This document shows positions 1 to 36,603 of a DNA stretch of 36,603 nt, piece after piece. Under the pieces are notes generated by a model. The model worked only from the letters and a program-made list of their open reading frames with translations. It searched no databases and was not told the DNA's origin. The stretch spans positions 1 to 36,603 of the IMG/VR virus record IMGVR_UViG_3300022752_000194; one strand, 5' to 3'. Positions within the stretch are counted from its first letter, which is position 1, and every line of letters begins with the position of its first letter. Position numbers and translations under genes: made by a program. This DNA comes from a virus.

Positions 1-1
1 C

Positions 2-121
2 GCGTCTGGCAACCGCGTCGGCGTCTACGAACTGACCGGCAGCGAGCGGACGGCATCGACGTTCTCGGTTCGCACGACCACCGGCACCGCGACCTACTCC
101 CTCCTCGTCTACGGCTCATGA
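2..121 (+). CDS. C-terminal end of an unidentified phage protein (partial)
   Basis: An open frame enters from the left edge and stops at a TGA at 119-121, giving 39 residues that end in LLVYGS. Its stop overlaps the start of the next gene in an ATGA arrangement, the coupling used throughout this tail module. The fragment is rich in Thr, Ser and Val and looks like the beta-rich end of a structural protein. Being directly upstream of a head-tail joining gene, it is probably a head or connector protein, but too little is visible to name it. Confidence 0.6.
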   Translation, partial: ASGNRVGVYELTGSERTASTFSVRTTTGTATYSLLVYGS

Positions 122-435
122 TCGACGCCGGCAAACTCCGCGAGCGGGTGACGTGGCAGTCGCCGACCGAGACGCGGAACGCGCTCGGCGAGAGCGTAGC
201 GTCGTGGTCTGACTTCGCGACGGTGTGGGCCAGCGTCGAAGGCGTGTCGGCTCGCGAGTTCCTGCTCGCCGGGCAGCAGCAGATCGAGATGAGCCACCGC
301 ATTCGGTGCCGCTACGTGCCCGGGCTCACGCAGCAGATGCGGGCTTCGTGGCGGGGGCGAACGCTGGAAATCGTGTCGCTCCTCGAGCACGCGAACCGCA
401 GCGAGCACGAGGTCATCTGCCAGGAGACAACGTGA
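118..435 (+). CDS. Phage head-tail joining (head completion) protein
   Basis: A 105-residue protein with the pattern of the Phage_H_T_join family: an N-terminal LRERVTWQ strand, a central ASWSDFATVWASVEGVSAREF block, then a Gln-rich helix and an RCRYVPGLTQQMRASW segment leading to a C-terminal beta strand. Length (about 100-110 aa) is normal for the family. Such proteins form the ring that closes the portal and accepts the tail. It sits between the partial upstream gene (ATGA overlap) and an HK97 gp10-like gene, the usual order in siphoviruses. Family assignment is by pattern recognition of the sequence. Confidence 0.85.
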   Translation: MIDAGKLRERVTWQSPTETRNALGESVASWSDFATVWASVEGVSAREFLLAGQQQIEMSHRIRCRYVPGLTQQMRASWRGRTLEIVSLLEHANRSEHEVICQETT

Positions 436-1217
436 TGGCTGTCGCCGGCATCAACCTGAACATCAATTTTGAGGGGCTTCGCGAGCTCCAGACGAACATC
501 AAGTCGTTCTTCCCGAATAAGGAAGCGAGCGAGGTTCTCGGCGACGCCATCGAGAAGGCGATCTACCCGGCGTTTCTGCGGCTTGGCGAAGTGACTCCGC
601 GCGGGCCGACGCTCAATCTGCGGCGGGCGGTCGCGATGAAGATCAAGAAGTATCCTCGCGACGGCGGCGCTGTCGGGCTGATCGGCTATCGCCGGGCGGG
701 GGCGGCGCAGGCGTCAAGTGCCGCCGGTGGCAGCGTTCGCGCCGGCCCGGATCGCGCGTTTCACCAATGGTGGTTGGAGTTCGGCACGCAGCCTCGCGTG
801 GTCTCCAAGAAAAGCACCAAGCCCTACAGCCGGCGAGGGCACACCCGCCGCATGCCTAGCGGAACGACCACTGAGGTCAAGCCGCACGTCGTGCAGAAGG
901 GGCAGGGGAAATACATCGCGAGCAGCTTCAATCGGCTTGGGCCGTTCAAGATGGTTCGCGATCTGAACCGTAACCGCGTGCAGACCGATCCCGCCTATCC
1001 GCAAGCGTTCTTCAAGGCGAGTTCCGAGCCGATCAGGATTCCGCCAACGCCAGAAGGCGGCATCGCGGGCCAGCCGCCAGTTCAGACGGCATGGCTCCAG
1101 ACCCAAGGCCAAGTTGCCGAATACCTTCAGCGTGAGCTCTCCCTGCGGCTGTCCGAAGCCTGGGCCGCCCTGCGCTACAAGGACGCCGGCTCAATCACCG
1201 GCACCAACACCCTCTAG
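435..1217 (+). CDS. HK97 gp10-like neck/tail-completion protein
   Basis: The start is placed at the ATG at 435, which shares one base with the stop of the head-tail joining gene; the reading frame stays open further upstream only as a shadow. The 260-aa product contains FHQWWLEFGT, the diagnostic H..EFGT strand of the HK97 gp10 family. It is followed by a basic stretch (KKSTKPYSRRGHTRR) and a later FFKASS segment. Typical gp10 proteins are about 120-170 aa, so this one is long, with extra sequence mainly after the EFGT motif. Position between the head-tail joiner and a DUF3168-like gene supports a neck or tail-terminator assembly role. Confidence 0.7.
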   Translation: MAVAGINLNINFEGLRELQTNIKSFFPNKEASEVLGDAIEKAIYPAFLRLGEVTPRGPTLNLRRAVAMKIKKYPRDGGAVGLIGYRRAGAAQASSAAGGSVRAGPDRAFHQWWLEFGTQPRVVSKKSTKPYSRRGHTRRMPSGTTTEVKPHVVQKGQGKYIASSFNRLGPFKMVRDLNRNRVQTDPAYPQAFFKASSEPIRIPPTPEGGIAGQPPVQTAWLQTQGQVAEYLQRELSLRLSEAWAALRYKDAGSITGTNTL

Positions 1218-1225
1218 GCACAACT

Positions 1226-1642
1226 ATGCCCCTGCAATCCCCAGAACAGGCCGTGGCGGCAGCCCTGCGGCAAGACCCGACGGTGGCCCTCGTGGTCGGC
1301 GACCGGATCTACCCGGTGCTCGCCCCCTCGACGGCAGCGATCCCGTTCGTCACGTGGCGGCGGCAGGCCGTACAGCGGCAACAGACGCTTTCTGGCCCGA
1401 TGGGAATGCCCACCGTCGTGCTCGCCATCGACTGCTACGCGTTGACCTACGAGGCAGTAAGGGATCTGGCGGACAAAATCCGTCGCGTTCTGGATGGCTG
1501 GGGGCAGCAGAAACTAGGAATAGATATACGGCACGTGAGTCTCGATGGCGAGGCTGACGGGTTCGTGCAATTGGCGGGCGGCGACGCTCCGCCGGTGTAT
1601 AGCGTCACACTCACGTTCTCAATACTCTGGCAGGAGAATTAG
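1226..1642 (+). CDS. Tail terminator / DUF3168-like tail completion protein
   Basis: The 138-aa product follows the DUF3168 layout: an N-terminal helix (EQAVAAALRQDPTVALVVGDRIYP), a PFVTWRR strand, then a helix YEAVRDLADKIRRVLDGW followed by beta strands ending in YSVTLTFSILW. That family caps the tail tube and joins it to the head connector. It follows the gp10-like gene and precedes the tail-tube genes, which is the standard position. The ATG at 1226 is eight bases after the previous stop. The family call is by overall pattern, not a database match. Confidence 0.75.
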   Translation: MPLQSPEQAVAAALRQDPTVALVVGDRIYPVLAPSTAAIPFVTWRRQAVQRQQTLSGPMGMPTVVLAIDCYALTYEAVRDLADKIRRVLDGWGQQKLGIDIRHVSLDGEADGFVQLAGGDAPPVYSVTLTFSILWQEN

Positions 1643-1645
1643 GAA

Positions 1646-2041
1646 ATGGCCGATACGCCGCATGATGGAGTGGGCACAGTCCTCCGGCTGGGAGCGACGC
1701 AGTACACCGTCACGAATATCGTCATTCAGTTCACCGATCCGAACGCCGATGCCGAGAAGATCGACGTTTCGCACTTGGGCCTCACGACCGGCGCGTCGAT
1801 TCTGACGCAGGATCGCCCGCTGCAAGGCTCGGTCTCCGACACCGGACGCACTGTCCAGTTCGACTATCTCGGGAAGTCGATCATCGCGGACGCCTCCACC
1901 GGCACGTGCTCGATCACTGTGGGTGGCACGGCTCTCACCGGGTTTTCGGCGGTGGCGTTCACGGTCAACGCCTCGACCCTCACCCTGGCGACAAACGACG
2001 CGATCCGCGGGCAGGCCACGCTCCGACTCGCCCGCGTCTAG
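1646..2041 (+). CDS. Small major-tail-tube-like protein (first of two)
   Basis: A 131-aa, Thr/Ser/Val-rich, predicted all-beta protein starting MADTPHDGVG with segments such as TNIVIQFTDPNADAEKIDVSHLG and GQATLRLARV. It lies between the tail-terminator gene and the chaperone pair, where the major tail protein is encoded in siphoviruses. AGGAG sits close before the start (1630-1634). Length is at the low end for a tail-tube subunit. No specific family is recognised, so the role rests mainly on position and beta character. The following gene is a second small beta-rich protein, so either could be the tube subunit. Confidence 0.55.
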   Translation: MADTPHDGVGTVLRLGATQYTVTNIVIQFTDPNADAEKIDVSHLGLTTGASILTQDRPLQGSVSDTGRTVQFDYLGKSIIADASTGTCSITVGGTALTGFSAVAFTVNASTLTLATNDAIRGQATLRLARV

Positions 2042-2062
2042 TCGCTGTGACGGAGGCCCGTC

Positions 2063-2383
2063 ATGGCAACAGCGTGCGCGGGAGTTACGGTCACGTGGGG
2101 CGGTCAGAGTCTGCAAGAGGTCGTTGACATCAAGGTCAACGCCGGCGGCTCGCTGCCGATCGGCCGCGACAGCACGTTCTCGCTTGACGCAGGCACTATA
2201 GACATAGCGTGCCTGCACACGGCGAACGTCTCTCTCGCTGAACGTGGACTGAAGAAAACGCTGGCCTTCACGGGCGGCGGTCTGACGTGCTCCACAAAAG
2301 CGGTGTTTCAGACGCTCAACATGGCTGGCAAGTTAAACGACGTTGCACGGTACAACGTCACGTATCGCATTGTCATGGAGTGA
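2063..2383 (+). CDS. Second small beta-rich tail protein
   Basis: A 106-aa product starting MATACAGVTVTWGG, with a VDIKVNAGG strand and ending in VARYNVTYRIVME. It is beta-rich like its upstream neighbour, but the two show no obvious residue-by-residue similarity by eye. Conserved-looking cysteines (residues near 5, 50 and 76) are unusual for tail-tube subunits. Position directly before the chaperone pair makes a tail-tube or tube-decoration role likely. A GGAGG motif (2072 region is internal; CGGAGG lies at about 2050) precedes the ATG. Function is inferred. Confidence 0.5.
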   Translation: MATACAGVTVTWGGQSLQEVVDIKVNAGGSLPIGRDSTFSLDAGTIDIACLHTANVSLAERGLKKTLAFTGGGLTCSTKAVFQTLNMAGKLNDVARYNVTYRIVME

Positions 2384-2387
2384 ACCA

Positions 2388-2732
2388 ATGGCCCTCACGG
2401 CTGAACAGATTCTCGCGGCAGACGATCTCGGGCTCCTCGAGGTCAAGGTCAAGGAATGGAAAGGCAGCGTCTTCATCCGCGTGATGAGCGTGGCGGAACG
2501 CGACGCTTACGAACGCATGTGGATCGGGAAGAAAGAAAGCGGCATTGAGAACTTCCGCACCGAGTATCTGCAGCGGGTTCTCTGTGACGAGACGGGCAAG
2601 CTCCTGTTCACGCGCGAGCAGATCGAGCAACTCGGGAAGAAATCGGCGGCCGTCATGAGCCGGCTCTTCGAGCGTGCGATGAAGCACAACGCGATGAGCG
2701 AGGAGGACGTTGAAGAACTGGGAAAAGGCTGA
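2388..2732 (+). CDS. Tail assembly chaperone, G-like (short, zero-frame product)
   Basis: The start is the ATG at 2388, four bases after the previous stop; upstream codons in frame are a shadow of the tail gene. The 114-aa product (MALTAEQILAADD..EVKVKEWKG..) has the helical, Glu/Lys-rich character of lambda gpG-type chaperones that coat the tape measure before tube assembly. The last codons are GGA AAA GGC TGA. They contain the heptamer G GGA AAA at 2720-2726, so a minus-one slip would join this protein to the next frame as a GT-type fusion. Position just before the tape measure gene is diagnostic. Confidence 0.85.
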   Translation: MALTAEQILAADDLGLLEVKVKEWKGSVFIRVMSVAERDAYERMWIGKKESGIENFRTEYLQRVLCDETGKLLFTREQIEQLGKKSAAVMSRLFERAMKHNAMSEEDVEELGKG

Positions 2733-2750
2733 ACGTCTCGCCGACGAGAC
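2720..2750 (+). promoter_or_regulatory. Programmed -1 ribosomal frameshift site (slippery heptamer plus stem-loop)
   Basis: In the zero frame of the G-like gene the heptamer G GGA AAA occupies 2720-2726 and fits X XXY YYZ; lambda uses the near-identical GGGAAAG. Eight bases downstream is a perfect 6-bp hairpin, GTCTCG at 2735-2740 pairing with CGAGAC at 2745-2750 around a CCGA loop. The zero-frame stop follows at 2730-2732. All three parts of a lambda G/GT-type frameshift element are therefore visible directly in the sequence. Confidence 0.88.
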
Positions 2751-3046
2751 AGTTCATGTTTCGTCTCGCGGGGCACCTGAAGATGACGGTGCGGGAGTTG
2801 TCCGAACGGATGGACTCCCGCGAACTTTCGGAGTGGAGAGCGTACACGCGGTATTACGAGGCGCTGCCTGACTCGTGGGAGGAAACTGGATTGCTCGCAT
2901 CACTGCTGGCGATTCCGTACTCGCAACGAGGCAAGTGCCCGCGAGGGTCTGATTTCGTTCCGTTGGCAAAGCCGCCGCAGCATGAAGCCCAGGCGGCAGA
3001 GGTCGTGAAAGAACTGGCGAAGCAACTCGGGCTGTTAGGGCAGTAG
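2727..3046 (+). CDS. Tail assembly chaperone, T-like extension reached by -1 frameshift
   Basis: This frame is minus one relative to the G-like gene and is open from the slip site to a TAG at 3044-3046. The seam reads RLNVSPTRQF then MFRLAGHLKMTVRELSERM, which continues into MDSRELSEWRAYTRYY. The pattern R(L/I)A..L..T..EL...M...EL.EW is that of the GpT minor tail protein family. An ATG occurs at 2756 but has no plausible ribosome binding site, and the residues before it also fit the family, so production as a frameshift fusion of about 220 residues is favoured over independent initiation. The final segment is Lys/Gln-rich helix. Confidence 0.85.
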
Positions 3047-3048
3047 CA

Positions 3049-6000
3049 ATGGCGACGATTCTCGGGCTAGCGATGAAGATTTCTGCGGACGCCACCGGCG
3101 TCCAGAAATCGCTCACGCCTGTAGAGCGGGCGCTCAATTCGCTTGATCAGCAGGCGAAGACGATCACGAGTTCGTTTGATCGTTTCGCGGGCTCTAGTTC
3201 TGCCGCCGCTGCCGCGCAGGCCAAAGCGGCTGGCGACCTTGAACGGCTCACGCAGCAGCTCCAGACGGGGGCGATCACCGCGCCAGAGTACGCGCGAGCT
3301 TTTGAGGAGCTCGGCAACGCTGTCGATGCGGAGGTTGCTTCGTTTGAGCGTGCAGCCCGCACGATCGAGGCGAACCTCTCACCACTGCAGCGTTATGACG
3401 CGGAAGTGAAGGTACTCGCGCAAGACCTCGAAGCCGGTCGGATTGATCAAGAGACGTTCGATCGTGCTGTAGCCAAGGCCACCGCTACTTTCACAAAGGC
3501 TGAATCAGCAGCCCAAGGGTACGGCAATGCTTTGGAAGGTGCAGGAAAGGGCAATCTAAAGTTCAACGAACTTTCAGGAATCCTCTCTGCGCTGCCCGGC
3601 CCACTTGGAAACGTGGCCGGCAGACTCTCTGGGCTCTCGTCTGCCGGCGAAGGGCTGGCTCGTGTGTTCTCTGGCGGTCTGTCTGGCGGTCTGTCTGCCA
3701 TAGGAACTTCTGTGGCTGGGCTTGTGAATCCGTTCACTTTGGCTGCGGCTGGCGTGGCAGCGTTCGGTGCCGCGGCCACCGCCGTTGTTCGTGGTCTGAC
3801 CACTCTTGAAGATCGCGTTGAGAAACTCGGCAACACAGCAAACAAACTCGGAGTCTCGTTTCGATTCATTCAAGAGCTGGATGATGCCGCTAAGAGAAGC
3901 GGAACAAGCATTGACGCCGTGAGCGGAGCGTTTGGACGCTTGCAAAAGTCTGTGCTTGGCGTTGACGAGGAAAGCAAGGCTGCGCAAAAAGCTCTTGAAG
4001 GAATCGGTCTGACCGCCGACCAACTGCAATCACTGAAGCCAGAAGAGCAGTATTCGTTGATTGCAAAGAGCATCAGTGCGATTGAAGATCCAGCGAAACG
4101 CACGGCAACTGCGATCAATCTTTTTGGTCGATCTGGCGCTGACCTACTGCCGTTTTTCAACAACATCGAAAAGGCTCGTATCGACATCCAGCGATTCAAT
4201 GGAGCCTTGTCAGACGTTGATAGAACACGCATCGACGGGCTTGGAGATGCTTTCGATGCGGTAGCCGTTTCGATTCAGGGATTTGGGCAAGAGCTGCTGA
4301 CTCCGTTCATCGGCATCACGCGATCCATCTCCGAAGGGCTTGCCCCTGCAATCGCTACGTTTGGGCGGAATGTCGGCGCAGTGCTGGACGTTTTTTCTCC
4401 GCTCACAAGTGCGATTGGATTGAGCATCAACCTATTTCTGCAGTTTGGATCAACCGTCGGCAACATTGTTGGAACAGTGCTTGAACCGTTTGCAGCGGCG
4501 GGGCGAACGGTATCCGAAGCATTTGACTTGATAAGCCAAGCGGCAACATCGGTTTTTGGTCGAGTCAACGATGCCGTGATCGGCTTTCGCGAGTTCTTCC
4601 AGTTTGAAGGCGTAGCCGCATCGTTCCGCGACACGTTTGCACAGATCGGTGAGGTGATCAGCCGCGTCTCGACGATTGTCACGACGGCTATCGGCAAACT
4701 TGGAGAAGTGATTGGCAGCACTCTTGGCAACGCCATCACGTTCGTAACAGATACGGTTTCTGCATTCACAGAATTCGTCGGATTGTCTGGAGTCATTGAA
4801 ACGATTGGCACAGTTATCGGACGCGTGTTCGGATCTGTCTCTTCAGTGTTCAGCACGATTGCAAACGCGATCGGCGGCACAGTTGGTCGTCTGCTCACGA
4901 TGGCAGAAAACTTTCTTGGAATTGAGCGTTCAGCACAAGACGCGTCGGCTGGCGTTGATAAAGTCACAGAAAGCACTCGGCAACTGACTGAAGAAGAGAA
5001 AAAGAGCTATGCTGAAGTTCAGAAGGCAGTTGCAAGCAGCGGACAAGCCCTCGACAACGCGATCGCAAAAGCCGGCGAGTTCGGTCAGGCTGGCTTCAAC
5101 GCCGCCCTAGAGTTCCAAAACGCGCTTGCCGACTTGAAGGAACAGGCCGACAACAACGAACTGAACGCCGAGCAATACAGTCGAGGCGTGGCCCTTGCGA
5201 CGGCGGAGTTCGACAAACAAGTCGAGACTCTGAAGCGCGTTCAGGAAGAGACTCGCAAGGCGGCGGAAGAGGCGCAGCGGCTCGTCGATGCAGACCGGCA
5301 AGCTTCCGATGCTCTGCTCGAGCAAGCCCGCATCGCTCGTGAGTTCGGCGGCGACAACACGCGTGCGAAGGCTGCGGAAGACGCGCTCGCCGTGGAGCGC
5401 GAGATTGCTCGCGTTCGCAAGGAGGTTGCCGCGGCACGAGATGCAGGCGACTCGCAGGCAGTCATGAACGGTGAAACGCGAATTGCGCAACTGGAAAAAA
5501 TCAAGGTAGAGCAACAAGCAATTGCCGATGGCTCTGCAAAGGCCGCAGCAGATGAAGCAAAGCGTCTTGCCGATCAAGACGAGCGTGTGAATAAGATACT
5601 CGGTGCCAGTCGCGAGCAAACGCAACTTGAACAGCAGATCGCGGACGTGCAGGCAGTTCAGGCCCGCACTGCCCAAGAACTTGCAGCCGCTAGGCTGGCA
5701 GGAAACGAACAAGCAGCAAACGCAGCCGCTGCGAAGTTGTCTCAACTCGATCAACTTCAAGCAAAACTGAACGAAGAACAACAAGCCGTTGAACAGGGAT
5801 TCGGCGAAGGATTCACGAAGGCTTTTGAGCAGACCACCAAAGGTATCGACTCGCTCATCGTCAAGGCGGAGCAGTTCGGAAACGTCGGAGCACTCGCCGC
5901 GCAAGCGTTGCAGGCTGGAATTGAGCAGGCCCAGCAACAGGTGCGTGACGGCATCCTGACCAAAGAGACTTACGATCGCGAGGTCGCAAGGCAGCAAGAC

Positions 6001-6693
6001 CTATTCAATCAGCGACTCACCGCCGCACAGCGCGTCGAAGATTATTTGATGTCGCGGATGGATGAGCGGCAGCGAGCGGAACTCGACGCGACGAAGCAAC
6101 TCGAGGAACGAAAGAAACAAGCCGCCGTCAACGTGCAGGCTATTGAGGCAAAGATTTTCGACGAGCAGAAGAAGCTCGAAGAGGCTCGCGGCAACAATCG
6201 GTTGAAAGACGCAAAAGCTGCCCAGGCAAGGATCGACGATCTCAAGAGGGTGCAGAGAGCAGAGCAGGGAATTGTCGATGGACGAGTGCAGGCCGATCGC
6301 GCGCAAAACGGACAACTCGTCAGCGGATTCAACCGCACGCAGCAGTTGCAATCTCAAATCGCGCAGCAAAACGACAACTTCCTCAAGTCGTTCAACAACG
6401 CCTACGCTGGCGCGAATGCGTCACTCCAAGCAGCGAACGCCGCCGCCGCGGAGTTGTTGCGGCAAGAGGAGTTGCGGCGTCCGACTACGGCCCTCGCGCA
6501 GACCGCGGACATTCGGACGCAACAGGGCCAGGATCTCGTGCTGCAACTCGCACAGAACGCACAAGACCCAGCACTGATCGAAGCAAAGTTGCAGACGAAG
6601 CAACTGCAACTCATCGCACAGGGCATCGGGCAGGCGGCGAGCAACTACTTCAACGCTCCCGTGTCCATTGTCGGCGGCGCATTCATCGGGTGA
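3049..6693 (+). CDS. Tape measure protein
   Basis: This 1,214-aa protein follows the chaperone pair and is the longest gene in the window, the usual tape-measure arrangement; it sets tail length and lies inside the tube. The N-terminal 150 residues and the C-terminal 550 are Gln/Glu/Ala-rich coiled-coil sequence. A hydrophobic, Gly/Ala-rich centre (about residues 200-290 and 400-600) would suit a membrane-inserting or tube-lining section. Internal repeats are visible: four helical hairpins of the pattern L..G.IT.E.Y.RA (near 65, 118, 690 and 960) and three copies of an AR.AGN..A....I..L...Q..I.DG unit (near 785, 865 and 1030). The 4.0-5.0 kb part uses more A/T than flanking genes. Confidence 0.92.
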   Translation: MATILGLAMKISADATGVQKSLTPVERALNSLDQQAKTITSSFDRFAGSSSAAAAAQAKAAGDLERLTQQLQTGAITAPEYARAFEELGNAVDAEVASFERAARTIEANLSPLQRYDAEVKVLAQDLEAGRIDQETFDRAVAKATATFTKAESAAQGYGNALEGAGKGNLKFNELSGILSALPGPLGNVAGRLSGLSSAGEGLARVFSGGLSGGLSAIGTSVAGLVNPFTLAAAGVAAFGAAATAVVRGLTTLEDRVEKLGNTANKLGVSFRFIQELDDAAKRSGTSIDAVSGAFGRLQKSVLGVDEESKAAQKALEGIGLTADQLQSLKPEEQYSLIAKSISAIEDPAKRTATAINLFGRSGADLLPFFNNIEKARIDIQRFNGALSDVDRTRIDGLGDAFDAVAVSIQGFGQELLTPFIGITRSISEGLAPAIATFGRNVGAVLDVFSPLTSAIGLSINLFLQFGSTVGNIVGTVLEPFAAAGRTVSEAFDLISQAATSVFGRVNDAVIGFREFFQFEGVAASFRDTFAQIGEVISRVSTIVTTAIGKLGEVIGSTLGNAITFVTDTVSAFTEFVGLSGVIETIGTVIGRVFGSVSSVFSTIANAIGGTVGRLLTMAENFLGIERSAQDASAGVDKVTESTRQLTEEEKKSYAEVQKAVASSGQALDNAIAKAGEFGQAGFNAALEFQNALADLKEQADNNELNAEQYSRGVALATAEFDKQVETLKRVQEETRKAAEEAQRLVDADRQASDALLEQARIAREFGGDNTRAKAAEDALAVEREIARVRKEVAAARDAGDSQAVMNGETRIAQLEKIKVEQQAIADGSAKAAADEAKRLADQDERVNKILGASREQTQLEQQIADVQAVQARTAQELAAARLAGNEQAANAAAAKLSQLDQLQAKLNEEQQAVEQGFGEGFTKAFEQTTKGIDSLIVKAEQFGNVGALAAQALQAGIEQAQQQVRDGILTKETYDREVARQQDLFNQRLTAAQRVEDYLMSRMDERQRAELDATKQLEERKKQAAVNVQAIEAKIFDEQKKLEEARGNNRLKDAKAAQARIDDLKRVQRAEQGIVDGRVQADRAQNGQLVSGFNRTQQLQSQIAQQNDNFLKSFNNAYAGANASLQAANAAAAELLRQEELRRPTTALAQTADIRTQQGQDLVLQLAQNAQDPALIEAKLQTKQLQLIAQGIGQAASNYFNAPVSIVGGAFIG

Positions 6694-6696
6694 TCC

Positions 6697-7578
6697 ATGC
6701 CAGGCACAATCGTCGCTACCAAAGAACTCGCCCGCACCTTTGAGAACGAAGTTCGCGTCGGCGGCGTGGCGAAGCGCCGCTGGGCCTGCATGTTGAGCGA
6801 CGAGACGCTGACGAACGGAAACGGCCCGCCAGACATTACCACGATCCTGAACGCCACATGTGGCGGCACGTGGGGCGTTGCCCATCCGATTCATACGGCT
6901 CTCGGTCTGCGGAAGTTAGCGGTCAACGAGCGATTTGAGGACAACCCGTACGCGCTCGAGGTGATCGCTGAATATGGTCTCGTGAAGGTTGACGATGTAG
7001 TCACGCCAACCTCGCGGGCGTCGGTCTGGTCGTTTGAGTCGAAGCCCGGAGAGGTGCCGGCACTCTTCTACTACGACGGCTCGACGCAACGTCCGCTGAC
7101 GAACTCAGCGTACGACTATTTTCCAGGACTTACCACTGACGAAAGCCTTGTGCAAATCAAGGTGCAAAAGAATTTTGCCGCTGTGCCGAGCTCGTGGCTG
7201 TCAGTGCAGAACTATGTGAACGATGCCACATTTCTCGGCTGTCCGCAGGACACGGTGAAAGTTGCCGGCGTGGACGTTCAGTACGCGGCGGAGGAGTTCA
7301 ACAACACGCTCGTACAGTTTTACGCCGCGACGGCCACACTGGCGTATCGGCAGTCATCGCACAATCTGCTGTTACCTGACGTCGGGTTCAACTACATCGA
7401 CAGAGTGCAGAAGCGACGCGCGATGGTTTTTGATTTTCAAAACGGCGAGTGGATTCCCAGCCCAAATCCCGTTGGCCTCGACGGCAGCGGCGGACAGACG
7501 CTCGGTGCTCCCGCGATCCTGACGCGTCGAGTCAATCCCCGGGCCGACTTCACCGCTACGTTCGGGGCACCTCCATGA
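6697..7578 (+). CDS. Distal tail-region protein, unidentified
   Basis: A 293-aa protein starting MPGTIVATKELARTFENEV just after the tape measure stop. It is beta-rich with many aromatic residues (for example ALFYYDG, SAYDYFPG, FNYIDRVQKRRAMVFDF) and lacks signal or membrane segments. Genes in this position usually encode the distal tail protein or baseplate hub of siphoviruses. I do not recognise a family motif, so the distal-tail role is inferred only from order. It overlaps the next gene by four bases (ATGA at 7575). Confidence 0.6.
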   Translation: MPGTIVATKELARTFENEVRVGGVAKRRWACMLSDETLTNGNGPPDITTILNATCGGTWGVAHPIHTALGLRKLAVNERFEDNPYALEVIAEYGLVKVDDVVTPTSRASVWSFESKPGEVPALFYYDGSTQRPLTNSAYDYFPGLTTDESLVQIKVQKNFAAVPSSWLSVQNYVNDATFLGCPQDTVKVAGVDVQYAAEEFNNTLVQFYAATATLAYRQSSHNLLLPDVGFNYIDRVQKRRAMVFDFQNGEWIPSPNPVGLDGSGGQTLGAPAILTRRVNPRADFTATFGAPP

Positions 7579-8207
7579 GCGGTCCGCTCGACCCGACGCA
7601 GTTCACTCGCGAGAGCGCAGAGCGGATCGCAAACGTCGTGAGGGCGGCGGAACTCTCCGCGCCAGTCGCGCGGCCGCTGACGTTTGAGCGGGTGGATTTC
7701 GTTCGCAACCAGAAGTCGTTCCGCATCGCGACGTTCACGGGCTCCTGGCCGACAGGCACTGACAAAACAGTCACGTTCAAGTACGGAGCCACCGCGACGG
7801 CCGTCGCCACAAACCTGTTTTTTCCAATCACCCGCACAGCGGCGGCGGGCGACTGCGCCATCGCGAAGGACGGCACGTCTTGGTTTCTGATCGACGTGCC
7901 GTTCGAGACAGCGACGGCGGTTTTTGCCAGCACGACCGTGCTGGCGACGGTGTTCGGTACGGGCAGCACGTCGCTGATTCGGTTTATTGGAACTGGCTCC
8001 ACGCAGGCAACGACATACATAACCGGCGTGTCGGCATCCCTCAACACCGCTAGTTGCGCGATCACCGTGACGGCTGCAACTGCTACGGCGACCTCGTTTT
8101 CAATGGCAGGCACGCAAACCGCGATCAGCGTCTCGATGGCTGGCACGCAGACGATTACGGTGGCGGGTGCGACGTTTACTTCCACGTTCCTGCGATTCAG
8201 GGTGTAG
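7575..8207 (+). CDS. Tail-associated protein with Thr/Ala-rich repeats
   Basis: The start is the ATG at 7575, overlapping the previous stop by four bases. The 210-aa product begins MSGPLDPTQFTRESAERIANVVRAAEL, an amphipathic helix. It then becomes strongly Thr/Ala/Ser-rich, with a near-duplicate SMAGTQTAISV / SMAGTQTITV close to the C-terminus. This composition suggests a beta-strand or adhesin-like structural protein. It is transcribed with the distal tail genes and is likely a minor tail component. No family was recognised. Confidence 0.5.
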   Translation: MSGPLDPTQFTRESAERIANVVRAAELSAPVARPLTFERVDFVRNQKSFRIATFTGSWPTGTDKTVTFKYGATATAVATNLFFPITRTAAAGDCAIAKDGTSWFLIDVPFETATAVFASTTVLATVFGTGSTSLIRFIGTGSTQATTYITGVSASLNTASCAITVTAATATATSFSMAGTQTAISVSMAGTQTITVAGATFTSTFLRFRV

Positions 8208-8209
8208 GC

Positions 8210-8857
8210 ATGGCATGCCAGTGCTGTAACTTGCGAACGTGCTGCTACCCCGACGTGATAAATGTTTCTGTCAGTGGTTTTTCTGGTGTGTTTCTTTCAG
8301 GCACTTGGCAGCCATGCACAGATCCTCTTGATCAAGGCGGCTGGGACTGCTTCCCGTCTACCGGAACACCGGGGAAACTTATAAGCACGCTCAACACGGG
8401 CGCTAGCTTTGTCCGCGGCAACACGCTCGTTGAAGATGTGAACGGCAGTTGGACGGTAACTAGAACTACCGCCTGCTCTCAGTGGACTGGTTACGTTACC
8501 ACAAGATTTGCGACAATCAATTGCTTTAGGGGGTTCTGCAACTATGGCTGCAACCCTAGCGGTCTCGCCACAATTATTGTCGGACTTGCGCGGATTGGTA
8601 GCGTTCTTCGCGTGTCAGTTTCAGTTGAAGTGCCAACTTTATATGCCGAAATAGACGGCAGGAAACCCGCACTCGCAAGCGGATTCAAGGATATTCCATG
8701 TCCATCTGTTGACGACCCTCTCGCTCCGTTTTGCTGCCCAGACATAAGCGGAGCGTACAGCCTGACTTATCCTGCCAGTTATAGCGGCAATACAGTTTTC
8801 AAATATGTGTGGCCTTGCGGAGATCAGCCAACTATTACGGCAACGATTTCCACATGA
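8210..8857 (+). CDS. Cysteine-rich distal tail protein, unidentified
   Basis: A 215-aa product starting at the ATG at 8210, two bases after the previous stop. It contains about 15 cysteines, including MACQCCNLRTCCYP at the N-terminus, NCFRGFCNYGCNP in the middle and CPSVDD..PFCCPD later. No signal peptide is visible, so the cysteines are more likely to bind metal or to lock a virion structure after release than to be made as a secreted protein. The gene is richer in A/T than its neighbours. Position implies a virion protein at the tail tip; the function is unknown. Confidence 0.5.
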   Translation: MACQCCNLRTCCYPDVINVSVSGFSGVFLSGTWQPCTDPLDQGGWDCFPSTGTPGKLISTLNTGASFVRGNTLVEDVNGSWTVTRTTACSQWTGYVTTRFATINCFRGFCNYGCNPSGLATIIVGLARIGSVLRVSVSVEVPTLYAEIDGRKPALASGFKDIPCPSVDDPLAPFCCPDISGAYSLTYPASYSGNTVFKYVWPCGDQPTITATIST

Positions 8858-9345
8858 AACGCATTGTTGTCGATGAAGACCTTGCTTCGTTTGCGCATCA
8901 ACACGGCTACACATTTAGCCATGTTATGCAGTGCCTTGTGTCTCATACAGACGAGGGCATGCCAGTGCTGGATCAAGATTGCCTCGACCAGCCACTGCCG
9001 AATGGCACGGCCAGCGATCAGCCAGGCCACGCAAGGCACGGCCCCGGCACCGAGCTCAAAGCCCTGCTCGCCGGCTGGCCCTTCTACATCGTCTCGTCGC
9101 CTGACTGTAAGTGCACCACACGCGCCCGATACATGGACGAGAAGGGCTGCGATTGGTGCGAGAGCGACGAGGGCATGGCCGAGATTCTTGGCTTCCTGCG
9201 CGAGGCTGCCGAGGAGCGCGGCCTGCCGTTTGTTGACGCCGCTGCTAGGTTCCTCGTGAGACGGGCGATAGCTAACGCCCGCAAAGCGGAGGCGAATCGT
9301 GCCCGAGAAGCCGAATCGGCCAAAGAAAGCCCGCCCGCAGTTTGA
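8854..9345 (+). CDS. Small protein with paired-cysteine motif, unidentified
   Basis: The start is the ATG at 8854, overlapping the previous gene by four bases. The 163-aa product has a central CKCTTRARYMDEKGCDWC segment whose four cysteines could bind zinc. Similar short C-x-C...MD..G..WC segments occur in phage proteins of unknown role. The C-terminus is an Ala/Arg/Glu-rich helix. It is followed at once by two very small genes. No function can be assigned. Confidence 0.5.
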   Translation: MKRIVVDEDLASFAHQHGYTFSHVMQCLVSHTDEGMPVLDQDCLDQPLPNGTASDQPGHARHGPGTELKALLAGWPFYIVSSPDCKCTTRARYMDEKGCDWCESDEGMAEILGFLREAAEERGLPFVDAAARFLVRRAIANARKAEANRAREAESAKESPPAV

Positions 9346-9478
9346 CGCTGATCCTCTCGATGACGAGGAACAGCCGCCGTTCACTCTGGACGATGACGGC
9401 AACATGGTTTTGCGGCGCAAGGCTGCGCCGCTCCCACAGGAGAAGCCTCGTGGCAAAAACAAAAAGCCTGCTCGATGA
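9299..9478 (+). CDS. Small charged protein, GTG start (59 aa)
   Basis: A short open frame begins with GTG at 9299, overlapping the end of the preceding gene, and ends in TGA at 9476-9478. GGAGG at 9288-9292 is a well-placed ribosome binding site. The product is Pro/Lys/Asp-rich (starting VPEKPNRPKKARPQF, with a DDEEQPPF acidic stretch) and probably unstructured. Its stop region overlaps the GTG start of the next gene. The overlap chain and Shine-Dalgarno sequence are the support; the function is unknown. Confidence 0.5.
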   Translation: MPEKPNRPKKARPQFDADPLDDEEQPPFTLDDDGNMVLRRKAAPLPQEKPRGKNKKPAR

Positions 9479-9701
9479 GGTGCTGTCTCACGCCGCGAAT
9501 CGGCGGCCGGGCTTCAAGACGTGGTTCGAGCGGCTGCCGCTTGACGCTCAAGAAGAACTGAACGCTGTCCGGCAAGCGTTCGACCCGAACGTGCATCAGA
9601 AGCGTGCATATTGCGAAGCGATCATGGCGGCGGCACGAACACGAGGTTGGGAGACGGCGGGCATCAACGCCGTGATCGCATGGCTCAACGGAAGACGCTA
9701 G
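9450..9701 (+). CDS. Small helical protein, GTG start (83 aa)
   Basis: The likely start is the GTG at 9450, preceded by AGGAGAAG; a longer frame upstream has no supporting signal. The product (VAKTKSLLDEVLSHAANRRPGF, later TWFERLPLDAQEEL and GINAVIAWLNGRR) is predicted all-helical and could hold a small DNA-binding domain. No family was recognised with certainty. It overlaps the start of the metallophosphoesterase gene (9680) by about 20 bases, so the two are probably translated together. Confidence 0.55.
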   Translation: MAKTKSLLDEVLSHAANRRPGFKTWFERLPLDAQEELNAVRQAFDPNVHQKRAYCEAIMAAARTRGWETAGINAVIAWLNGRR

Positions 9702-10759
9702 TCGAAGACGTGGCGGGCAGGCTGGACGCTGCCTCTCAACTCGCGACCGACGCGGAGCTCTCGCGGCTCCGGGCCGAACTCGCGTCCTATCGCACGCGAT
9801 ACAAGGCGGCACTCGAGCAGATCGACCGAGAACGCGAACGCGCCGACTCGCTCGTGAGCCTGAGAGGCATCGAGCCGTCGAAGCCCTTGACCAGAACTGT
9901 CAAGGCGACCCGCAAGCGACACACTGCGACGGCGATCCTCATGCTCTCGGACGTGCACTGCGAGGAGCGGGTGCTGCCGGAGACCGTGAACGGCGAAAAC
10001 GACTACTCGCTTGACGTATGCCAACTTCGTATGGAGGAACTGGAGCAGAGGTTCCTCGACTGTCTGGAGCACGAGCGTAATCAAGCCGATGTTCGCCGCG
10101 TGCTGATCTGGTTGGGCGGCGATTTCCTGACGGGGCACATCCACCCCGACTGTGCCGAGGTGGCGCAACTCTCGCCGATGAACGCGACGCGGTGGATTGC
10201 GGAGCGGCTGCGGAGAATGATTGACTCGATCGCCGCCCAGGCCGGCGAAGTCATCGTCTGCACGAACGCGGGGAACCACGGTCGAAGCACCGAGAAGAAT
10301 CGAATCGCCACCGAGCTCGATCATTCGTGGGAACAGTTGATGTATTTCACACTCGCCCGCGAGGAGCGAAACAAGAACGTCGAATGGCGGATCGCCGCCG
10401 GGCATCTTGGCTATGTGGATCTCGACGGGTTTCTGGTTCGCACGACCCACGGTCATTCAATCAAGTTCGCTGGTGGCGTCTACGGTCTCGCGCTGCCGGC
10501 GAGCAAGGCGATCGCGCGGTGGGATGCGGGCCGCAAGGCGGACCTCACGATTTTCGGTCACTATCACTCATGGGGCTGGCTGCGTGGGGCGCGGTACATC
10601 GCGAATGGGAGCGTGATTGGACACTCGCCTTACGCTGAACGCGTCGCCTCACCCGAGCGACCGTGCCAAGGCATGGCGATTATCGACCACGGTCGCCACG
10701 AGGTGACGCGAGCGTATCCGTTGTTCTGTGATCGGGATCTACGAAAGGGAACCAAATGA
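9680..10759 (+). CDS. Calcineurin-like metallophosphoesterase
   Basis: The 359-aa product starts at the ATG at 9680. An N-terminal coiled-coil (about 1-60, rich in Arg/Glu/Leu) precedes a metallophosphoesterase domain. All family motifs are visible: LSDVH (D91, H93), LGGDF (D148), NAGNHGR (N199, H200), THGH (H257, H259) and GHYH (H294, H296). These coordinate two metal ions. The enzyme is likely a nuclease or nucleotide phosphodiesterase acting on DNA, as in many phage relatives of the Mre11/SbcD superfamily, though the substrate cannot be told from the sequence. It overlaps the next gene by four bases. Confidence 0.85.
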   Translation: MAQRKTLVEDVAGRLDAASQLATDAELSRLRAELASYRTRYKAALEQIDRERERADSLVSLRGIEPSKPLTRTVKATRKRHTATAILMLSDVHCEERVLPETVNGENDYSLDVCQLRMEELEQRFLDCLEHERNQADVRRVLIWLGGDFLTGHIHPDCAEVAQLSPMNATRWIAERLRRMIDSIAAQAGEVIVCTNAGNHGRSTEKNRIATELDHSWEQLMYFTLAREERNKNVEWRIAAGHLGYVDLDGFLVRTTHGHSIKFAGGVYGLALPASKAIARWDAGRKADLTIFGHYHSWGWLRGARYIANGSVIGHSPYAERVASPERPCQGMAIIDHGRHEVTRAYPLFCDRDLRKGTK

Positions 10760-11226
10760 CCACGACATTCGAGGAAGCCAATGTCGCGCTCCGCCAAGCG
10801 GTGGCCGACCGCGTGGCGGCTGTTGCTGCCGGCAAGCCAAGCGAAAAATGGTATGACCCGCAGGACGAGGACTCGCCCCGGCCGTTCGCCGGCGACTCGT
10901 TGCTGCGCGAGCCGAGAGTGCACCCGACGTCGAAGGCATTCTTCGACCTCTGCGACTTGCTGAAGGACATGCACGCCAAAAAAAGCCGAGACTACGGTTG
11001 CCCGAGCGGTGAAGATCCGCTGGCAAACATTCGCAACGGCGCGGCGTTCGTTGGCATCCCGGCGTGGAAAGGTGCGATGGTGAGGCTGTCGGACAAGGTG
11101 ACGCGACTCGCGGCGTACAACGCGACTGGACGCCTGGAGAACGAGAGCCTTGAGGACAACCTCTTCGACCTCGCGAGCTATTCGCTGCTCGCGCTCCTGC
11201 TGCACCGGGAGGAACGCAATGCGTGA
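10756..11226 (+). CDS. MazG/DUF1599-like nucleotide-metabolism protein
   Basis: A 156-aa product overlapping the phosphoesterase gene in ATGA. The C-terminal half, KKSRDYG...DPLANIRNGAAF, then AWKGAMVRLSDKVTRLAAY and a final EDNLFDLASYSLLALLL helix, follows the all-alpha DUF1599/MazG-like pattern. The KxxDYG, RLxDKxxRL and DxxxDLxxYxxL elements are those seen in phage and bacterial relatives. Such proteins are associated with nucleotide pyrophosphate hydrolysis or nucleotide modification. The substrate is unknown. Its neighbour is a phosphoesterase, consistent with a nucleotide or DNA metabolism pair. Confidence 0.7.
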   Translation: MTTTFEEANVALRQAVADRVAAVAAGKPSEKWYDPQDEDSPRPFAGDSLLREPRVHPTSKAFFDLCDLLKDMHAKKSRDYGCPSGEDPLANIRNGAAFVGIPAWKGAMVRLSDKVTRLAAYNATGRLENESLEDNLFDLASYSLLALLLHREERNA

Positions 11227-11341
11227 CGTGATCGCCTGGACGTTGACCATCCTCGCGGCGTCGATTGCCATCCCGGCGCAGTGTCTGATGTTCGTTGCGG
11301 AGTGGATCGGAGACCACGCCGATGAGTGGATCGCCGACTGA
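11219..11341 (+). CDS. Small membrane protein (40 aa)
   Basis: Starts at the ATG at 11219 with GGGAGG just before it, inside the end of the preceding gene. The 40-aa product has one hydrophobic helix (VIAWTLTILAASIAIPAQCLMFV) followed by a short acidic tail. It is too short for a family call. It overlaps the start of the next gene by about 20 bases. The ribosome binding site and membrane segment are the support; the role is unknown. Confidence 0.5.
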   Translation: MRDVIAWTLTILAASIAIPAQCLMFVAEWIGDHADEWIAD

Positions 11342-11528
11342 TCGCCGCGTGCCCTACTCGGACGATGAAGCGCAGGAAGCGTGGCACTTCGTCGGCCGGC
11401 ATGGGCCTGCGAACTCGTGGACGGCGACCAACGGCACCGCGGCACGCATGATCGGGCGGCTGCTCGAGGAGCGGGAGCGGTTGCTCGCGATCATCGCGGC
11501 GCGAGATTACAAGCCGGGCGGCGGGTAG
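11322..11528 (+). CDS. Small hypothetical protein (68 aa)
   Basis: The ATG at 11322 has GGAGA eight to ten bases upstream. The product includes a WHFVGRHGPANSWT segment and an RLLEERERLLAIIAARD helix, and ends in glycines. It is the last plus-strand gene before the convergent integrase. A strong hairpin starts at its stop codon. No family is recognised. Confidence 0.5.
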   Translation: MSGSPTDRRVPYSDDEAQEAWHFVGRHGPANSWTATNGTAARMIGRLLEERERLLAIIAARDYKPGGG

Positions 11529-11563
11529 AGCGGCGCGGGTTTCGTCCTTTCCCCGCGCCGCTC
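11528..11563. terminator. Strong hairpin between convergent genes (putative bidirectional terminator)
   Basis: GAGCGGCGCGGG at 11528-11539 pairs perfectly with CCCGCGCCGCTC at 11552-11563 over 12 bp with a 12-base loop. It lies exactly in the 43-base gap between the plus-strand gene ending at 11528 and the minus-strand integrase ending at 11572. No T-tract follows on either strand, so it is either a factor-assisted terminator or an RNA-stabilising hairpin. Confidence 0.6.
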
Positions 11564-11571
11564 CCCGCCTG

Positions 11572-12681
11572 CTAGGCTGCTGGCTCGTCCTGCGCGGCGG
11601 CCCAGCCTGCCAGTAGCCCAGAGCGGTAGTGCGGCGACAAATCTGGCGGCACGCCGTCGGATGCCGCCATGTCCTGTTGCTCAACTCGGGCGGGGCAGGG
11701 GAGGCCAGCCCCGCCGATTGCCTTCCCGCGGGCGTGGCCGGCCCGCAGGGCGGCTTCCCGGGCCTGGGCAGACGGATCATCCGGCTCGCCGGCTTCGCGG
11801 TCGGACAGTTTGATCTTCGGCAGCATCTCCACGAACGTCCGCGTGGGTTTGGCGATCGTCGGATCGACATAGTGGGCCTGGGTGGTGGTGGGCGACGCGT
11901 GCCCGAGGGCGGCCGCGGCTTCCCCGAGCCCGCCGGCAGCGGCCAGATAGGAGGCGGCAGCCTTGCGAAAGCCGTGGTATCCGCGGGCTGGAACCCCCGC
12001 CCGCTTGCACAGCACGCGGAGGTGATACCAGAGGTGGTTCGGGATGCGGTCCCACTCCCAGACCCGCGCCTTGTCAGGCGATCCCCGTCGCAACTGACGC
12101 AGCCAGGAGGCCGTCTCAGACGAGATTGGACGCAGGAGGTCGCGATACCCGCCCTTTCGGTTCTCTGCCCGCAGGAGGATCACCCGCTCGTCTAGATCGA
12201 CGTCCCTCCACTCCACGGCGAGCAAGGCACCGATGCGTTCTGCGGTCTCGAAAGCCGCCCGAATCAGCGATGCGTGCCAGATGTTCGCAGGCTTGCCCGC
12301 CACGCAGCCAGGGTAGGCGAGTGCTGCGCGGATGATCGCGGACACTTCGTCGCTCTTGTACGCCTTGGGCACGCGTTTCGGAGCTCGCATTGGGGGCAGG
12401 ACCGCGGCGGGAGCGACATCGACGCGGCGGAGGCGGAACAGGTGATTCCACAATGCGCACAGGTGGGTGCGATCCTTGACGGTTGTGGCGATCGACACCT
12501 GTGCCTTTCGCGCGGACAGAAACCGCTGCACCGCGATACCCGTCAAATCCGATATGAGCGGGTCGTGCCCGAGATGATCGCGGAACTTTTCGATGGATAG
12601 CCGAAACTGTAGGTGAGCCTTCGGCTTCAGTCCGCGAAGCGGCGCGTAGTCATCATTCAAGATGTCGATCAGTCTGGTCAT
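11572..12681 (-). CDS. int: Tyrosine recombinase, phage integrase
   Basis: Start chosen at 12681 (MTRLIDILN) because GAGAGG precedes it at a good distance; an upstream ATG at 12708 exists but lacks one. The product is 369 aa. An N-terminal core-binding SAM-like domain (about 1-95) is followed by the catalytic domain with R149 (ETAERIGALL), K176, H236-x-x-R239 (YHGFRKA), H261 (LGHASPTTT) and Y271 (AHYVDP), the full set for a functional enzyme. A 98-residue C-terminal tail rich in Ala/Gly/Asp is unusual. It is the only clear minus-strand gene and lies beside a small HTH gene, the classical lysogeny arrangement. Confidence 0.92.
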   Translation of the reverse strand: MTRLIDILNDDYAPLRGLKPKAHLQFRLSIEKFRDHLGHDPLISDLTGIAVQRFLSARKAQVSIATTVKDRTHLCALWNHLFRLRRVDVAPAAVLPPMRAPKRVPKAYKSDEVSAIIRAALAYPGCVAGKPANIWHASLIRAAFETAERIGALLAVEWRDVDLDERVILLRAENRKGGYRDLLRPISSETASWLRQLRRGSPDKARVWEWDRIPNHLWYHLRVLCKRAGVPARGYHGFRKAAASYLAAAGGLGEAAAALGHASPTTTQAHYVDPTIAKPTRTFVEMLPKIKLSDREAGEPDDPSAQAREAALRAGHARGKAIGGAGLPCPARVEQQDMAASDGVPPDLSPHYRSGLLAGWAAAQDEPAA

Positions 12682-12699
12682 GATTGCCTCTCGCTGTGG

Positions 12700-12712
12700 T
12701 GGCATCATGCCA
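12700..12712. promoter_or_regulatory. 13-bp palindrome in the integrase leader
   Basis: TGGCAT-C-ATGCCA is a perfect inverted repeat just upstream of the preferred integrase start (12681). Its position between the start and the divergent intergenic region suits an operator for integrase control, but no bound protein can be named from sequence. Confidence 0.35.
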
Positions 12713-12825
12713 TACTGTACAAGTGTGAGTCCCCATCGTCTCCACTCTGATTCCGTTCAGTAGTCATCCTACGGCGGATCGGTTTGGAGCGGCAACAAGT
12801 CTGGTTTTCCCCGTGCCGCAGCCAT

Positions 12826-12853
12826 TTGACTGTTGCGATAGGGAAACTACGAT
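12826..12853 (+). promoter_or_regulatory. Promoter A of the repeated promoter family
   Basis: TTGACT (12826-12831), 16-base spacer, TACGAT (12848-12853). The spacer carries GTTGCGATA, also present in promoters B and C. The ATG of the downstream HTH gene (12860) falls about seven bases after the -10 box, so the transcript would start at or next to the start codon. Confidence 0.6.
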
Positions 12854-12859
12854 TGGGGC

Positions 12860-13198
12860 ATGATCGCGATGGCAGTGCAAGACGATTGGTTGTCGGTGGC
12901 AAAGGCCGCGAAACTCGCGGGCTGCAGTGAGCAATACATCCGTCGCGACTTGCTCGAGCACCTTCCGCGTGACGAAAAGAACCAGCCGACATCGGATCGC
13001 ACGCAGGGCGGGCGGCTCGACGGCTGGCTCGTCAACGGCCGCGCGTGGATGGTCTCGCGGGCGTCGGCGGAAGCTCTCCGCGAGACGCTCTCGACCAGGG
13101 CGACGATCCACGCCCCCGCCCGGGCAGCCCGGAAGGCCGGCGCGGCGGTCCAGAAGCGTGCCAAGCGGCCTGCCGCCAAGCGGAAGAAAAGCCGCTAA
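12860..13198 (+). CDS. Small HTH protein, excisionase/MerR-like
   Basis: The 112-aa product starts at ATG 12860 (or 12869, MAVQDDW). Residues LSVAKAAKLAGCSEQYIRRDL form a helix-turn-helix of the excisionase/MerR type (HTH_17-like), and a GRAWMVSRASAEALRE wing follows. The C-terminal 35 residues are very basic (KAGAAVQKRAKRPAAKRKKSR), probably contacting DNA non-specifically. Divergent from the integrase across a 150-base control region, it is a candidate excisionase or lysogeny regulator. No ribosome binding site is obvious; see promoter A. Confidence 0.7.
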   Translation: MIAMAVQDDWLSVAKAAKLAGCSEQYIRRDLLEHLPRDEKNQPTSDRTQGGRLDGWLVNGRAWMVSRASAEALRETLSTRATIHAPARAARKAGAAVQKRAKRPAAKRKKSR

Positions 13199-13242
13199 TT
13201 CTCGGGCGAAAAGCCTGTTTCCGAAAAATCTTTCAAGTCCCC

Positions 13243-13270
13243 TTGACCGTAGTTGCGATACTGCTACTAT
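13243..13270 (+). promoter_or_regulatory. Promoter B of the repeated promoter family
   Basis: TTGACC (13243-13248), 16-base spacer, TACTAT (13265-13270). The segment AGTTGCGATACTGCTAC is shared with promoter C except for one base. GTAG and CTAC form the ends of an imperfect dyad spanning the spacer, so a regulator could bind between the two boxes. It precedes the 43-aa gene at 13323. Confidence 0.65.
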
Positions 13271-13322
13271 GTGGGCATGCGAGCGATTGAGACTCGCAGC
13301 CGCGAGACGAGGAGACGAAACG

Positions 13323-13454
13323 ATGAACGCCACGCAGAAGCAAATCCTGAAAGACGCGACCAAGGTTCTGAAGGCTCTCCGCAGGGCCGACCAGCACGCC
13401 GAAGCCGACCGCTTCGCCCGACGGGTGTCCGACATGATCGACGCCGCCGCCTGA
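13323..13454 (+). CDS. Small basic helical protein (43 aa)
   Basis: ATG at 13323 with GAGGAG upstream, about 50 bases after promoter B. The product starts MNATQKQILKDATKVLKALRR and is a single predicted amphipathic helix rich in Lys/Arg/Ala, followed by a short RRVSDMIDAAA end. Early position, promoter and ribosome binding site support a real gene. Proteins of this kind are often phage regulators of host functions, but no function is claimed. Confidence 0.6.
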   Translation: MNATQKQILKDATKVLKALRRADQHAEADRFARRVSDMIDAAA

Positions 13455-13470
13455 CGGGCGGCCCGCCCGC

Positions 13471-13497
13471 CCGCCCAGGTGCCCGCGACCTGGGCGG
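13471..13497 (+). terminator. GC-rich 10-bp hairpin (terminator or attenuator candidate)
   Basis: CCGCCCAGGT (13471-13480) pairs perfectly with ACCTGGGCGG (13488-13497) with a 7-base loop. It lies between two small genes of the early region. No T-run follows, so it may be an attenuator or RNA-stability element rather than an intrinsic terminator. Confidence 0.45.
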
Positions 13498-13545
13498 AGG
13501 GGCGAGCCGACTTCCGGCCCGCGTTCCTCGACAGGGAGAAGACCG

Positions 13546-13818
13546 ATGACGAAGACCATGACCAAGACCGACACGACCGCCACAGTTGCCCCCCGCCTTG
13601 CTTGCAGCCGCCGCATGGCTGACCAGTGGGCGGACATCTCGAGCAGGCTCACCGACCTCGTGGCTGCCGTCACCGCTGCCCGCCCGGCGGCCGGCAGCTA
13701 CCGCGACGCCGCAGCCTGGGAGCGTGACCGTGCGGCCCTCGACCGCCGGCTCGACGTGCTCTCGCAACTTGAGAGGCGGTTCGCGTCCGAGGCCGCCCGC
13801 ATGGCCGAAGCGACCTAG
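13546..13818 (+). CDS. Small hypothetical protein (90 aa)
   Basis: ATG at 13546 preceded by AGGGAG. The N-terminus has a MTKTMTKTDTT low-complexity stretch; the rest is an Ala/Arg-rich helical protein (ISSRLTDLVAAVTAARPAAGS, later LDVLSQLERRFASEAARM), likely coiled-coil. It belongs to the promoter B unit. No family recognised. Confidence 0.55.
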   Translation: MTKTMTKTDTTATVAPRLACSRRMADQWADISSRLTDLVAAVTAARPAAGSYRDAAAWERDRAALDRRLDVLSQLERRFASEAARMAEAT

Positions 13819-13838
13819 TACCACCTGTCGGCTCGTCT

Positions 13839-13861
13839 GCCGGGGTGCCTGCGGCCCCGGC
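13839..13861 (+). terminator. GC-rich 7-bp hairpin
   Basis: GCCGGGG (13839-13845) pairs with CCCCGGC (13855-13861) around a 9-base loop, 20 bases after the preceding stop codon. It is the second such hairpin between early genes. There is no T-tract, so its role is uncertain. Confidence 0.35.
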
Positions 13862-13893
13862 GGGCGGGTTGACGCAACCAGAAAGACATACCG

Positions 13894-14112
13894 ATGCTTG
13901 ATCAACTCACTGCAATGACGCCAGGAGAATGCCGATGGATCGGCCGGCGCGACATCCACGTCTACTGCCGCGGCACGCCAGTGGACGGCCGCTACCACCC
14001 AGACGTTCGCCGATTCAAGATCGCGACCGACGAGTGCGTGTGGAACGACGGCGGCTGGGGAAGCGCCGCTGAGATCGCCGCACAGATCAAACACAAACTG
14101 GAGGGGCGATGA
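13894..14112 (+). CDS. Small hypothetical protein (72 aa)
   Basis: ATG at 13894; only a weak ribosome binding site (AGAAAGA) is visible. The product begins MLDQLTAMTPGECRWIGRRD and contains aromatic, compact-looking beta segments (DIHVYCRGTPVDGRY, CVWNDGGWGSAAEIAAQIKHKL). It overlaps the next small gene in ATGA. No family recognised. Confidence 0.5.
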   Translation: MLDQLTAMTPGECRWIGRRDIHVYCRGTPVDGRYHPDVRRFKIATDECVWNDGGWGSAAEIAAQIKHKLEGR

Positions 14113-14252
14113 AACGCACGTGGAACCGCCTGCTCGAGACTCTGATCTGGGTGCGTGTCGGCCAGGAGCTCGGGACGGATTCCGACCTCGCGCAAAGCAT
14201 TGCAGCCGGCATCGATTCTGCCGTACACCTCGTGGCTCGTTTTCTTGGTTGA
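14109..14252 (+). CDS. Small hypothetical protein (47 aa)
   Basis: ATG at 14109, overlapping the previous stop by four bases and preceded by GGAGGGG. The product starts MKRTWNRLLETLIWVRVGQELG and ends IDSAVHLVARFLG; it is helical with amphipathic character. The stop codon overlaps the -35 box of promoter C. The coupling and binding site support expression; the function is unknown. Confidence 0.5.
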   Translation: MKRTWNRLLETLIWVRVGQELGTDSDLAQSIAAGIDSAVHLVARFLG

Positions 14253-14276
14253 CAGAAGTTGCGGTACTGCTACCTT
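14249..14276 (+). promoter_or_regulatory. Promoter C of the repeated promoter family
   Basis: TTGACA (14249-14254), 16-base spacer, TACCTT (14271-14276). The spacer contains AGTTGCGGTACTGCTAC, differing from promoter B in one base. It lies ahead of the gene at 14436 and would start the transcript entering the recombination region. Confidence 0.65.
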
Positions 14277-14283
14277 ATGTTGC

Positions 14284-14294
14284 GTAGCTGCTAC
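14284..14294. promoter_or_regulatory. Operator-like palindrome after promoter C
   Basis: GTAGC-T-GCTAC is a perfect inverted repeat a few bases downstream of the -10 box of promoter C. It reuses the GTAG/CTAC ends seen inside promoter B, which makes it a candidate binding site for the same regulator. Confidence 0.4.
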
Positions 14295-14435
14295 TGCCGC
14301 GAACGAAAACGCCTGCTTTTCAAGCACCAAAACTTTTTGGCCGGAACTGCTTGACGCCCCCCGAGAAGCCGATACATTACCGCCCCACAACGACTGTACC
14401 CTTGTTCCCCATCACCCTCGAAAGGAGGCGATTCG

Positions 14436-14729
14436 ATGATCTCCGATCCGCACCACAACGAGTACCTCGCCGCTGCCGCCGGGATGCGGGAAACCTACGG
14501 CGAGCCGACGCCGCCTGATCCGTTCGCGAACATTGCTGGCGATGACGGCGCGGCCCTCGACGCCTTCTGCGGTCACTGCAGAAGCCTTCCGGCGATCGGC
14601 GACTTCGTGAGCGGCTGCACTGCCGGTCGCCGCTGGTCGGGCCACGTGATGACGGCGGAGCCCGGGCGCATCTCTGTTGAGTGCGGAGGAGCCTGGATCG
14701 TGGTCGATCCGGCGGACATCACGCACTAG
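14436..14729 (+). CDS. Small hypothetical protein (97 aa)
   Basis: ATG at 14436 preceded by a strong AAAGGAGG. The 97-aa product starts MISDPHHNEYLAAAAGM and has four cysteines (including FCGHC near 45 and VECGG near 82). Its second half (GRRWSGHVMTAEPGRISVECGGAWIVVDP) looks like a small beta-barrel. It is the first gene under promoter C. No family recognised. Confidence 0.6.
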   Translation: MISDPHHNEYLAAAAGMRETYGEPTPPDPFANIAGDDGAALDAFCGHCRSLPAIGDFVSGCTAGRRWSGHVMTAEPGRISVECGGAWIVVDPADITH

Positions 14730-14759
14730 CAATTCACGGCTGAAACGGCATGGGGATTG

Positions 14760-14852
14760 CCCCCCCCCCCCCCCCCCCCCCCCCTCCCCCCCCCCCCCCC
14801 CCACCCCCCCCACCCACACCACCGCCCGGGGGGTGCCCCCCCCCCCCCCCCC
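14760..14852. repeat. Poly-C low-complexity tracts (possible assembly artefact)
   Basis: Runs of 25, 17, 8 and 17 cytosines are separated by single T or A bases and a short GC-rich interlude (14785, 14803, 14812-14835). This is unlike anything else in the window. Such runs could form i-motif or G-quadruplex structures. They also resemble the poly-G artefact of two-colour sequencing read in reverse complement. Predicted proline- or glycine-only proteins here are not genes. The 14730-14902 stretch otherwise shows no gene. Confidence 0.6.
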
Positions 14853-14902
14853 AGTTACGTTTCTCCCCCACCCCAACCACTGAACACGCAAACACACGAC
14901 GG

Positions 14903-15040
14903 ATGAGCGATTCATTCGCTCGCAAAAAGGAGAGGCGGCGGAGCCGCCGAACGCAGGGACGCACGCGTGCCGCGGAGTCAGGACGACGAAGCGGCTTTCA
15001 AACGGACGGAACAGACAGAACGAAAGGGACTCGACGATGA
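14903..15040 (+). CDS. Possible small basic protein (45 aa) coupled to the ATPase
   Basis: An ATG at 14903 opens a 45-aa frame (MSDSFARKKERRRSRRTQGR...) whose stop overlaps the start of the ATPase gene in ATGA. The overlap favours translation, but no good ribosome binding site is present and the composition is Arg-rich low complexity. A GGCGGC/GCCGCC hairpin (14934-14948) lies within it. It may equally be non-coding leader. Confidence 0.3.
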   Translation: MSDSFARKKERRRSRRTQGRTRAAESGRRSGFQTDGTDRTKGTRR

Positions 15041-15948
15041 TTGCGATCAGAAAGGCCCGCCGCAGTGCCACGAAACTGCGGCTTCTCCTCACCAGCCCGA
15101 GCGGCGGTGGCAAAACCTACGGGGCTCTGCTGCTTGCGAAGGGGCTGGGCGGCAGGACCGTGGTGATCGACACCGAGGAAGGATCGTCCGACCTCTACGA
15201 CACGCTGCATGACTTCGACGTGATCGACCTTCGTCCGCCGTTCTCGCCTGAGCGGTACATCGAAGCGATCGCCGCAGCCGAGCAGGCTGGCTACGACGTC
15301 ATCATCGTGGACAGCGTGACGCACTGCTGGAGCGGTGCGGGTGGGTGCCTGGAAATCCTTGAGGACGTTGCGAAGGCCCAGTTCAGGGGGAACACGTGGT
15401 CGGCCTTCTCGGTCATCACGCCGCGGTGGCGGGCATTCGTTGACAAGTTGCTCCGCTCGCCTGCTCACGTGATCTGCACCGGGCGATCCAAGACCGAGAC
15501 GGCTCAGGTTGACGATCACGGCAAGAAAAAGGTCGCGAAGCTGGGAATGAAACTGGAGGCTCGCGACGGGCTGGAGTTCGAGTTCACGTGCGTTCTCGAT
15601 CTGATTCACGACGGCCACTACGCCACCGTCAGCAAGGATCGCACCGGGCTATTCGCAGGCGATCCGAAGCCGATCACCGTCGAGACCGGAAAGCGCCTCG
15701 CCGACTGGCTTGCCGGTGGTCACGAACTCCCGACTCCGGTGTCGCAGCCTGAATCGGACCTCACTCTCAAGGTTCGTGACACGATCGCCCAGGCGACCAG
15801 CGTCAAGAAACTCGGTGCGATCAGCGATCGCATCGACGTCCTGCTCTCTGAGGGGCGGCTGACGCACGATGAGTGGTCGCAGTTGACCAATGAAATCAAC
15901 GCTCGGCACGAGTCCATCGAGCCGAGCAACGTCCCTTCCGACCGCTGA
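15037..15948 (+). CDS. RecA-like AAA ATPase, Sak4-type recombination protein candidate
   Basis: A 303-aa product with a Walker A motif close to the N-terminus (SPSGGGKTYG, about residues 20-28), a VVIDTEEG strand, and a Walker B-like VIIVDSVTHCW near 91. This is the layout of phage AAA_24/Sak4 ATPases, which load on single-stranded DNA and promote annealing or strand exchange with an SSB partner. The following gene encodes an SSB-like protein, a typical pairing. The C-terminal 80 residues are an extra helical region (TLKVRDTIAQATSVKKLGAI..) of unknown role. The family call is by motif and context. Confidence 0.75.
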   Translation: MIAIRKARRSATKLRLLLTSPSGGGKTYGALLLAKGLGGRTVVIDTEEGSSDLYDTLHDFDVIDLRPPFSPERYIEAIAAAEQAGYDVIIVDSVTHCWSGAGGCLEILEDVAKAQFRGNTWSAFSVITPRWRAFVDKLLRSPAHVICTGRSKTETAQVDDHGKKKVAKLGMKLEARDGLEFEFTCVLDLIHDGHYATVSKDRTGLFAGDPKPITVETGKRLADWLAGGHELPTPVSQPESDLTLKVRDTIAQATSVKKLGAISDRIDVLLSEGRLTHDEWSQLTNEINARHESIEPSNVPSDR

Positions 15949-15973
15949 TTCATTTCACCACGAGGAACTAACC

Positions 15974-16450
15974 ATGCGATTCGCGATTTCCCAAGACGAT
16001 ATGCCTGCTCCCGTCGAGATTGCAGACCGCCCGCTCGTGCCGGTGGGCACACACACGATGACCATCGTGCACGCGGAGGAAGGCCCGAACGAATACAAGC
16101 GTTCGGACGAGAACCCCGAGGGGCTCTGCCTGAAGATCCGCCTGGGGACCGACGGCGGGCACAAGTTCGTCTTCGATGACATCCCGCAGCACCTCGCGTG
16201 GCGGGCGAAGCAGTTCGCCGCGGCGCTGGCGATCGCCCCCGCGGGCCAGGCTCTCGACCTCGAGCCGGGCGAGCTCGTGGGGCAGAAGGTGACGGTCGAG
16301 ATCACGCACTACACGTCGAAGGCCGGCAAGGTGAGTGCCGTCGTGAAGCGGTATGTGCCGGCGACGTCCACGCCGAAGGCGGCGAGCAAGGTTGCCGCCA
16401 AGCCACAGCCGGCCGCGGCGAGCTTTCCCGACGATGACATCCCGTTCTGA
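15974..16450 (+). CDS. SSB-like protein with acidic DDDIPF tip (DUF669-like)
   Basis: The ATG at 15974 starts a 158-aa protein. Residues about 20-125 have the beta-strand pattern of DUF669-like phage ssDNA-binding proteins (GTHTMTIVHAEEG, then LCLKIRLGTDGGHKFVFDDIP and GQKVTVEITHYTSKAGK). An Ala/Pro/Lys linker follows, and the protein ends exactly in DDDIPF, the acidic tip that bacterial and phage SSBs use to bind partner proteins. It lies 25 bases after the ATPase gene. Tip and context make the ssDNA-binding role likely. Confidence 0.8.
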   Translation: MRFAISQDDMPAPVEIADRPLVPVGTHTMTIVHAEEGPNEYKRSDENPEGLCLKIRLGTDGGHKFVFDDIPQHLAWRAKQFAAALAIAPAGQALDLEPGELVGQKVTVEITHYTSKAGKVSAVVKRYVPATSTPKAASKVAAKPQPAAASFPDDDIPF

Positions 16451-16462
16451 GGAGTTCACGCG

Positions 16463-16630
16463 ATGCCGTGGCACGACTGTGGATGGCGAGGACTGAAGCA
16501 GAAACGCACAGAGACCCAGCCGCAGGGTCAGACGCGCCGATCATCGCGGCGCGGCGGACGGTCGGCGGGAGTACCGAGACCAACCACCGCAGTGCAGGGT
16601 CGGAAAAAACAGCCTCCCACATCTGGCTGA
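16463..16630 (+). CDS. Small basic protein (55 aa)
   Basis: ATG at 16463 with GAGGAG eight bases upstream, 12 bases after the SSB gene. The product starts MPWHDCGWRGLKQKRTETQP and is Arg/Lys/Gln/Pro-rich with no hydrophobic core. A competing ATG at 16468 in another frame has no ribosome binding site. The spacing suggests co-translation with the SSB-like gene. No function assigned. Confidence 0.45.
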   Translation: MPWHDCGWRGLKQKRTETQPQGQTRRSSRRGGRSAGVPRPTTAVQGRKKQPPTSG

Positions 16631-16679
16631 CTGCACGGGCTGCCCCACCTCACGGGGCTAATACACACGGAGGTGAAGC

Positions 16680-16952
16680 GTGACGAAGGTTTTCAGTTGC
16701 GACGTCTGGCGACTTGACGTTCCCAGCGTCCACAACCAGAGCGGCGAGCTGGTCGAGGTGAGCGGCGAGCGCATGGTGCGACTCGCGCACGGAGCGATTG
16801 TTCCACTGCGGCGAGAGGACGAGTGGCACCCGTCGCCGGCTTCGGCGAAGCGGGTGGCTGCGAGTCGAGTCGAAGCGATGATCGTTCAGATGCACGGCTT
16901 GGCCGCCCGGTTGCGTGCGGAGGCGGACGCGGAGGAGAACCGCAATGCCTGA
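16680..16952 (+). CDS. Small hypothetical protein, GTG start (90 aa)
   Basis: Starts with GTG at 16680, preceded by GGAGGTGAA. The product has a beta-rich first half (TKVFSCDVWRLDVPSV, VEVSGERMVRL) and a helical C-terminus rich in Ala/Arg/Glu. It overlaps the next gene by eight bases. No family recognised. Confidence 0.55.
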   Translation: MTKVFSCDVWRLDVPSVHNQSGELVEVSGERMVRLAHGAIVPLRREDEWHPSPASAKRVAASRVEAMIVQMHGLAARLRAEADAEENRNA

Positions 16953-17304
16953 CTATCGCCGCGACTTTGAAACGACTTCGGACTACCGCCGACGGATCGC
17001 TCGCGAGATCGACGATGACGCGGCGCAGCCCGAAGCACCGGTGATTCAGCAGGCTCCAGTGAAGCCGGCAAGCGACCTCGTGAGCGAAACGCTTGAGAGT
17101 CGCGGGGGGATCGTTGAGCGCGTGCGCGTTTACGCGAACGGCACGCGGATCACGTCGTGGTCGTTCGCGGACGGTTGGACGCCGCCCGCTGGCGGCAGCG
17201 ATGGCTTGAAGCCAGGGAGCGCGGCTGCTCGCGCCGCGTTTCAGGCCGGGCGGGAAGAGGAGTACATCGACCGGATGCAGGGACGTTTTGGAGGGGAGTG
17301 GTGA
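16945..17304 (+). CDS. Hypothetical protein (119 aa)
   Basis: ATG at 16945 with GGAGGAG upstream. The N-terminus is charged (MPDYRRDFETTSDYRRRI) and the centre has a VERVRVYANGTRITSW beta segment. The end is a Gly/Ala-rich helix with EEEYIDRMQGRFGGEW. Its stop shares a base with the start of the large fusion gene. No family recognised. Confidence 0.55.
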   Translation: MPDYRRDFETTSDYRRRIAREIDDDAAQPEAPVIQQAPVKPASDLVSETLESRGGIVERVRVYANGTRITSWSFADGWTPPAGGSDGLKPGSAAARAAFQAGREEEYIDRMQGRFGGEW

Positions 17305-19490
17305 TGCGAAGGCTTCTGGTTGAGCGATACAAGCCGAAACTCACCGTGTCGAGTAATCGCAAGGGCGTGATCGACATCGACACCGTAAAAGGCTGCACGC
17401 TTGGAATGAAAGCCAGACCCAACGGCGGATGTTACGGGCACTGCTACGCCAACAAAACTGCCGAACTGTACGGCTTTGATTTTCCGACCAGCGTTAGTAG
17501 GCAGATTGACGAACGAGAAAAGCAGGTGATCGAGCGTCAACTGATGGCTCATCCGGCGACGTGGTTTCGCATCGGAAACATGGGAGACCCGTGTCACGAC
17601 TGGGAGCTGACCGTAGAGGCTTGCGAGTGGCTCGGAAAGCTAAAGACGCCGGTTGTGGTTACTAAACACTGGATCAAAGCAACTGATGATCACATGTCGA
17701 GAATGTCCGCCGCTGGGGTCGTGCTCAACACTTCAGTATCAGCGTTGGACACGCCAGCGGAGTTGCACGTCAGGCTTCGCGAGTGGAGACGTGCTACTGA
17801 CTTTGGCATGCGGTCTTTGCTTCGGGTTGTTTCGTGCAAGTTTGGCGACACAGAAGAGGGTCGCCGCATGGCAGCAATTCAAGATTCAATTTTTGAAACG
17901 GCCGGCGAGCTAGTAATTGACAATCCCTTGCGAATACCAGCCTCAGATCCGCGAGTCATCGCCGGAGACATCGTGATTGAGCGACACAAAAACCTAGGCG
18001 GCGGTGCGTGGGTGAGCATCCAAAACCATTCCACATACATCGGCACTTGCGAACAGTGCCCCGACCAGTGCGGAGTCCTGGGAGCATTTGAAAGGCAGCA
18101 AGCGATGAAGACTCTTTTGCCATGCGAGACAGTTGAGTGCGTGTACGTCGAACAGGTGCTCGGATCGGAGTACCAAAACGCGATTGCAAAGCTCGCGATC
18201 GAAGACAAGGTTGCCTATCGTGCGGCTCGGAAAAACATGCAGATTCATTCTGCGATCGTGCTCCTTGTTGATGGAGCGTTCACCGGATTTTTCACGTTTC
18301 AAGTCAACCACGAAGCCGGCGAGTTTTGTTTGCTTCAGTCAGCGATGGTGCCGGGCCTCGAAAACAAAGCGCAGTATCAAATGATGGTTGATGCGATCGT
18401 GCAGCGGAACACGTTCGGCTACCCGATGTTTCTGACGTGCAGCACAAAACACAAGCTGGAACGCCCCAGCGTGTTTGAGGGATGCGGTTTTTGGACGTAC
18501 CTAGAACTCAGCGGCTACTGCTACATGGTTCATGGCACCGAACCGCAAGCCAGGCTCAAGCGGTTGGCTCACGCAACCATGACGAACGCCTGGACCACAA
18601 CGCGGGCCGACTGGCTGAAGATGAAGCGCGAGTGGAACGCCAAGATCAACGAAGCCGGGAAGGCGGCCGGAGTTGCCAACGCCACGTATGCGACGCGCGA
18701 TGGCTGCTGGCAGGGAAGCAACGGCATGTCAAATGTCGTGCTAACAGAAAGGGTGATAGAGGGCGACGGCGTCAAGGAAGTTCGCGGTAAGTCGTTCAAC
18801 GGGAACGCTTCTGTTCTTGACCCGGTGGCATGCGAGACGATCCTGCGTTTTTTTATGCCCAGCGGTGGCCGCCGCGTTTACAACCCGTTCGGAGGCGGCG
18901 TTCAGTTTGGGTTTGTCACGGCGTCATATGGTTTGGAATACGTCGCCAGCGAGATTCGAAAGAACCAGTGCGACGCCAATAACGCGATCTGTTCGCAGTT
19001 GTCATCTGCGACGTGGGTTCAGTCGGACAGCAGTCAGTACACGCCGGAAGGTAAGTTCGACCTCTGCTTCACATGCCCGCCGTATTACCAAGTCGAGGAA
19101 TACCTTGACTACGACGGCAAGCCACCAGCCGGCGAACTGAACAGCCTGCCAACGTACGGCGAGTTCCGGGACATGCTCTTCGCTGGCTATCAGCGTGCGA
19201 TCGACGCATTGGATGACAACCGCTTCTTCGTTGTCATGACAGGCGACTCGCGAGACAAGCACGGCGGATATTACGGGTGCGAAGCGGAGCACGAGCTATT
19301 TTTCCGCGATCGTGGCCTGCATATCTACAACAAGATCGTCTACCTCGAGTGCGAGTTCACAAGGCTCGCTCACGCGAAGGTAACGCTGAACTACCGGAAG
19401 TTCCCGAAGCGAGAGCAAAAGATTCTTGTTTTCTTCAAGGGCGATCCCAAGAAGATCAAGTTGCTGTTCCCGCCGGTGGGGAGGCTGTGA
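17304..19490 (+). CDS. Three-part fusion: radical-SAM-like, GNAT/Mom-like and DNA methyltransferase domains
   Basis: Start chosen at ATG 17304 (728 aa), touching the previous stop. Residues 1-260 carry C31, C43 and C47 (GC..., GGCYGHCYA), a spacing like DUF5131/Gp37-type radical-SAM relatives. Barrel-like strands follow (WFRIGNMGDP, TPVVVTKHW, VVLNTSVSA), then a second cluster CEQCPDQC (249-256). Residues about 285-412 look like a GNAT fold (SAIVLLVDGAFTGFFTF, then MFLTCSTKHKLERPSVFEGCGFW), comparable in outline with phage Mu Mom. Residues about 500-715 are a DNA amino-methyltransferase: motif I-like VYNPFGGG (525-532), ASEIRKNQ, and catalytic motif TCPPYY (590-595). The first 1.2 kb is visibly richer in A/T. 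A DNA hypermodification role is inference. Confidence 0.7.
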   Translation: MRRLLVERYKPKLTVSSNRKGVIDIDTVKGCTLGMKARPNGGCYGHCYANKTAELYGFDFPTSVSRQIDEREKQVIERQLMAHPATWFRIGNMGDPCHDWELTVEACEWLGKLKTPVVVTKHWIKATDDHMSRMSAAGVVLNTSVSALDTPAELHVRLREWRRATDFGMRSLLRVVSCKFGDTEEGRRMAAIQDSIFETAGELVIDNPLRIPASDPRVIAGDIVIERHKNLGGGAWVSIQNHSTYIGTCEQCPDQCGVLGAFERQQAMKTLLPCETVECVYVEQVLGSEYQNAIAKLAIEDKVAYRAARKNMQIHSAIVLLVDGAFTGFFTFQVNHEAGEFCLLQSAMVPGLENKAQYQMMVDAIVQRNTFGYPMFLTCSTKHKLERPSVFEGCGFWTYLELSGYCYMVHGTEPQARLKRLAHATMTNAWTTTRADWLKMKREWNAKINEAGKAAGVANATYATRDGCWQGSNGMSNVVLTERVIEGDGVKEVRGKSFNGNASVLDPVACETILRFFMPSGGRRVYNPFGGGVQFGFVTASYGLEYVASEIRKNQCDANNAICSQLSSATWVQSDSSQYTPEGKFDLCFTCPPYYQVEEYLDYDGKPPAGELNSLPTYGEFRDMLFAGYQRAIDALDDNRFFVVMTGDSRDKHGGYYGCEAEHELFFRDRGLHIYNKIVYLECEFTRLAHAKVTLNYRKFPKREQKILVFFKGDPKKIKLLFPPVGRL

Positions 19491-20317
19491 TGATGGGTAT
19501 CAAAATCAAAACCTTCTCCGACCTCGCCCCGCTCTACCTCGCGCAGCGTCGCGTCACGCCGACCTACGCCCGCAACGTGGCGAAGGTCGCGTCTCGTGCG
19601 GGCCTCGTCACGGCCGACGATCTGAACCGGCACCTCCGAGCCCGGGCGGAGATCGTCGAGAGCACGACGGCCAGGAGCGAGCGGACGATCCTGCTCTCGC
19701 TTTGGCGGTGGGCGTATGACGCCGGCGTCGTGGAGCACGCCCCACGCGGCATCATGAAGATCAAGATCCGCCGCCGGCCGACGAAGGCATGGACGGTGCC
19801 GCAACTGCGGCAGTTGCTCGAAGCGACGAAAGCTCACGACGGCAAGCGGCTCCGCAGCGGTGCGGATCTCGGGTTGTTCCTTCGGTGCTGGGTGCTCGTC
19901 TGCTACGAGACGGGCAGCCGCTTCGGCGATTGCATGGCGTTCACGCGTGACAACCTTCTCGACGATGCCCTCGCGTGGACGCAGTCGAAGACCGGCGACC
20001 CGCTCGTGCGACCGCTCACACCGGCCTGCCTCACGGCGATCGACGCGATGCTCGCCAAGTCTCCCGACGGGCGGATTCTCGGCTGGGCCTGTGGGCGACG
20101 CATGGCGATGCGGTGGATGCGGACGCTGATCGACAGCATCGGCATCGGCGGCACGTCGAAGTTTCTTCGCCGCAGCGGGGCGACACACGTCGAGATGGAA
20201 AAGGCCGGGGCCGGGAGGCTTCACCTGGGACATCGGTCGCCTGCACTTTTTGAACAGGCATATTGCGATTGGTCTCAACTTAGAACGAAGACGCCGAAGA
20301 CGCCGGCGCTTATGTGA
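19490..20317 (+). CDS. Second tyrosine recombinase
   Basis: ATG at 19490 overlaps the fusion gene stop by one base; a second ATG follows at 19493. The 275-aa product has a short N-terminal SAM-like domain (TFSDLAPLYLAQRRVTPTYARN) and a catalytic domain with R144 (ETGSRFGDCM), K167, R227 in KFLRRSGAT, H248 (HLGHRSP) and Y258 (QAYCDW). The usual HxxR histidine is K224 instead. It is shorter than the minus-strand integrase and lacks its C-terminal tail. Its position in the early replication block suggests a role other than prophage integration, such as resolution or recombination with another site. Confidence 0.8.
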   Translation: MMGIKIKTFSDLAPLYLAQRRVTPTYARNVAKVASRAGLVTADDLNRHLRARAEIVESTTARSERTILLSLWRWAYDAGVVEHAPRGIMKIKIRRRPTKAWTVPQLRQLLEATKAHDGKRLRSGADLGLFLRCWVLVCYETGSRFGDCMAFTRDNLLDDALAWTQSKTGDPLVRPLTPACLTAIDAMLAKSPDGRILGWACGRRMAMRWMRTLIDSIGIGGTSKFLRRSGATHVEMEKAGAGRLHLGHRSPALFEQAYCDWSQLRTKTPKTPALM

Positions 20318-20343
20318 TTCATCAACGGCAAAGGAGTGCCGCA

Positions 20344-20646
20344 ATGACAACAGACCTTCAAGACCTACCACTCTTCCGGCAGTCGAACCCTGCGACAAGC
20401 CGCGCCGCTGCTGAAGCGTCAAAGAAGTTTCGCGGCGAGCACGAGCGGCGGATTCTGGAAGCACTCGAGCTCGGGCCGGCACACCGCGATGAGATCGCCA
20501 GACGTTCCGGCCTGGAGCAGTCGGCAGTGTGGCGTCGGCTTGCTGCCTTGGAGCGCCGCGGCGAGATCGAGCGGACAGGCGAAGTCGCTCGCGGAGAGAG
20601 CGGGATGAAGCAGGGAGTGTATCGGATCACGGCGGCGTCGCGTTGA
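20344..20646 (+). CDS. Winged-helix DNA-binding protein
   Basis: ATG at 20344 preceded by AAAGGAG. The 100-aa product has a clear winged-helix: HERRILEALELGPAHRDEIARRSGLEQSAVWRRLAALERRGEIERTG, with recognition helix SAVWRRLAALE and a wing that ends in VYRIT. Phage proteins of this size often act as transcription or replication regulators. Its stop overlaps possible starts of the next gene. The target is unknown. Confidence 0.75.
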   Translation: MTTDLQDLPLFRQSNPATSRAAAEASKKFRGEHERRILEALELGPAHRDEIARRSGLEQSAVWRRLAALERRGEIERTGEVARGESGMKQGVYRITAASR

Positions 20647-20702
20647 AGGGCACGATCCGCCTCGACGCGTCGATACGAAATTTCATGGAGGATCACCCTG
20701 CG

Positions 20703-21248
20703 ATGGATGCAGAGCGGACTGGTGGCGATTTCGCCACCGAAGAACAGGCTGCCGAATACCTCGACGGCCTCATCGAGTCTGCCGCAGACCTATTTGCCGT
20801 CAGTCGCGAAGTCGAAGGAACTCACACCTCGCCGCGGCCTGGACAGCAAAAGATCGGAGTCCGAATCGACCGTGTTCTGTATCCGAAACGAAAGCTCCTC
20901 GATGCCGGATGGAGGAGCGGCGTAGTCGGCATTGAGATCAAAAAGTCTGGTCACCCTGCAGGACCGATGGTTGCCCAGGCAGAAGACTACATGCAGTCGG
21001 TCTTCACGTTCTCTTCAGGCATTTCCGTAGTGCTCAACTCGGTTTTCCTATGGCCTGCATTCCCGGCCGCAGGAGTCGCCGCGTCGATCCTTGCCCAGCG
21101 ACGAATCGGGTTCGTTGGTGAGCGGCGCGGGCGGCTGTGCCTGACGCTGAATCACACATTACTTCTTGACTACGCATATGACACGGGCGAGATGCGCGTC
21201 GGCATCGCTGCCAACTTGTCGTGCGGTGGAAAGGTTGGTAGTCGCTGA
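20703..21248 (+). CDS. PD-(D/E)XK nuclease-like protein
   Basis: The start at ATG 20703 has GGAGG at a workable distance; an in-frame TTG at 20643 and an ATG at 20685 are alternatives. The 181-aa product contains RIDRVL (candidate D), GIEIKKSG (E-x-K) and, about 14 residues later, QAEDYM, which fits the QxxxY motif of the Cas4/AddB/lambda-exonuclease-type nucleases. The fold order D, ExK, QxxxY is correct. The gene lies between a winged-helix gene and the primase-helicase, next to recombination genes. Nuclease activity is inferred from these motifs. Confidence 0.55.
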   Translation: MDAERTGGDFATEEQAAEYLDGLIESAADLFAVSREVEGTHTSPRPGQQKIGVRIDRVLYPKRKLLDAGWRSGVVGIEIKKSGHPAGPMVAQAEDYMQSVFTFSSGISVVLNSVFLWPAFPAAGVAASILAQRRIGFVGERRGRLCLTLNHTLLLDYAYDTGEMRVGIAANLSCGGKVGSR

Positions 21249-22990
21249 TGGATACGCTCTCCCAGTGCATTGACTTTCTCGGTGCGATCTTCGAGCCCGA
21301 GGACATCATCGAGTTCCGGCCACTGCCGCCGTCCGCTGGCCGGCGGTGGTCGCCGCTCTCCGAAATCCCCGACATCGTCGAGTGGCTGCATCGCGTCAAC
21401 GCAGACGAGCAGTTGCGCGTGCACGCGTACTTCGGGGCCAACCCCAGGAAGGAGAAGGGTGCCAGCCAAGCTGAAGGCGTGAAGCTGGCCCGCTGCCTGT
21501 TCGCCGACTTCGACGGCGGCACCGACTACGAAGACGCGATGAGCCGCATCAAGGGTGCTGGGCTCCCGTGGCCGACGGCGATCCTCGAAAGCGGCGGTGG
21601 CATTCACGCGTGGTGGCGGCTCGATCAGCCCGTGACCGATGCCGAAGCGTGGCACGTGCGGATGAAGGCGATCGCGGCGGCGCTCGGATCGGATCAGTCG
21701 ATTTGCGATTGGCCGCGAATCATGCGACTGCCCGGGTTCGTGAACTGGAAGCACGAGCAGAGGCCGTACTCGGTGCTGAAAGACTGCGACGCCACCCGCG
21801 TCTATCCGCTCGCGAGGTTCTCGGGCCAAGCCGCCCAGACAATCGTGGTCACGCCGAAGAGCATGAGCGACCTCACGCGGCGGTTCCTCGAGGAAGGCTT
21901 CACGCTCGCGGCTGGTCGCCGGCAGACGATGTTCACGGTGGCTTGCGACTTCGCGGCCCGAGGGTGGGGCGTGGCCGAGGCGACCTCTCTCATCATGGAG
22001 AGGATGCGTCGCGTCGGGCTGCGGTCAGATGACCTTGAAGACTGCCCGCGACAGATCGCGAACGCCTGGAAGCGTGCCCGGCTGCCGGTGCTCGGCAAGG
22101 CCGAAGAGGCGGTGCCGGTTGCGGACGCTATCGACGAGACGCCGACGCCGACGCTGGTGGATGCGATCGACGCTTGGATCAAGCAGGAAGAGACGCCTGC
22201 AATTGCAACCGGCATTCCCGCTCTCGACAAGCTTTTCGACGGCGGGTTGCCGCTCGGGCAGATGACGGCGCTCGCTGCCGCTCCTGGCGTTGGCAAGTCG
22301 GCACTCGCCTTGCAACTGGCGATTCAATGTCTTGTGAACAATCAAGAGACGATTGCGATTTGGTGCCTTGGAGAGATGACACGCGCGGCACTGGCGGCTC
22401 GCGCGATCTGCAACTTTGGCGGACGCGAAAACGGGCTCACGCTTCAGGACGTGATTCACAAGCGACCGCCGTCTCGCGAACTGGGCGTGAAGTTGGCGGG
22501 CACTGTCGGCTTCAGGCTGAAACTTGTCGAGACTCCGCTCGTGATCGACAAGATCGAGCGAGCCGTGATCAAGGACAGCCCGACGCTTCTGATCGTGGAC
22601 TACCTACAGCTTGTTCGTGCGACGCGGCACTTTCAGGACAAGACCGGCGAGATCAACGACTGCCTGCTCAAACTTCGCGAGATCACAACCACGCGAAACA
22701 TCGCGACCCTGCTCGTGACGAATGTTGCGAAGGGGTGCGACGAAAACACAGAAATCGGAAACATCGGGAAGGGGTCGAATCAGATTGACTTCGACGTGGA
22801 CAACCTCCTGTTCGCGTATCGCGTCGGCGAGGTCGGATCGGACGGCGAGATCAAGGTGCAACTGAAGGCGAAGAAGATCCGCCAGGGCCAGATGGCGGAT
22901 GTCGATCTCTGGTTCTTCGGGAAGTACCAAGAGTTCGAGGATGCCGAGATAGCTCCTGAAGACCCTTTCCTAAAGCCTCATGCTCCGTGA
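21248..22990 (+). CDS. Primase-helicase fusion (AEP-like primase, DnaB-like helicase)
   Basis: A 580-aa protein whose ATG shares a base with the previous stop. The N-terminal 170 residues fit an archaeo-eukaryotic/RepB-like primase: FADFDG (DFD 87-89), ESGGGIHAWW (114-123) and WPRIMRLPGFVNWK. A linker of about 150 residues follows. The C-terminal part is a RecA-fold helicase with Walker A APGVGKS (345-351) and Walker B LLIVDYLQL (D451). Such fusions prime and unwind at phage origins. The neighbouring initiator gene and clamp support this. Confidence 0.85.
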   Translation: MDTLSQCIDFLGAIFEPEDIIEFRPLPPSAGRRWSPLSEIPDIVEWLHRVNADEQLRVHAYFGANPRKEKGASQAEGVKLARCLFADFDGGTDYEDAMSRIKGAGLPWPTAILESGGGIHAWWRLDQPVTDAEAWHVRMKAIAAALGSDQSICDWPRIMRLPGFVNWKHEQRPYSVLKDCDATRVYPLARFSGQAAQTIVVTPKSMSDLTRRFLEEGFTLAAGRRQTMFTVACDFAARGWGVAEATSLIMERMRRVGLRSDDLEDCPRQIANAWKRARLPVLGKAEEAVPVADAIDETPTPTLVDAIDAWIKQEETPAIATGIPALDKLFDGGLPLGQMTALAAAPGVGKSALALQLAIQCLVNNQETIAIWCLGEMTRAALAARAICNFGGRENGLTLQDVIHKRPPSRELGVKLAGTVGFRLKLVETPLVIDKIERAVIKDSPTLLIVDYLQLVRATRHFQDKTGEINDCLLKLREITTTRNIATLLVTNVAKGCDENTEIGNIGKGSNQIDFDVDNLLFAYRVGEVGSDGEIKVQLKAKKIRQGQMADVDLWFFGKYQEFEDAEIAPEDPFLKPHAP

Positions 22991-23657
22991 ACTAATGTCA
23001 AAGAATAAGCCACACCATAAGGCCGCATTACGAAGCCGCTGGCGGGAGTTTCTCGCCGACGGCTCCCTTGCCTCGCTTGGGAGCGAAGGCCGCCTGGTGG
23101 CCCTCTACGTGTTCGAGCGGGCCGATTGGTCTACGTGTGAGGTTCGGTTCTCGCTCCGCCGTGCCGCCGAAGCCATGCAGACCCATATCACCACCGTGCG
23201 GAGGGGCATATCCCAACTCGTCGAGGTAGGCGTTCTGGAGGTTTTGGAGCCCGGGAACGGCCGGTCGAGGACAAAATATGTCATCCCGTTGCGCACACGT
23301 AGCGTGCACACCCCGGACACACAGTGTGCGCGCAAGCGCGCACAAGGCGTGCGCGCTCCGGACACGCTACGTGCGCGCAGTGTGCACGAGGCGTGCGCGC
23401 AGCGCGCACATGGCGTGCACACTGCGCGCACAGGCAGTGCGCGCTATTCAGTCTCTCTCAGTGGTACTTCAGTAAGTACCAGTGAGAGTATCAGTGCGGA
23501 GACCGCCGGGGCCGGTGTTGGACCGGCCCGGCGTCTCCGTCTCGATCGGATGCTGAACACGAAGACAGGCGACGGATCGCTGCTTGACCAAGAAACTAAG
23601 ACCACCAAGGCTGAAGAGCCGTTCGGAAAGGAATCCCATGACGAGTCAGCAAGTTGA
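22980..23657 (+). CDS. Putative replication initiator with internal iteron array
   Basis: Opens at ATG 22980 (225 aa), overlapping the helicase by 11 bases; 22995 is an alternative start. Residues about 15-100 form a winged-helix region (SRWREFLADGSLASLGSEGR, RAAEAMQTHITTVRRGISQLVEVGVLEVLEP), the type used by DnaD-like and RepA-like initiators. The middle (about residues 100-155) is a low-complexity Arg/His/Thr/Ala linker because it is encoded by the 22-bp iterons. The C-terminal part is Ser/Thr/Glu-rich. Origin iterons inside the initiator gene match the lambda O design. Initiator function is inferred from this combination. Confidence 0.7.
   Translation: MLRELMSKNKPHHKAALRSRWREFLADGSLASLGSEGRLVALYVFERADWSTCEVRFSLRRAAEAMQTHITTVRRGISQLVEVGVLEVLEPGNGRSRTKYVIPLRTRSVHTPDTQCARKRAQGVRAPDTLRARSVHEACAQRAHGVHTARTGSARYSVSLSGTSVSTSESISAETAGAGVGPARRLRLDRMLNTKTGDGSLLDQETKTTKAEEPFGKESHDESAS
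23291..23444 (+). repeat. 22-bp palindromic iteron array, probable replication origin
   Basis: GTGCGCGC or GTGCACAC recurs at 23304, 23326, 23349, 23371, 23393, 23415 and 23437: spacing of 22 bases (once 23). Between them a reverse half-site (GCGCGCAC, CCGGACAC or GTGTGCAC) follows at 23313, 23336, 23358, 23380, 23402 and 23424. Each unit is thus an inverted repeat GTGCGCGC-N-GCGCGCAC plus a five-base spacer. The array is alternating purine/pyrimidine. It lies within the initiator gene. Confidence 0.8.
23455..23488. repeat. Long inverted repeat beside the iterons
   Basis: The arms CTCTCAGTGGTACTT (23455-23469) and AAGTACCAGTGAGAG (23474-23488) pair over 15 bp with one G-G mismatch around a CAGT loop. 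It starts 11 bases after the last iteron and is less GC-rich than the array, which suits an unwinding or loading element of the origin. Confidence 0.7.
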
Positions 23658-23910
23658 ACTTTCTCCAATCACCCCCCGCCAGCGCGAAGTCTTGGGCTTC
23701 ATCGCCCGGTTCTACGCCGACCACGGGTACGCGGTGACGAACCGCCAGATCTGCAAGCAGTTCAACTTCGCGTCTCCGAACGCTGCGGTGATGCACTTGA
23801 AAGCCCTCCGCCGTCGCGACCTCGTGACATGGCAGCCGGGCGAGGCCCGCACTATCCGACCGACGCAAGCCGGCGTATCGCTTCTGGAAGGGGGTGGCTC
23901 CGATGGCTGA
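23638..23910 (+). CDS. LexA-like N-terminal HTH protein without protease domain
   Basis: ATG at 23638 preceded by AAAGGA. The 90-aa product matches the LexA DNA-binding domain pattern: TPRQREVLGFIARFYADHGYAVT, then RQICKQFNFASPNAAVMHLKALRRRDLV. LexA helices 1-3 are all recognisable. The serine/lysine protease domain of LexA is absent, so it cannot self-cleave and would be a stand-alone regulator, perhaps of the phage early genes or host SOS sites. Confidence 0.75.
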   Translation: MTSQQVELSPITPRQREVLGFIARFYADHGYAVTNRQICKQFNFASPNAAVMHLKALRRRDLVTWQPGEARTIRPTQAGVSLLEGGGSDG

Positions 23911-24358
23911 ACAACCACGCGAACTCCCCGCCCCGGCGATCGTCGCCGATCTCTGTGCCCAGGCGGCATGGCGCGAGCACGCTAACGAAGACACGCGCAA
24001 GGTGCTCGAGCTCGCCGCCGACACGATCCGTGCCGTCATGCGGCGATGCGTCGCCCTCGCCCACAAGGTCGAGACCCAGGAGGCGGAGGAGCCGCAGCCG
24101 GCGGAGTCGGTCGCCTCGCGCGTGGAGTGGGAGTTCGACATCGCAGAGGGCGACGTTATGGCTGGGCCTGGGGCGGCAGTCGCTGAACTGAACAACGAAG
24201 ACCCTTCGAGCCCTGACTACGCGTCCGATCTCGGTCCGTTCCGCACGCTCACCGTGCCGCTCACGGCGTGGTACGGGAACGACTCTGACGCGGTCGAGGT
24301 TCGGGCTCTCGGGCGGTGGCTTGTGCAGATCGCCGACTGGCTGGAGGGCACGAAATGA
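23903..24358 (+). CDS. Hypothetical protein (151 aa)
   Basis: ATG at 23903, overlapping the end of the LexA-like gene by eight bases. The product has a helical N-terminal half (IVADLCAQAAWREHANEDT, VLELAADTIRAVMRRC), an acidic linker (EEPQPAES), and a C-terminal half with ALGRWLVQIADWLEG. Its stop overlaps the next gene in ATGA. No family was recognised. Confidence 0.5.
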   Translation: MAEQPRELPAPAIVADLCAQAAWREHANEDTRKVLELAADTIRAVMRRCVALAHKVETQEAEEPQPAESVASRVEWEFDIAEGDVMAGPGAAVAELNNEDPSSPDYASDLGPFRTLTVPLTAWYGNDSDAVEVRALGRWLVQIADWLEGTK

Positions 24359-24627
24359 CGATCGAGCAAGTGGTGTGCGTGAGTCTCGGCAGCATTCTTC
24401 AAGCGGTGGTGTTCACCCTTGGAGTGTTCGTAGGAATCTCTTTGACCAAGCGAAAGGAATCCGGTCATGACTACAGCGACGAAGCGGCGCAAGGCCGCCG
24501 GTGTGACGATGGACAGGCAGCAGTTGCTCGCCGCGTTGAAAGACGTTGCGGCGGCGGTTGCAACCAGAGGCCCGAAGCCAATCCTGCAGAACGTCCTTCT
24601 GCACGACGGCCTCATCACGGCGACTGA
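24355..24627 (+). CDS. Small membrane protein overlapping dnaN (90 aa)
   Basis: ATG at 24355 overlaps the preceding stop in ATGA. Residues about 5-32 form a transmembrane helix (VVCVSLGSILQAVVFTLGVF), followed by TKRKES. The frame runs 160 bases into the clamp gene; that second half (RRCDDGQAAVARR...) is an alternate-frame reading of dnaN and may be incidental. The coupling and membrane helix support at least the N-terminal part. Confidence 0.45.
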   Translation: MTIEQVVCVSLGSILQAVVFTLGVFVGISLTKRKESGHDYSDEAAQGRRCDDGQAAVARRVERRCGGGCNQRPEANPAERPSARRPHHGD

Positions 24628-25597
24628 CCTCGAACTGCGGATCGACTGCCACGCAGACTGGCACGACGATCCACTGCTCCTGCCGCACGCGCGGCTGAAG
24701 TCGATCCTCGAGACGGCGACCGGCGATGAGGTGGTGCTGACCAGGGACGGTTCAGCCTGTCGCGTCGAGATCGGTCGCAGCGAGTGGCGGCTGCCGGTGG
24801 AGGACGCTGCCGAGTTCCCGACGTGGGAGCCGGCCAAGCTCGCGACGCTGCCGCGCATCCCGTGCGATCAGTTCGCCCGGGCCGTGCGTAGCGTGGCCTA
24901 CGCGTGCGACACCGAGTCGAGTCGGTTCGCGCTCGGAGCGGTGCAGATTGAGGTGCAGGGCGGCGAGTGCACGCTCGTGGCGAGTGACGGCCGGCGGCTG
25001 TCGGTCGCGCTCATCGAGTTCGATCAGGCTCTCGATCCGGTCGAGGTGCTCGTGCCCGAGCATGCGATTCAGCAGATGGCGGTGATCGCCATGAAGCACA
25101 AGGGCGACGGCACCGCCGTGCAACTCGAAGCCTCGAAGAGCGAGATCGTCGCCACGTTCGACGGGCAAGTTGTGACGGCGAGGCTCATCGAGGGTCGCTT
25201 CCCGAAGTGGCGGGACGTGTTCCCCGAGCGGGATGCGACCGAGCACGTGGTCGAGATCGGTGCCCTCTGGTCCGCGACCAAGGCTGCGGCGATCGTCACG
25301 ACGGAGCAGTCGAAGGGCGTGGATTACACGTTCACGGCGAAGGGGCTGACGCTCCGAGGGCAAAGTTCGGAGAGCGGCGAGAGCAAGGTCGAGTGCGAGA
25401 TCGTGTCGCCCGGCAACCCGGGCACGGTGAAGCTCGATCCTCGATTCGTGTCGGACGTGTGCCGGGCGCTCTCGTCTCTGGACGGCGAGCCGCACGTTCG
25501 GATCTCGACCGCCGGGCCGGGCGACGCCGTGGTGCTGACGTGCGGCGAGGATGACGAGTACCGCAGCGTGATCATGCCGCTCGATCCGGCTGGCTGA
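24467..25597 (+). CDS. dnaN: DNA polymerase III beta subunit (sliding clamp)
   Basis: The 376-aa product has full clamp length. Diagnostic features are the N-terminal MDRQQLLAALKDVAAAVATRG...PILQNVLL, ATDLELRIDC, the SRFALGAVQIEV and VASDGRRLSVA segments, RLIEGRFPKW at the third-domain boundary, and the C-terminal VIMPLDPAG. In the family, three similar domains form a ring dimer around DNA. The ATG at 24467 has AAAGGA upstream; 24509 is an alternative start matching the family N-terminus. A phage-encoded clamp would serve a host or absent phage polymerase. Confidence 0.9.
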   Translation: MTTATKRRKAAGVTMDRQQLLAALKDVAAAVATRGPKPILQNVLLHDGLITATDLELRIDCHADWHDDPLLLPHARLKSILETATGDEVVLTRDGSACRVEIGRSEWRLPVEDAAEFPTWEPAKLATLPRIPCDQFARAVRSVAYACDTESSRFALGAVQIEVQGGECTLVASDGRRLSVALIEFDQALDPVEVLVPEHAIQQMAVIAMKHKGDGTAVQLEASKSEIVATFDGQVVTARLIEGRFPKWRDVFPERDATEHVVEIGALWSATKAAAIVTTEQSKGVDYTFTAKGLTLRGQSSESGESKVECEIVSPGNPGTVKLDPRFVSDVCRALSSLDGEPHVRISTAGPGDAVVLTCGEDDEYRSVIMPLDPAG

Positions 25598-25599
25598 TC

Positions 25600-26097
25600 G
25601 TGCGCGTGGCGAACGGCGACGGTGTCGGGGTGCGCTCCCCGGCACCGCCGCCGCTTTCGTTTGACACGATCGGCAGACTCTGCGACATGTTGATCGCCAC
25701 CGACACGCCGATGGGCCTGGAGCCGGAAGACGCCGCCTACATCGCGGCTCACCTCTGCCACGACCGCTCCGAGTTTCAGCAGGAACTCGAGGCTGCGAAG
25801 TCGCTCACGCCGATGGTCGTGGTCTACGAAGAGCAGCCGGTTGCCTGGGTGTGTTCGCACCAGTGGCGCGGCCTGCAGACGCTTGAAGGATTCACGCACG
25901 AGGAGTGGCGGCGTCGCGGACTGTGCCGCATCGCCGCACTCGTGCTCATCGCCGGCGGCTATCTCCGCCGCGACCAACCGCTCGCCGTGTTTTCGACCGA
26001 GTGCGTCTCACTCGCTCGTGCTCTCGGGTTTGCCGAGACGCGGCTATTTCGAAGGGACCGATACGGAGATTGGTCCGAAGCACCCCAGGAGAGATGA
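25600..26097 (+). CDS. GNAT-family acetyltransferase
   Basis: GTG start at 25600, three bases after the clamp. The 165-aa product has GNAT motifs: a PVAWVCSHQWRGLQTLEGF strand pair, a cofactor loop HEEWRRRGLCRIAALVLIAGG (R-R-x-G-L, A-V-helix) and a C-terminal AVFSTECVSLARALGFAET. GNAT proteins acetylate amines; in phages they often modify host or base targets. It is separate from the GNAT-like segment of the fusion protein. The substrate is unknown. Confidence 0.65.
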   Translation: MRVANGDGVGVRSPAPPPLSFDTIGRLCDMLIATDTPMGLEPEDAAYIAAHLCHDRSEFQQELEAAKSLTPMVVVYEEQPVAWVCSHQWRGLQTLEGFTHEEWRRRGLCRIAALVLIAGGYLRRDQPLAVFSTECVSLARALGFAETRLFRRDRYGDWSEAPQER

Positions 26098-26099
26098 CC

Positions 26100-26396
26100 A
26101 TGCGAAGTGTTTTTCTCGCGTTCGTGTTTCTGTTCGTCGCCGCAGTGGCCCAGGCCCAGACCGTGATCGTGCGCGGCCCGGCCGTGATCAGTGCGCAGGA
26201 GCACGCGACCATCATCGCCCGTCGCGGAACGCTCGTGCACAGCCAGTGTGGTCAGACCGAGGGCATCGGCATGGGCAGCACGCCCGAGGCGGCTCGCCGC
26301 AACTGCTGTTTCTTCGGCAAGAAGCAGATCGTCGAGGAGGGGGTCGCCTACTCGCCGGTGACGCGCCGCTGGTACGCCGTGATCCGCTATCGGTGA
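26100..26396 (+). CDS. Secreted small protein with signal peptide
   Basis: The start at ATG 26100 has AGGAG eight bases upstream (an ATG at 26094 is also possible). The product begins MRSVFLAFVFLFVAAVAQAQ, a clear signal peptide with an AQA cleavage site. About 78 residues would remain, including three cysteines (SQCGQTEG, NCCFFG). A secreted or periplasmic protein in a DNA-metabolism operon is unusual and may serve superinfection exclusion or host-envelope interaction. Confidence 0.6.
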   Translation: MRSVFLAFVFLFVAAVAQAQTVIVRGPAVISAQEHATIIARRGTLVHSQCGQTEGIGMGSTPEAARRNCCFFGKKQIVEEGVAYSPVTRRWYAVIRYR

Positions 26397-26399
26397 GCA

Positions 26400-26804
26400 G
26401 TGAAGGCCATCACGTTTGACGTGCCCGGCGACCCGGTTCCGCAGCCCCGCGCGAGGATCTCCACGCGCGGCGGCTTCGGCCGGGCGTACGTGCCGCACAA
26501 GCATCCTGTCCACGCATACAGAAGGGCAATCGCGTTCGAGGCGATGAAGGCCGGGGCGACACCGGGCCGAGGGTCGGTCAGCGTGGTGATCGACGCAGTG
26601 TTTGTCAGACCGAAGTACCACAAAACAAAAAAGGGCTTGAAGGCGTCGGCTCCCGAACTGCCACGACAGGACGTTGACAACGTCGCGAAGGCTGTGCTTG
26701 ATGCACTGAACGGGGTCGCGTGGGTGGATGACACGCAGGTGCAGAGGCTGGTGGTCGAGAAGTCATACGGCACGGAGGGGCGGACCACCATCCGCATCAG
26801 TTGA
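26400..26804 (+). CDS. rusA: RusA-type Holliday junction resolvase
   Basis: GTG start at 26400. The 134-aa product carries the RusA hallmarks: FDVPGDPVPQPRARIS near the N-terminus, a PRQDVDNVAKAVLDALNG core and a VDDTQVQRLVVEK segment with the catalytic Asp residues. Length is typical (about 120-135). RusA cleaves four-way DNA junctions, resolving recombination intermediates, and fits with the Sak4-like ATPase and the QxxxY nuclease candidate. The next gene overlaps its stop. Confidence 0.9.
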   Translation: MKAITFDVPGDPVPQPRARISTRGGFGRAYVPHKHPVHAYRRAIAFEAMKAGATPGRGSVSVVIDAVFVRPKYHKTKKGLKASAPELPRQDVDNVAKAVLDALNGVAWVDDTQVQRLVVEKSYGTEGRTTIRIS

Positions 26805-27430
26805 TGCCAGAGATCACTGCCGCCGATCCATTCGGCCGCGCCATCATCCGCACGATCCGCGAGCATGGCTTCGAGACGGTGCTTGAAATTGGAGCGTGGG
26901 ACGGCACGGGCTCGACGCGAGTCTTTGTCGAGGCTCTCTCGCACGCGCAAGATCCGCTGCTTGTGTGCCTGGAGGCGAACGCCGACCGACACGCACTGCT
27001 CGCCGCAAACGTGGCTGGGCTTTCGTGGGTGCGGCCGCTGCTTGGTTCCTCGATCACGCTTGAGTCACTGACGCCGAAGACGTTTGACGAGGTGTGGGAC
27101 TCGCCGCACAACCGGCTGCGTTACCCGCGCGAGATGGTGCGGCAGTGGTGGGATCAGACACAGGCTTTTTTGGCGGAAGTCAATGTCGGGTTTCTGGAGT
27201 GCCTTGATGACGAGACGTTCGACGTCGTGCTGATCGACGGCGACGAGTTCGCGGGCTTCGATGACTATCGGCTCGCGAAGCCGCACGCCCGCTGTCTGAT
27301 GCTTGATGACGTCCACCACGCGTACAAATGCAGCCGTGCACATGTGGAACTCGCCGGCGATCCTGAGTGGCGACTCGCGTGGGAAGACGCGACTGTGCGG
27401 AACGGCGCGGCCATATGGGTGCGACGATGA
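26804..27430 (+). CDS. SAM-dependent methyltransferase-like protein
   Basis: Start at ATG 26804, overlapping the RusA stop by one base. The 208-aa product has a class I motif VLEIGAWDGTGSTR (motif I), LVCLEANADR (acidic residue after strand 2), FDVVLIDGDEF (motif IV-like) and CLMLDDVHH. Target residues are unclear. It is the first gene of a cassette with two glycosyltransferases, which argues for modification of a sugar or of the DNA base they act on. The next gene overlaps by four bases. Confidence 0.65.
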   Translation: MPEITAADPFGRAIIRTIREHGFETVLEIGAWDGTGSTRVFVEALSHAQDPLLVCLEANADRHALLAANVAGLSWVRPLLGSSITLESLTPKTFDEVWDSPHNRLRYPREMVRQWWDQTQAFLAEVNVGFLECLDDETFDVVLIDGDEFAGFDDYRLAKPHARCLMLDDVHHAYKCSRAHVELAGDPEWRLAWEDATVRNGAAIWVRR

Positions 27431-28140
27431 ATGTCACCGTGAGCGCGTACAACAGGCCGGCGTATCTGGAGCAGACGCTCGCGGCGCTGTCCCGGTGCCA
27501 CGGGGTCTTCGACTGCTCGGTCACGGTCCTGCTAGACGAGTGCCCGGAGACGGCCCAGCAACAGGAGATATGCGAGCGGTTCGGGTTTCGGCACGGAGTC
27601 ATGACTCCGCGGGTTGGGTGCAACCGTGCGATTCTAGGTGCATTGCTCTACGGGTTTGACGAGCTCGGAGGCGAGTATCACGTCCACCTCGAGGACGATA
27701 CCGTGCCGTGTCGTGATGCCCTGCGGTGGTTCGCGTGGGCACGCGACGCGTACTGCGACGATCCAGCAGTGTTCAGCGTGAGCGGCTATCAGCGTGTCAG
27801 TAGCGGCCGGGTGGCCGAGTCTGGTCTGCGCCGCTGGTTCACGCCGTGGGGTTGGGCGACATGGCGTGACCGCTTCGACGGGATTCGCGACGGGTGGTCG
27901 CGACACGATGACATCTCGTGGGACGTTGTCGTGAACCACCGACTCCGTGCCGGGCGGTACGAAGCCTTCCCGACGGTCAGCCGGATTCAGAACATCGGTG
28001 CGGAACGCGGCACGCACGTGCCGGATGCTGAGTGGCATCGACAGAACCAGCACGTCGCGGAGACGGCCGACGATCTCAAGCACGGGCCGGTGCTTTCGTG
28101 GGGTGAGGTCCGCAGGGACGATCATGCAGATCACGCTTGA
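27427..28140 (+). CDS. Family 2-type glycosyltransferase
   Basis: ATG at 27427 (237 aa). Motifs of GT-A enzymes are visible: VTVSAYNRPAYLEQTLAAL at the N-terminus, HVHLEDDTVP with the metal-binding acidic residues, and RRWFTPWGWATWRDRFDG, which is common in capsule/LPS-type glycosyltransferases. The likely donor is a nucleotide sugar and the acceptor cannot be read. It forms a tight cassette with the preceding methyltransferase-like and following glycosyltransferase genes (four-base overlap upstream). Confidence 0.75.
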   Translation: MNVTVSAYNRPAYLEQTLAALSRCHGVFDCSVTVLLDECPETAQQQEICERFGFRHGVMTPRVGCNRAILGALLYGFDELGGEYHVHLEDDTVPCRDALRWFAWARDAYCDDPAVFSVSGYQRVSSGRVAESGLRRWFTPWGWATWRDRFDGIRDGWSRHDDISWDVVVNHRLRAGRYEAFPTVSRIQNIGAERGTHVPDAEWHRQNQHVAETADDLKHGPVLSWGEVRRDDHADHA

Positions 28141-29029
28141 CGAAGTCGCCGCCCACCAGGCCGACACCCTGCTGCCTCCCGACCCGGAGTTCGCGAAGGA
28201 CTATGCTGGCGACGTCGAGTACGGACGGTCGATCGCTGCGAGCTCTACTGTCGCGCTGGTTGCGATATGCCGCAACGCTATGCCGTGGCTCCCGCAGACA
28301 TTGCGGCTGGTCGAAGAAACTGGAGCGATGTTTCGCGAGTGGTCGGCATTCATCTACGAAAACGACTCGACCGATGACACGAAGGCCGTGCTCGGGGCGT
28401 GGGCCGATGGGCAGCAGCGGCACGCCTCACTGAATATCAACGGCCGGCCTCACTTGAACGGCACGATCGAGCCGGTGCGGACGCACGCGCTGGCGGAGTA
28501 CCGGGCTGCGTGTCAGGAGTTCGTGCGGCATGGAAATGTTCCTGACTTCGTGATCGTGTTCGACACCGACGCGTGGGGCGGATGGAGCGTTGACGGCGTG
28601 GCGAACAGTGTTGCTTGGCTCGCCCTTGACCGATCGTGGTACGGGCTCGCGTCCTATTCGTGGGCCGAGATGCTGCAGCCGAGCGGGCCGCTCGCGATCC
28701 ATTACGATGCGTTTGCCTCGCGGCTGAACGTCTGGCAGCGGCGTGATCAGAACTGGTTCCACCTGTGGCATCCTCCGGTCGGTTCGCCTCCCGTCGAGTT
28801 CCGCTCTGCGTTCGGGCAGTTGGCGATTTACCGCGGCCAGCGGTATCTGCAGGGGCGGTACGGTGGCGAGGACTGCGAGCATGTCGTGTTTCACCGCAGC
28901 ATCGAGGAAGAAGCCGAAAAAGAGGACGGTGACTTCTACCAAGGTCCGGGTCACACTCGATTCGGACTGAACCCGTCGAGCCGTTGCGTGTCGTTCTGGA
29001 TTCCCGATGAGGTGACGCGTGCCGGGTGA
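28124..29029 (+). CDS. Glycosyltransferase, second of the cassette
   Basis: ATG at 28124, overlapping the previous gene. The 301-aa product has VALVAICRNAMPWLPQTLRL, YENDSTDDTKAVLGAW, and FVIVFDTDAWGGWSVDG, which resemble the CAP59-type (GT69-like) mannosyltransferase outline with a DxD site. C-terminal AFGQLAIYRGQRYL and EDCEHVVFH are also typical of this group. Likely role is sugar transfer onto a second acceptor. Substrate unknown. Confidence 0.65.
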   Translation: MQITLDEVAAHQADTLLPPDPEFAKDYAGDVEYGRSIAASSTVALVAICRNAMPWLPQTLRLVEETGAMFREWSAFIYENDSTDDTKAVLGAWADGQQRHASLNINGRPHLNGTIEPVRTHALAEYRAACQEFVRHGNVPDFVIVFDTDAWGGWSVDGVANSVAWLALDRSWYGLASYSWAEMLQPSGPLAIHYDAFASRLNVWQRRDQNWFHLWHPPVGSPPVEFRSAFGQLAIYRGQRYLQGRYGGEDCEHVVFHRSIEEEAEKEDGDFYQGPGHTRFGLNPSSRCVSFWIPDEVTRAG

Positions 29030-29420
29030 CACCTCGAGGATCGACATCGCGACGCTGCGGGTTCAGTGGTCGAGCCATTCGTCCTACGCTGAGATCTGTT
29101 CGTTCTGGACCGTGACTCGCGACCAGTTGATCCGCCTGCGTTGCGTGCTGCCGCTGCCGCCTCGTCACGACCGCCGGCTGCGGCACCGCCCAGAGCGAGC
29201 CGCCCCACCAACGCCCGAGGAGATTGCAGCCAGCGAAGCGAGTCTCGACCTCTCCCCGGCTGTGGCGGCACGCGTGACGTGTGTGCAGATCACGTGGGAT
29301 GACCGAACCAGAGCGGAGCGGCAAGTCACGAAGCCGACTCTGTGGACGCTGGCTGAGATCGAGGTGCCTGAGGAGTCGCGGCAGTTCTTCGATGATCTGA
29401 ACCGCGAAGCCCAATGGTAG
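29019..29420 (+). CDS. HTH protein, GTG start
   Basis: Starts with GTG 29019 preceded by GAGGTG, inside the end of the previous gene. The 133-aa product begins PGDTSRIDIATLRVQWSSHS and has a SYAEICSFWTVTRDQLIRLR helix-turn-helix like GcrA-type or homeodomain-like HTHs. The C-terminus is acidic with VPEESRQFFDDLNREAQW. Probable regulator; target unknown. Overlaps the next gene. Confidence 0.55.
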   Translation: MPGDTSRIDIATLRVQWSSHSSYAEICSFWTVTRDQLIRLRCVLPLPPRHDRRLRHRPERAAPPTPEEIAASEASLDLSPAVAARVTCVQITWDDRTRAERQVTKPTLWTLAEIEVPEESRQFFDDLNREAQW

Positions 29421-29659
29421 AGGACTTTCCGGTCGGAAAGGTTCTGATCGACGTGGGCCGGCGGTACATCACGGTGTACCGCTGCGATGCGAACGGGTAC
29501 GTGCAGGACGAGGAGCGGTTCAAACTCCCATGGATGCTGGACAGAAAAGACGCCGTTGATCTGGTGTATTCGGTTTTCAACACCGCGTATTCGTGGGCCG
29601 ACTCGACGGTAAATCCGCCCGCTGCAAGGGGAGGCGATCAATCGGCAGACTCGGGGTAA
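29414..29659 (+). CDS. Small hypothetical protein (81 aa)
   Basis: ATG at 29414, overlapping the previous stop. The 81-aa product includes KVLIDVGRRYITVYRCDANGYV and a KDAVDLVYSVFNTAY segment. It ends in a short Ala/Gly/Ser tail. No family recognised. Confidence 0.5.
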   Translation: MVEDFPVGKVLIDVGRRYITVYRCDANGYVQDEERFKLPWMLDRKDAVDLVYSVFNTAYSWADSTVNPPAARGGDQSADSG

Positions 29660-29670
29660 GGAGACACGCC

Positions 29671-29982
29671 ATGAGCCTGCCCAACTACGAAGGCACTGCC
29701 GAGGAATACGCGAAGTACGGCGAGCGACTCTCGATCTGGCAGCAGCTTGCACTCATCCAGCGGTACGCCCCGCTGATCGGGTTCGCGCAGCGGTTCGTGC
29801 AAACCCCCGATCCCTTCAAGCAGGGCATCGTGATCGCCGAAGCCTGCGAGTGGCTGGCCTCGAACACGGGCAGCAGCCTCGACGACGAGCTCGTGAAGCA
29901 TCTGGCGGCAGTGCTCCGGTCGCCGGAGGGCGAGGCGCTCGTGCGGTGGGTGCTGCTCAAGGTCGAGGAGATGCGGAAGTGA
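29671..29982 (+). CDS. Small hypothetical protein (103 aa)
   Basis: ATG at 29671 with a TAAGGAG site. The protein is helical (EYAKYGERLSIWQQLALIQR, AEACEWLASNTGSSLDDEL). It overlaps the next gene by four bases. It is the first gene of the putative lysis block, but no lysis function is claimed. Confidence 0.5.
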   Translation: MSLPNYEGTAEEYAKYGERLSIWQQLALIQRYAPLIGFAQRFVQTPDPFKQGIVIAEACEWLASNTGSSLDDELVKHLAAVLRSPEGEALVRWVLLKVEEMRK

Positions 29983-30254
29983 GCCTCGATGCAATCATTC
30001 GTATCGTCGCCGGGCTGGCGGCAGTGGGTCTTGCGGGCGCTCCTGCCGCGGCCTGGCTGGTGGGGAAAGTCCAAGCATGGCGAGCGGCGCAGCCAGAAGG
30101 GGCCGAAGCCTCCGTACTCGGGATTCGCGAAATGCGGATTGTGCTCGATCTGGCTGAGCGTTGCCGCGTGGCGGGCTGCATTCAAGGCGTCGAGATCTGC
30201 CAGCAGTTGCTCGATGTGATGCTGGCTGGCTGTCCGAAGCAGGCGAAAAAATGA
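29979..30254 (+). CDS. Small membrane protein, GTG start
   Basis: GTG at 29979 overlaps the previous stop by four bases. The 91-aa product has one clear membrane helix (IIRIVAGLAAVGLAGAPAAAWLVG) followed by a charged region and a cysteine-containing helix (CIQGVEICQQLLDVMLAGC). Lysis-associated role is possible from the location. No family recognised. Confidence 0.55.
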   Translation: MSLDAIIRIVAGLAAVGLAGAPAAAWLVGKVQAWRAAQPEGAEASVLGIREMRIVLDLAERCRVAGCIQGVEICQQLLDVMLAGCPKQAKK

Positions 30255-30739
30255 GCGTCTGGGTTCGCATCGTAGTGGCGTGTGCCTTGGGGTACGTCGC
30301 GGTGTGCGGCGTGCCATCGCTGCCTTTGCAGCCTGTGTCGCCGGCCGCGTCCGTGGAAGTCGAGACTCCTGGGGCAGACATGCAGGCGATCGTGGAACCA
30401 GTTGCCCGGTCTATTCGGAGCCTGCCCGCCGGCGATCGCCTGCTGTGGGCTCACGTATGGAGCAAGGCCGCTGTCGTGGTGGAGGGCGACGCGGTGGCGA
30501 CCGAGGTGGCGTTCACCGACACGCGTAGTCTGCGGGCGTTCACGACCCTCGCCCTCGACATCGCGTGGCGGCGGATCGGCGAAAACGTCCCGGGCTCGAA
30601 CGAAGCCCTGCGGACTGCGACTGAAGCGGCCTACGTGAAGGCTCTCGGGGCGGCGACGGTTCCGGTCACGGCCGACGTGCGGAAGGCATACGCGGAGTTC
30701 GCTCGGGCGATGGCGTGGGCCGGCATGAACAGGGGGTGA
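30251..30739 (+). CDS. Exported or membrane-anchored protein (162 aa)
   Basis: ATG at 30251 overlaps the previous stop. The N-terminus (MSVWVRIVVACALGYVAVCG) is a signal peptide or signal anchor, followed by a Pro-rich linker and a helical Ala/Glu-rich region (DRLLWAHVWSKAAVVVEGD). It lies directly before the papain-like peptidase. No family recognised. Confidence 0.55.
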   Translation: MSVWVRIVVACALGYVAVCGVPSLPLQPVSPAASVEVETPGADMQAIVEPVARSIRSLPAGDRLLWAHVWSKAAVVVEGDAVATEVAFTDTRSLRAFTTLALDIAWRRIGENVPGSNEALRTATEAAYVKALGAATVPVTADVRKAYAEFARAMAWAGMNRG

Positions 30740-30742
30740 GCG

Positions 30743-31675
30743 GTGGCGTTCATTCCGTTGTTCGGCTACACGCCCGACCCCGCCGGCGCTGAAGCGTTCG
30801 TCGCGTCGCTGCCGCACCCGACGCTCGCAGAAGCCGGGCCGGGCCTCCAGGCGGCGAAGCACGACGTGAGCCTGTCCGAGTTGCTGCTCCAGTGCATGCC
30901 ATCATGGAAGCGCGGCTCGCAGCCGATCGGCTCGTGTGTCGGCTGGGGGACCGCGATGGCGGTGGACTGCCTCGCCGCGGCCGATATTCTCCTGCGCCGC
31001 GAGCCGGAAGTGTGGGGCGGGCTGTGCGTGCCCGGGGTCGTTTACGGATTGTCGCGAGTCGAGGCCCGCGGGCAGTCTCGCAACATGGGCGGCGACGGCA
31101 GCACGGGGTTCCACGCGGCGAAGGCGATACGCGATTTCGGCACGCTCCACTTCGGCCAGAACTACGGCGGCACGGTCTACGCGTCGCCACTCTCGGGCAC
31201 GCAAGAGAAGGCGCTCGGTCGCGACGGCCTGCCGGCGGACCTCGAGCCCTATGCGGCGAAGCACCAAGTCGCAGAGGTCACGCTCGTGCGGTCGTTTGAG
31301 GACTGTGCGAAGGCGATCAGCAACGGATACCCGGTGTTCCTCTGTTCGATGCGTGGGTTCTCCATGCGGTTCGCCGATCGTGGCTCGCTCGGAGGTGGCT
31401 GGCTCACACCGGCAGGCACATGGGCTCATTGCATGATGGCTTGCGATCTGCGCTGGGATCGCCCGGCGTTGCTCGTGCCGAACTCGTGGGGTGATTGCTA
31501 TGACGGCCCAGTAGACGAGCGGCTGCCGAAGTCGCTGCAGCGGTCGGCAGGGTGGGTCGATGCCGAAGTGATCGACGGCATGTGCAAGGGCGGCGACTCA
31601 TACGCTGTCGCCGGCTTCTCCGGGTTCGCCCCGTCGCTGATGCCCGAGGCCGGATGGCTGAAGGGGGTGCTGTGA
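30743..31675 (+). CDS. Papain-like cysteine peptidase
   Basis: GTG start at 30743, four bases after the previous stop. The 310-aa product has the C1/papain-like signature: QPIGSCVGWGTAMAVDCLAA with oxyanion Gln and catalytic Cys, a later WAHCMMACD containing the His, and LLVPNSWGDCY with the Asn-Ser-Trp-Gly motif. No signal peptide is evident. It sits among membrane and lipoprotein genes where phages encode lysis proteins, so a peptidoglycan-peptide or envelope-cleaving lysin is a plausible role, yet unproven. Confidence 0.75.
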   Translation: MAFIPLFGYTPDPAGAEAFVASLPHPTLAEAGPGLQAAKHDVSLSELLLQCMPSWKRGSQPIGSCVGWGTAMAVDCLAAADILLRREPEVWGGLCVPGVVYGLSRVEARGQSRNMGGDGSTGFHAAKAIRDFGTLHFGQNYGGTVYASPLSGTQEKALGRDGLPADLEPYAAKHQVAEVTLVRSFEDCAKAISNGYPVFLCSMRGFSMRFADRGSLGGGWLTPAGTWAHCMMACDLRWDRPALLVPNSWGDCYDGPVDERLPKSLQRSAGWVDAEVIDGMCKGGDSYAVAGFSGFAPSLMPEAGWLKGVL

Positions 31676-31929
31676 TGCGGTGGCTCCCCGTGCTCGCCCT
31701 GGTGCTCGCCGGCTGCGTCGATGCCAGCCCGACTGATCCGATGATCGCCGCGGATCTCGCGTGCGAGGGTGCCCGGGTCGCGGTGCTCTATCGCCTAAAG
31801 CCGCCGTCGCCTGCTCCGGCGAGCGACGTCTGCGAAAACTGTGGCGGCAAGGGGAAAATCCGCAGTGGCGACGGGATATCCGTGTTCACGTGTCCTGCCT
31901 GCAAGGGCACGGGGAAGAAGCCGAAATGA
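31675..31929 (+). CDS. Small lipoprotein with DnaJ-type zinc motif
   Basis: ATG at 31675 overlaps the peptidase stop. Residues MRWLPVLALVLAGC form a lipoprotein signal with lipobox LAGC. The C-terminal half has CENCGGKGKI and CPACKGTGKK, two CxxCxGxG units like the DnaJ central zinc domain. Total length 84 aa. Such a combination is rare; it might be an Rz1-like outer-membrane lipoprotein or a periplasmic redox or zinc protein. Confidence 0.7.
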   Translation: MRWLPVLALVLAGCVDASPTDPMIAADLACEGARVAVLYRLKPPSPAPASDVCENCGGKGKIRSGDGISVFTCPACKGTGKKPK

Positions 31930-32288
31930 CGCTCGCCGATCTGCAGGAACAGTGCTGGGCGTCTCTCCCTCCGCTGCGGAAGCGGATCGTCGGTCGCGAT
32001 ACGGTAAACGACTTCGTGGCGTTGGCCGTCGAGAACTGGGAAGGCGAGTACCTCAACGCCTGCCAAGACAACAAGCAACGCGGCGTCTACACGCATGCCC
32101 TGCTCGGGCACATGAAGCGTCTGCACCAAGCATCGAGCCCCTACGAAGCTCAGGAGTACGGGTTCATCTGGGTGTTTTTGCTGCAAGCAGTGGCGTTTTC
32201 CGTGATTGAATATCTCGTGAAGTGGTGGTTTGAGCGCCGCGCGAATCGCGTGCTCTTGTCAGCATGGCAAACGGAGATGCGGAAGTGA
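31926..32288 (+). CDS. Membrane protein (120 aa), lysis-region candidate
   Basis: ATG at 31926 overlaps the previous stop. The product has a helical soluble N-terminus (TLADLQEQCWASLPPLRKRIV) and a hydrophobic helix (FIWVFLLQAVAFSVIEYLV) near residue 90, followed by basic residues. A holin or spanin-like role is possible by position. No family recognised. Confidence 0.5.
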   Translation: MTLADLQEQCWASLPPLRKRIVGRDTVNDFVALAVENWEGEYLNACQDNKQRGVYTHALLGHMKRLHQASSPYEAQEYGFIWVFLLQAVAFSVIEYLVKWWFERRANRVLLSAWQTEMRK

Positions 32289-32545
32289 CAGACGAAGTAA
32301 AAAGCACCCTGTTCAGCATCATGGAGCGGTGGGGATTTCCCACGCTGGTTGCCATTGTCGCCATGTGGGTGCTCAGGCAGGACGTGTTGCTGCCGCTCGT
32401 CGAGTCTCATCGGCAGTTTGTGCAGCAGCTTGGCGACACGCAGAACGACATAAGCCGGGCGATCCAAGAGCAGACTCGCTTGCTGTATGCGTTACAACCG
32501 AAGTCGGCGTCGGCCCGGCTGCCAGAGACGGACGGAGCCAACTGA
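32285..32545 (+). CDS. Small membrane protein (holin-like candidate)
   Basis: A GTG at 32285 overlapping the previous stop has GGAG at good spacing; ATG 32264 in the same frame is an alternative start. The product has one hydrophobic helix (FPTLVAIVAMWVL) followed by a coiled-coil (ESHRQFVQQLGDTQNDISRAIQEQ). This layout matches many small phage lysis proteins. The holin assignment is inference. Confidence 0.5.
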   Translation: MTDEVKSTLFSIMERWGFPTLVAIVAMWVLRQDVLLPLVESHRQFVQQLGDTQNDISRAIQEQTRLLYALQPKSASARLPETDGAN

Positions 32546-32613
32546 TGTTTGAGCACATCACCCTCGCCCTACTGATGGCCGCCGTGTTTGTCCTTGCGAT
32601 CCGCAGCCGCTGA
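32545..32613 (+). CDS. Micro-protein with one membrane helix (22 aa)
   Basis: ATG at 32545 touches the stop of the previous gene (TGATG) and has GGAG eight bases upstream. The product MFEHITLALLMAAVFVLAIR is a single membrane helix with a basic end. Very short genes of this kind occur in phage lysis clusters; support is the coupling and the hydrophobicity only. Confidence 0.4.
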   Translation: MFEHITLALLMAAVFVLAIRSR

Positions 32614-32642
32614 CCCTACATCACCTACAGTAGCGCACTCCC

Positions 32643-33503
32643 ATGGCGATGAGTCAAAAACTCCTGCGACCGCGAGCCAGGCGTTTCACGCTCGCGCTGT
32701 CGGCTGCGGACTATATCGCGGCGGTGGAGGCTGCCGATGGCGAGCCGCTTGAGGATGCCGTGCGTGCCGCTATTACGGAGTTTTTCACCGGATGTGCCGC
32801 TGATGGCAACTCGGCGGCGTTGCAGGCCGGCTGCGTGCTCATGGGCGCTCGCACGCTGGCAGGCGCTCTCGTGCCGCTAGTCGGCCCTGCTCCACGAAAC
32901 TACGGGTTCGTCGCTGGCGACTACAGCCGCACGCTCGGTCTCCTGGGCGACGGCGTGGCGAAGTATCTGGACACCGGGTTCAACCATTCCGCCGTCCCGC
33001 AGGACAACTACCACATGGCGTACGCTGGTACGTTTCCTGTGGGCTGGATGATGGGGCGAGGATTTGGGCTGGAGTCGCGAGCCTCCGTCATAAACGTCGC
33101 CGGGCAGGCGGCAACAGAAGTGCGATTGGGCGCGAGATGCGGTTCGGTTGCCAGAACAATCTCTGGCAGCGCATTCGCCGGCGCGTCTCGCAGTTCTGCC
33201 GCATCGTTCACGACACATACATCGGCTGGCGGATCGCAGGATCACGCCGCTGCCTCTGCCTCTCCTCTGTCTGGAAACGTGTTCGTGTTTGCGACGAACT
33301 ATTTCAACGATGGCACTGCATACGTCCCGACAGCGTGTCGCTGTCAGTATTACTCGCTGGGCCTGGCCGTGAATCTGTCGGCCTTGTCCGCACGAGTGGC
33401 CGCGCTGCGCTCCGCAATTGCCGCAGCCATTACTGTCGGGCCAACGCCGATTAGCCTCTGGAAAGCCGAAACTTTTGCACCTTCATACCACTGGAGCATG
33501 TGA
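32643..33503 (+). CDS. Tail-associated structural protein
   Basis: ATG at 32643 (286 aa). The sequence is Ala/Ser/Gly/Thr-rich, starts MAMSQKLLRPRARRF, and has a beta-rich centre and end (GRGFGLESRASVINVAG, NVFVFATNYFNDGTAYVP). This composition is common in phage fibre or appendage proteins. It begins the tail-fibre block and its stop overlaps the next gene. No family recognised. Confidence 0.5.
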   Translation: MAMSQKLLRPRARRFTLALSAADYIAAVEAADGEPLEDAVRAAITEFFTGCAADGNSAALQAGCVLMGARTLAGALVPLVGPAPRNYGFVAGDYSRTLGLLGDGVAKYLDTGFNHSAVPQDNYHMAYAGTFPVGWMMGRGFGLESRASVINVAGQAATEVRLGARCGSVARTISGSAFAGASRSSAASFTTHTSAGGSQDHAAASASPLSGNVFVFATNYFNDGTAYVPTACRCQYYSLGLAVNLSALSARVAALRSAIAAAITVGPTPISLWKAETFAPSYHWSM

Positions 33504-33862
33504 TGACCGCGCCGAATGTAAACAGCCCGACCCGCGTCGAATTCAAAAGCGCTCGCCTTGCCGCCACGACGGCCTCGCAGACGATCGTGTCCTGCGGCGC
33601 GACATCGAACATGGCGATCCGCGTCGTGTCGCTGATCGCGGCGAACATCGACGGCACCAACGCCGCCGACGTTACCGTGACGACCAGCGACGGCACGGCG
33701 ACCCGCTCAATTGTGAGCACGGTGACGGTGCCTGCCGACGCCACGCTGGTGATCGCCAGCCGCGAGAATCCGATCCACCTGGCCGAAGGGTGGACGCTGG
33801 CCGGGCTGGCGTCCGCTGCGGGCGACATCGAATTCACTACGGCCCATGAGGAGATCACCTGA
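33503..33862 (+). CDS. Small beta-rich structural protein (119 aa)
   Basis: ATG at 33503 shares a base with the previous stop. The product is Thr/Ala/Val-rich beta (AATTASQTIVSCGATSNMAIRV, then VTVTTSDGTATRSIVSTVTVP), probably one jelly-roll or Ig-like domain, typical of fibre-linked proteins. No family recognised. Confidence 0.5.
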   Translation: MTAPNVNSPTRVEFKSARLAATTASQTIVSCGATSNMAIRVVSLIAANIDGTNAADVTVTTSDGTATRSIVSTVTVPADATLVIASRENPIHLAEGWTLAGLASAAGDIEFTTAHEEIT

Positions 33863-34317
33863 TGCCCGCCATCAACGATCCTTGCTGGCGTGACTCGAGC
33901 GGCGTGGCCGCGCTGGAACTGCCGTTCCGCGTGCAACTGCCAGACGGCAGCACGCGAACCGATCCGACGCAATGGAGCGAGGACGCCGACGTTCTCGCCG
34001 CCGCCGGCTGGACGCGGTCCACGCTGACGCAGGCGGACCTCGATCTGCTCTACCCGCCTGCGCCGCCGCTGTCGTGGCTGGAGGCCGGCTATGAGACGGC
34101 TGAGGGTTGGCGTCTCGGCTGGCAGGCCGACGATGTTGCCCTGCTCACGGGGCTGTACGTCCTTGCGGCGAGGGCAAATCAGTTGGGCGTGGCCCAGCCC
34201 TGCGTCGTGACGGATATGAGCGGCGAGCGGCACACGCTGACGTTCCAAGAGTTTGAGACTCTGATGCTCGCGTATGGTGCGGCTCGTGCGGCGGCATCAG
34301 CAGGAGGTGACGCATGA
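33862..34317 (+). CDS. Tail-fibre-associated protein (DUF4376-like C-terminus)
   Basis: ATG at 33862 shares a base with the previous stop. The 151-aa product has a small N-terminal domain and a C-terminal helix-rich part (DVALLTGLYVLAARANQLG, then ERHTLTFQEFETLMLAYGAAR) resembling DUF4376 of tail-fibre-linked phage proteins. It precedes the LamG-type fibre gene and probably helps to attach or assemble it. Family call is tentative. Confidence 0.55.
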   Translation: MPAINDPCWRDSSGVAALELPFRVQLPDGSTRTDPTQWSEDADVLAAAGWTRSTLTQADLDLLYPPAPPLSWLEAGYETAEGWRLGWQADDVALLTGLYVLAARANQLGVAQPCVVTDMSGERHTLTFQEFETLMLAYGAARAAASAGGDA

Positions 34318-35153
34318 GGGGGCGAGGAGGATTTATCGGCGCGAACGTGACGCCTGCGAGCGCGGCGATCAACTCTGCGGCGAGTGGCGTGTGGAATCTG
34401 CGGGAGGCGGAAAGCCTGAAGCGGGCGGGAACGTGGCCGCAAGTGTTGCCCCAACTACAGTTCACGACGGGGCTGCAACTGCACCTAGACGCTGCCGACT
34501 CTGCAACGATGTTTGACGCCACCAGCGGTGGGTCGCTGGTTGCGGCAAATGGTGGCGTCGCACGGTGGCAGGACAAGTCTAACAACGCGCGGCATGCAAC
34601 GCAGTCTACGTCTAGCAAGCGGCCAGTGCGAAAAACCAATCAACAAAATGGACTAGACGCATTGCAACTAGACGGCGCAAACGACTGCTTTGGTATCAGT
34701 ATGTCGCTGGGCGCGTCTAACTGGACATTTTTTTTTGCTGTGCGCCCGGCAACTTCTTCAACGCCAAGCGACGTGCGCTACCTGTTCGACTCAGAGACAG
34801 GCCGTCTAATAGTCGCGCAGCACGCATCGGGATCATACAACAGCGTCGGGTTTTTTGACGGCACTTGGAAAGAGGTGGCGTTAGCCACAACCGCAAGCCA
34901 GGTTTTGACGTATAAGCTGGACAGCAGCGGCACCAATGCGCGCATATACAGAAACGGCGTGGCTGTAGGGAGCGCGGCGTCCTATACGCAAAAATCCATC
35001 GGTGGAGCTGTCGGGCTGTTTGCGGGATACGAGCAAGCAGGCGCACCTGCCGATGGGTTGGTGTATGAGGTCTTACTGTACAGCTCCGCGCTTTCAGACG
35101 CAGACAGATCAGCGGTTGAGTCATACCTGATGAATAAGTGGGGCATCGTGTGA
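34314..35153 (+). CDS. LamG/concanavalin-like tail adhesin
   Basis: ATG at 34314 overlaps the previous stop by four bases. The 279-aa protein opens with GGFIGANVTPASAAINSAASG and LKRAGTWP, an N-terminal segment I recall from phage fibre proteins. It continues into a LamG-type lectin fold: LQLHLDAADSATMFD, NGLDALQLDGANDCF, then strands ending with VYEVLLYSSALSDADR. LamG domains bind sugars or host-surface ligands, so this is a probable receptor-binding protein. Confidence 0.75.
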   Translation: MRGRGGFIGANVTPASAAINSAASGVWNLREAESLKRAGTWPQVLPQLQFTTGLQLHLDAADSATMFDATSGGSLVAANGGVARWQDKSNNARHATQSTSSKRPVRKTNQQNGLDALQLDGANDCFGISMSLGASNWTFFFAVRPATSSTPSDVRYLFDSETGRLIVAQHASGSYNSVGFFDGTWKEVALATTASQVLTYKLDSSGTNARIYRNGVAVGSAASYTQKSIGGAVGLFAGYEQAGAPADGLVYEVLLYSSALSDADRSAVESYLMNKWGIV

Positions 35154-35317
35154 GATACCTCATCGAACTCCTCGCCTGCGGCACGATCGGCGCATACTGC
35201 GTCTGGCGGTGCTACGCGATCCTGCCGCTGGCACTCGCGGAGGCTCACGCACTCGTCGCGGCGTATCTCGGGCGGATGCGGGAGTTGGACGCGCTGGTGG
35301 AACCGGACGCGGAGTGA
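35150..35317 (+). CDS. Small membrane protein, GTG start (55 aa)
   Basis: GTG at 35150 overlaps the previous stop by four bases. The product VRYLIELLACGTIGAYCVWR continues into a hydrophobic stretch (YAILPLALAEAHALVAAYLG) and an acidic end. It may be a minor membrane protein. Support is the overlap and the hydrophobicity. Confidence 0.45.
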   Translation: MRYLIELLACGTIGAYCVWRCYAILPLALAEAHALVAAYLGRMRELDALVEPDAE

Positions 35318-35351
35318 CTGCGCTACACACCTTAGAGAGAGCCATTCCAGT

Positions 35352-35366
35352 TTCCAGAATCTGGAA
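35352..35366. promoter_or_regulatory. Inverted repeat upstream of the last gene group
   Basis: TTCCAG-AAT-CTGGAA is a perfect 6-bp inverted repeat in the 159-base intergenic region. It may be an operator or attenuator for the downstream promoter. No binding protein can be named. Confidence 0.35.
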
Positions 35367-35441
35367 CGACGCTACAGCACCAGAGTACGGTCGCCGTTTG
35401 CAAAGGCTAGGTAGTTGCTCGCAAGTGCAGAGGAAATGGCA

Positions 35442-35469
35442 TTGCGCGGCGTGACTGCACGGGTACAAT
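35442..35469 (+). promoter_or_regulatory. Candidate promoter for the 35.5 kb genes
   Basis: TTGCGC (35442-35447), 16-base spacer, TACAAT (35464-35469). The -10 box is good and the -35 box partial. It lies eight bases before the ATG at 35477, consistent with a near-leaderless transcript. Confidence 0.4.
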
Positions 35470-35476
35470 GTTCACC

Positions 35477-35578
35477 ATGACGGACGGCATCGAACAACTC
35501 TGGGGCGGGCTTGGCGCAGCGGCAACGCTGGCTGGCGTGGCCCTGTATTTGTGGGTGCTGAACAGGGTGCAGCCTTGA
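35477..35578 (+). CDS. Small membrane protein (33 aa)
   Basis: ATG at 35477. The product MTDGIEQLWGGLGAAATLAG continues VALYLWVLNRVQP, a single membrane helix. Its stop overlaps the TTG start of the next gene. Support is the promoter-proximal position and the overlap. Confidence 0.4.
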   Translation: MTDGIEQLWGGLGAAATLAGVALYLWVLNRVQP

Positions 35579-35778
35579 TCGCCACGCTTCAGTTCGCGCT
35601 GCCCGACGAACAGGCCGAGTTCGACGCCGCGAGGCTGGGCAGCGAGGCGATGCAGGTTCTCTGGCAGATCGACCAGCATTGCCGAAGCAGGATCAAATAC
35701 GGCCAGCCTACCGCCGACGAGGTTCACGCCCTGGAGGCAGTGCGGGCGATGATCCCAAGCGAGATGCTGGACATCTGA
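35575..35778 (+). CDS. Small phage protein of recognised type, TTG start
   Basis: The most likely start is TTG 35575, giving LIATLQFALPDEQAEFDAAR; this matches from memory the N-terminus of a common small phage protein beginning with L.F.LP.EQ.EF. A GTG at 35551 is an alternative. The centre has QIDQHCRSRIKYG, also typical. Length is 67 aa. Function is unknown in the family. Confidence 0.55.
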   Translation: MIATLQFALPDEQAEFDAARLGSEAMQVLWQIDQHCRSRIKYGQPTADEVHALEAVRAMIPSEMLDI

Positions 35779-35800
35779 CAATTCAACCGAGTTTAGGGCG

Positions 35801-35821
35801 GTTTATCCGATTTTGATAAAC
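35801..35821. terminator. Hairpin after the 35.6 kb gene
   Basis: GTTTATC (35801-35807) pairs with GATAAAC (35815-35821) around a seven-base loop, 23 bases after a stop codon. There is no T-tract immediately after it, so it could be a terminator or an operator. Confidence 0.35.
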
Positions 35822-35867
35822 AGCAGTAACTTCGCTATACGCCGCAGAGACAGCCATTCTTGGTGGG

Positions 35868-35909
35868 CCACCGGCCGTTGGATCGCCATAAAACGGTGGC
35901 AGTTTTTTT
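35868..35909 (+). terminator. Possible intrinsic terminator
   Basis: CCACCG (35868-35873) can pair with CGGTGG (35894-35899), and seven T residues follow (35903-35909). The loop is 20 bases, which makes it weak, but an inner CCGTT/AACGG pairing is also possible. It would end the 35.5 kb unit before the gene at 35950. Confidence 0.4.
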
Positions 35910-35949
35910 GCGAAAAAACATGACACTACAGAAATCAGAGAGAGACGCG

Positions 35950-36513
35950 ATGGACAGCAACTACGAGCCTTTTCCCAGCAAGACGATCCGCGATTGGGTG
36001 CTTGGCATAGGCGAGTTTTCTGAAGAGAGCCTGCGCAAGTCGCGGGAAGAAACGGCCAAGCGGATGGTTGCCACCGTCATGGAGGCAATGGAGAAACGGT
36101 TGGCAGAGTCGTTTTCTGTGGACGCAAATCATGACGCCGTGCCAGCGGCGAAAGCCCAATCCTGCGAGAAGAGTCGGCCACAGGCCGTGTCCGAACTGGG
36201 GAACCCGGTGCGGCATTCAACGCAGGACGGCACTGGCAACACACCGGAGCCGGTGGCGTGGGCAGTGCGCAAGAAGAATCCGCCGGTTGGCGAGTCTCCA
36301 GTTCTGTGCTGGCGTGAGTCTGATATGCGCAGCGTTGAGAAAAGCCTGCCGGATTGCAAAGTGATTCCTCTCTACCACCAACAGCCGCCCAGCCTCACCC
36401 AAGAGGAGCGGTTGGCGTTGCAGGCGGTGGTCAGCGGAAGCGACGTTCTGAAGTGGCAGGAAATTGAGGCGGTCGTTCGCTCCCTGCTGGAACGGACAGA
36501 AGTGCGCTCTTGA
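35950..36513 (+). CDS. Hypothetical phage protein with PVAWAV...IPLYHQ segment
   Basis: Start chosen at ATG 35950 after GAGAGA; ATG 35920 is in frame. The 187-aa protein has a charged N-terminus (MDSNYEPFPSKTIRDWVLGI), a Ser/Asn/Gln-rich middle and EPVAWAVRKKNPPVGE, SVEKSLPDCKVIPLYHQQPPSLT. The last segment resembles a recurrent element of phage early proteins. Function unknown. About 90 bases after it show no gene. Confidence 0.55.
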   Translation: MDSNYEPFPSKTIRDWVLGIGEFSEESLRKSREETAKRMVATVMEAMEKRLAESFSVDANHDAVPAAKAQSCEKSRPQAVSELGNPVRHSTQDGTGNTPEPVAWAVRKKNPPVGESPVLCWRESDMRSVEKSLPDCKVIPLYHQQPPSLTQEERLALQAVVSGSDVLKWQEIEAVVRSLLERTEVRS

Positions 36514-36603
36514 GCGAACCTAGCGTCTGGCCCGGTGCGCTCTTGCGGCGATCTACCGTCGCCCACAGTCTGCAAGCCTGCCAGCCACTCGCCGTAGGAT
36601 CGT

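Follow-up and report, generated by a model that had tools for sequence, protein, structure and literature searches.

The window analyzed here, the whole stretch of 36,603 nucleotides of viral DNA, raises a puzzle: What could a phage gene do that joins, in one chain of 728 residues, a predicted radical-SAM enzyme, a GNAT-fold domain and an amino-methyltransferase (MTase)? A first-pass annotation had claimed such a three-part gene, and the ORF on which the claim was built is real: its start, ATG at 17304, shares letters with the stop codon of the preceding ORF (TGATG, 17302-17306), and the AlphaFold model of the full chain has a mean pLDDT of 86.9. The three folds of that reading stood up to analysis, while the relation to Mom and the membership of DUF5131 that came with it did not. 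What is new is the architecture, three parts in one chain, the general kind being already known; a description of this fusion was not found among the entries listed from an open-access library that excludes most subscription papers and bioRxiv. The features are the following, all on the plus strand.

17290-17296, plus strand: Shine-Dalgarno-like ggagggg ahead of ATG 17304 (sequence)
17304-19490, plus strand: whole gene, 728 aa, fusion of radical-SAM, GNAT and amino-methyltransferase parts (ORF, AlphaFold model)
17304-18089, plus strand: radical-SAM domain, residues 1-262 (own model, Foldseek, VIA)
17394-17444, plus strand: C31-x11-C43-x3-C47, presumed [4Fe-4S] ligands, directly after strand beta-1 (conservation, model)
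17583-17591, plus strand: G94-D95-P96 after strand beta-2, at the position of the GGEP-type motif that binds SAM (conservation, model)
18048-18071, plus strand: C249-x2-C252-x3-C256 (CEQCPDQC), possible auxiliary Fe-S or zinc site (invariant)
18126-18536, plus strand: GNAT-fold domain, residues about 275-411 (VIA, conservation)
18537-18683, plus strand: helical linker, residues 412-460 (model, by-eye comparison)
18684-19487, plus strand: amino-methyltransferase domain, residues 461-728 (phrog, Pfam, VIA)
18876-18899, plus strand: motif I, VYNPFGGG, SAM binding, residues 525-532 (conservation)
19071-19088, plus strand: motif IV, TCPPYY, catalytic pocket with C replacing D/N/S, residues 590-595 (conservation)

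The acquisition of a module had also been argued from a distinct base composition of the first 1.2 kb of the gene. GC is indeed low there (0.537, the remainder having 0.572), but it is low over the whole gene (0.552 vs. 0.622 in the window), which leaves the argument unsupported as stated. Support for a putative modular assembly comes from the comparison of relatives, in which the radical-SAM part is fused in some and separate in others; full-length fused ORFs number 16 in loci L001-L081, the window's own (L001) included.

Radical-SAM Domain

Modeled separately, residues 1-262 (pLDDT 94.2, pTM 0.91) form a partial (beta/alpha) TIM-barrel in the predicted structure. Their best Foldseek match is spore photoproduct lyase (E 9.1e-5), as are all three matches at E <= 0.001, and the same enzyme is nearest among the matches listed by VIA (Z 12.5, rmsd 4.4, 224 aligned), level with viperin-like enzymes (Z 12.3, likewise among the matches listed); all 50 matches in that list we take to be radical-SAM enzymes. 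The cysteine clusters pointed out earlier, C31/C43/C47 and CEQCPDQC, are present and conserved across 51 N-domain sequences, hence no chance occurrence: C31 and C43 are each found in 50 of the 51, the exception being a gap, while C47 (51/51) and C249, C252 and C256 (all 51/51) are invariant. The three-cysteine motif follows strand beta-1 of the model (residues 28-30), with spacings of 9-11 and 3 across the 51 sequences that differ from the canonical CX3CX2C. After strand beta-2 (residues 87-90 in the model), where radical-SAM enzymes have their SAM-binding GGEP-type motif, D95 and P96 are invariant and G94 is retained in 47 of 51 sequences.

At E <= 1, residues 1-262 gave zero Pfam matches, PF04055 included, and PF04055 is absent from the 25 of 26 families listed for the 51 relatives; divergent radical-SAM members can miss PF04055. 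Solved structures searched by sequence with the profiles of this N-terminal (N-type) radical SAM, of the GNAT domain and of the second radical-SAM family introduced below yielded no credible relative, the matches to a ribosomal protein (E 0.9) and flagellin (E 3.1) being taken as chance. Membership of DUF5131 (PF07505) was rejected, since the window protein does not match the family model; four of the 51 relatives match it weakly (best E 0.001), and a PF07505 search found it in 0 of 9 records, the window's among them, with controls positive in 2 of 14. The radical-SAM fold proposed for the N-terminus is nonetheless borne out by the structure models and by its recurrent replacement, in the same operon slot, by a protein that does match PF04055. 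A radical-SAM enzyme by fold is thus the supported reading of residues 1-262, whose cluster and 5'-deoxyadenosyl chemistry are predicted.

GNAT-Fold Domain and Linker

The middle of the chain had been described as GNAT-like with a Mom-like outline. Structure comparison by VIA confirms the fold (Z 16.0 to 1xeb_E, rmsd 2.2, 129 aligned), in which the stretches RAARKNMQ-x-HSA (306-317) and EFCLLQS (340-346) are invariant. The profile of the domain matches the second GNAT of locus L021 at 99.6%, and that GNAT scores 18.4 bits with PF00583 (cut-off 20.7). The CoA loop Q/R-x-x-G-x-G/A after beta-4, usual in GNATs if not universal, has no counterpart here, as no glycine is conserved at 349-360 in 37 sequences. 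With the fold present and the loop missing, we speak of a GNAT-fold domain and avoid calling it an acetyl-CoA-dependent acetyltransferase; it may be non-catalytic.

As to Mom (PF25680), the likeness does not extend beyond the general GNAT outline; by eye, neither protein has a glycine-rich CoA loop, whereas Mom's H-Y pair is missing from the window protein. Profile comparison did not relate the two: a first, weak test against 5 Mom sequences gave a probability of 0.1%, and the retest against 84 (80 further loci added) gave 0.3%, within the 0.1-0.6% of unrelated profile pairs, and Mom membership was rejected. The helical linker that follows the domain resembles, by eye, W-containing stretches in ParB_N-MTase relatives, namely P2559S gp66, ZRG1, and a Riemerella protein.

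Methyltransferase Domain

Residues 461-728 match phrog_12517 (E 3.5e-37) and phrog_498, "DNA methyltransferase" (E 1.9e-35), and weakly PF01555 (E 0.071). VIA returns a methyltransferase fold (Z 17.4), the best structural matches being to enzymes that methylate RNA, Trm11 and TrmN among them, with METTL5 also listed. All 75 non-redundant homologues have NPFGGG, and all 75 have CPPY; motif IV of amino-methyltransferases is usually D/N/S-PPY, and C occupies its first position also in the aligned cultured relatives. The phrog matches, the fold and the order of motifs I-IV agree with the C-terminal amino-methyltransferase that had been recognized from VYNPFGGG and TCPPYY. The domain is, on this support, a predicted amino-methyltransferase (N6/N4 type) of the phage ParB_N-MTase family, and to judge from that family it would transfer methyl to DNA. 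No match to ParB_N was obtained in the window protein, in which the GNAT stands in its place; hence, the protein has the MTase domain of the family and is itself no ParB_N-MTase.

Coupling of GNAT-MTase with Radical-SAM Enzymes

The strongest evidence on this gene is comparative genomics, for the GNAT-MTase is persistently coupled with radical-SAM enzymes. In a set of 75 GNAT-MTase proteins, non-redundant at 95% and drawn in 70 cases from viral contigs, 72 are fused to a radical-SAM enzyme or have one next to them. It is of the N-type in 62 (19 fused, 39 downstream, 4 upstream) and of a second family, always downstream, in 10; no partner was seen in 3, loci L044 and L173 being counted as partnered on their coordinates. 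IMG/VR contains 251 stretches encoding a relative of the GNAT-MTase, of which the 80 kept and examined all carry both domains, and a scan with two patterns within the GNAT-MTase part only places a radical-SAM partner in 76 of these 80. Searched with the same profiles, 80 ParB-MTase control loci, IMG/VR relatives of ZRG1 with 3-kb flanks, gave no match to either radical SAM.

The second family is represented by the protein of L067, which matches PF04055 with E 2.6e-11. Its placement on the GNAT-MTase tree requires 10 changes, at least 8 of them forced by supported branches, and a single clade for it is rejected (p-AU 7e-51). Fusion requires 9 changes, at least 6 of them forced, on a tree whose bootstrap is not fully settled. 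Each family also has other neighbors, seen in single contigs or near-copies that are not to be read as counts: the N-type adjoins a TET-associated glycosyltransferase (L254), ParB_N (L250), and PAPS reductase (L252), and the second family adjoins ParB_N (L095) and a C5 DNA methylase (L087). When the ORFs of L002-L081 were clustered by BLAST, no third partner emerged as frequent as the cassette; what recurred were terminase (24 loci), genes for replication and packaging, and shadow ORFs antisense to the cassette.

There are exceptions to the coupling. The 40.8-kb contig of L169 encodes a GNAT-MTase without any radical-SAM profile match in its 9.4-kb locus; over the whole record, PF04055 was not found (controls 14/14), nor was the N-type in a search run without positive control. 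Riemerella columbipharyngis has an MTase of the same family behind a different N-terminal domain, and its genome gave no N-type match, again in a search without positive control. No match to the N-type radical-SAM and GNAT parts was returned by tblastn against 50,697 phage records, so the family has escaped cultured phage biology.

Proposed Function and Its Alternatives

Considering the family and the gene context, with three folds by prediction, we lean, with slightly more belief than doubt, toward a phage-encoded module for DNA-base hypermodification; the recurrence of the three parts as neighboring genes in many uncultivated phages suggests an undescribed route to a modified DNA base. The C-terminal domain would bind DNA and SAM and, as its family implies, pass a group taken from SAM, in the simplest case methyl, to the exocyclic amine of a base. 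The radical-SAM domain, whose fold is modeled, would produce a 5'-deoxyadenosyl radical at a [4Fe-4S] cluster, and the radical would then functionalize the installed group or the base. The GNAT domain might add or handle an acyl or aminoacyl group, probably without classical acetyl-CoA binding given the missing P-loop signature, and the finished base could, following precedent, hide phage DNA from host nucleases. Counting against hypermodification are the RNA-methyltransferase-like fold, CPPY, the missing CoA loop, the atypical cysteine spacing, the failure of PF04055 to match residues 1-262, L169, and Riemerella.

A more specific form of this proposal, which we hold tentatively and with more doubt than belief, is that the gene represents an undescribed class, in which a bulky, carbon-bearing modification arises as the three domains work one after another on a single base, with radical chemistry directed at a methyl or other SAM-derived group and either radical-SAM family in the slot. 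As a variant, the MTase clade may be specialized in remodeled SAM groups, aminopropyl in its SAMDC-linked sister family. If true, the base would add to the DNA modifications known so far and provide a new shielding of phage genomes. The family is common in uncultivated phages, and its single-chain version, being compact, is well suited to expression and nucleoside mass spectrometry.

How else could the coupling be explained? It is unlikely, if worth serious weighing, that a SAM-derived donor is made or modified by the radical-SAM part, the GNAT part or both, and that the MTase transfers the remodeled group from it to DNA. Synechococcus phage S-B43 sets a precedent, in which CmoA produces Cx-SAM and CmoX carboxymethylates cytosine (PMC12783734). 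The MTase family may, moreover, use altered SAM, as AdoMet decarboxylase lies beside sister ParB_N-MTases in 64 of 79 loci, that of P2559S being a proven AdoMetDC (PMC9992855). However, the GNAT-MTases retain NPFGGG (75/75), where their SAMDC-linked sisters carry FAGD or FSGD (65/65), and SAM decarboxylase was looked for in GNAT-MTase loci and not found; both facts suggest that the window protein uses ordinary SAM. The gene might also encode a sequence-specific DNA methyltransferase to which the other parts are accessory, serving DNA binding, regulation, or a separate small-molecule reaction. The MTase domain alone does give clear family matches, and the GNAT, at the place of ParB_N and without the CoA loop, could be a DNA-binding module; yet this explanation appears decidedly unlikely in view of the deep conservation of the GNAT and radical-SAM motif regions and of the partnership formed time and again with one or the other radical-SAM family, both of which are difficult to account for if the product can be made without radical chemistry.

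The resemblance of the MTase fold to Trm11 and TrmN would suit an enzyme modifying tRNA or rRNA, as would the order of radical SAM before GNAT, which is that of Elp3, with a methyltransferase step added. We consider such an RNA enzyme quite improbable, because the window protein (P0001) has a weak match to PrmC and to nothing else in NCBIfam at E <= 1, ParB_N sits on the MTase relatives, and DNA-modification genes figure among the radical-SAM neighbors. Elp3 gave no NCBIfam match at this threshold and was not recognized among the 50 VIA matches listed, which excludes nothing. That the phage carries a defense or signaling enzyme, for instance a viperin-like maker of nucleotide analogues, is scarcely credible despite the viperin-like enzymes among the closest folds listed: three radical-SAM proteins had no PADLOC match, the MTase part matched MTase models and, weakly, mad2 in PADLOC, and neither the GNAT-MTase partner nor the DNA-modification neighbors fit.

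Relation to Known Systems

The hypermodification module that we prefer has its nearest known counterparts in the phage ParB_N-MTase fusions of phrog_498, such as Croceibacter phage P2559S gp66 (placed by eye beside the MTase domain of the GNAT-MTase), Pseudomonas phage ZRG1, Listeria phage B054 gp77, and Enterococcus phage phiFL3A gp36. They share with the window protein a C-terminal MTase with CPPY, a linker similar by eye, and the phage setting, but have ParB_N instead of GNAT; among the 80 IMG/VR relatives of ZRG1 examined, many have SAM decarboxylase as a neighbor, and neither radical SAM was found. Spore photoproduct lyase and other radical-SAM enzymes have the partial TIM-barrel, three cysteines after beta-1, and G-D-P after beta-2 in common with the window protein, which departs from them in its cysteine spacing, its extra C-terminal CX2CX3C, and its fusion to GNAT-MTase. 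In the phage M6-type hypermodification of thymidine that Lee et al. are said to have described, a radical-SAM enzyme and an acetyltransferase reportedly act on a DNA base; that route is said to start from hydroxymethyl-dU and to involve kinase and PLP steps, without a methyltransferase domain. The CmoA-CmoX-CmoY system of S-B43 likewise combines a phage enzyme of MTase fold with further enzymes in a large base modification, but it relies on a C5-cytosine enzyme, Cx-SAM and an ATP-dependent ligase (PMC12783734), and neither "radical" nor "acetyltransferase" is used anywhere in the main text of that paper. According to the same paper, CmoA-CmoX-CmoY genes are often near ParB genes.

Domain Structure of the Fusion Protein

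The window, a virus record of 36,603 bases, is a tailed and probably temperate phage, with genes for a tape measure protein, two integrase-like proteins, a Sak4-like protein, a DnaB-like helicase and DNA-polymerase processivity. The gene considered here lies between the region of an SSB-like gene (a weak match, E 5e-4) and an integrase, with an ATG start that overlaps the upstream stop codon and a strong Shine-Dalgarno sequence. The single window holds two integrase-like genes.

11572-12708, minus strand: integrase-like gene 1
17304-19490, plus strand: fusion gene, 728 aa
about 19487-20317, plus strand: integrase-like gene 2, directly behind the fusion gene
20314-20646, plus strand: DprA-type winged-helix domain (PF17782, E 8e-10) in a small protein

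Pfam returned a weak methylase match for the protein and nothing else, and PHROGs matched residues 469-723 with phrog_12517 and phrog_498 ('DNA methyltransferase'). When the whole protein was searched by tblastn against 50,697 phage records, 25 records matched, all inside residues 394-728, and none covered 80% of the query; there was no match among these records for residues 1-262, for L048 (a split relative) or for the GNAT part. A first IMG/VR scan yielded 128 relatives, and 80 of them were retained.

The AlphaFold2 model of the whole protein, built from an 89-row alignment that included part-length rows, had a pLDDT of 86.9, and that of the N-domain, built from 51 N-domain rows, reached pLDDT 94.2 and pTM 0.91. 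The latter is predicted to be a radical-SAM fold: its three Foldseek matches at E <= 0.001 were each spore photoproduct lyase, and VIA structure matching gave spore photoproduct lyase (Z 12.5) and a viperin-like enzyme (Z 12.3), followed lower down by BlsE, PFL activase, NifB, QueE, lipoyl synthase and others. The best matches in a viral structure library were a QueE-like phage protein and a Radical_SAM phage protein. In the predicted structure, residues 276-411 form a GNAT domain (Z 16.0) and the C-terminal part a class I methyltransferase (MTase) fold (Z 17.4 to Trm11). The radical-SAM-like N-terminal third, the GNAT-like middle and the C-terminal MTase noted by the first-pass annotation are all supported, the last also by phrog_498.

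Among 51 N-domain sequences the presumed cluster cysteines and the C-terminal CX2CX3C hardly vary, and D95, P96, W100, N142, S144, R66, R89, R174 and R210 do not vary at all. Full invariance is also seen for RAARKNMQ and HSA (306-317) and EFCLLQS (340-346) in 37 sequences of the GNAT part, which have no conserved glycine after beta-4 (349-360), and for NPFGGG and CPPY in 75 MTase domains. One relative carries a second GNAT, related to that of the window at 99.6% in profile comparison; its CoA-type loop contains G, and it matches Acetyltransf_1 just below cut-off. It is incomplete, and since the contig ends inside it, it may belong to a second GNAT-MTase in tandem.

L021, 3761-5871: GNAT-MTase, then second GNAT with MTase-type linker (by eye)

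Coupling of GNAT-MTases with Radical-SAM Enzymes

The commonest layout among relatives is split, with GNAT-MTase in one gene and the radical-SAM enzyme in a separate overlapping or adjacent gene. This enzyme belongs either to the family of window residues 1-262 (N-type) or, in other relatives such as loci L067 and L030, to a second family, the L067 member of which matches PF04055 (E 2.6e-11). By hhalign (79%), the two families would be distantly related at best; unlike the N-type, the second has four tblastn matches, all in unannotated gut phage records. The non-redundant set at 95% comprised 75 GNAT-MTases (70 viral contigs and 5 genome contigs): 19 fused, 39 with the N-type downstream, 4 with it upstream, 10 with the second family downstream and 3 in which no radical SAM was seen, L044 and L173 being placed in partnered classes by their coordinates. 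The three partnerless cases are L019 and L021, both cut by contig ends, and L168/L169. Searching these four records for the N-type, in a search that had no positive control, gave no match, nor did PF04055 match the L168 (7.3 kb) and L169 (40.8 kb) records, with controls positive.

A second scan used the GNAT-MTase part alone as query (251 relatives, 80 kept) and found a radical-SAM partner in 76 of the 80 kept loci; it is a less biased selection but not an independent sample, because many contigs are shared with the first scan. Neither radical-SAM profile, nor the GNAT profile, matched in 80 ParB-MTase control loci. In the reverse scan with the N-type radical SAM (221 loci, 80 kept), a GNAT-MTase lay on the same stretch in 71 of 80. 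The other nine include L186, L240 and L247 (contig ends) and L237 and L249 (ORF in two pieces); the remaining four have other neighbors.

L250, 4986-8239 (L251 a near-copy): N-type radical SAM, ParB_N (30 bits), another radical SAM
L252, 4188-6844: N-type radical SAM, PAPS reductase (E 1e-14), ParB_N-like gene below cut-off
L254, 234-1930: N-type radical SAM, TET-associated glycosyltransferase (E 7e-52)

The second family, too, occurs on stretches that have no GNAT-MTase.

L087, 6001-7520: second family adjoining C5 DNA methylase
L095, 6001-8014: second family adjoining ParB_N and ABC-type ATPase

On the GNAT-MTase tree, the second family requires 10 changes, at least 8 of them forced by supported branches, and fusion requires 9, at least 6 forced (5 forced for each on a quick tree); these counts are blind to gain versus loss, and the bootstrap is not fully settled. 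Placing the second family in one clade is rejected (p-AU 7e-51). That this slot has repeatedly changed from one type of radical-SAM enzyme to another is the strongest indication that radical chemistry is part of the pathway.

Relatives also lie on seven genome contigs, from five MAGs (Massilibacteroides, Desulfobacterales, Desulfobacula, an unplaced bacterium and Spirochaetes), Smithella sp. SCADC and one named strain, Riemerella columbipharyngis DSM 24015. N-type fusions occur at L107, L108, L109 and L111, whereas L110 has the split layout and L106 the second family. The Riemerella MTase has a different N-terminal domain with weak LPG_synthase_C likeness (E 0.005, below cut-off), and a search of that genome for the N-type, run with no positive control, gave no match.

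Proposed Function and the Sister ParB_N-MTases

Beyond the folds and the gene coupling, we infer the following as the most probable mechanism: the MTase domain would put a SAM-derived group onto a DNA base, the radical-SAM domain would activate a C-H bond either in that group or in the base itself, and the GNAT domain, which may be non-catalytic, would finish or prime the modification. DNA is the favored substrate on the basis of MTase family and gene neighborhood, although RNA enzymes head the structural matches of the MTase domain. The CmoA-CmoX-CmoY system shows that in phages large base modifications are made by an MTase-fold enzyme acting together with helper enzymes (PMC12783734). In a survey of ParB-fold fusions, phage ParB folds joined to predicted DNA methyltransferases are described, as are fusions to acetyltransferases (PMC12704722); the words 'radical' and 'decarboxylase' are absent from its main text. 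The radical-SAM/GNAT/MTase module is not described in the accessible portion of the Dnd reappraisal (PMC10853773), and no description of the fusion was among the results listed in searches of open-access literature.

In phages, the MTase family of the window is otherwise joined to ParB_N. A SAM decarboxylase (SAMDC) gene stands right behind the ParB_N-MTase in 2 of 10 records of phages with cultured relatives of the MTase (P2559S and ZRG1). It adjoins the ParB_N-MTase in 64 of 79 loci of IMG/VR relatives of the ZRG1 protein and is present in 43 of 55 non-redundant ones, rates biased upward because the query behind this sample was itself SAMDC-linked.

L177, 3644-5285; L339, 1982-3827; L342-L421: ParB_N-MTase, with a neighboring AdoMet decarboxylase gene in 64 of 79 IMG/VR loci
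L340, 1-2275: MTase of the same family in AlanGrant (Mycobacterium phage)
L426, 1-2301: the same in Pam4 (Pseudanabaena phage)

Motif I ends in GD, a Gly-to-Asp change (FAGD, once FSGD), in all 65 SAMDC-linked proteins; it does so in 7 of 14 proteins without SAMDC and in none of 6 from non-SAMDC cultured phages (AlanGrant, B054, phiFL3A, Funu2, HCTV-2 and Mae-JY30; Pam4 was left out, its motif I having fallen outside the match). The association has a Fisher p of 3.3e-5 (49 sequences at 80% identity, relatedness uncorrected). Because an AdoMet decarboxylase adjoins and motif I is altered, it is a fair guess that the SAMDC-linked enzymes use decarboxylated SAM and aminopropylate DNA, that is, act as DNA aminopropyltransferases. 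According to PMC9992855, SpeD of P2559S is a proven AdoMetDC, but certain other phage SpeD homologues act on ornithine or arginine as decarboxylases instead, so that AdoMetDC activity is not to be assumed for all of them. In AlanGrant, the MTase gene is followed by one noted as tryptophan-synthase-beta superfamily, and in Pam4 the gene that contains the MTase is annotated as coding for a PLP-dependent enzyme.

Some GNAT-MTase contigs carry Mom-family genes elsewhere, and such phages may therefore possess two modification systems.

L003, 322-1092; L052, 6008-6679; L071, 15819-16496; L005, 10134-10832: Mom-family genes (phmmer E 2e-61 to 6e-13)
L030, 8430-9191: Mom-family gene (Pfam)

Follow-up and report, generated by a model that had tools for sequence, protein, structure and literature searches.

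The origins of lambda and of Stx phages are precedents for iterons that lie within the initiator gene, and each lambda iteron is an imperfect inverted repeat of 19 bp (PMC7466680). In phage SPP1, oriL is located in gene 38, which encodes the replisome organiser gp38, and comprises direct repeats together with an A+T-rich unwinding element (PMC6316719). In iteron plasmids, the initiator contacts short repeats of the unwinding element on one of the two strands (PMC4081077), and RSF1010 has the AEP-type primase RepB' and the ssiA hairpin (PMC4434180).

Here, we present a computational analysis of a repeat array inside a putative initiator gene of IMG/VR virus record IMGVR_UViG_3300022752_000194. 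The stretch of DNA analysed, hereafter the window, is the whole record, which comprises 36,603 bases and is classed as linear. Elsewhere in the window, we noticed two nearly pure intergenic poly-C tracts of 56 and 17 bases (14760-14852), which are possibly a true homopolymer or an assembly artefact, and a 728-aa ORF (17304-19490) whose sole match, a weak one to DNA methylases, lies near the C-terminus.

Results

The array consists of seven 17-bp dyads of the form GNNCAC-N5-GTGNNC that start at 23293, 23315, 23338, 23360, 23382, 23404 and 23426, i.e. with a pitch of 22 bp, once 23 bp. All seven match this motif: GCACAC GTAGC GTGCAC (dyad 1, 23293-23309), GGACAC ACAGT GTGCGC (dyad 2, 23315-23331), GCGCAC AAGGC GTGCGC (dyad 3, 23338-23354, after the sole 23-bp step), GGACAC GCTAC GTGCGC (dyad 4, 23360-23376), GTGCAC GAGGC GTGCGC (dyad 5, 23382-23398), GCGCAC ATGGC GTGCAC (dyad 6, 23404-23420) and GCGCAC AGGCA GTGCGC (dyad 7, 23426-23442). 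The array can also be described as 14 half-sites of alternating orientation, one per 11 bp, and Tandem Repeats Finder gave the same 22-base period. An earlier note on this DNA had recognised seven forward half-sites spaced by 22 bases, once by 23; we recovered these (GTGC[AG]C[AG]C at 23304, 23326, 23349, 23371, 23393, 23415 and 23437), with steps of 22, 23, 22, 22, 22 and 22 bases. The octamers GTGCGCGC and GTGCACAC have no copy outside the array on the + strand of the window. A single stray copy of the dyad motif, GGCCACAGGCCGTGTCC, lies within an ORF at 36176-36192, away from the array, which is approximately the chance expectation.

The same note had taken each forward half-site to be followed by a reverse half-site, so that every unit would be a 17-bp inverted repeat with a five-base spacer. 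This description fits the array only in part: parsed in this way, units 1 and 3 have weaker reverse halves (CCGGACAC), unit 2 spans 18 bp, unit 7 lacks a partner, and a reverse half-site ahead of unit 1 is left unpaired. In contrast, the GNNCAC-N5-GTGNNC parse yields seven full 17-bp dyads and zero orphans. Within the array, both tilings are geometrically identical. In related loci (see below), where a step measures 23 or 24 bp, the additional bases lie between dyads and not within the N5 centre, and half-sites past the array ends are missing in nearly all clusters. Because the CAC-N5-GTG phase gives complete dyads without orphans and places the indels of the relatives between dyads, we prefer this phase; the repeat phase proposed before is off by half a period, and the five bases that were read as a spacer form the centre of the dyad. 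The linker peptide had been expected not to repeat because 22 is not divisible by three. This is nearly correct, with the exception of a weak 22-residue repeat (GVRAPDTLRARSV/GVHTARTGSARYSV) that arises because three 22-bp units make 66 bp.

The proposal that the alternating purine-pyrimidine character favours Z-DNA found no support. While GTGCGCGC alternates in the window, the longest alternating run across the family is just 9-13 bp, and the half-sites GGTCAC/GTGACC of relatives, arranged as GGTCAC-N5-GTGACC, are non-alternating. We therefore assign a chance close to nil to the idea that formation of Z-DNA is the function of these runs.

An initial protein search gave three related loci. A DNA pattern scan for the array identified 48 contigs, some of which have homologous genes, while others have unrelated initiators or genes or simple-repeat tracts. 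Using an alignment of the winged-helix domain alone as the query, we obtained 44 viral loci and, from a Planctomycetaceae metagenome-assembled genome, a single contig. All statistics were restricted to homologues found by protein; the ∼45 homologous loci examined represent 28 clusters below 90% identity, and 23 of these loci are absent from the array-pattern scan, i.e. they were recovered independently of the array. All homologous loci carry the array, mostly with five to seven dyads; the exceptions are L080, which has degenerate units, and L100, which is shortened by a two-dyad deletion (also described as a version with two dyads). Dyad steps in relatives measure 22 bp in 173 cases, 23 bp in 31 and 24 bp in 4. 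Over 175 dyads from the 28 clusters, G-3 is conserved at 99% and C+13 at 98%, and the consensus is the inverted repeat GNNCAC-N5-GTGNNC. Relatives that keep the protein have not lost the 22-bp period, a comparison that the earlier note had singled out: the homologues all retain 22-bp dyads.

The L100 locus (3453-3857) is a natural shortened variant in which the palindrome described below is retained and the downstream reading frame is different. A different helix-turn-helix gene family, present in L016, L021, L026, L040, L047, L049, L055 and L061, has internal GGTGCACGCC-type direct repeats of 22 bp and is possibly an independent case of this pitch. The assignment of a Planctomycetaceae host is tentative because its basis is one 9.8-kb binned contig, and 392 genomes from the phylum of this bin held no further copy.

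The array is genuine, and selection acts on it as DNA and not on the encoded peptide. Among 1000 synonymous recodings of the protein segment encoded by the array, CAC-N5-GTG dyads had a mean of 1.38 and a maximum of 5, compared with 7 observed, and dyad pairs spaced by 22/23 bp had a mean of 0.15 and a maximum of 4, compared with 6 observed. In most relatives, the 22/23-bp pairing also exceeds the recoded maximum. We then compared codons in 14 pairs of close relatives, in which members are shared between pairs so that the pairs are not independent. The array codons differ by 49 nonsynonymous and 16 synonymous changes, and the winged-helix codons by 32 nonsynonymous and 110 synonymous changes. 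Motif bases changed at 2/696 positions, and the remaining array bases at 82/1218. The P-values for these codon and base contrasts are ∼1e-13 to 1e-14 and, as pairs share members, are indicative only. Two observations, the disorder of the encoded tail and the conserved frame order of the last dyads, would agree with the repeat being a protein feature, i.e. a low-complexity disordered linker with coding repeats that arose by chance. We find this hardly credible, given that the array codons are free of protein constraint while the motif bases are frozen, that the dyads are lost on synonymous recoding, and that the period of 22 bp is not divisible by three.

The earlier note had overlooked the segment directly downstream of dyad 7 (23445-23494), which we regard as a putative DNA unwinding element. 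Based on nearest-neighbour stacking, these are the least stable 50 bp anywhere in the window; the equivalent segment is the minimum of its locus in 17/25 clusters and ranks no higher than the 4th percentile in the others. The family mean A+T content is ∼0.27 within the array and 0.56-0.59 just past it. The segment has phased CAGT tetramers at 23449, 23459, 23470, 23480 and 23492, approximately one per helical turn, and the relatives have phased CAGT/CAAT (CANT-like) tetramers in the palindrome arms and loop, ∼10-11 bp apart.

The palindrome in question (hairpin 1; 23455-23488) has the form CTCTCAGTGGTACTT-CAGT-AAGTACCAGTGAGAG, with 15-bp arms, one mismatch and a 4-base loop. Its predicted folding energy is -14 kcal/mol compared with -3.7 for shuffles (z -6.9), and, in clusters that have kept the final dyad intact, its centre is positioned 30.5-34 bp past that dyad. 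In a gap-free alignment of 14 relatives, 13/15 stem pairs are altered on both sides; 44 cells of the stem carry two-sided changes compared with 12.4 in shuffles, and only 6 carry one-sided changes. As lambda also has an inverted repeat beside its A+T-rich tract, the palindrome is not unique in kind; it is unusual in coinciding with the weakest segment and in its compensatory conservation. Single-strand folding is good for both the array and the hairpin, and the covariation of the hairpin would also suit an RNA structure in the transcript that includes both. Nevertheless, we judge this reading highly improbable: the stem changes are nearly all two-sided Watson-Crick swaps, the few G-U steps favour a DNA element over RNA, the dyad pattern is symmetric as in protein-DNA sites, and an Rfam search had no match to any family above threshold.

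A GC-rich stem-loop 2 (HP2; 23509-23529), GGGCCGGT-GTTGG-ACCGGCCC, has no assigned role. In closer relatives, it is usually located ∼79.5 bp past the array, and it has no terminator-like T run. Because many members fold no better than shuffled sequence, we dropped a conserved role for this element. GC skew over the window has no turning point at the array and is uninformative here.

The putative winged-helix initiator gene (22980-23657, + strand), recognised by PHROG, AlphaFold and Foldseek comparisons, encodes 225 aa; an alternative start at M6 (22995) agrees equally well with the relatives. The AlphaFold model has a winged helix at residues ∼12-101 (pLDDT above 90) and a disordered tail (pLDDT 42-57), part of which is encoded by the array. 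The model contains a single winged helix followed by disorder and not the two winged helices of the RepE and TrfA type, and we recognised no helicase-binding domain in the tail. Sequence similarity to annotated initiators is weak: the protein matches PHROG 27344 ("replication initiation protein") with an E-value of 2.6e-4, two family members have weak PHROGs matches to "replication initiation O-like", and a Pfam search with the product gave no match. The best Foldseek match among predicted viral structures is the model of the lambda GpO N-terminal domain (E 3.4e-6); other top matches in this set are phage proteins of the helix-turn-helix type and protein O of Stx phage Min27 (E 4.3e-5). Among solved structures, many winged-helix transcription factors match, with no strong favourite. 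The cultured phages in the collection searched contained no significant homologue, and a relative used as the query gave only weak partial matches; a plasmid search with the replication region gave no match.

Directly upstream of the initiator gene lies a gene for a 580-residue fusion of an AEP-type primase-polymerase and a DnaB-like helicase (21248-22990, + strand; PF16793, E 1.5e-7; PF03796, E 7.8e-21), and its AEP domain matches the PrimPol structure 6zp9 in the PDB (E 1.5e-4). A DnaB-type helicase homologue is present directly upstream of the initiator at every related locus. Downstream, a gene for a protein with a LexA-type DNA-binding domain (23638-23910, + strand; PF01726, E 1e-17) overlaps the end of the initiator gene and is missing from many related loci; the palindrome is kept at loci without this gene, and we therefore rejected it as an operator of the LexA-like protein. 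A DNA polymerase III beta-like sliding clamp is encoded at 24467-25597 (+ strand; PF02767/PF00712/PF02768), and a clamp homologue is found downstream in most loci of the AEP clade with enough flank. Beside the initiator and helicase genes, we recognised no helicase loader, including none of the lambda P type.

Two readings of the array as a binding site with a different function bear on this neighbourhood. The winged-helix fold matches many transcription factors, dyad arrays are able to serve as operators, and autoregulation is frequent among initiators; all this would fit an operator cluster at which a winged-helix repressor roadblocks or autoregulates its own gene and the hairpin is regulatory. 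We consider such a cluster very unlikely, because the array lies > 300 bp into the gene, a sigma-70-like promoter was searched for nearby and not found, the neighbours in relatives are a helicase and a clamp, and the adjacent least-stable segment and the fixed distance of the palindrome would be left unexplained. A winged helix acting on iterons is also a known design of partition systems (TubR/tubC), and on this model the array would be a partition centromere, like the tubC iterons of TubR, and not an origin. That the array is such a centromere appears to us barely plausible: next to the gene, we recognised no partition NTPase among the families searched, the constant neighbours are the helicase and the clamp, and the melting segment suits an origin.

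The N-terminus of the helicase is of three kinds: the AEP domain in the window, a different and longer domain in L081, L085 and L090, and no detected primase domain in L088, L095 and L106. By eye, the longer domain resembles another primase-polymerase. The helicases of L081, L085 and L090 (locus 1547-3475) share the DnaB-like C-terminal domain with those of L084 and the window; their N-terminal domains differ, and the origins are nearly alike. The presence of a RepB-primase/AEP domain in the upstream protein and the strong folding of hairpin 1 raise the question of whether the palindrome is a single-strand initiation site for the primase domain of the phage and the iterons those of an RSF1010-like replicon, by analogy with the ssiA hairpin, which RepB' reads (PMC4434180). 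This idea is weakened by the hairpins of L081 and L084, which are nearly identical despite different helicase N-terminal domains, and by L088, L095 and L106, which keep the palindrome in place with no primase domain detected. We regard it as unlikely, with a small chance of being correct.

Discussion

The conserved array, its selection at the level of DNA, the weak-duplex segment, the covarying palindrome, the gene neighbourhood and the similarity in fold argue that the array and the weak segment are the iterons and unwinding element of a lambda-O-like replication origin located inside the initiator gene of uncultured tailed phages, and we consider this reading very probable. It supports the suggestion of the earlier note that, as in lambda O, a winged-helix initiator gene contains the iterons, based on the fold, the helicase and clamp neighbours and the adjacent putative unwinding element.

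From these sequence and structure comparisons, we infer initiator binding, melting, helicase loading and origin activity as follows. The winged-helix protein would bind the seven dyads, probably as one dimer each, and the 22-bp pitch would place all dimers on the same side of the DNA helix. Once assembled, the complex would strain and melt the weak DNA at 23445-23494, the phage helicase would then be loaded at the melted segment, in this phage together with the primase domain that it carries, and synthesis would be supported by the sliding clamp of the phage. The palindrome and the phased CAGT repeats probably guide strand opening or aid the grip of initiator or helicase on one strand. A more specific version, which we put forward only tentatively and consider rather unlikely, is that the melting segment is a purpose-built palindrome that is extruded on supercoiled DNA or folds on each strand after opening, with the hairpin, fixed in position, and the phased CAGT/CAAT tetramers being read by the initiator or the DnaB domain to load the helicase. 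If this were true, the origin would be opened via DNA secondary structure and not via a simple A+T-rich tract; because the palindrome covaries, the contribution of DNA secondary structure to the opening of the origin can be put to the test.

The array represents a clean case of coding sequence whose evolution is that of a DNA element, with the protein left to drift. Our analysis predicts a replication origin in a large set of uncultured phages, i.e. 28 initiator clusters with one copy in a Planctomycetaceae metagenome-assembled genome, and provides a simple code with which to search for such origins: GNNCAC-N5-GTGNNC per 22 bp, followed by a weak palindrome. Moreover, primase domains have been exchanged while the origin stayed the same, which reveals the parts of the replicon that travel together.

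Among known systems, RSF1010 and the IncQ plasmids use RepC as the iteron-binding initiator and RepA as the helicase. With this system (RepC, RepA, RepB' and ssiA/ssiB), the window shares an initiator, a helicase and an AEP-type primase that are encoded together, and hairpins near iterons; however, the primase and helicase of the window are fused, its iterons lie within a gene, and the hairpin is not matched to the phage's own primase but is independent of primase type across the family. The plasmids RK2 and F similarly have iterons beside an unwinding element with short repeats of its own, but their initiators have two winged-helix domains, whereas one is predicted in the window protein. In Bacillus phage SPP1, repeats and an A+T-rich unwinding element also lie inside the gene of the origin-binding protein; SPP1 differs in using the separate loader gp39 and the host primase DnaG, whereas the helicase of the window has its own primase domain and its repeats are dyads.

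The lambdoid origins, i.e. ori-lambda in gene O and those of the Stx phages P27 and 933W, have inverted-repeat iterons within the initiator gene, an A+T-rich segment beside the iterons and a winged-helix N-terminal fold in the initiator. The window has each of these: repeats within the initiator gene that are putative binding sites, their inverted-repeat form, the A+T-rich segment and an O-type winged-helix fold. In lambda, too, an inverted repeat, ATTCGTCAGA-GAAT-TCTGGCGAAT, is found on the right-hand side of the A+T-rich tract; in the window, by comparison, the palindrome and the melting segment coincide, and compensatory changes maintain the palindrome. The four lambda iterons are spaced by steps of 20, 24 and 23 bp, whereas the window family usually has five to seven at 22 bp. 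Finally, the next genes in the window are those for the helicase and the clamp, and a lambda-P-like loader was not recognised among them; in its iterons, adjoining A+T-rich segment and initiator fold, the locus is like the lambdoid origin.
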